This document shows, in pieces, positions 1 to 28,073 of a DNA stretch of 28,073 nt. Position numbers and translations under genes: made by a program. The stretch is from a virus. Positions within the stretch are counted from its first letter, which is position 1. Each line of letters opens with the position of its first letter. The notes under the pieces were generated by a model. The model ran no database searches. It had not been told where the DNA came from and saw only the letters and a program-made list of their open reading frames with translations. The stretch lies in IMG/VR virus record IMGVR_UViG_3300022859_000015, positions 1-28,073 of that record. One strand, written 5' to 3'.

Positions 1-122
1 TGGAGGGTGCAGAAACAAAAGCAAGGGCAGTATTGGACTTTCTTAAATGGAAATCGTATATTGTTACTATATTTGTGATTGAAGACGGTTCACCTAAGAT
101 TGTTAAGGAGTGGAAGGGATGA
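1..122 (+). CDS. 3' end of an unidentified gene
   Basis: An open frame enters from the left edge (first full codon at base 3) and stops with TGA at 120-122, giving 39 C-terminal residues that end in KEWKG. No start is in the window, so length and function are unknown. It lies directly upstream of the small terminase gene, where siphophages often keep small DNA-binding or regulatory genes. The fragment alone gives no family call. Confidence 0.5.
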   Translation, partial: EGAETKARAVLDFLKWKSYIVTIFVIEDGSPKIVKEWKG

Positions 123-164
123 GACGTAAATCGGTGGTGGATTTGAAAATTGATAAATACTATT

Positions 165-566
165 ATGGAAAAAACCAGATCAGTTGGGAGGCCAAAGGAG
201 GCGTTAGATTTGCAGGAGGGATGGCAGATTGAAGTATTAGACCTTTACAAAGTAGGAGCGTCAGACGTTGAAATTAAAGCTCTGATTTACGGGTGGAGAA
301 AGTCTTTTTCAAACGACCTTTGGATTAGATGGATGATTGATGAGCCTGAATTTTCAGAAACCGTAAAGATGGGTAGGGTTTTGTCTGAGTCTTGGTGGGC
401 TGAATCGGGACGAACAAATTTAAAAGACAAAGACTTTAGTTATACAGGGTGGTACATGAATATGAAAAACCGCTTTGGGTGGGCTGATAGCTTGAAGACT
501 GATGTTACTACAAACGGCAAAGATATACATCCTCCAATAAAATGGGTAGATGGAGATACTGAATAA
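165..566 (+). CDS. terS: putative terminase small subunit
   Basis: A 133-residue protein starting at ATG 165; an in-frame TTG at 150 would add five residues but the ATG is preferred. It begins with a GRPKE basic segment, has a helical HTH-like middle region, and carries FSYTGWYMNMKNRFGW near residues 90-105, a signature I associate with small terminase-like proteins of Bacteroidota phages. TerS recognises the packaging site and presents phage DNA to the large subunit. The large-subunit gene overlaps its last 17 bases, so the two are probably translationally coupled. Family and position support the call; no pac or cos site could be identified in the short upstream stretch. Confidence 0.7.
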   Translation: MEKTRSVGRPKEALDLQEGWQIEVLDLYKVGASDVEIKALIYGWRKSFSNDLWIRWMIDEPEFSETVKMGRVLSESWWAESGRTNLKDKDFSYTGWYMNMKNRFGWADSLKTDVTTNGKDIHPPIKWVDGDTE

Positions 567-1764
567 TTATAAATCATTATTCAATTCAAAGCCTTCCAAT
601 AGATACTTTTTAATGACAGGTGGCAGAGGTTCGGGTAAGTCCTATGCCATTTCTTTATTTTTATTAAATCTTACTTATGAGTTAGGCCATGTCATTTTAT
701 TTACACGTTGGACGCTAACGAGTGCTAATATTTCAATCATCCCAGAATTTTTAGAAAAGATTGAGCTACTTAATTTATCGAAAGATTTTGAGGTAACCAA
801 TACCGAAATAATCAATAAGCATACAGGATCTAGGATAATATTTAGAGGCATAAAGACCAGCCAAGGAACGGCAACGGCTAACCTAAAATCTATCCAAGGA
901 GTTACAACGTGGTGTCTTGACGAAGCTGAGGAGCTAACGGATGAGGATGTATTTGATAGAATTGATTTATCCATCCGAGCCGTTGACATTCCAAACAGGG
1001 TTATTCTAGTGATGAATCCAGCCTACAAAGGTCATTTTATCTATAAGAGATGGATAAAAAACGGCAAACAGGATGACACGAAATATATTCATACGACCTA
1101 CATTGAAAATAAAAAGAACCTTTCGGAATCATTTATACAAGCAGCCGAAAAGACTAGGTTAAATAATATCATTCGATACAATCATTTATTCTTAGGTCAT
1201 TGGCTCGATGACGCTGAAGGACTCCTTTGGAATCGTTCCATCCTTGACCGTCAAAGGGTTCGGGTTTCGCCTGAATTGGTGCGGGTAATTGTATCGATAG
1301 ATCCAGCAGTCACTAAAACGATGGATAGCGATGAAACGGGAATCATAGTCTTAGGTAAATCGGCAAACGGTCATATTTATGTTTTGGAGGATATTTCAGG
1401 GAAATATAGCCCGCTCGAATGGGCAACCGTTGCGAACCAAGCCTATATAAAATGGAATTGCGATGCTTATGTAGCTGAAAAGAACCAAGGTGGTGATATG
1501 GTAATGGCAGTCATAAGGCAGGTAGACAAGACCAATCGAATCATCCTAGTTACAGCTACAAAAGGCAAAGCATTACGAGCAGAGCCGATTTATAGCCTTT
1601 ACGAACAAGGTAAAATATGGCACGTTGGTATGTTCCCAAAACTCGAAAGCCAAATGGTAACGTTTAATCCAGATTCGAATAAAGACAGTCCTGACAGGGT
1701 TGATGCAATGGTGCATGGAGCGACCGAATTAGTAATTAAGAGGCGTACCTTTGCAATTGCGTAA
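550..1764 (+). CDS. terL: terminase large subunit (packaging ATPase/nuclease)
   Basis: A 404-residue protein of typical TerL length. Walker A is GGRGSGKS at residues 24-31, and the hydrophobic strand with Walker B and the catalytic acid is WCLDEAEE at 121-128. The C-terminal half carries the RNase H-like nuclease: the first acidic strand is IVSIDPA and a late conserved acid is in SPDRVDAM near the C-terminus. TerL docks on the portal, hydrolyses ATP to pump DNA into the prohead, and cuts the concatemer. It overlaps the small subunit gene and precedes the portal gene, the standard head-module order. Looks intact. Confidence 0.95.
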   Translation: MEILNNYKSLFNSKPSNRYFLMTGGRGSGKSYAISLFLLNLTYELGHVILFTRWTLTSANISIIPEFLEKIELLNLSKDFEVTNTEIINKHTGSRIIFRGIKTSQGTATANLKSIQGVTTWCLDEAEELTDEDVFDRIDLSIRAVDIPNRVILVMNPAYKGHFIYKRWIKNGKQDDTKYIHTTYIENKKNLSESFIQAAEKTRLNNIIRYNHLFLGHWLDDAEGLLWNRSILDRQRVRVSPELVRVIVSIDPAVTKTMDSDETGIIVLGKSANGHIYVLEDISGKYSPLEWATVANQAYIKWNCDAYVAEKNQGGDMVMAVIRQVDKTNRIILVTATKGKALRAEPIYSLYEQGKIWHVGMFPKLESQMVTFNPDSNKDSPDRVDAMVHGATELVIKRRTFAIA

Positions 1765-1780
1765 GAAATTAGTAATATTG
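1750..1780 (+). promoter_or_regulatory. candidate Bacteroidota promoter before the portal gene
   Basis: TTTG at 1750-1753, 19 bases, then TAATATTG at 1773-1780, close to the Bacteroidota -33/-7 consensus TTTG and TAnnTTTG. It sits over the end of terL and fires just ahead of the portal ATG at 1794, leaving a leader of only a few bases. The only evidence is the motif match. Confidence 0.45.
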
Positions 1781-1793
1781 TAAAAAAATATGT

Positions 1794-3107
1794 ATGGCAT
1801 TAATAGATGTTTTTAAGGGCGTTGTAAATAACCTATTTGGTTCGAATGGGAATGTTTTAGGTTTAGGCGGTGTAAATTTTAATCAAGTGGTAGGCCGCTC
1901 AGCTCCATTTATTGGTACTGAAAATAAAACCCGCTACATTGAGGACTTTGAGAAAATCAAATATGCCTATGCAGTCATATCATTTATATCCTCTAAGGCA
2001 GCAAAGGTTCCAACTGCCATGTTTAAAATCGGACGGGACGGTCAAAAAGAGAAAATACTTGAAAATCTATTGCTTGACAAGCTAAACAGGCGACCAAACT
2101 CATACCAAACAGCCTACCAATTTAAGTATCAGTTATACGGATATTATGGGTCAACAGGAGAGGCATATATTTATTGTCCTAAACTATCAAGTGGTAGATG
2201 GGATGAAATGCACATTATTCCATCTAACCATATAGACCCTATTTATGAGAGGACGTTTGAGGGTGCAAGTGGTTTTTTAATCAATGACACGGGACAAGTC
2301 ATTTCACCCGATGAAATGATATACTTACGAAATGAAGCGTTTGATTTAGTCCAAACGGGTGTGGGATACAAAGGACTAAGCCCAATGCGATCCCTTGTAA
2401 CGATTTTAAAAAAATCTGCTGATATTGAGAATGCAGATTTAGCAAGCATTCAAAATGGTGGCGTTATGGGCATTATTACCGATAAGACAAGACAAGATGA
2501 TTCAGGCAATGAGCCGTGGAATCCCGAACAAGTAGCATTGGTTGAAAATAAGATGCGACAAAAAGCATATGGCCCGAATAATAAGGGTAAATTTTTGGTG
2601 ACATCTGGAGACGTTTCATTTATCCCAATTGGTTTGAGTCCAATCGACCTGAATTTGTACGAATCGGATAAGAAAGTGTTAGAAGATATTTGCATCGTTT
2701 TTCATGTTCCTTACATGATTTTTAGGCAGGACAGTACAAGTCAATCCTTTGGAACGGCTATGAGGGAAGCGAGGAAAGCCGCGTATACTGACGCTATTTT
2801 AACTTGGGTGGAATCGTTCCATGATTCTTTGAATCATTATGGTATAGAAGGTTTTGAAAAGACTGGAATGGTTGATTATGATACGTCAGGAATCGAGGAA
2901 CTGCAAGGAGATGAAAAGATGTTAGCCGAAAAGCTAAATATTCAATGGTGGAAAACAGTAGCAGACAAGCAGCGTGAAAGCGGCATGGACGTTGATGAAG
3001 AAATGGAGGGCGTTTATATGTTCCCAACTAGCATACAACCGTTTGAAGATGCTAACTTTGTGAATGATATGGCCACCATTGAAAGACGGCTAAGAAATGA
3101 ACTTTGA
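1794..3107 (+). CDS. portal protein (HK97 family)
   Basis: A 437-residue protein of the HK97-type phage portal family (PF04860). Portal-like segments include YAYAVISFISSKAAKVPTAM near residues 57-76, a central region around PSNHIDPIYE, and GLSPIDLNLYESDKKVLEDI followed by FHVPYMIF, the usual late conserved block. Portals form the dodecameric ring at the unique capsid vertex through which DNA enters and to which TerL and then the connectors bind. The next gene begins 11 bases before its stop. Length and order match HK97-like phages. Confidence 0.92.
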   Translation: MALIDVFKGVVNNLFGSNGNVLGLGGVNFNQVVGRSAPFIGTENKTRYIEDFEKIKYAYAVISFISSKAAKVPTAMFKIGRDGQKEKILENLLLDKLNRRPNSYQTAYQFKYQLYGYYGSTGEAYIYCPKLSSGRWDEMHIIPSNHIDPIYERTFEGASGFLINDTGQVISPDEMIYLRNEAFDLVQTGVGYKGLSPMRSLVTILKKSADIENADLASIQNGGVMGIITDKTRQDDSGNEPWNPEQVALVENKMRQKAYGPNNKGKFLVTSGDVSFIPIGLSPIDLNLYESDKKVLEDICIVFHVPYMIFRQDSTSQSFGTAMREARKAAYTDAILTWVESFHDSLNHYGIEGFEKTGMVDYDTSGIEELQGDEKMLAEKLNIQWWKTVADKQRESGMDVDEEMEGVYMFPTSIQPFEDANFVNDMATIERRLRNEL

Positions 3108-3885
3108 AAAGCAAGCTAAAGCGAGGCGAAATAAAATAGACCTTTATGAGCGAAAATATGCTAAGGTTTTTAGAAACGTCATACTTAAACAGCTAAATTC
3201 ATTTATTGAAGGTGTAGAATCAAACCCGATTATAGCAGCCGATTCGATTAGTATTTATTTTACCGAAAAGCCTATTTCGGATGCATACACCGCAATGATA
3301 ATAGACACAGGAGAAGCATTCAGGATCAGAAACTTTAATCGGGTGGTCAAGGCAGTTTCGGACGGTGCATGGGAAACGATTGTAAGCAATTATTTAGAAT
3401 TGTATTCAGGCTTTTTCATTACTGAGGTCAATAACTTTACTAAATCTTATGTACTCGAAAGGTTGCAGCCTATACTTGCATCAGCAGCAAGAGAAGGGTT
3501 ATCCATTCAACAAACTAGCAAGCTAATAACGCTCGATATTGAGGAATACAAAGGTAAGTTTGCAAGGTATAGAGCGACTCGAATAGCAAGAACCGAAATA
3601 ATCGGAACGTCCAATTGGGCGAGCGTTCAAAGCGTTAGAGCAGAAGGGTTGCAAGATGATCTTTTAAAAAAGTGGCAGCCCGAACTTGATGGACGGGAGC
3701 GAACGACTCACAGGGCTATGGCTGATAGCGATCCAATTGCGATGAATGAGACCTTTCAAGTGCCTAGAATTAAGGGTGGGATTGATGAAATGGACTTTCC
3801 TGGGGACAAAAGCGGGAGTTCTGGCAATATCATAAATTGTAGATGCACCGTTGTTTATGTGAGGGTTGATGAAACTATTATATAA
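3097..3885 (+). CDS. minor head protein, SPP1 gp7 / Mu F-like
   Basis: A 262-residue protein. The C-terminal half carries the phage head morphogenesis signature (PF04233): RATRIARTEIIGTSNWA, then DGRERTTHRAM, and a final NCRCT motif with conserved Cys-Arg-Cys. Proteins of this family bind the portal and are injected or incorporated as minor head proteins; in SPP1, gp7 influences DNA ejection. The N-terminal half is a variable helical region. It overlaps the portal gene by 11 bases and is followed by the protease, the order seen in many siphophages. Confidence 0.88.
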   Translation: MNFEKQAKARRNKIDLYERKYAKVFRNVILKQLNSFIEGVESNPIIAADSISIYFTEKPISDAYTAMIIDTGEAFRIRNFNRVVKAVSDGAWETIVSNYLELYSGFFITEVNNFTKSYVLERLQPILASAAREGLSIQQTSKLITLDIEEYKGKFARYRATRIARTEIIGTSNWASVQSVRAEGLQDDLLKKWQPELDGRERTTHRAMADSDPIAMNETFQVPRIKGGIDEMDFPGDKSGSSGNIINCRCTVVYVRVDETII

Positions 3886-3889
3886 ACGG

Positions 3890-3919
3890 TTTGGTATTGT
3901 AAAAAAAATTGTATATTAG
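3890..3919 (+). promoter_or_regulatory. candidate Bacteroidota promoter before the prohead protease
   Basis: TTTG at 3890-3893, an 18-base spacer, and TATATTAG at 3912-3919 (consensus TAnnTTTG). The -7 element ends four bases before ATG 3924, so a transcript from here would be leaderless or nearly so. It sits in a rare gap in the head operon. Confidence 0.5.
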
Positions 3920-3923
3920 CGGC

Positions 3924-4604
3924 ATGAAAGTAATACAATCAGTTCTTAAAGATTTGGACGTTGCGAAGCGTGAGGTTGTTTTTGCCTTCGTTAAATTTAA
4001 TGACTATGATTCGGATAAAGATTTAACTCTCCCGTCCTCTTTCAAAAAGACTATAATGGAGCAGGGGCCGAAAGGATCAGACCGAATAGCCCATCTTTAC
4101 AACCACGAACGAAAGATATTAGCACCGATTGGCAAAGTTTTAGACCTTTGGGAAGATAATGAGTTTGGTTATGCACGGTCTAAAATGCTTAAAAACCAAT
4201 TGGCAACCGACATACTAGATGCATACGAGGAGCAAGCAATAAAAGAACATTCCTATTGGGGGCAGGCCGTGAATCCAACTAAAAATGAAAGAGGAGGATA
4301 TACATTTAGCGAAATGCGACTGATGGAAGTTAGTACGGTGATATGGGGAGCGCAAGAAAAAGCTAGGTTAGTTGAGATGGTAAAAAAAGGCTTAACAACG
4401 CCTGAAAATTTGGATGAATATATTAAAGATTTAGCCGCCTATGTTCGAAAGGGCAAAGCAACGGATGAATTTTTGCAAGATATAGAGTTGGAAATAATGA
4501 AATTCAGCCAGTTAATTAAATCACTTAGGCCGCTAGAGTTAGCACCCGAGCCGATAAACAAAGTGGAGATCAGCTTATCCGATTTAGTTAAAATGGGTTT
4601 TTAA
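3924..4604 (+). CDS. prohead protease (HK97-type, peptidase S78)
   Basis: Start taken at ATG 3924, giving 226 residues; an upstream TTG at 3909 lies inside the likely promoter. Herpesvirus assemblin-like fold expected. H61 in HLYNHER fits the conserved histidine and S110 in EHSYWG the nucleophilic serine; the LMEVSTVIWGA strand near 133-143 is the typical L-x-EVS-x-V block. The enzyme cleaves the N-terminal scaffold-like region from the capsid protein encoded next door, and usually itself, during head maturation. The last ~70 residues are helical and not needed for the fold. Confidence 0.87.
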   Translation: MKVIQSVLKDLDVAKREVVFAFVKFNDYDSDKDLTLPSSFKKTIMEQGPKGSDRIAHLYNHERKILAPIGKVLDLWEDNEFGYARSKMLKNQLATDILDAYEEQAIKEHSYWGQAVNPTKNERGGYTFSEMRLMEVSTVIWGAQEKARLVEMVKKGLTTPENLDEYIKDLAAYVRKGKATDEFLQDIELEIMKFSQLIKSLRPLELAPEPINKVEISLSDLVKMGF

Positions 4605-4621
4605 TTTTAAATAACAAAAAA

Positions 4622-5863
4622 GTGGATATTAAAGAAAAAAATGAGTTCTTAGAGGTCATCAAAGGAAAGATCACTGAGATTGCGAAAGCAGAAGCAACGG
4701 CAAGCGTTGCAGACATTGCCAAAGCAAACAAAGAGGCGCAGGACATGATTGAAAAGGTTTTGGGAGACAAAATTTCTAAAGCCGATTTTGATAAAATGGA
4801 GGGAGCTTTTAAGAAGCAACTGACCGAACTTGAAAATAAGAACACCAAAGAGCTTAGTTTCAATGGTATCTTTATCGAAAAGCATGCCAAGCAAATAGAT
4901 GAATTTAAGGCAATGGCTGATGGTAAATTGAAGTCTATTACCATGGACATTGAAAAGACACCGGGAGTATTTACAGCAGTCAACTCGTTAGGCGGAGCTA
5001 GTGCGGCGGCTAACTTTGCTATCAATAACAACGAAATGATAGTACCGATTGCGAGGCGTAGAACTCACATTCGTAATATCATTGGGATGGGTACAACTGA
5101 TCAATCAGTATTTCCATACTTGAGAGAGACACCAAAAGAGGGAGCGGTTGGTACGCAAAACCCTGAGGGAGCGGCTAAGGCACAAGTTGAATACAAAGCA
5201 TCTTTAGTTTATGCAACGGAGGAAACAATCGCAGCCTTTCAGTTGACAGGTAGACAAACCCTAACGAATGTGAGAGGACTTTCTACATTCCTAAACATGG
5301 TAATGTTAAAAGACCTTATGATTAAGGAGGACGGCCAACTATTAGCGGGAACGGGTGCAGACGGTCAGATATTAGGCTTTACGGTTGGCGCATTGACGGC
5401 AACGAACATACCAGCCAGCTTCAAGAAGGTAACTCCGACCGTTTATGATGCGATTGCAGCAGCAGCGGCGACACTTTCGGCTCGTGAGTATACGGCTAAT
5501 TTTTGTATCGTCAATCCGTTGACATATTGGGACATGCTAACGTTAAAAGACAATGATGGCAGGTATCAGCAAAACGTTATATTTGACGCTCAAGCGTCAA
5601 TATTGTACGTCTTTGGTATTCCCGTTATCGCTTCGACTGCCGTTGCAGCGGGTGAAATGGTTGTGGGCGATTCAACACACGTGATGCCAATGCAAAGAGA
5701 AGGGATTACACTTCGATTCTCTGAGGAGGATGGAACGAACTTCCAGAGTAACTTAGTAACGGCAAGAGTTGAGGAAAGAATATTGCAGGCGGTTCTTAGA
5801 AGCGATGCATTCTTTGCCGATACAATTACAGATGTTACCACAGCGATTACACCAAGCACATAA
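4622..5863 (+). CDS. major capsid protein (HK97 fold)
   Basis: A 413-residue protein. GTG 4622 is the only sensible start: no in-frame ATG lies between the stop at 4589-4591 and the conserved region. Residues 1 to about 110 are Lys/Glu/Ala-rich and helical, like the HK97 delta domain that replaces a separate scaffold protein and is removed by the protease. The rest is HK97-like, with TPGVFTAVNSLGG before the N-arm, MIVPIARRRTHIRNI, an inner G-rich region (GTGADGQILGF) and VFGIPVIAS near the P-domain end. Hundreds of copies form the shell. No separate scaffolding gene is visible. A strong terminator follows. Confidence 0.92.
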   Translation: MDIKEKNEFLEVIKGKITEIAKAEATASVADIAKANKEAQDMIEKVLGDKISKADFDKMEGAFKKQLTELENKNTKELSFNGIFIEKHAKQIDEFKAMADGKLKSITMDIEKTPGVFTAVNSLGGASAAANFAINNNEMIVPIARRRTHIRNIIGMGTTDQSVFPYLRETPKEGAVGTQNPEGAAKAQVEYKASLVYATEETIAAFQLTGRQTLTNVRGLSTFLNMVMLKDLMIKEDGQLLAGTGADGQILGFTVGALTATNIPASFKKVTPTVYDAIAAAAATLSAREYTANFCIVNPLTYWDMLTLKDNDGRYQQNVIFDAQASILYVFGIPVIASTAVAAGEMVVGDSTHVMPMQREGITLRFSEEDGTNFQSNLVTARVEERILQAVLRSDAFFADTITDVTTAITPST

Positions 5864-5900
5864 GGTATAGTTTTTTCATGGTGGTTTAGTTTAGGTTTGG

Positions 5901-5930
5901 AAAACGGGCGTTGAGAAATGCCCGTTTTTT
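5901..5930 (+). terminator. rho-independent terminator after the capsid gene
   Basis: A perfect 9-bp stem, AAAACGGGC (5901-5909) with GCCCGTTTT (5920-5928), a 10-base loop, and a run of T after it. It ends the head operon and separates it from the accessory cassette. Confidence 0.88.
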
Positions 5931-5958
5931 TATGCCTAAAAATAAATCTTTGAAATAG

Positions 5959-5990
5959 TTTGCATATTGAAATGTAGCGTGTTATATTTA
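5959..5990 (+). promoter_or_regulatory. Bacteroidota-type promoter of the accessory cassette
   Basis: TTTG at 5959-5962, 20 bases, then TATATTTA at 5983-5990 (consensus TAnnTTTG). It lies just after the terminator and about 24 bases before ATG 6015, so the cassette can be transcribed on its own. Confidence 0.62.
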
Positions 5991-6014
5991 CATAACAATT
6001 TAAACGAAGGCACA

Positions 6015-6179
6015 ATGAAACAAGTAACCAAAGGAGGCTCCCGCAAAGGTTCGGGAGCCAAATTAAAATACAACGAACCGACTCAAACGACGTCATTTCG
6101 GTGTCCAGTATCGAAACTAGACGAAATAAAACGACTCGTAAAAAATAAATTATCCGAATGGTTAATTAAATCAGTTTAA
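6015..6179 (+). CDS. small ribbon-helix-helix-like DNA-binding protein
   Basis: A 54-residue basic protein. The N-terminus GGSRKGSGAK is a glycine/lysine-rich tail. TQTTSFRCPVSKLDEIKRLV (residues 23-42) has the strand then helix pattern of Arc/MetJ-type ribbon-helix-helix proteins: a short beta strand ending in a Pro-Val-x-x-x-hydrophobic turn, then an amphipathic helix. It is the first gene after its own promoter, so it may regulate the cassette. The start at 6015 has an A-rich leader; the upstream in-frame codons overlap the promoter. The fold assignment is inferred from pattern only. Confidence 0.62.
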   Translation: MKQVTKGGSRKGSGAKLKYNEPTQTTSFRCPVSKLDEIKRLVKNKLSEWLIKSV

Positions 6180-6216
6180 TATTGTTAAATTGCATCAGAC
6201 TAAACAACTAAACACC

Positions 6217-6585
6217 ATGATACAAACACAAGAATTAAGACTAGGCAATATCCTTCTACATGAAGGAATTGAGAAAAAGGTTGAATCGATTTATTTGGAT
6301 GGAGATATTACATTCGGAACGATTGACGGATTTAATTTTCCCAAACTAGCAGATTGCGAACCCGTGCCGATTACTCCTGAATGGCTTGTTAAGTTAGGGT
6401 TTCGGGAGAGTTCTACTTGGTTCGATATGTTTATTTTAGAGGTGTGTATCATTGAGAAACATCATATATCTGATGTATATGCATTCAGGCAAAGAGAAAA
6501 CGGAAAAGACGGATTTATAAAACATCTAGAATACATCCACCAACTACAAAACATTTATTTCGCATTAACAGACAAAGAATTATGA
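6217..6585 (+). CDS. conserved Bacteroidota phage protein, unknown function
   Basis: A 122-residue protein started at ATG 6217 (the upstream TTG at 6190 would add nine poorly coding residues). It begins with LRLGN, has ITPEWLVKLGF in the middle and ends with a conserved-looking block around HQLQNIYFALTDKEL. I recognise this arrangement from many short hypothetical proteins of Bacteroidota phages and prophages, for which no function is established. Its stop overlaps the next start (ATGA), so it is coupled to the methyltransferase gene. Confidence 0.72.
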   Translation: MIQTQELRLGNILLHEGIEKKVESIYLDGDITFGTIDGFNFPKLADCEPVPITPEWLVKLGFRESSTWFDMFILEVCIIEKHHISDVYAFRQRENGKDGFIKHLEYIHQLQNIYFALTDKEL

Positions 6586-7103
6586 GACACGAACAATATA
6601 TTACTGAGCTAATCGAGGCGGGTAAATTTAAGTCCTACCTAGAAATAGGTATCGGAACAGGCAACTTCTTTAAATCGGTTCAAATCGAATCAAAGCAGTT
6701 TTGCGATCCAGTTACAAATGGTATTGGATCAGATGAATTTTTTGTGAATTGTAAAGACAAATTTGACTTAATATTCATTGACGGCCTTCATCATGCGGAT
6801 CAAGTAGAACGAGACATTCTAAATTCGTGGAAGCATTTGAGCGCAAAAGGGATTATATTAGTCCATGATATTTGCCCGAAAAATGAAGCGATGACCCTCA
6901 TTCCAAGGCGGCAAGCCGAATGGACGGGAGATGTTTACAAGGCGTGGATGTCATTGGTGGACGCTTATAGCGAGACGCTACAAATCGAAACGATTACAAG
7001 CGTTGATTATGGGTTGGGAAAGATTACAAAGTCAAAGCATAAAATAGAATCATTTTTGAATGAAGAGCTAACCTACCAAGATTATGAAAACACAAAAAAC
7101 TAA
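6582..7103 (+). CDS. class I SAM-dependent methyltransferase
   Basis: A 173-residue protein. YLEIGIGTGNF at 19-29 is motif I, the glycine-rich SAM-binding loop; FDLIFIDGLHHADQVERDI near 61-79 is the acidic strand plus helix typical of the Methyltransf_24 group, and GIILVHDICP follows. This group includes O-methyltransferases acting on sugars or glycan-linked substrates. That fits two glycosyltransferase-like genes in the same cassette, so methylation of a sugar is more likely than methylation of DNA; no DNA-methylase motif IV (such as DPPY) is present. Substrate unknown. Confidence 0.82.
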   Translation: MRHEQYITELIEAGKFKSYLEIGIGTGNFFKSVQIESKQFCDPVTNGIGSDEFFVNCKDKFDLIFIDGLHHADQVERDILNSWKHLSAKGIILVHDICPKNEAMTLIPRRQAEWTGDVYKAWMSLVDAYSETLQIETITSVDYGLGKITKSKHKIESFLNEELTYQDYENTKN

Positions 7104-7141
7104 ACAACCTGAAATATTGAATAATTAAACAACTAAATAAA

Positions 7142-7393
7142 ATGGAAAATACTAAAGAGTTAAACGATAAAAAGCAATGTGATATACACGTTGTTAGGCA
7201 CTTTTATTTTAAAGTGAACAATAGTAAACTGAATAACGAAAAGATATTTGAACGGCAATTAAATAAAGTTATTGAGCGAATAAAAAACAATTACAAACTT
7301 TTAAACAATCAAATTACTTTACAAAGCGGAACTATTGAAGATGACTTTATTTACGATAGATTTAGGCTAAGAATATCCGTTAATTGTGCCTAA
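7142..7393 (+). CDS. hypothetical protein, 83 aa
   Basis: A charged Asn/Lys-rich protein with no signal peptide or membrane segment. Preceded by an A-rich leader (TTAAACAACTAAATAAA) typical of genes in this window. Predicted pattern is helix in the middle (FERQLNKVIERIKNNYKLL) with beta segments at the end. I do not recognise a family. Its place in the accessory cassette is the only functional clue. Confidence 0.6.
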   Translation: MENTKELNDKKQCDIHVVRHFYFKVNNSKLNNEKIFERQLNKVIERIKNNYKLLNNQITLQSGTIEDDFIYDRFRLRISVNCA

Positions 7394-7458
7394 CACGCAC
7401 CTAAAACGCAAATGTCTGAAAAAGCCAGTAGCCAAACTATTGATTCAAATCGAAACCC

Positions 7459-7478
7459 TTAAATCAAAGCTATGAAAA
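7459..7478 (+). repeat. start-codon direct repeat, left copy
   Basis: TTAAATCAAAGCTATGAAAA covers the start codon of the gene at 7472. It matches 7638-7657 at 19 of 20 bases, so the pair brackets exactly one small gene. Confidence 0.7.
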
Positions 7479-7654
7479 AGAAAACTAATACTGACTCTAA
7501 CTATGAAGAAATGATTAATGCATATCAGCGTCAATTAGATGATGATATAAGGCTTTGGAAAATGATGCAACCCAATATAGTCCAGCACTTGTTAATGGCC
7601 TTAGTTGATAAAATATCAACTTATATTAAAAGACTTATTAAATCAAAGCCATGA
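7472..7654 (+). CDS. hypothetical protein, 60 aa
   Basis: A small Lys/Asp-rich protein with a likely C-terminal amphipathic helix (HLLMALVDKISTYIKRLI). It overlaps the next start by the ATGA quartet. The leader and first codons are nearly identical to those of the following gene, which suggests this gene entered or can be lost by recombination between the two copies. No family recognised. Confidence 0.55.
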   Translation: MKKKTNTDSNYEEMINAYQRQLDDDIRLWKMMQPNIVQHLLMALVDKISTYIKRLIKSKP

Positions 7655-7657
7655 AAA
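7638..7657 (+). repeat. start-codon direct repeat, right copy
   Basis: TTAAATCAAAGCCATGAAAA, one base different from 7459-7478, covers the start codon of the DUF616-like gene at 7651. Confidence 0.7.
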
Positions 7658-8286
7658 CAGCCATATACACAATTGTAACGAACGATTACGATAATGTTCA
7701 GCCAATTGACGCTGCATGCGATTGTTATCTGTTTACTGATGACCCGAAACTAAACGTTAAGGGATGGATAACGGTACACACTAAACTTAATCAAAGGCAT
7801 CTAAAAATCAATCCGTTTATATCTGATATACTTAATAAATATGATCAGACTATTTACATGGATGGTAATTTACAGATGTTAGCGGGTGCATTTTATTCTA
7901 TTTTAAGCCTATTGGACGATGATGACAAGGAATTTATCACCACTAAGCACCCTGAAAGGACTTGTGTATATGAGGAAATAAAGCGGTGTGGGCATCTTGG
8001 AAAGGATGACCTTGATAGGCTAGACACCATTCGCTATCAATTACTAGAGATAGGAGTTGACACGAATACTGGAATGATTGCAGCTGCTTTTTTGGCTCGA
8101 AAGAATACCAAGGATGTTCGATCATTTTGCAAGAATTGGATGATGGCACACATATTATTACAGGGCAAACGAGATCAAATAAGCTATGCATTAGCCCAAC
8201 ACGTTAACCGATTCGAGCCGTATCTATTGCCTTTCATGTACACGTTTCGGGCGTTGTTTGCGTTGGGTGCGCATAAAGGGAAATAA
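7651..8286 (+). CDS. DUF616-type glycosyltransferase-like protein (TOD1/MUCI70-like)
   Basis: A 211-residue protein resembling the DUF616 (TOD1/MUCI70) glycosyltransferase-like family. Residues 1-40 look like a Rossmann-type nucleotide-sugar region (AIYTIVTNDYD, CYLFTDDP). YDQTIYMDGNLQM at 64-76 replaces the DxD of GT-A enzymes with D71-G-N73, as is usual in this family. HPERTCVYEEIKRC at 100-113 and RDQISYA at 174-180 are family-like blocks. It probably transfers or trims a sugar on a surface glycan or virion protein. All ten Arg codons are CGN or AGG, none AGA, in contrast to the gene after it. Confidence 0.72.
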   Translation: MKTAIYTIVTNDYDNVQPIDAACDCYLFTDDPKLNVKGWITVHTKLNQRHLKINPFISDILNKYDQTIYMDGNLQMLAGAFYSILSLLDDDDKEFITTKHPERTCVYEEIKRCGHLGKDDLDRLDTIRYQLLEIGVDTNTGMIAAAFLARKNTKDVRSFCKNWMMAHILLQGKRDQISYALAQHVNRFEPYLLPFMYTFRALFALGAHKGK

Positions 8287-8311
8287 CGGATGGTGCTATG
8301 AGCCGTTTTTT
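8285..8311 (+). terminator. weak candidate terminator
   Basis: AACGG (8285-8289) can pair with CCGTT (8303-8307) over a 13-base loop, followed by a T run. The stem is short and the loop long. Confidence 0.3.
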
Positions 8312-8402
8312 CTATGGCTTATATTACGCGTTGTGCGTTTGGTGCGGTTTAATAGATATAAAGTTTGAATTATGGATAAAGGTAGTTTTAATAATTTTTT
8401 GA
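8298..8402 (+). pseudogene. possible N-terminal remnant of a small gene split by an insertion
   Basis: An ATG at 8298, 12 bases after the DUF616-like stop, opens a 34-residue hydrophobic aromatic peptide beginning MSRFFYGLYYALCVWCGL. Base use up to about 8350 resembles the rest of the phage, then turns AT-rich as the reading runs into the foreign-looking gene at 8372. It could be a short membrane peptide in its own right. I infer that it is the 5' part of a gene whose 3' part survives at 9233-9337. Confidence 0.3.
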
Positions 8403-9232
8403 GCGGAAGCAACATCTTGATAAGTTTTTCAGGTGGGAGAACATCTGCTTTTATGGCGAAACTAATATTTGAATTGCCAAAATATAAGAACTTTAAAAAA
8501 TTGGTTGTTTTTGCCAATACAGGAAAAGAAAAAGAAGAAACTTTGAAATTCGTAAACGAATGTGATAAGGCTTTTAATCTTGATGTTGTTTGGATTGAAG
8601 CAGATGTAAATCATAAAAAAGGAAAAGGAACAGATTATAAAGTCGTTTCTTTTGAAACCGCTAAAAGGAATGGAGAACCCTTTGAGGAAGTAATAAAAAA
8701 GTTTGGATTACCTTCTAAATATTACAGGCACTGCACAAGAGAATTAAAAGAAGTGCCTATTCATAAATTTGCTAAATCAATTTTTGAAGGCCAGTATTTA
8801 ACTGCTATTGGAATTAGATCAGATGAAAAAAACCGATTAGGTTTCGATCCTAAAAAAGTTTATCCATTAGCAGAAATGGGAATTGATGAATTAATAGTTA
8901 GAAATTTCTGGGATAGACAAAGTTTTGATTTAGAATTAAAAGATTATGAAGGTAATTGTGATTTATGCTTTTTAAAATCAAAACGCAAAAGATTAACGCT
9001 AATTGATGAGCAACCGAATATTGTTGAGTGGTGGGATAAAATGGAACAGAAATACAGCAATGAAAAACAAAGCAAATTTGATGCAATGAGAAGTTTAACA
9101 ATAGTTGATTTAGTAGAATTGGCAAAAAATCCATTCACAAAAGCAATTGATAAGCACGAATTAAGAAAACAACAAAATTCATTTGATTTTGATATGGACA
9201 TTGAACACGACTGTTTTTGTAAATCGAATTAA
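8372..9232 (+). CDS. PAPS reductase-like ATP-pyrophosphatase family protein
   Basis: A 286-residue protein of the adenine nucleotide alpha-hydrolase (PP-loop) superfamily, closest in pattern to phage PAPS-reductase-like proteins. The PP-loop is SFSGGRTSA at 18-26. Further blocks are VVFANTGKE, YYRHCTRELKEVP, IGIRSDEKNR and CDLCFLKSKRKRL, plus a C-terminal CFC. Several cysteines may bind a metal cluster. Such enzymes activate a substrate by adenylation for sulfur transfer or reduction; the phage substrate is unknown. Eight of 12 Arg codons are AGA (none of ten in the gene before), and the gene is AT-richer than its neighbours, pointing to recent transfer. No dnd-type partner genes are nearby. 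Confidence 0.78.
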   Translation: MDKGSFNNFLSGSNILISFSGGRTSAFMAKLIFELPKYKNFKKLVVFANTGKEKEETLKFVNECDKAFNLDVVWIEADVNHKKGKGTDYKVVSFETAKRNGEPFEEVIKKFGLPSKYYRHCTRELKEVPIHKFAKSIFEGQYLTAIGIRSDEKNRLGFDPKKVYPLAEMGIDELIVRNFWDRQSFDLELKDYEGNCDLCFLKSKRKRLTLIDEQPNIVEWWDKMEQKYSNEKQSKFDAMRSLTIVDLVELAKNPFTKAIDKHELRKQQNSFDFDMDIEHDCFCKSN

Positions 9233-9337
9233 AAAGCGTTGGGAAAAATTATTAAAACAGTGGAAAGAGCTATAAAGTTTATAAATGTGATAACAAAACC
9301 AGACGTTTTCCATCCGCTAAAATCAAAATCAAAATGA
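9233..9337 (+). pseudogene. possible C-terminal remnant of the split small gene
   Basis: Right after the TAA of the PAPS-reductase-like gene, the same frame stays open for 34 codons, ending at TGA 9335-9337, which overlaps the glycosyltransferase ATG (ATGA) as a real upstream gene would. The peptide contains TVERAIKFINVITKPDVF. A GTG at 9260 could start a 25-residue ORF. I infer a truncated gene end rather than an independent gene. Confidence 0.28.
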
Positions 9338-9879
9338 ACATTCACTATTTTACACCATTCAGCATTACAAAGGACATTGGCGGTGCTATAAATAAGCATT
9401 GCGATTTAGTCAAGAATCCTGACGATTGGATTGTCATTCTTGACGGAGACATGATGTTTCTCCAGCCAGATTGGGGCGTTGTAATTCATAATGCATTAGA
9501 AAAGGACGGAGACAAATTTGGCCTAATCGGTTGCTATACAAACAGGCTTAGAGGGTTGCATCAACTCCATAATAACGCAATTTCACACGATCACGACATT
9601 TTGAATCATTACAAAATAGCCGAAGAGTACCAAGGCAAAGAGGGCATAAGCGATTTGAATCTGTTTGGTGTGGCGGGTATCTTCATGGCATTTAAAAAGT
9701 CAACTTATGATAAAGTTGGTGGGTTCAATCAAAATAATATTACAGCAGATACCTATTTTAATTTGAAAGTTCGTAAATTAGGCATGAAAATAGGAATTAT
9801 TAACGGCCTTTACGTCTATCACGCTTATCGGCCGTGGAATAACATTAATCCAGCTGATGACTGGACGCATTTGAAATAA
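9334..9879 (+). CDS. GT-A (GT2-like) glycosyltransferase
   Basis: A 181-residue protein. Its start region (MNIHYFTPFSITKDIGGAIN) is typical of compact GT2-like enzymes that lack a long nucleotide-binding lead. DWIVILDGDMMFL at 31-43 holds the metal-binding DGD (37-39). GVAGIFMAFKKSTYDKVGGF near 112-131 resembles the acceptor/galactosyltransferase C-terminal segment, and HAYRPW is near the C-terminus. It should move a sugar from a nucleotide donor, using a divalent metal. It is short for GT2 but complete over the catalytic core. Together with the methyltransferase and the DUF616 protein it implies a glycan-modifying role. Confidence 0.8.
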   Translation: MNIHYFTPFSITKDIGGAINKHCDLVKNPDDWIVILDGDMMFLQPDWGVVIHNALEKDGDKFGLIGCYTNRLRGLHQLHNNAISHDHDILNHYKIAEEYQGKEGISDLNLFGVAGIFMAFKKSTYDKVGGFNQNNITADTYFNLKVRKLGMKIGIINGLYVYHAYRPWNNINPADDWTHLK

Positions 9880-9896
9880 ATTAACTAAATTGCAAC

Positions 9897-10088
9897 ATGA
9901 TATTATTCATTATTTATCTTACTGGAATCATTTTAACATCCCTTTACATGGGTGTAAAAGACCAAATGGGCACTAAAAACCCTCATATATCGGGAATTAT
10001 GATACTTCTTTGGCCTCTTTTAGTGATGATTGGATTTGCAGTATTTTTTGGCTTAGTTGTTACTGAATATAAGAAACAAAAAAAATGA
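9897..10088 (+). CDS. small membrane protein, two transmembrane segments
   Basis: A 63-residue protein with two hydrophobic helices (about residues 2-18 and 33-55), joined by a short polar loop containing KDQMGTKNP, and a lysine-rich C-terminal tail. The topology puts both ends on the same side. It precedes the head-tail connector gene with a 4-base overlap. It could be an accessory inner-membrane protein, for example for exclusion or glycan export; a class II holin is possible, but the holin in the lysis module is a better candidate. Confidence 0.6.
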   Translation: MILFIIYLTGIILTSLYMGVKDQMGTKNPHISGIMILLWPLLVMIGFAVFFGLVVTEYKKQKK

Positions 10089-10582
10089 TTCTATTTAGCA
10101 TCACAAAACTAGAGGATACAGGGAGCGAACCCGTTACATTAGCGGAGGCGCAAGTATTTTTCCGATCAGAACAAAGCGGAGGGATTGAATCGGATTTAAT
10201 TACATCCCTTTTGAAGATGTCGAGAATGACAATTGAACGTCAGATTGGGCGGTCATTAGTCGATAAAAATATTGAAATTGAAGCGATGGAATTTGAGGAT
10301 TTTCTTCCATTCGGCCCGGTTGTAAATGATAGTTTTGAGTTCATTACAGGAACGGGAACGCTAATTGGCACTAAATACCCTCACTTGGAATGCATTGGAT
10401 TAATTACAGCAAGGTATTCAACGGTTGCTTACATATCACTTGACCTTAATATCGCAATTTTGGAGCTTGCTTTATACAATTACCAGCGTGGCGAATATGG
10501 CACAAGATTAACAGCCATGAGGATACCACCTAAAATTAAGACAATGCTTTTAATTCACACCCGCAAAACTTTTGTAGGTTAG
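10085..10582 (+). CDS. head-tail connector (HK97 gp6-like)
   Basis: A 165-residue protein matching the phage gp6-like connector family (PF05135). VTLAEAQVFFRSEQ near residues 17-30, then DLITSLLKMSRMTIERQIGRSLV (36-58), is the helix pair ending in the family RSL turn. The C-terminal helix ILELALYNYQRGEYG is also typical. It forms a ring beneath the portal to start the neck. It resumes the structural operon after the accessory cassette. Confidence 0.78.
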   Translation: MILFSITKLEDTGSEPVTLAEAQVFFRSEQSGGIESDLITSLLKMSRMTIERQIGRSLVDKNIEIEAMEFEDFLPFGPVVNDSFEFITGTGTLIGTKYPHLECIGLITARYSTVAYISLDLNIAILELALYNYQRGEYGTRLTAMRIPPKIKTMLLIHTRKTFVG

Positions 10583-10896
10583 TGGTAAGGGATAAATACA
10601 TATCGATTCAATCAGCCGTTTACACCTTAGATGCAACGGGGGGTAGTGTGGCATCTTACACCAATTTTTGGGCAGGATGGGCAAAGGTGGACGAAATGAA
10701 TTATAAGCAGGCGATGGAGTCAGGTCAACCAACTGGAAACCAATCGGTAAAACTTTACATTCTAAAGAATGAATTGACTCAATTGATTACTACATCAATG
10801 AAATTGACGTATCGAAATAACGAGTACAATATTTCAATGACAAGAGAAGTCAATGCATTCCAACTAGAATTAATTGCAACGATAAAGAGGTTATGA
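10582..10896 (+). CDS. putative head-tail adaptor / head closure protein
   Basis: A 104-residue beta-rich protein starting at GTG 10582, one base into the preceding stop. FWAGWAKVDEM followed by basic and beta segments fits the SPP1 gp16-like / phage head-tail joining family (PF05521). Position (second in the connector series) supports it. It would seal the filled head and provide the tail docking surface. Sequence similarity is weak, so most of the call rests on order and size. Confidence 0.62.
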   Translation: MVRDKYISIQSAVYTLDATGGSVASYTNFWAGWAKVDEMNYKQAMESGQPTGNQSVKLYILKNELTQLITTSMKLTYRNNEYNISMTREVNAFQLELIATIKRL

Positions 10897-11288
10897 AAGT
10901 ATCCATTAATATAGCTCCTGAATCATTCATCAAGAAAATGAGAATGCTAGAAGGTAGGTATCAGAAAGCTATTGAAAAGGAATTAGGCTTGACTGCTAGG
11001 GATATTGAAAGTGCTTATAAGATAGCGGTTCCAGTTGATACAAGTCGATTGAGATCATCTATACACGTAGAAACTGGCAACGGAACAAATGGAGGCGGTC
11101 AAAATTCTTTTAAGCCAAAACCAAAGGAGGGAGAGATATTTGTCGGTTCAAATGTACTGTATGCTAGAATAATTGAGCGAAAGGGAGGCAAAACGAAAGG
11201 CAAGGACGCTTTATTGAGTGCATTTAATGTATTTACACGAAATTTACCGACTCGAATTAAGTCAATTTTAGGCCGTATTATACCATGA
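10893..11288 (+). CDS. HK97 gp10-like tail-completion protein
   Basis: A 131-residue protein of the HK97-gp10-like family (PF04883). Helical KAIEKELGLTARDIESAYK is followed by the family block VPVDTSRLRSSI (about 46-57), then VGSNVLYARIIERKGG. It overlaps both neighbours by 4 bases. Members help join head and tail or complete the tail end. Confidence 0.85.
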   Translation: MKVSINIAPESFIKKMRMLEGRYQKAIEKELGLTARDIESAYKIAVPVDTSRLRSSIHVETGNGTNGGGQNSFKPKPKEGEIFVGSNVLYARIIERKGGKTKGKDALLSAFNVFTRNLPTRIKSILGRIIP

Positions 11289-11698
11289 TAATAGCATCAA
11301 ACGAAATAGTTAAAAGGATAGTAACGGCACTCAATTCAATTGGTGTGGGTGTCTATTCGGTTGTTCCTCCAGTTGATGTTTTACGTTACATTCATGTAGA
11401 TGATAGCGCAGAAACGGCTATAAATGAAAAGCTAAGAAAAATTACTGAGGGATTTATTACCATTAATGTCATTGAAAAATTCAGAGGTGATGACGGGTCG
11501 TTGCTCTGGGTAACTGATACATCAATAGCGGTTGTAACGGCAATACAGCCACTGACAGCGTCAACGTTTGGAATATCAGGTGGAATTGATATATTTGCAA
11601 TGAATTTTGAATCGCAAACGGGCGGTTTTATACAAACTGAAAGCGGACGGTTCGCGATTCGGTCATTGAGATTGAAATACAATGCACAAATTAACTAA
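11285..11698 (+). CDS. putative tail terminator protein
   Basis: A 137-residue alpha/beta protein between the gp10-like gene and the tail tube gene, the slot of the tail terminator in HK97- and lambda-like phages. It has an N-terminal helix (IVKRIVTALNSIG) and beta-rich remainder. The terminator caps the tail tube at its final length and binds the head connector. No diagnostic motif is visible, so the call depends on synteny. Confidence 0.6.
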   Translation: MIIASNEIVKRIVTALNSIGVGVYSVVPPVDVLRYIHVDDSAETAINEKLRKITEGFITINVIEKFRGDDGSLLWVTDTSIAVVTAIQPLTASTFGISGGIDIFAMNFESQTGGFIQTESGRFAIRSLRLKYNAQIN

Positions 11699-11710
11699 TT
11701 AATACAAAAA

Positions 11711-12130
11711 ATGGCACAGGACGGCAAATTTATTATTATCAAGGTTGGGACCACAACCATAAAAGGGCAAATTTCAGGATCAGACGAGGCAACGGTTGAT
11801 ATGCTAGAAACAACTGACAAGTTAACCAAAGATGCGGTTACTGGAATCACTCACAAGACATTTATTGCGGGCGATAGAAATTCAACTTTGACAATCGAAG
11901 GAAACTTTGATCAAGAGGATGATAACTGGGAGACTTTATACGCTCTTTACCGTACGCAAGTAGCCACAGCAGTAGCCTACTTTGGTGGCGTGAAAGCTGG
12001 CGATACTTTTATCGAACAAGCCGCTTGGTTAAGTAACGTTACACGAACGTATGGCCAAAATGCAGTAGCTACCTATTCAGCTTCTTTGCAATTGTCAGGC
12101 GTACCAACTCTTGGAACGGTTCCAACTTAA
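11711..12130 (+). CDS. major tail tube protein
   Basis: A 139-residue beta-rich protein in the TP901-1/lambda-V type tail tube position. It begins MAQDGKFIIIKVGTTTIKGQ, with TVDMLETTDKLTKDA and then SLQLSGVPTLG near the end, patterns common in tube proteins of Bacteroidota siphophages. Stacked hexamers form the tail tube. The leader is A-rich (TAATACAAAAA before ATG). It is followed by the chaperone genes and the tape measure, as expected. Confidence 0.82.
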   Translation: MAQDGKFIIIKVGTTTIKGQISGSDEATVDMLETTDKLTKDAVTGITHKTFIAGDRNSTLTIEGNFDQEDDNWETLYALYRTQVATAVAYFGGVKAGDTFIEQAAWLSNVTRTYGQNAVATYSASLQLSGVPTLGTVPT

Positions 12131-12140
12131 TTAATTTGAT

Positions 12141-12506
12141 ATGATACTAAACATAAACAACCAAAAAGTTGACGTGCAATTTAACACGGGTAAGTTTGTT
12201 GATATTGCAGAATTTAAGAAGCGATATGAGCCTGAGCTTGGTATGACCTTAGATAAATATATGAGGTTGCTTGCATCAGGTGATTACGAATTGAACGCCC
12301 TTTGTGATTTGATTTATTACCCTTACGTAATTGAAAGAAGGGCAAAAGGATTGCCAATTTCTTTAACGATGGGAGATATATTCACGCATTTTATCACAAA
12401 TAAAGAGGTTCTTAATGAACTGAAAGATGAAATGGCCGCAAGTATGCCACAGCCAGAGCAAGACGAAACGGGATCAGCTACAAAAAAAAAGGTGATCAAG
12501 AAGTAA
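12141..12506 (+). CDS. tail assembly chaperone, unshifted form (lambda G-like)
   Basis: A 121-residue protein made when ribosomes stay in frame. It is mainly helical (FVDIAEFKKRYEPELGMTLDKYM, LNALCDLIYYPYVIERRAKG), with a charged tail ending KKKVIKK. In lambda-like phages the G protein coats the tape measure. Near its 3' end a run of nine A includes the slippery heptamer that yields the longer GT form. The start ATG 12141 follows TTAATTTG by two bases, so a near-leaderless promoter is conceivable. Confidence 0.75.
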   Translation: MILNINNQKVDVQFNTGKFVDIAEFKKRYEPELGMTLDKYMRLLASGDYELNALCDLIYYPYVIERRAKGLPISLTMGDIFTHFITNKEVLNELKDEMAASMPQPEQDETGSATKKKVIKK

Positions 12507-12826
12507 GCCTTAGCTATGATAGCTTAATTGAGTTTGCAGGCGAGGCGGGTATTGAACCTTCTCGCCTTCTTACGTTTACTTGGAGGGAGTTTTATCACTA
12601 TGCAAAAGGCCACAGGAGGCAAAAAGCGAAAGAGGAAAACAGTCAAAGAATGATAGCCTACCAAGTGGCTTGCAGCATTCCAAGAGGTCGAAATGATAAG
12701 GCACTGGCAAAGATTTCGCAGTATTGGCCAATACCATTGATTGACGGCGAAAATACTGTATATTTAGACACGGATAATGCAAATGAGTTTTTCAATAAAG
12801 CAATGAAACTATGGCAAGTACAGTAG
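12141..12826 (+). CDS. tail assembly chaperone, -1 frameshift fusion (lambda GT-like)
   Basis: Reading in frame to 12491 (117 codons), slipping back one base at AAAAAAG, then continuing from GGT 12491 without a stop for 111 codons to TAG 12824-12826 gives a 228-residue product. The T-like extension contains LLTFTWREFYHYAKGHRRQ and IPRGRNDKALAKI, and no other gene explains the roughly 300 bases it occupies. The fusion should bridge tail tube subunits to the tape measure during assembly. The tape measure gene starts inside its last codons (12811). Confidence 0.82.
12485..12491 (+). promoter_or_regulatory. programmed -1 ribosomal frameshift site
   Basis: A AAA AAG in the zero frame (12485, 12486-12488, 12489-12491) is one of the most efficient bacterial -1 slippery heptamers. 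It lies within a 9-A run. About 20 bases downstream AGCTA (12512-12516) and TAGCT (12520-12524) can form a small hairpin, and TAAGC (12504-12508) can instead pair with GCTTA (12522-12526). The zero-frame stop is 13 bases after the site. Confidence 0.8.
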
Positions 12827-15087
12827 CTGATTTAGTTGCAAAATTAGGACTAGACAATACCGATTTTATAAGAGGCGTTGACAAGTCTTTGAAGTCCTTC
12901 GAGAAGATGGGTGCTAAAATGCAAAACGTCGGTAAGACTATGACCATTGGCGTCACATTACCATTACTTGCCTTGGGTGTGGCATCCGTTAAGGCAGCGT
13001 CCGATTCTCAAGAAACGTCCTCAAAGTTTAATACGGTATTTCGTGATATCGCCTCACAAGCAGAGGAATCGTTTGGCATACTTCGGAACGAATATGGCCA
13101 AAGTTCCACAGCAGCACGGCAAATGCTATCAGATACGGGAGACCTTTTAACAGGCTTTGGATTTAGTCAAGAGGCAGCGTTAGGACTATCTACACAGGTG
13201 GGTAAATTAGCGGTTGATTTAGCCTCATTCACTAACTTTTCGGGCGGCGCAAAGGGTGCAGCCGACGCATTAACTAAAGCCTTGTTAGGTGAAAGGGAAA
13301 GTGTGAAAGCATTAGGAATTTCTATCTTAGAGGAGGATGTTAAAAAGCAAATGGCAATTAACACCGCTAAGGGAATGACTTTTGAAACGGAACGGCAAGC
13401 CAAAGCCCAAGCAACCTTAGATATTGCTTTAAGTCAGTCTACTAATGCGATTGGAGACTATGCCCGAACGTCTGGAGACTTTGCGAATCAGTTTCGTTTA
13501 TTGCAATCACGAACGGAGGATTTAGCCAACGAATTTGGAGCGATTTTATTGCCTATTGCGGCAAAATTAGTGGCGGTTTTACAAAATGCCATCGCCACAT
13601 TAAGTCAATTGAATCCTGAAACAAAACAAACAATATTGATTTTTGCAGGGTTAGCCGCTGCAATCGGCCCCCTTTTAGTAGCGGTTGGATTCTTTGCGAC
13701 CACACTTTTACCCTCCATGATTTCAGGCTTTACCTTATTAATGGGGCCGATTGGAATAGTGATAGCGGGTGCATTAGTTTTAACGGGTGTCATTACTGCC
13801 TTATCAAGGGAATCCAATAAGGCTGAAAGGGCATTGAATGACTTTAAAAAGTCAAACGATGAACTAGCTGCAATGGATAATAAATTGAATCCTTTGATTT
13901 CAAGATATGAGGCTTTGTCTACAAATGTGTTTCGAACAACCGAGGAAAATGAAGAACTAAAAACAGTTATACAAGATATTGGAATAGCCGTACCAACAGC
14001 AGTAACCCAGTTCGATGAATACGGTAAAGCGTTAGATATTAACGTTGGTAAGGTTAGGACGTTTACAGAGGCACAAAGGGAGGCTAACAAGATATTGAAT
14101 GCAGGTGCTATAAAAGAACAAGAGGCAGCCTTAAAACTAGCTGAAATACGAGCTAAGAATTTAAACCAAACATTAGATACTAAGGATAAAGATGGGAACG
14201 TAGTCAGAAAAGTACAAAAATCATCTGGAGGCATTTTGGGCGGAAGCACTAAAACGGAAGATGAAATTATTAAGGGTGAAAGACTTAGGGAAATTCTTGT
14301 ATCATTAGGCAAAACTCAAGCAGAAATTGCAGGACGTAAGGAAATAATTAGAAGTTTAATTGGTGATCCATTAGAGGTTATAAAACCAATTGTTCCATTA
14401 GTTGTAGTGGTAAAGGAAGTAGTCGATGCGGTTAAAAATCTAGTTCCTGAATCTATTAAGGCAACTAAAAGCCTAAAAGATATGTCCGATTTGCAACCGA
14501 CGCTAGCAGCAAATTTAGGTGTGACGGGAATTGCTTTGGATGACATGAAACAGAAGATTGTGATATCGAACGAGCAACTTTCATTCTTTAGCGGGTTATT
14601 AAATTCAGGTCAAGGAGCTTTGGAAGGTCTATTTAGTACGATGCTAAACGGTGGCAATCCTTTTGAATATATTATGGCAATGCTAAAGAGATTGATTGCA
14701 AGATTAGCGGCAGCAGCAGCGGCGGCCTTAATATTAAAACTTTTGTTACCTAGTTTGGGCGGTTTTGGTGCTGATATTTATAAATCAGCAGGAGGAGGTT
14801 CGTTCGATGCTATTTTTAAGATGCTCTTGGGTATCCCAAATGCATTACCGACGGCACGGGCAGCCCGTGGAGGTATGGTAACAGGATTGACGAATGTAAT
14901 AGTAGGAGACAATGCAAGTGGCAAAGAGGCTTTAATTCCATTCGAACGTATGGGAGAATTTCTAGGGAAATACAGCAATAACGGTCAATCGGGAGAGATT
15001 AAATTGAGTGCCGTTATTCGAGGTCAAGATATTTTCTTATCAAATCAAAATTATATTAACTCTCAAAATCGAACCCTTGGCATTTAA
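12811..15087 (+). CDS. tape measure protein
   Basis: A 758-residue protein, long, Ala-rich and helical. Residues 1-60 have the usual opening (VADLVAKLGLDNTDFIRGVDKSLKSF). Hydrophobic segments lie around 275-330 (LIFAGLAAAIGPLLVAVGFF and a Gly/Ile-rich stretch) and around 630-655, which may insert in the host membrane during ejection. The final part is Gly-rich with IVGDNASGKEALIPFE. It sets tail length and helps pass DNA through the envelope; at the usual ~0.15 nm per residue the tail would be roughly 110 nm (estimate). Follows the G/GT chaperones. Confidence 0.92.
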   Translation: MASTVADLVAKLGLDNTDFIRGVDKSLKSFEKMGAKMQNVGKTMTIGVTLPLLALGVASVKAASDSQETSSKFNTVFRDIASQAEESFGILRNEYGQSSTAARQMLSDTGDLLTGFGFSQEAALGLSTQVGKLAVDLASFTNFSGGAKGAADALTKALLGERESVKALGISILEEDVKKQMAINTAKGMTFETERQAKAQATLDIALSQSTNAIGDYARTSGDFANQFRLLQSRTEDLANEFGAILLPIAAKLVAVLQNAIATLSQLNPETKQTILIFAGLAAAIGPLLVAVGFFATTLLPSMISGFTLLMGPIGIVIAGALVLTGVITALSRESNKAERALNDFKKSNDELAAMDNKLNPLISRYEALSTNVFRTTEENEELKTVIQDIGIAVPTAVTQFDEYGKALDINVGKVRTFTEAQREANKILNAGAIKEQEAALKLAEIRAKNLNQTLDTKDKDGNVVRKVQKSSGGILGGSTKTEDEIIKGERLREILVSLGKTQAEIAGRKEIIRSLIGDPLEVIKPIVPLVVVVKEVVDAVKNLVPESIKATKSLKDMSDLQPTLAANLGVTGIALDDMKQKIVISNEQLSFFSGLLNSGQGALEGLFSTMLNGGNPFEYIMAMLKRLIARLAAAAAAALILKLLLPSLGGFGADIYKSAGGGSFDAIFKMLLGIPNALPTARAARGGMVTGLTNVIVGDNASGKEALIPFERMGEFLGKYSNNGQSGEIKLSAVIRGQDIFLSNQNYINSQNRTLGI

Positions 15088-17815
15088 CACAAAATATCGA
15101 ATTAACAGTACGTCAAATGTTTTTGGAGGCTACCAAATAAATATTCAAAAAGACGGGTATGCAGGGAGCATAATTGAACTTGATGGAGTCGCTCCAAATG
15201 CAGCTACTTTGCAAATTGGGAAGGCTTCAAATAATATTTTTGAACCAGTTTTACCTAGTGAAATGGAATTTGTTTGGTATGCAATGACCGATTTCCAGAC
15301 CTTAGATTTAGCCAATGAAATAGATAAGACTTGGTTAGTTTTGGTTACTGATCCTAACGGTGTATTGATTTGGAAAGGCTGGATTTCGCCAGAAACGTAC
15401 CAAGAACAATATACCAATACGCCTTATAGCGTTTCGGTCAAGGCAACCGATTATTTGAATGAACTCAAAGCCATAGACTTTCCAATTGAAGCAGGATTGG
15501 ATAGCCTATGGGATTTTGTTCTAAGGGCATTGGATGAAACGGGATTATCATTAGATTTTAAGGAGTCAATAAATATTTATGACACCTTGATGAACTCAAC
15601 GGCAACGGATAGCCCACTTTTACAGGCCGATGCGGTGAATATTAGCTTTACGGCTATTGCAACCATCCCAAACTGTTACCAAGCCCTAGAAGAGATATTG
15701 AGGTCATTTGGTGCTAGAATTTATCAATTTGGCGGTCATTGGGTTATTGAAAACATACAAGAGAAACGGCAATCATACGTTCAAAGGGTGTATAATTCGA
15801 GTGGTGTCTACCAAAGTCAATCTACCTTTAACCCGCTTGTAACGCTTAGCAATAGCACACCCGATTTCAAGGCATTTATACAAAAAAGCGGTGCAATAAC
15901 AGGGATAGCAGCCGTAAAGGATGCAAAGGTATTTTTTAGAACAGTTCCATCTGCTCCAAACACGCTGATTTCAGGCTTTGCGGAAAATGATAAATGGACT
16001 AATTCAACGACGTTAGCAAATTGGACTCAGGTAAATGGCATAGAGGCATTTGCACAATTAACGAACCGACAGTTTGACGGCATAAATAATAAGTTCGTTT
16101 TATTTCTAAATGGCAGACAATCCAGCCTAAGTGATAACAACTATATATTATCCCAAGATATTTCGATTGTACAAAGCACTTTTGAGGCATTAGATTTAGA
16201 GTTTTATTATAATGTAGCATGGCCAACGATTTCTATATTGGGAGGCAAACCAGTATTTTACATACAAATAGAATTAGAGGGTGCGTCAACTTCGTACTAT
16301 TGGAGAAATGAATGGGTCGAAGGAACGCCCGTTAACCTTAGAATTGACCCGTCAAAGAGAAAAGCATGGAACAAATTTCAAACTACGATTTCAGGAGTGC
16401 CTGTTGACGGTAATTTTAGGGTAAAAATATTTCAATTAGTCAAAAGCGGATCAGAGGATAACACGTATCTTATGATTGGTGGATGGAAATTGACAGTCTC
16501 TGACACGGAGGAATTAGATCCCGTTTATGAAGTTGACATAGGCACAACATCAGGCGTTAAAAGCCTAAAACCACATGAATTAGAGGTATATTTTGCAGAT
16601 GGCCCCGTAACGGTTCGAGGCGGTGTCCTATCCGTTGGCGGTGTCGTTACGTCTGAATGGTCAAGGCGTGGAACGACTGATAATTTAAGCCTTAAAAGGT
16701 TGTTTTTGCTTCAATTCTTATCGCTTTACAACCGTCCGACACTAAGATTGCAAGGACAATTACACCAACGAGGCGAACAAATATTACCAATTAATACCGT
16801 TCGAGATAACCCTTCCATTTCTGATAGGGTATATGTGATGAACTCATATACATTAGGCTTAACCAATGGTATCGGAGCGGTTGTTTACAGGGAATTGATT
16901 ATTGCAGACGCAAACCCAAACTTTGATTTAAGGACTGACCCTAACCTTCTTATGGAGGTTCCACCATTTAGGCAGTTTCCCGTTGTAATGTCTGACCTGA
17001 ATGGTGATACGTCAGGCGAATTAGGCACAAATACTTTGAACCCGTCCGCAATTGTTGCAAAGCCGTCATTGGATTTCACGGGTTTAATTTCAAGTGGAAT
17101 TGTATTAAATGCAGTACCTAACTCATTAGACGTCGAAACAATGACTAAGGCCACAGCTAAGGACTTGTTTCGATCATGGGCAACCAAAGCGACTCCAATC
17201 GGAGCGGATCAAATTACGATAATTGATAGTGAAAATTCGAACGAATTGAAGGTGATTAACTTGTCTGATTTGCCGATTGATGGGAGTAAATGGACGGACG
17301 GCACTTATGACGCGGGCGGTTTTGGGATTTTGAACGGAATTTATCGCAATAGCTACGTAACAATTGGGCAAGGTTCTTTGGCTACTGCATTAGCAAAATC
17401 GGCGAAATTATTAGTAGTTAGTGATTTCTCATCAAATGCAGATGCATCAGCTCCCGCACACTTTCAAGTAGTCACATCAAACGGCGTTGACGTGATAAAA
17501 GCAAACAGCAACCAAATCAAGTTTAATCAAAAAATACTGTTTACTGGCTCAAATATATCAAGTATTAGCGGAGGTTTAACGTTTACTGCTGCATCTGGTG
17601 CTGACATTGAATTTAACACTAGAAATTTAGCTTTTAATTTAGGTAACAATCAATTTTTAAATCTAAAATTTGGCGGAGTAACAAAATCAAGCATGCAATA
17701 TGTTAATGCAACCACCACGCTAGTATATAATATACAAAATCTACCTACTAGCGACCCGCTAGTTTTAGGTCAAGTATGGCTGAATAGTGGCGTAATGACA
17801 GTAAGCGAAGGGTAA
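15077..17815 (+). CDS. large distal tail / baseplate protein
   Basis: About 912 residues if started at TTG 15077 (MAFNTKYRINSTSNVFGGYQ after conversion). The frame is open further up to GTG 15008, but that part only duplicates tape-measure coding sequence. The N-terminal ~150 residues, with YAMTDFQTLDL, WKGWISPETYQEQYT and KATDYLNELKAIDF, look like the distal-tail hub region found in Bacteroidota phages. The middle is beta-rich and the last ~150 residues (QVVTSNGVDVIKANSN and following) look like a trailing fibre-like segment. Likely forms the tail tip that carries the receptor-binding proteins. The TTG start is an inference. Confidence 0.72.
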   Translation: MAFNTKYRINSTSNVFGGYQINIQKDGYAGSIIELDGVAPNAATLQIGKASNNIFEPVLPSEMEFVWYAMTDFQTLDLANEIDKTWLVLVTDPNGVLIWKGWISPETYQEQYTNTPYSVSVKATDYLNELKAIDFPIEAGLDSLWDFVLRALDETGLSLDFKESINIYDTLMNSTATDSPLLQADAVNISFTAIATIPNCYQALEEILRSFGARIYQFGGHWVIENIQEKRQSYVQRVYNSSGVYQSQSTFNPLVTLSNSTPDFKAFIQKSGAITGIAAVKDAKVFFRTVPSAPNTLISGFAENDKWTNSTTLANWTQVNGIEAFAQLTNRQFDGINNKFVLFLNGRQSSLSDNNYILSQDISIVQSTFEALDLEFYYNVAWPTISILGGKPVFYIQIELEGASTSYYWRNEWVEGTPVNLRIDPSKRKAWNKFQTTISGVPVDGNFRVKIFQLVKSGSEDNTYLMIGGWKLTVSDTEELDPVYEVDIGTTSGVKSLKPHELEVYFADGPVTVRGGVLSVGGVVTSEWSRRGTTDNLSLKRLFLLQFLSLYNRPTLRLQGQLHQRGEQILPINTVRDNPSISDRVYVMNSYTLGLTNGIGAVVYRELIIADANPNFDLRTDPNLLMEVPPFRQFPVVMSDLNGDTSGELGTNTLNPSAIVAKPSLDFTGLISSGIVLNAVPNSLDVETMTKATAKDLFRSWATKATPIGADQITIIDSENSNELKVINLSDLPIDGSKWTDGTYDAGGFGILNGIYRNSYVTIGQGSLATALAKSAKLLVVSDFSSNADASAPAHFQVVTSNGVDVIKANSNQIKFNQKILFTGSNISSISGGLTFTAASGADIEFNTRNLAFNLGNNQFLNLKFGGVTKSSMQYVNATTTLVYNIQNLPTSDPLVLGQVWLNSGVMTVSEG

Positions 17816-17820
17816 TAATT

Positions 17821-17970
17821 ATGAACGAAAAACAAGCAATAGAAATTTTAGCTGAATGCATTAATAAGGTTTATTCAGCGTTTAATAAGTCAGAACAATT
17901 TGCAATTCAACAGGCTTTTACCGTAATTCAACAAAAATTAGATAATGGCAACACCGATAAAACTCAATAA
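17821..17970 (+). CDS. short phage tail-region protein, 49 aa
   Basis: ATG 17821 to TAA 17968-17970. The helical peptide MNEKQAIEILAECINKVYSA... resembles short proteins that sit between tail genes in Bacteroidota phages (pattern M-x-EKEAIEIL followed by a second helix). It begins five bases after the preceding stop and overlaps the next gene by 26 bases. Role unknown; a small assembly helper is possible. Confidence 0.55.
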   Translation: MNEKQAIEILAECINKVYSAFNKSEQFAIQQAFTVIQQKLDNGNTDKTQ

Positions 17971-18286
17971 AGACCTTCCAAATCAGACCAAACTAACTAC
18001 CTGGGAATTTGTTTGGGAGTGGTTTTTGGACGGCGTGGCATACGATTTCACGGGCGTAACGATTACTTTTGCAATGACTAAAACATTGGGTGGAGCATTG
18101 GCGGTTCAATTATCGAATGGTTCAGGGATTACCGTTTCGGGAAATGACCTAACGTTTAATGTCCAGCCCGCTGATACCAACATCGAAGCAGGTACATATT
18201 TCTATGACCTTCGATTTGCAAAGGCGGGTGAAAACTATGTCTACACAAAAGGAACGATTATCATTGAACAAAATGTAACGGTATGA
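17945..18286 (+). CDS. small beta-sandwich tail protein (BppU-like)
   Basis: A 113-residue protein rich in beta strands: TWEFVWEWFLDGVAYDFTGVTITF, then DLTFNVQPADTNI and GTYFYDLRFAKAGEN. The arrangement resembles the N-terminal beta-sandwich of baseplate upper proteins and other Ig-like modules in tail tips. It overlaps the next gene by ATGA. Probably an accessory component of the tail tip or fibre attachment. Confidence 0.62.
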   Translation: MATPIKLNKDLPNQTKLTTWEFVWEWFLDGVAYDFTGVTITFAMTKTLGGALAVQLSNGSGITVSGNDLTFNVQPADTNIEAGTYFYDLRFAKAGENYVYTKGTIIIEQNVTV

Positions 18287-18771
18287 GCGTAATTACTTCA
18301 AGGATATTAAGCCAACCAACCGTTACAACAGCGGTTCAATCGGCCGTGGTGGGTATTCCAAAAGGCGGGACACTCAATCAAGTATTAGCGAAAGATAGCG
18401 AAATAGATTATGCAGTTTCTTGGAAAGATCCAGGAGCAGTAGCCGCACCCGTTGCAAGCGTAAATGGCAAAATTGGTGTCGTTGTAATTAACAAGTCTGA
18501 TGTTGGTTTGTCAAATGTAGATAATACAGCCGATTCAGCAAAACCCGTTTCAACAGCACAAGCAACGGCAATAGATGCACGGGTTGAAAAGGTGGTTGGA
18601 AAGGGATTATCACAAGAAGATTTTACCACAGGCGAAAAAAATAAATTAGCATTAGCCATCCAAAAAGACGCAACCAGCCCGAACAATATCGTACTCGTTT
18701 GGTCAGGAACGCAAGGCCAATATGATGCACTCACTCCTGTTACATCTACTTTGTATTTTATAGAAGTATGA
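18283..18771 (+). CDS. tail fibre-like protein
   Basis: A 162-residue protein. The central block VNGKIGVVVINKSDVGLSNVDNTADSAKPVSTAQ (about 59-92) contains the motif G-V-V-x-L-x-K-x-DVGL-x-NVDNT-x-D-x-KPVSTAQ found in many phage tail fibres and associated with trimeric fibre shafts. The C-terminal part has YDALTPVTSTLYFIE, another recurring fibre terminus. It should be a short fibre between the baseplate and the receptor-binding protein. Coupled to both neighbours by ATGA overlaps. Confidence 0.75.
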   Translation: MSVITSRILSQPTVTTAVQSAVVGIPKGGTLNQVLAKDSEIDYAVSWKDPGAVAAPVASVNGKIGVVVINKSDVGLSNVDNTADSAKPVSTAQATAIDARVEKVVGKGLSQEDFTTGEKNKLALAIQKDATSPNNIVLVWSGTQGQYDALTPVTSTLYFIEV

Positions 18772-19664
18772 TAGCTGGGATTGGTAAATTATATAGAGGT
18801 GCAAATGAAGTAACTAAAGTATATTTAGGTACAAATGTTGTTTATAATTCAGCCGTTCCAATTGACTCAGACGCACGTGCGTATCTCGATGCAATCAGTC
18901 CTTTCTATTCAGCTACTTGGTTATCCGATATTGGAAAAACCTTAGCACAATTTGAAACGGATACAAGTGATATGTTCATTGCATTGAAGGATAATTTATT
19001 GTACGCAAGATTGAAAGCATTTTATCCGATGTCAGGAGGCACAGCCGATTCGATTAAATTCAATGCAAAAGACCCTAGGAATTTAGATGCGGCGTTTCGA
19101 CTGACGGCCTTTGGAAGTCCAGCGGTTACATTTAATGGCATTCAGGGTAATGGAACTACTCAATATTACTCAACTCATTTAAACCCTACCATAGCGATAC
19201 CGAGCGCAACAAGTTATTCACACTCGGTTTACAGCAATTCGGTTGTAATTTCACGCAATCAATCAGAAATTGGATCTATTACTAGAAATAATAGTGTTTT
19301 TATTGCAACAAAATGGAGTGATAATAACACTTATATTGACAATGGGAATAGTGGATCAAATAGAGTCATAGTTAATAATGCAGGTCAAACAGGTCTAATT
19401 TTAGGGTCAAGAGTTGCAAATAACGATAGTAGAGGATTTGTTAGAGGACTGCAAACTGGCGCAACTCAAACAATAATTGGAGGAACATTAACAAATCACG
19501 ATTTATACCTTATTTCTTACAATAATTCAGGAAATCCAACTGCTTTTTCCAACAGAGCTTTACAATTCGCTCATGTAGGTGACGGAATGACAGCAGCCGA
19601 GGTAGCTATATTTAATAGCATTGTACACACCGCACAACTTAACCAAAATAGAGGAGCTTATTAA
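18768..19664 (+). CDS. putative receptor-binding tail protein
   Basis: A 298-residue protein. The first 30 residues (YRGANEVTKVYLGTNVVY) are a small anchor-like repeat. AFYPMSGGTADSIKFNAKDP followed by NLDAAFRLTAF matches a block I know from tail-tip proteins of Bacteroidota phages, usually with a concanavalin/LamG-like lectin fold. The end, FAHVGDGMTAAEVAIFN, is also typical. The middle (about 130-240), rich in Asn, Ser and Gly, is likely the variable receptor-binding region. It is the last gene of the tail module, the usual place for host-range proteins. Confidence 0.72.
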   Translation: MIAGIGKLYRGANEVTKVYLGTNVVYNSAVPIDSDARAYLDAISPFYSATWLSDIGKTLAQFETDTSDMFIALKDNLLYARLKAFYPMSGGTADSIKFNAKDPRNLDAAFRLTAFGSPAVTFNGIQGNGTTQYYSTHLNPTIAIPSATSYSHSVYSNSVVISRNQSEIGSITRNNSVFIATKWSDNNTYIDNGNSGSNRVIVNNAGQTGLILGSRVANNDSRGFVRGLQTGATQTIIGGTLTNHDLYLISYNNSGNPTAFSNRALQFAHVGDGMTAAEVAIFNSIVHTAQLNQNRGAY

Positions 19665-19665
19665 T

Positions 19666-19884
19666 ATGAATTATTACTTTATTATTCCATTTACAGAGAT
19701 CAACGGGATGCAAGGTCAAAAAGTTGGGAACATGGTATTTAATGCAGTTCAAGACAATAAAAACAGATGGGTTTGCTCAACTAATAGCATTATAGAATTT
19801 CCTGAATTGTTTGCAGGTCATTCGTTTAAGGTAGTTGGCTTGGAACATTCAGATTTCCCACAGATCGAAAGCCCATTTTTATGA
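19666..19884 (+). CDS. hypothetical protein, 72 aa
   Basis: Start at ATG 19666, one base after the preceding stop; an in-frame TTG at 19621 lies inside the previous gene and is not preferred. Beta-rich, with NRWVCSTNSIIEFPELF near residues 33-48. No membrane segment. It is coupled by overlap to the holin gene. Not recognised; perhaps a tail-chaperone-like or lysis-associated accessory protein. Confidence 0.6.
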   Translation: MNYYFIIPFTEINGMQGQKVGNMVFNAVQDNKNRWVCSTNSIIEFPELFAGHSFKVVGLEHSDFPQIESPFL

Positions 19885-20381
19885 AAGAAACCCTAAAAGA
19901 GTTCGGGTTTAGAAGTTTTTACGATTTGTTCACTCATTTATTTGCGTTTCAAAACTTTTTTGTTGTGAAAATTCAGGTAATTTTCGCTTTTACTTCATTG
20001 ATCCTGATAGAAATAACAGGCTTTATAGATGCTAATATCTATTCACCATCAGCGGGTTTATTCATAATTTGGGTAATGATTTTGATTCGATCAGTAACGG
20101 GTGCATTGGTTAGTACTCGAATAAAAAAGCAATCTTTTAATGCACACAAATTTTTAAAAACCGTTCCAATATTGATTGCTCATTTGGGTATAATGTCGCT
20201 ATCTTGGTATATTGGTAATGTTAATATTATAATGGAGTGGCTGCCTATTTTTGTTTTAGCCATATTTTCAACTTTCCATTTTTTTCTAATATTTAAAGAC
20301 TTGGTGGAATTAGGGCTTATGGAGGGTGAATTATTGACCAAATTGAGCAAGAAAATAGACAATAAAACTGATATGTTATGA
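19881..20381 (+). CDS. phage holin family protein
   Basis: A 166-residue protein with probably three or four hydrophobic helices: IQVIFAFTSLILIEITGFI (31-50), GLFIIWVMILIRSVTGALV (59-77), ILIAHLGIMSLSWYIG (97-112) and WLPIFVLAIFSTFHFFLIF (120-138). The tail is polar and charged. This matches the phage holin family 4 (PF05105) layout. It would form the membrane lesion that releases the endolysin. The endolysin gene starts in its final codons, confirming a lysis pair. Confidence 0.78.
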   Translation: MKETLKEFGFRSFYDLFTHLFAFQNFFVVKIQVIFAFTSLILIEITGFIDANIYSPSAGLFIIWVMILIRSVTGALVSTRIKKQSFNAHKFLKTVPILIAHLGIMSLSWYIGNVNIIMEWLPIFVLAIFSTFHFFLIFKDLVELGLMEGELLTKLSKKIDNKTDML

Positions 20382-20821
20382 GTGCTAAAATAATTCAAAT
20401 TGCAACGCATGAAATTGGATATAAGGAAAGTCCAGCCAATAGCAATAAAACAAAATATGGCAAATGGTTTGGCTTTGACGGCGTACCTTGGTGTGGGATG
20501 TTCGTGAGCTGGCTATATTTTATGGCTGGGAAACCGCTTGGAAATATAGGTTTTTTGAAAGGCTTTGCAGGGTGTCAAACGGCGGTTGCTCACTTCAAAA
20601 AAACGAATCAAATAGTAACGAACCCGCAGGAAGGAGACATAGTTTTTTACGATTGGAATAATGACAATAGGCACGACCATACGGGCGTATTTGTGAGATG
20701 GGTTGATGCTGATAGGTTCGAAGCGATTGAGGGCAATACAAGCAACGGAAACGACTCAAACGGCGGGCAGGTTATGCGCCGAACACGCAACAAATCAGTT
20801 TCGATATTCGTTAGAATTTAA
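20378..20821 (+). CDS. CHAP-domain endolysin
   Basis: A 147-residue protein with a single CHAP (amidase/peptidase) domain. The nucleophile is C39 in PWCGMFVSW, the catalytic histidine is probably H101 in RHDHTGVFV, and the third acid/amide is E118 or N120 in AIEGNTSNG. No signal peptide, so it depends on the holin to reach the peptidoglycan. It lacks a separate wall-binding domain, as is common in phages of Gram-negative hosts. Confidence 0.9.
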   Translation: MSAKIIQIATHEIGYKESPANSNKTKYGKWFGFDGVPWCGMFVSWLYFMAGKPLGNIGFLKGFAGCQTAVAHFKKTNQIVTNPQEGDIVFYDWNNDNRHDHTGVFVRWVDADRFEAIEGNTSNGNDSNGGQVMRRTRNKSVSIFVRI

Positions 20822-20841
20822 TTATACTAAACAAATAAATT

Positions 20842-21084
20842 ATGAATGAATTAATTACTTTCGCATTACTCGTTCCAAGCTTATTATTTAATCTATTTCT
20901 ATTCAAAGCAGCTTGGAAACTAACCAAAACGATTCAAACGAATAACAATCGAATCTATCAGCTGAAAGACAAAATAAGTAGGGAACGGAACGAGTCAATT
21001 AACCTAACTTTACCAATTACTAAGAAGGAATCGAGACGTTTCTTTATTGCTTGGAATAAATACAGGGCAAATAAGACCGATTAA
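20842..21084 (+). CDS. putative inner-membrane spanin-like protein
   Basis: An 80-residue protein with one N-terminal membrane helix (residues 5-25, ITFALLVPSLLFNLFLFKAAW), then a charged helical region (LTKTIQTNNNRIYQLKDKISRERN) consistent with a coiled coil. Position directly after the endolysin suggests an Rz-like inner-membrane spanin. The sequence is not obviously homologous to known spanins; the call is topology plus context. Confidence 0.5.
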   Translation: MNELITFALLVPSLLFNLFLFKAAWKLTKTIQTNNNRIYQLKDKISRERNESINLTLPITKKESRRFFIAWNKYRANKTD

Positions 21085-21109
21085 CCTTTATTTTATGCCG
21101 CAAAATTAA

Positions 21110-21595
21110 ATGCATCCGAAACATATAATTCTTATCGCAGCAATAGTCCTATCATTCACTATTGGCTATTGCGTTTCGTCAAGTGAGGTTCAGTATGTGG
21201 AAACGGTTCGAACCGATACGGTTTATACCGATGTGGTTATTGATCGGGCATCCGTTCCATTACCTATCCCTAAAATTAGGACGGTGACGGATACGGTTTA
21301 TTATACCTATACTGACACGGTACGAATAAGCGAAACGTTCAGATTGCCGTATCTTATTAAATCGTTTGCACCCGTTAAATCCTTCGAGGTTGGTGCATTA
21401 ATGCAAAACACCGTAATCACAACTGAGCGAACAAGATACATTCAGCCGAATGGGATTTATGTAGGTGTATCGGTCGCAGCCATACCGGGCGTGTCGGTTT
21501 CGTACCTTCGTGGCAAATGGCAAATCGGATATACATACCGTCCAGCCATCCAAGGGCATGAAATCGGGCTGGCTTATCGAGTTATAGGCCGTTAA
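21110..21595 (+). CDS. membrane-anchored beta-rich protein, possible lysis accessory
   Basis: A 161-residue protein with an N-terminal hydrophobic helix (about residues 5-24, ending IGYCVSSS; the residue before Cys is Tyr, so it is not a good lipobox). It is followed by repeated strands (VRTDTVYTDVV, TVTDTVYYTYTDTV) and GVSVSYLRGKWQIGYTYRP near the end. Proteins of this shape occur after endolysins in Bacteroidota phages. It may pair with the preceding protein to disrupt the outer membrane or bridge the periplasm. Function unproven. Confidence 0.55.
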   Translation: MHPKHIILIAAIVLSFTIGYCVSSSEVQYVETVRTDTVYTDVVIDRASVPLPIPKIRTVTDTVYYTYTDTVRISETFRLPYLIKSFAPVKSFEVGALMQNTVITTERTRYIQPNGIYVGVSVAAIPGVSVSYLRGKWQIGYTYRPAIQGHEIGLAYRVIGR

Positions 21596-21601
21596 TCATT
21601 T

Positions 21602-21622
21602 TATTATACCGCTTGTGTAATA
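21602..21622 (+). other. stem-loop between lysis and early genes
   Basis: TATTATAC (21602-21609) pairs with GTGTAATA (21615-21622), one G·U pair, loop CGCTT. No T run follows on the + strand, so it is not a standard terminator. It falls where late and early modules meet. Confidence 0.35.
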
Positions 21623-21649
21623 ATAGTGCTCTGATGTTTATGATTGTAG

Positions 21650-21657
21650 TATATTTG
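21650..21657 (+). promoter_or_regulatory. -7 element of a probable early promoter
   Basis: TATATTTG is a full match to the Bacteroidota -7 consensus TAnnTTTG, 24 bases before ATG 21682. No convincing TTTG lies at the -33 distance, so the promoter may be weak or need an activator. Confidence 0.5.
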
Positions 21658-21668
21658 GTACATAATTA

Positions 21669-21685
21669 AACAACAAACAAAATGA
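21669..21685 (+). repeat. leader direct repeat, left copy
   Basis: AACAACAAACAAAATGA over the start codon of the gene at 21682 is identical to 21911-21927 at the start codon of the next gene. A related AAACAACAAAATG lies before 24802. Confidence 0.65.
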
Positions 21686-21912
21686 TAACTCTAGCAACAA
21701 AAATGAAAATAGGCTTTAAGTACGAAGTTAGCCTAATCAATGGCGTTAAAATAGTAGCTAACAAAAACCGTCATATATGTATAACTACTTTTGAAGACCT
21801 TTACAATATTCATGCTTTTACATTAAGAGGCGTGAAATTAGTAAACGAAGTAAATATAAACGGTATTTTTGGAGGATCTGAATTACAAAGAGCAATAATC
21901 AAATCTTTATAA
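21682..21912 (+). CDS. hypothetical protein, 76 aa
   Basis: First gene of the early module, 24 bases behind a TATATTTG element. Basic, with mixed strands and helices (MKIGFKYEVSLINGVKIVAN at 8-27). No membrane segment or recognised motif. It is bracketed by identical 17-base leader repeats, so it could be swapped in or out as one unit. Confidence 0.55.
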   Translation: MITLATKMKIGFKYEVSLINGVKIVANKNRHICITTFEDLYNIHAFTLRGVKLVNEVNINGIFGGSELQRAIIKSL

Positions 21913-21927
21913 CAACAAACAAAATGA
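21911..21927 (+). repeat. leader direct repeat, right copy
   Basis: AACAACAAACAAAATGA, identical to 21669-21685, over the start codon of the gene at 21924. Confidence 0.65.
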
Positions 21928-22226
21928 AAAAACTAACAGAACTAATGAGCCAAGTTATTCTACCCGAAACAATATCGGGTAGGATTAGAGTGGTGGGAAT
22001 ATTGCTCGCAGAAATCGCAGCAATCGAAGCGGAAGAAGGCAGAGAATTTTGGTACAGTTGGAGTCCTCATGTTACTTGGTTTGAGTACAATCAATACAAC
22101 CAGCTATGGGATAAATTAAGTAAAACCCGTCATTTCGTTGTGTATGGCTACATAAACCTTAAGGGAAAAACGACTATAAAAGACATTGAGTATCTCATCA
22201 AACAATTAACGGAGGTACACAGATGA
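21924..22226 (+). CDS. hypothetical protein, 100 aa
   Basis: A helical protein with Trp/Tyr-rich centre (EFWYSWSPHVTWFEYNQYNQLWDKL, about 42-66). It is coupled to the following recombination-module gene by an ATGA overlap. Aromatic content could suit nucleic acid or protein contacts but no family is recognised. Confidence 0.55.
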   Translation: MKKLTELMSQVILPETISGRIRVVGILLAEIAAIEAEEGREFWYSWSPHVTWFEYNQYNQLWDKLSKTRHFVVYGYINLKGKTTIKDIEYLIKQLTEVHR

Positions 22227-22693
22227 AAACTCATTGGAAAAAATTTCATAACCCGAATTACTTGGGATCGTATGCCTTTCAACCGAACGAGCGTAAATTA
22301 CTTACTGTAAAATCGGTAGGGATGGAAGTAGTGACGGGTGAAAGCAATCGGAAAGAAGAATGTTTGGTCATTCATTTTATTGAAGATGAAAAGCCGTTAA
22401 TTTGCAATGCGACTAATTCAAAATCAATTTCCAAGATAGCAAAAAGTAGCTATGTGGAGGATTGGATTGGATCTAAAATAGAAGCATTTACGTGTGAGGT
22501 CAAGGCATTTGGCGAACTGATGGAAGCAGTAAGAGTCAAAGCACCCGCAATCAAACCAGACCTAACCAAACAGCACGCAGCCTACACAAAAGTAATGGAA
22601 GCAGTAGCGAATGGGTACACCTTAGCGCAAATAGAAAGTAAATACAACGTATCAAAAGAAGTTTGGGAGGACTTGCAAAATGGCATCGCATAA
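22223..22693 (+). CDS. conserved recombination-module protein, unknown function
   Basis: A 156-residue protein beginning KTHWKKFHNPNYLGSYAF, with EECLVIHFIEDEKPLICNAT (45-64), SISKIAKSSYVEDWIG and a final helix-turn region NGYTLAQIESKYNVSKEVWE. I know this arrangement from genes upstream of YqaJ-type exonucleases in Bacteroidota phages. It overlaps the exonuclease gene by 14 bases. A DNA-binding or recombination accessory role is likely from context; the beta-rich N-terminal part could be an OB-like fold, but this is speculative. Confidence 0.6.
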   Translation: MKTHWKKFHNPNYLGSYAFQPNERKLLTVKSVGMEVVTGESNRKEECLVIHFIEDEKPLICNATNSKSISKIAKSSYVEDWIGSKIEAFTCEVKAFGELMEAVRVKAPAIKPDLTKQHAAYTKVMEAVANGYTLAQIESKYNVSKEVWEDLQNGIA

Positions 22694-23273
22694 CCCGAAA
22701 TTTATTACAGGCAGCACCTGCTCGGTGCTGATGACGGGAAAGGGAACGGACTTATTAGTAGGAGCCACGACTTTTGCTAGACAAATCGCAAGGGAACGTC
22801 TCGAAGCGTGCGAAAGTGAATCTACTTTTACTGGAAATTACGCTACTGAATGGGGTAATGAACATGAATTGGAAGCAACCGAGCATTACGAATCGGCCTA
22901 TTTCGCAACGGTTGAGGATAGGCAAAAAGTGTTTCAAAAGGGTTATCTTTCATGTACCATTGACGGGCGGGCGAATGACATTCTAATTGAGGTGAAGTGT
23001 CCTTTTAGTTCTGATGTACATCACTTGAATGTAGTTGATAAGGAGTCATTCAAATTAAAACACTACGACCAGTGCCAATTTAATATGATTCTAACAGGCT
23101 TGAAAACCACTCATTTAATTTCATACGATCCTAGATTCGTAGATTCGCTTAAAATGTCAGTTATTGCATTTCATGCAGACCATCATTGGATAGATAAATT
23201 CGAAGATAGATACACTAAATTTGAATTGATTGTTGACGAAGAAATCACTAAACTTACTAATATACAAAAATGA
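22680..23273 (+). CDS. YqaJ-type viral recombinase / lambda exonuclease-like nuclease
   Basis: A 197-residue protein of the YqaJ viral recombinase family (PF09588, PD-(D/E)XK fold). GNEHE at 59-63 is the helix with conserved acid, D95 in TIDG and E104-V-K106 in LIEVKCP are the catalytic core, and YDQCQFNM near 129-136 supplies the conserved glutamine. It should digest 5' strands at double-strand ends to leave 3' tails for annealing. The short N-terminal SxxSxLM-like segment (ITGSTCSVLMTG) is typical. Confidence 0.9.
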   Translation: MASHNPKFITGSTCSVLMTGKGTDLLVGATTFARQIARERLEACESESTFTGNYATEWGNEHELEATEHYESAYFATVEDRQKVFQKGYLSCTIDGRANDILIEVKCPFSSDVHHLNVVDKESFKLKHYDQCQFNMILTGLKTTHLISYDPRFVDSLKMSVIAFHADHHWIDKFEDRYTKFELIVDEEITKLTNIQK

Positions 23274-23279
23274 CGAACA
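23260..23279 (+). repeat. start-codon direct repeat, left copy
   Basis: ATATACAAAAATGACGAACA is identical to 24213-24232. Both copies contain an ATGA stop/start overlap, the end of the upstream gene (…IQK) and the start of the next (MTN). Confidence 0.75.
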
Positions 23280-24226
23280 CACAAGTAGAACCTAAAGAGT
23301 ATGGCATTGAGCCAGCCAAAGCAACCGAATTGGTTGGCAACCTTCCTAAAATTAAGGAGGAAAGAAACATTTTAGAATCACAATATAACGATGTGATCAA
23401 AATGGATATTGAAAGCCTTGAGACTAGCAAAATCGCTAAAAATTTAAGGTTATTGATTAGAGATAATCGAACAAAAGGAATTGAAGTTTGGCACAAAACA
23501 ACCAAAGATTTTTTCTTGAAAGGAGGCCAATTTGTTGACGCAATTAAGAGAATGGAGGTGGCGGTCAATTCAAGAATGGAGGATGGCTTGGAAGAAATTG
23601 AGAAGCATCAAGAGCGTTTGGAAGCTAAAAGAGTTGAGACAATTAAGATAGGAAGGACGGAAATTTTAAATCCTTACATTGATTTTGTTCCTTCTAATTT
23701 AGACCTTTCTGCAATGTCTGAGGATGACTTTGTTAGGCTTTTGAATGGTGCTAGATTGCAGATGAATGAGGCACAAGAAAACGAACGCAAGGAAACAGAA
23801 GCGAGGATTCAAAAAGAGAAAGAGGAATCAGCTAAAAGGGAAACAATAAGAATTGAATATGAGGCTTTGAAAAAACAAAACGAAATAGATCAAAAAGAGC
23901 GTGAAAGGTTGGAAGCTATTAGGATAGCAGCAGATAAAAAACAACGTGAAGAACAAAACGCTAAATTAGAAGCTGAAAGAAAAGAGCGTGAAAGGTTGGA
24001 AAATCAAGAAAAAGACAGAATCGCAAAAGAGGCTAAAGACAATGCAGATAAAGAGGCATTAAATCAGTTAGAGTTATCAAAAGGCGATTCGGCTAAAGTT
24101 TTGGACTTAGTAAATGATTTGAAAGGATTAAAAGATAAGTATTCGTTTAAATCAAAAGCTAATCAAAAAATGTATGCTGATACAGGTATGTTGATTGACA
24201 AAGTAATTAACCATATACAAAAATGA
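23270..24226 (+). CDS. coiled-coil protein of the recombination module
   Basis: A 318-residue highly charged protein with a helical N-terminal part (1-170) and a long Glu/Lys/Arg coiled coil from about 165 to 280, including the near-repeat QKERERLEA / RKERERLEN. The C-terminal part (KVLDLVNDLKGLKDKYSFKS) is a separate helix bundle. Similar coiled-coil proteins lie next to phage exonucleases and recombinases. It could organise DNA or hold the exonuclease and an annealing protein together. No nuclease or ATPase motif is visible. Coupled to both neighbours by ATGA. Confidence 0.68.
   Translation: MTNTQVEPKEYGIEPAKATELVGNLPKIKEERNILESQYNDVIKMDIESLETSKIAKNLRLLIRDNRTKGIEVWHKTTKDFFLKGGQFVDAIKRMEVAVNSRMEDGLEEIEKHQERLEAKRVETIKIGRTEILNPYIDFVPSNLDLSAMSEDDFVRLLNGARLQMNEAQENERKETEARIQKEKEESAKRETIRIEYEALKKQNEIDQKERERLEAIRIAADKKQREEQNAKLEAERKERERLENQEKDRIAKEAKDNADKEALNQLELSKGDSAKVLDLVNDLKGLKDKYSFKSKANQKMYADTGMLIDKVINHIQK
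23893..23914 (+). repeat. in-frame direct repeat inside the coiled-coil gene, copy 1
   Basis: The 22-base unit beginning AAAAGAGCGTGAAAGGTTGG is repeated at 23980-24001, 87 bases (29 codons) later in the same frame. Confidence 0.7.
23980..24001 (+). repeat. in-frame direct repeat inside the coiled-coil gene, copy 2
   Basis: Identical to 23893-23914; both encode KERERLE, a heptad-like segment. Confidence 0.7.
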
Positions 24227-24232
24227 CGAACA
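24213..24232 (+). repeat. start-codon direct repeat, right copy
   Basis: ATATACAAAAATGACGAACA, identical to 23260-23279, at the boundary of the coiled-coil gene and the next gene. Confidence 0.75.
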
Positions 24233-24531
24233 AACTAAAGAAAATAGATGCAGCTTCACAAAGAATTTCATGGTTAAGCAATAGAAACGAGGCTAAAGCA
24301 TATCACATCATTGAAGCGCAAGAGAAGCTAGGGCAACTGGCTCAAATTACCATTGCGTTTGGTAATATCGAGAACATGGATATTATAAAGGAACGACTTT
24401 GGAGGGTTATTGAAAAGCATGGTAATTTAATCCCTGCCAATGACATGAAGGAAAAAAACCTAAATTTCAATCCGATGCTAATCGCTCAAACAGGCTTTAA
24501 AACAATCACTAAAAGAAGTAATTATGACTAA
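24223..24531 (+). CDS. hypothetical helical protein, 102 aa
   Basis: Helical protein with AASQRISWLSNRNEAKAYHII at the N-terminal end and NMDIIKERLWRVIEKHGNLIP in the middle. It starts with the same MTN codons as the gene before it, inside a repeated boundary. The following gene overlaps by 8 bases. No family recognised. Confidence 0.55.
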   Translation: MTNKLKKIDAASQRISWLSNRNEAKAYHIIEAQEKLGQLAQITIAFGNIENMDIIKERLWRVIEKHGNLIPANDMKEKNLNFNPMLIAQTGFKTITKRSNYD

Positions 24532-24790
24532 CGAAGAAAAAACAATACTATCAATTACACGGAATACATCGAACGAACGAGAGAGAGTGTTTTGGTTTAA
24601 GGAGTTTGGAATCGAACGAAAGGCATCGAATGGGTGGTCTGGATTGGAAGCGATTCCAACAAACAAACAATCCTATAATGTAAAGAAAAAACTCATTAAG
24701 AATGGCATTCGTAATGGATGCTGGAAGGATGAAAATAAGCCTTACATAATGGAGAACAGGAAACCTAATTATTTTGATAAACAAAACTAA
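24524..24790 (+). CDS. hypothetical basic protein, 88 aa
   Basis: Lys/Asn/Arg-rich. FWFKEFGIERKASNGWSGLEAIPTN (about 23-47) has a possible small alpha/beta core; the second half is basic (KKKLIKNGIRNGCWKDENKP). Third gene in a row to start with MTN. Its basic character would suit nucleic acid binding but nothing specific is visible. Confidence 0.5.
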   Translation: MTNEEKTILSITRNTSNERERVFWFKEFGIERKASNGWSGLEAIPTNKQSYNVKKKLIKNGIRNGCWKDENKPYIMENRKPNYFDKQN

Positions 24791-24801
24791 TAAACAACAA
24801 A

Positions 24802-25107
24802 ATGGAAAATGTACAAAGCCTTACAAAAAAACTAGAATTATTAACGGCAAGCGTAAGCGAATTAGCGTTAAGTATTTCTGAAATAAGTATTAATCAAAAA
24901 TCTAATGAAGGGAAAACTCAAAAGCAAAAATTCAATTCTCTTTTGGAAAGCCTTTCCCTTTCAACAGAAGACTTCGCTAAGAAAATGGGATTTAAACCAG
25001 CAAGTGTTTACAATCAGCTATGCCCATCAAAACCTTTCCCAAAATGGGCAAAATCAATGCTGATAATGGAAGAAATTATTAATGAAGGAGCGAAACAAAA
25101 CTACTAA
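24802..25107 (+). CDS. putative HTH regulator, 101 aa
   Basis: Residues 1-35 are a Leu/Ser-rich helix, possibly a coiled-coil dimerisation region. Residues 47-95 (LESLSLSTEDFAKKMGFKPASVYNQLCPSKPF) look like a helix-turn-helix: helix EDFAKKMG, turn FKP, recognition helix ASVYNQL. Preceded by an AAACAACAAA leader. It may control early gene expression. The HTH call is by eye. Confidence 0.55.
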   Translation: MENVQSLTKKLELLTASVSELALSISEISINQKSNEGKTQKQKFNSLLESLSLSTEDFAKKMGFKPASVYNQLCPSKPFPKWAKSMLIMEEIINEGAKQNY

Positions 25108-25112
25108 CTGAC

Positions 25113-25220
25113 ATGAAAATGAAAACAACGCAACCAGACACCCGCCTATCATTCAATGAATGGGGCATGTACATTCGGGAACAACTGAAGATATTAAACA
25201 CTAAACTATCAACGGCATGA
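25113..25220 (+). CDS. very small protein, 35 aa
   Basis: ATG 25113 to TGA 25218-25220. Polar, helical second half (LSFNEWGMYIREQLKILNTK). It ends in an ATGA overlap with the next micro-gene and lies in a stretch otherwise without genes, which supports translation. Function unknown. Confidence 0.42.
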   Translation: MKMKTTQPDTRLSFNEWGMYIREQLKILNTKLSTA

Positions 25221-25303
25221 ATGAACTTCAAATATTAGGGAGCTTATTAGTTCTCTTTATTCTATTCCTAATTTATTTAACTCGTAAAACTTCAAAGCGA
25301 TGA
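25217..25303 (+). CDS. single-pass membrane micro-protein, 28 aa
   Basis: ATG 25217 to TGA 25301-25303. One hydrophobic helix, ILGSLLVLFILFLIYL (residues 6-21), then a basic tail TRKTSKR that should stay in the cytoplasm. ATGA overlaps link it to the genes on both sides. It resembles small phage membrane peptides that affect host membrane proteins or exclude other phages, but no specific role can be assigned. Confidence 0.5.
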   Translation: MNELQILGSLLVLFILFLIYLTRKTSKR

Positions 25304-25494
25304 CACCAGTAAAAAAGCTAAAACTAAGAACAACGATAAACGGCGTTCATCTGTTAACAATGCCAGACGGAACTGAATTACCTAGTTTAGAAAAAACGAA
25401 GGTTATTCAAGATGCAGAACTAGCCAGAAAAGGGCTTTGCAAAGTAATTGCAACTTTTGCTTTTGTTGAAATAGACACCACAAACATTAAATAA
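25300..25494 (+). CDS. hypothetical protein, 64 aa
   Basis: Basic N-terminus (VKKLKLRTTINGV), a beta-rich centre (HLLTMPDGTELPSL) and a C-terminal strand region (KVIATFAFVEIDT). Starts by ATGA overlap with the membrane micro-gene. Next gene begins 8 bases after its stop. Not recognised. Confidence 0.55.
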   Translation: MTPVKKLKLRTTINGVHLLTMPDGTELPSLEKTKVIQDAELARKGLCKVIATFAFVEIDTTNIK

Positions 25495-25502
25495 TAATAA
25501 CT

Positions 25503-25751
25503 ATGCCAGATTACAACAATGAATTAAAGGGAGTCCTATTTCTGAACAAGAAAAAAGAGACTGACAAGCACCCGAATTATAAAGGCACTTACACCCATTC
25601 AGACGGATTGGAATATTGGGTAGATGCTTGGGTTAACAAGAACCCTGACGGTTCGAGTAGGCTCAATTTCACCACTAAATTGAAGGAGGATGCAGCACCG
25701 AGGCCCCCCGCTCCAGCAGCCGTCACGAATGATTACGATTTACCATTTTAA
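25503..25751 (+). CDS. small SSB-like protein with acidic C-terminal tip
   Basis: An 82-residue protein. The core (GVLFLNKKKETDKHPNYKGTYTHSDG, then EYWVDAWVNKN) resembles short DUF736-like phage and plasmid proteins of beta structure. A linker rich in Pro/Ala (PRPPAPAAV) leads to the last six residues DYDLPF, very like the SSB C-terminal tip DDDIPF that recruits DNA repair and replication partners. It lies just before the replication genes. The likely role is binding ssDNA or competing for SSB partners; the core fold is an inference. Confidence 0.62.
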   Translation: MPDYNNELKGVLFLNKKKETDKHPNYKGTYTHSDGLEYWVDAWVNKNPDGSSRLNFTTKLKEDAAPRPPAPAAVTNDYDLPF

Positions 25752-25755
25752 ACCC

Positions 25756-25790
25756 AAAAACTCCAGCCTTAACGGGTTGGAGGTTTTATT
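25756..25790 (+). terminator. rho-independent terminator ending the early operon
   Basis: CTCCAGCC (25761-25768) pairs with GGTTGGAG (25775-25782), one G·U pair, loop TTAACG. A run of A before and TTTT after extend the structure. Lies five bases after the SSB-like gene. Confidence 0.82.
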
Positions 25791-25801
25791 TAATTAAACT
25801 G

Positions 25802-25831
25802 TTTGCTTTACATTTAATTATCTTACATTTG
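25802..25831 (+). promoter_or_regulatory. strong Bacteroidota promoter with operator-like half-sites
   Basis: TTTG 25802-25805, 18 bases, TACATTTG 25824-25831: full matches to both elements. The -7 element ends three bases before ATG 25835, implying a leaderless transcript. TTACATT half-sites at 25808 and 25823, and the palindrome TACATTTGTA (25824-25833) across the -7 element, suggest a repressor site. Confidence 0.68.
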
Positions 25832-25834
25832 TAT

Positions 25835-26002
25835 ATGAATATAAAACAGAAAGTCTATTACATCATCGGCCGAAAGTCTAAAAAGTGGCTATTTGGTAGG
25901 CTGCAAATCAATCACATGACATTCGAAATAAAATTACAGGCTATGAACTGGAAGGAATCGGAGGAGATGATGATTGATAAGTTGTTTCTGGAGGTAGGGT
26001 AA
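25835..26002 (+). CDS. small HTH-like protein, copy 1 (Cro-like)
   Basis: A 55-residue protein. IIGRKSKKWLFGRLQINHMTFEIKLQAMNWKESEEMMIDKLF aligns position by position with the protein at 26635: both have YYxIGxxSKxWxxxxLxI, then MNWK/DNWKxSE and IxxLf. The layout (helix, turn, helix with W-K-x-S-E before the last helix) is that of short phage Cro-like DNA-binding proteins. It has its own promoter and the nuclease gene overlaps its stop codon by one base. A repressor or autoregulator is likely. Confidence 0.6.
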   Translation: MNIKQKVYYIIGRKSKKWLFGRLQINHMTFEIKLQAMNWKESEEMMIDKLFLEVG

Positions 26003-26523
26003 TGACTCAAGCGCAATTCAATCAAAAGAAACTTTCTCGAATCGCTTCCATCGAGGCGTACGAATGGGCTAATATTTGGTATCGGTGCAGCCAGAAAGTT
26101 CCTGAACGGTCAAAGCTATCCGTTGACGGTGTCTACAAAAATACGGCACACCGTGAATATCTTTCGAAATGGCTCGAAGCGTTTATTTTGAAATATATCA
26201 ATCGAACTTATCCAACTTGGAAAGCCCTAAAGGTTAATACCACAGGCAAGACCGTACCGAATCGAATAATTGGAGGTAATCGGGCCGGTGAAGTTATTGG
26301 CATACTGGCATATGCACAGGACGGATCAAAGCAAAGAGGCGAACTCGATATAAAAGTAATGAGGCCGATGCCGTTGCACACGATTTACTTTGAGGTCAAG
26401 ATAGGTAAAGACAAATTATCGCAGGATCAAAAGGACTTTATTCAAGCGGGCTATGCTGAATGCTATGTAGTAAAGACATTGGATGATTTTTTAGAGGTAA
26501 TGGATGGGATGAACGCAAATTAA
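26002..26523 (+). CDS. VRR-NUC-like nuclease
   Basis: A 173-residue protein. GELDIKVMRPMPLHTIYFEVKIGKDKLSQDQKDF (113-146) holds the PD-(D/E)XK core: D116, E131-V-K133 and the following Q143, arranged as in VRR-NUC domains (PF08774). The N-terminal 90 residues are basic and helical. Phage relatives are thought to act in replication or recombination, for example on branched DNA. It lies between two terminators in a unit with the first HTH-like gene. Whether the first half belongs to the VRR-NUC family is not clear. Confidence 0.78.
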   Translation: MTQAQFNQKKLSRIASIEAYEWANIWYRCSQKVPERSKLSVDGVYKNTAHREYLSKWLEAFILKYINRTYPTWKALKVNTTGKTVPNRIIGGNRAGEVIGILAYAQDGSKQRGELDIKVMRPMPLHTIYFEVKIGKDKLSQDQKDFIQAGYAECYVVKTLDDFLEVMDGMNAN

Positions 26524-26548
26524 TCCAACTCCCATCCTCAATTAATAT

Positions 26549-26577
26549 AAAACCTTGTCTTATGGCAGGGTTTTTTT
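26549..26577 (+). terminator. rho-independent terminator after the nuclease gene
   Basis: AAAACCTTGTC (26549-26559) pairs with GGCAGGGTTTT (26564-26574) with three G·U pairs over a 4-base loop TTAT, and T continues to 26577. Confidence 0.8.
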
Positions 26578-26580
26578 GTT

Positions 26581-26630
26581 TGTAAATAATTTATTTACAT
26601 TAGTGTATTTATTTTACATTTTGTAATTTG
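26581..26630 (+). promoter_or_regulatory. operator/promoter region with palindromes
   Basis: TGTAAATAA (26581-26589), central T, TTATTTACA (26591-26599) is a perfect palindrome of 9-base arms. A second, TTACA-TTT-TGTAA, lies at 26614-26626. TTTACATT occurs at 26594 and 26613. TAATTTG at 26624-26630, four bases before ATG 26635, may be the -7 element; no convincing TTTG is at -33. The half-site TTACA/TGTAA is shared with 25802-25833. Confidence 0.6.
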
Positions 26631-26634
26631 CAGT

Positions 26635-26805
26635 ATGGAAAATAAAATATACTACCTTATTGGAAAGCACTCAAAATCTTGGGTTTGCGACCAGCTAGAA
26701 ATTTCAAGGCCGTTACTTGACAAGCGAATTAAAAAAGACAATTGGAAGAAATCGGAGTGGTCATTAATTGAATCGCTTTACAAAAGTGAATTGATAAAAG
26801 AATGA
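26635..26805 (+). CDS. small HTH-like protein, copy 2 (Cro-like)
   Basis: A 56-residue paralogue of the protein at 25835. LIGKHSKSWVCDQLEISRPLLDKRIKKDNWKKSEWSLIESLY shows the clearer HTH: helix SWVCDQL, turn EIS, recognition helix RPLLDKRI. Its N-terminal MENKIYYLIGKHSKSW resembles the first copy. An ATGA overlap couples it to the next gene. It likely binds the TTACA palindromes upstream and may cross-regulate with copy 1. Confidence 0.65.
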   Translation: MENKIYYLIGKHSKSWVCDQLEISRPLLDKRIKKDNWKKSEWSLIESLYKSELIKE

Positions 26806-27113
26806 GAGTTCCAAATGAATACATCATTGCGGAAAGCGACATTCTTAATGTAATTTCAGAGTTGGAGGATGAAAGATTAAAAACCTTAGATTACCACCAA
26901 AAAAAGCAAAAGGAAAGCCAAATTAATAAGCTTGTCAGGTCTATTGATTCGATTAGAACCTATGCAACCGTTTTAAGAATGGAGGCAATCAATACCAAGG
27001 CCAAAATTATAGCGGTTGAACAATGGCAAAAATGGATATTGTCTGAGAAAAATATTATTGAACCTGAAATCATGAAAGCCTACTATGATAAAAAGCAAAA
27101 AGAAGCAAATTAA
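26802..27113 (+). CDS. hypothetical helical protein, 103 aa
   Basis: Highly charged, helical (ISELEDERLKTLDYHQKKQKESQINKLVRSIDSI), probably a coiled coil in the first half, with a second helix around AVEQWQKWILSEKNIIEP. Starts by ATGA overlap with the HTH-like gene; its final 29 bases overlap the helicase gene, so it is coupled to it. A replication accessory role is plausible from context only. Confidence 0.55.
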   Translation: MRVPNEYIIAESDILNVISELEDERLKTLDYHQKKQKESQINKLVRSIDSIRTYATVLRMEAINTKAKIIAVEQWQKWILSEKNIIEPEIMKAYYDKKQKEAN

Positions 27114-28073
27114 CCCACAAGACTATATAAAAGATGGTCAAAGAGGTTTGTCGAAGCTATGTAAAGAACTTTTTTCGCATGATTTTATTTACAATCACAC
27201 GAATAAAGTTTGGCATTATTACCAAAATGGCTACTGGAAAAGCGATCAAATGAAACAGGTAAGAAAATATATTTCTGCTGAATTATCGCAAATAGTGGAG
27301 GATGAATATTTACGAGTGGATGAAATGTTTGAAAACGCCACAAAGGAGGATAAAAAGATGATAAAACCGATGTTAGATGAAACGCAAAACGCATTGAAAT
27401 CCCTTGGTTTTAAGTCCTATATTGATAATGTGATGGAATTGGCTACCTCAGAACTGCCAGCACATGAGGGCATATTTGACAAAAACCCGTTTTTGTTTAT
27501 TTGTGGTAATGGCGTAATTGACTTATCCGATATAAGTTTTACGCCTCATTCTCCGTCATACATGATTTCAAAAACACCCACGACAGACTACGACACTAAA
27601 GCAAAATGCCCTAAATGGGATGAGTTTTTGAACACTATTTTTCAAGGTAATGACGAGCTAATAAAATATATTCAAACAGCCGTTGGCTTTTCTATGTCTG
27701 GACTAAAGGATTTTCAAGGTTTTTTCTTTTGTTATGGTCAGGGAGCAAACGGCAAAAGCACGTTTTTCAATACGATAAAATTAGTGTTTCAAGATTATTA
27801 TCAGTCCTTTCCCGTTGATTCTTTATTGACAAAAAACCAAACGGGAACGGATTATAATATTGCAAACCTGAAAGGCAGTAGGCTTGTTTTATCATCCGAA
27901 ATACCAGAAGGAAAGAAATTAAACGAAGCCTTGATTAAAGATTTGACTGGAGGCGATACCATTTCGGCACGTCGAATTTATGGAGATCCGTTCGATTTTG
28001 AGCCAACTCACAAGCTTTGGATGTTCGGAAATCATAAGCCAATTATAAAAGGTGATGATCATGGCATTTGGAG
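27085..28073 (+). CDS. primase-helicase of the D5/P4 phage family (3' end cut)
   Basis: 329 residues are present; the gene runs off the right edge. GQGANGKST at 218-226 is the Walker A of superfamily 3 helicases, RLVLSSEIPEGKK near 266-278 the Walker B strand, and KLWMFGNHKP at 310-319 the sensor motif C. Residues 130-200 (FLFICGNGVIDLSD, KAKCPKWDEFLNTIFQGND) match the D5_N region common to phage P4-family DNA primases. A primase domain is not visible in the first 130 residues, so this may be a helicase with a separate primase. Starts at ATG 27085, overlapping the previous gene by 29 bases. Confidence 0.88.
   Translation, partial: MIKSKKKQINPQDYIKDGQRGLSKLCKELFSHDFIYNHTNKVWHYYQNGYWKSDQMKQVRKYISAELSQIVEDEYLRVDEMFENATKEDKKMIKPMLDETQNALKSLGFKSYIDNVMELATSELPAHEGIFDKNPFLFICGNGVIDLSDISFTPHSPSYMISKTPTTDYDTKAKCPKWDEFLNTIFQGNDELIKYIQTAVGFSMSGLKDFQGFFFCYGQGANGKSTFFNTIKLVFQDYYQSFPVDSLLTKNQTGTDYNIANLKGSRLVLSSEIPEGKKLNEALIKDLTGGDTISARRIYGDPFDFEPTHKLWMFGNHKPIIKGDDHGIW

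Follow-up and report, generated by a model that had tools for sequence, protein, structure and literature searches.

A run of nine A's at the junction of a putative G/GT tail assembly chaperone pair in a viral genome and its relatives

What lies between the stop codon of a short gene (TAA, 12504-12506) and the start of the tape measure gene downstream, and how would it be expressed? The question arises in a stretch of viral DNA of 28,073 nucleotides, referred to here in its entirety as the window (IMG/VR record IMGVR_UViG_3300022859_000015). The short gene, G (12141..12506, plus strand), has 121 codons and is a candidate short tail assembly chaperone gene. Over its 3' end the -1 frame is free of stops from 12431 to 12823 and closes with TAG at 12824-12826; the two open frames overlap for 73 nt (12431..12503), and the tape measure ATG at 12811 in turn overlaps the end of the -1 frame. 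Inside the first overlap is a run of nine A's (12482..12490, zero-frame codons ACA AAA AAA AAG), the proposed site of frame transition, at which two zero-frame heptamers can be read: A_AAA_AAG (12485..12491), a ribosomal slippery sequence, and A_AAA_AAA (12482-12488). The -1 frame extension, T (12491..12826), comprises 111 codons plus the TAG and, like the other features of the locus, lies on the plus strand.

Every coordinate given by an earlier sequence-only reading of this locus proved correct when checked against the sequence, as did its claim that a gene list built from plain open reading frames misses the T half, since 12431-12823 has no corresponding listed ORF. When plus-strand stop-to-stop stretches of at least 130 codons were matched by hand to the listed ORFs, 26 of the 27 had an ORF beginning no more than 110 bases from their start, the stretch 12431-12823 alone having none. 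A frame stayed open for 111 codons by chance in 9 of 20000 first-order Markov sequences. The A run is the sole run of nine A's or T's in the window. Codon shuffles of 38 chosen ORFs give an expectation of 0.98 A9 runs in the window's genes, with one observed (a Markov expectation of 2.85 per window disregards codons and was set aside), and a single A9 is thus unsurprising by itself. It is the location of the run that counts, and this is noteworthy because relatives carry nine A's at the same junction.

The two-part gene is flanked by genes for the major tail (tube) protein (11711..12130, plus strand; PHROG 1407, major tail protein, E 3.3e-8) and the tape measure protein (12811..15087, plus strand; PHROG 1293, tail length tape measure protein, E 9.8e-18), so that the order is major tail protein, G, T, tape measure protein (MTP-G-T-TMP). 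An ORF at 10893-11288 matches Pfam HK97-gp10, and further upstream are terminase, portal, head morphogenesis, protease and major head genes. Elsewhere in the window, two ORFs match different parts of the glycosyltransferase family PHROG 26101 (407 positions), 7651-8286 the N-terminal part (6-182, E 3.4e-6) and 9334-9879 the C-terminal part (229-395, E 4e-31), with a PAPS-reductase-like gene (8372-9232) between them. They are possibly one split glycosyltransferase gene; the ORF at 9334-9879 scores slightly better against a stand-alone family, PHROG 14179.

Judged from sequence, the locus is very probably a G/GT tail assembly chaperone pair produced by a frame transition at the nine A's. Normal reading would give G (121 aa), while a minority event at the run would move reading into the -1 frame and give a fusion, GT, with a predicted length of 228 aa. 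If the pair works as in lambda, the tape measure protein would be bound by G, and GT would use its T part to recruit the tail tube protein to it. The anatomy of the locus, the homology of the -1 frame, the conserved nine A's and the gene order are observed directly; the production of both proteins, their ratio, their roles, and the level of the transition (ribosome or polymerase) are inferences.

Relatives with the same junction

Viral contigs were scanned with the window tail protein, yielding three lineages beyond the window, which we count as the fourth: L009; L021 together with L022, to which it is identical over 8278 bases; and L023 together with L024 (identical over 4823 bases) and L025 (no mismatch and one 18-base indel). 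Excluded from the counts were L013, L014 and L015, which are tape measure matches, and L026, whose contig ends inside the tail protein. The order MTP-G-T-TMP is kept in L009, L021/L022 and L023/L024/L025, and the window's major tail protein is 53-55% identical to its counterparts in the three relatives. All four metagenomic lineages place T at -1 relative to G, in a frame that stays open across a run of exactly nine A's; T is a shifted frame over the 3' end of G, with the slippery site inside the overlap and no standard start codon of its own. The comparison of the -1 frame with T proteins of related phages that the sequence-only reading had proposed bears out homology, both in the three metagenomic lineages and in Cellulophaga phages. 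Window T is 32-38% identical to the T of the three relatives (E 1.6e-11 to 1.3e-24), and across the four lineages identities are 32-41% for T (E 1.6e-11 to 3.1e-28) and 32-43% for G (for the five of six pairs given). As T is only 32-41% identical, silent sites between the lineages should be saturated.

The in-frame heptamer is A_AAA_AAG in the window, L009 and L021, and A_AAA_AAA in L023, where the run follows MPKPE, closer to the 5' end of G, and is read in a different phase (GAA AAA AAA AGC), its length still nine. Two scans of genome contigs, each with just two short peptide patterns and therefore a weak guide to absence, found no prophage relative. Two further contigs found through the tape measure protein, with gene neighbourhoods that differ from the window's, have an open -1 frame after the gene that precedes the tape measure gene (L011 3711-3977 and L012 1747-2016) and no long A run there; judged from sequence, these perhaps carry chaperone frameshift pairs of their own.

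A tblastn search of 50,697 phage records with window T matched 13 records. Eight of these are Cellulophaga baltica phages (Helsingorvirus; E 2e-4 to 3e-4), with phi12:3 known from match tables alone, and the remaining five (E of at least 4) were treated as chance. Window T is 33% identical to Cellulophaga T (E 5.7e-11 against phi18:1 T by pairwise BLAST), the similarity of Cellulophaga T to L021 T is weak (E 0.003), and by the same pairwise comparison neither L009 T nor L023 T is significantly similar to it (E 0.97 and 5.4). At the G/T junction there are nine A's in phi18:1, phi18:2 and phi12:1 and ten in phi17:1. The junction A9 is the only one on either strand of the phi18:1 and phi18:2 records, while phi12:1 has one extra and phi17:1 two. 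Relative to G, the T frame is +1/-2 where the run is A9 (phi18:1, phi12:1) and -1 where it is A10 (phi17:1). Between phi18:1 and phi17:1, codon changes number four synonymous and no nonsynonymous in the T frame, and none and four in either other frame. Public records present T as a separate hypothetical gene (gp56/gp57 of phi18:1 and their equivalents, L004-L007), starting at an ATG in the overlap in phi18:1, phi18:2 and phi12:1 and at a TTG past the A10 run in phi17:1. On the sequence evidence these genes seem due for re-annotation as a G/GT pair.

Identity of the two products

With E below 0.1 as the limit, neither window G nor window T has a match in Pfam or in the PHROGs. The best PHROG for window T is 16333 (E 0.16), the family of Cellulophaga T. 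Against the phage collection window G gave nothing at E up to 10, L009 T and L021 G gave no match, phi18:1 G matched Cellulophaga phages only, and even the window tail protein gave a single weak match (E 0.1). The six G sequences compared (A5) match no Pfam family, and their sole PHROG is 26725, reached by two of the six and given without a function.

Structure prediction offers more for G. Its AlphaFold model (pLDDT 78) was built from six sequences, Cellulophaga rows included, and a Foldseek search of predicted viral structures placed first a protein named 'Tail assembly chaperone protein' (E 1.9e-3, probability 1.00, TM 0.56, rmsd 7.0, model against model), with no viral match at E of 0.001 or below. 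Second comes a protein of Cellulophaga phi18:2 with 139 residues, as long as that phage's G; as Cellulophaga sequences are in the alignment, this match is not independent. The predicted fold of G thus appears to resemble known tail assembly chaperones, with moderate strength. In the PDB, sequence and fold searches with G returned only weak, unrelated matches (best fold E 2.6; best Z 3.0), as did the sequence search with T. The T model is weak (pLDDT 63), and its sole viral match at E of 0.001 or below is a 110-residue protein of phi18:2, which is the length of the annotated T gene.

L021 T gives a short and weak link to named chaperones. It matches 18 mycobacteriophage records, all annotated as tail assembly chaperone at that place, 16 at E 3e-3 to 4e-3 and two at 0.5, over no more than 36 residues; these phages are closely related, making the matches nearly one observation. 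In Mycobacterium phage Backyardigan (gp23/gp24) the match, 50% over 36 aa at E 3e-3, falls in the second part of a joined CDS annotated 'tail assembly chaperone (G/T -1 frameshift)', and the gene order is that of the window. A second link from L021 T is to PHROG 393 (tail assembly chaperone; E 0.0046). Both links were reached from L021 T only; window T reached neither the mycobacteriophage chaperones nor PHROG 393, and the relation of Backyardigan to the window is distant.

The gene order in lambda, which we take to be tail tube, G, T, tape measure, is that of the window, and the lambda slippery site is presumably G GGA AAG, where the window has a run of nine A's instead. According to PMC5009743, lambda makes a short gpG and a longer gpGT, the latter carrying a -1 frame extension encoded by T, whose sequence overlaps the end of G, much as proposed for the window. 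Unlike lambda, window G and T lack sequence similarity to any named family, and of the 'lambda-like' description in the sequence-only reading it is therefore the arrangement that stands and the sequence that does not. The tail chaperone reading itself is supported by synteny, by the homologous open -1 frame, by the structural match of G and by the match of a relative's T. The Cellulophaga phages share the window's gene order, the homologous T and the long A run (phi18:1, phi12:1 and phi17:1), and differ from it in the T frame that goes with nine A's and in being annotated as two hypothetical genes.

Ribosome or RNA polymerase at the A run

A_AAA_AAG is the known slippery site of dnaX. Our default mechanism is -1 slippage of the ribosome on this heptamer, in which two lysyl-tRNAs would slip at 12485-12491, with the overlapping A_AAA_AAA assisting. 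The serious rival is slippage by RNA polymerase, which the sequence-only reading mentioned as an aside and which merits more weight: a host or phage-modified polymerase would stutter on the nine A's, some mRNA would carry ten, and ordinary translation of these would give GT, whereas mRNAs with eight or eleven would yield a G-like product ending shortly after the run (TGA 12493). If the locus is a G/GT pair, we regard the chance that the ribosome is responsible as about even, and see a considerable, if lesser, chance for polymerase slippage, alone or together with the ribosome.

On the side of the ribosome, the direction is -1 in four of four metagenomic lineages, a constancy that counts against polymerase slippage, and the window's phase of the A9 stacks two in-frame heptamers that a ribosome could use. 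PMC5009743 terms tail chaperone shifts ribosomal, and PMC3711429 gives frameshifting of 6 and 7% for two genes of a tail chaperone cluster assayed with a reporter. A downstream structure or a Shine-Dalgarno (SD)-like stimulator is usual for dnaX-type frameshifting, though not obligatory. The 70-nt fold after the run has -19.1 kcal/mol in the window (z -1.5, 17 of 200 shuffles being as good), and z is +1.3 in L009, +0.6 in L021 and +1.0 in L023. These folds reveal no RNA structure common to the four metagenomic lineages, a point in favour of the polymerase, and ribosomal frameshifting is to that extent more weakly supported than is usual. In phi18:1 and phi17:1 (z -2.6 and -2.1) a hairpin of 7 plus 6 pairs is predicted to begin 17 nt past the A run (L004 3528-3570); it was not seen in the metagenomic lineages.

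An SD-like tetramer is present at 3 of the 32 ATG starts checked in the window, below its frequency at random places (16.5%). Together with the Cellulophaga link, this scarcity suggests a Bacteroidota host, and it also makes an SD-type ribosomal stimulator less likely, which again favours the polymerase. Within 25 nt upstream of the run such a tetramer is absent from the window and L023 and occurs once each in L009, L021 and three Cellulophaga phages.

The length of the run points to the polymerase. A ribosome needs only six A's and a G, yet there are exactly nine A's in all four metagenomic lineages (nine or ten in the Cellulophaga phages), and the L023 run has shifted in place and phase and is nine long nonetheless. 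Codon draws for the last 30 codons of G, with amino acids kept, contained nine or more A's with a probability of 0.345 for the window, 0.119 for L009, 0.420 for L021, 0.069 for L023 and 0.297 for phi18:1; the product of the five, calculated by hand, is about 3.5e-4, and the run is thus retained beyond what the lysines account for, if not overwhelmingly. The different T frames of the A9 and A10 Cellulophaga phages would point the same way, since direction that varies among orthologs is a sign of transcriptional realignment (PMC3711429, section 10), although the A9/A10 difference may itself be a homopolymer error in the records.

Long A runs should be depleted in genes if slippage on them were harmful, and the lack of such depletion counts against the polymerase. 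In the 38 window ORFs there is one run of nine or longer against the 0.98 expected, and in 49 of the 65 phi18:1 genes there are two against 3.18 (one run being counted twice, in overlapping genes); runs of six or more are enriched in phi18:1 genes, at 87 against 59.7 expected. Folds of 45 nt, made without shuffles, gave no evident shared hairpin upstream of the run that might push the polymerase.

A precedent for the polymerase is the cellular dnaX gene of Thermus thermophilus, in which nine A's likewise mark a programmed frame change within coding sequence. There, according to PMC1088944 and PMC5009743 (section 43), transcriptional slippage is about 50% efficient and yields a shorter product, whereas in the window slippage is only a candidate. 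The same section of PMC5009743 describes slippage at nine A's or T's as highly efficient in vivo. A literature search, mostly without subscription papers, gave among the matches listed none that describes a phage tail chaperone made by transcriptional slippage; in the main text of PMC1088944, which treats A9/T9 slippage in bacteria, the word 'phage' is absent, and PMC10299305 touches on transcriptional realignment in passing.

We tentatively suggest, as a possibility that we hold to be somewhat improbable, that the G/GT ratio in these phages, with their presumed Bacteroidota hosts, is set by RNA polymerase stuttering on the nine A's and not by the ribosome. If true, selection would preserve the length of the tract rather than codon phase or RNA structure, and the tract would be free to move. 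Small changes in DNA length would also be tolerated, as the mRNA pool would always hold the length needed.

A start codon for T, and the meaning of the junction

Translation of T as a separate gene from a start of its own, or by re-initiation after G, is a far less probable account. The sequence-only reading had held that its proposal would fall if related phages encoded the downstream segment as a gene with its own start; this is not so in the metagenomic lineages, and the Cellulophaga records do annotate a separate T, from the overlap ATG or, in phi17:1, the TTG after the run. ATGs in the overlap are confined, among the phages compared, to the Cellulophaga phages with A9. Within the overlap, the T frame of the four metagenomic lineages offers no ATG, GTG or TTG before the run, and past the run the first is 53 codons away in the window, within the conserved domain, 47 in L021, and 21 in L009 and 22 in L023, in or at the end of the first helix of the weak T model. 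On that model, a separate T begun at a standard start would lose much or all of the first predicted helix. Non-standard starts are possible, for example ATT 12527.

Least probable is that the true sequence is one fused ORF, split here by a mistake in sequencing or assembly or by decay of the gene: homopolymers are prone to error, but the identical -1 split with nine A's recurs in four separate lineages, with further assemblies repeating three of them, the contig of another IMG/VR record (possibly from the same reads) agrees with the window base for base at the site, and the changes in T between the Cellulophaga phages compared are silent only.

Phages are well known to make G/GT pairs by frameshifting; what is unusual here is the exact run of nine A's kept in distant relatives. 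Recognising the pair restores a gene half that plain ORF calling misses in the window and that public Cellulophaga records list as a separate hypothetical gene. The unusually well kept site makes the level of frameshifting testable, and the junction provides a compact test case of whether RNA polymerase, rather than the ribosome, can set the ratio of two phage proteins; the Cellulophaga baltica phages, of which isolates have been described, are suited to such a test at the RNA level.
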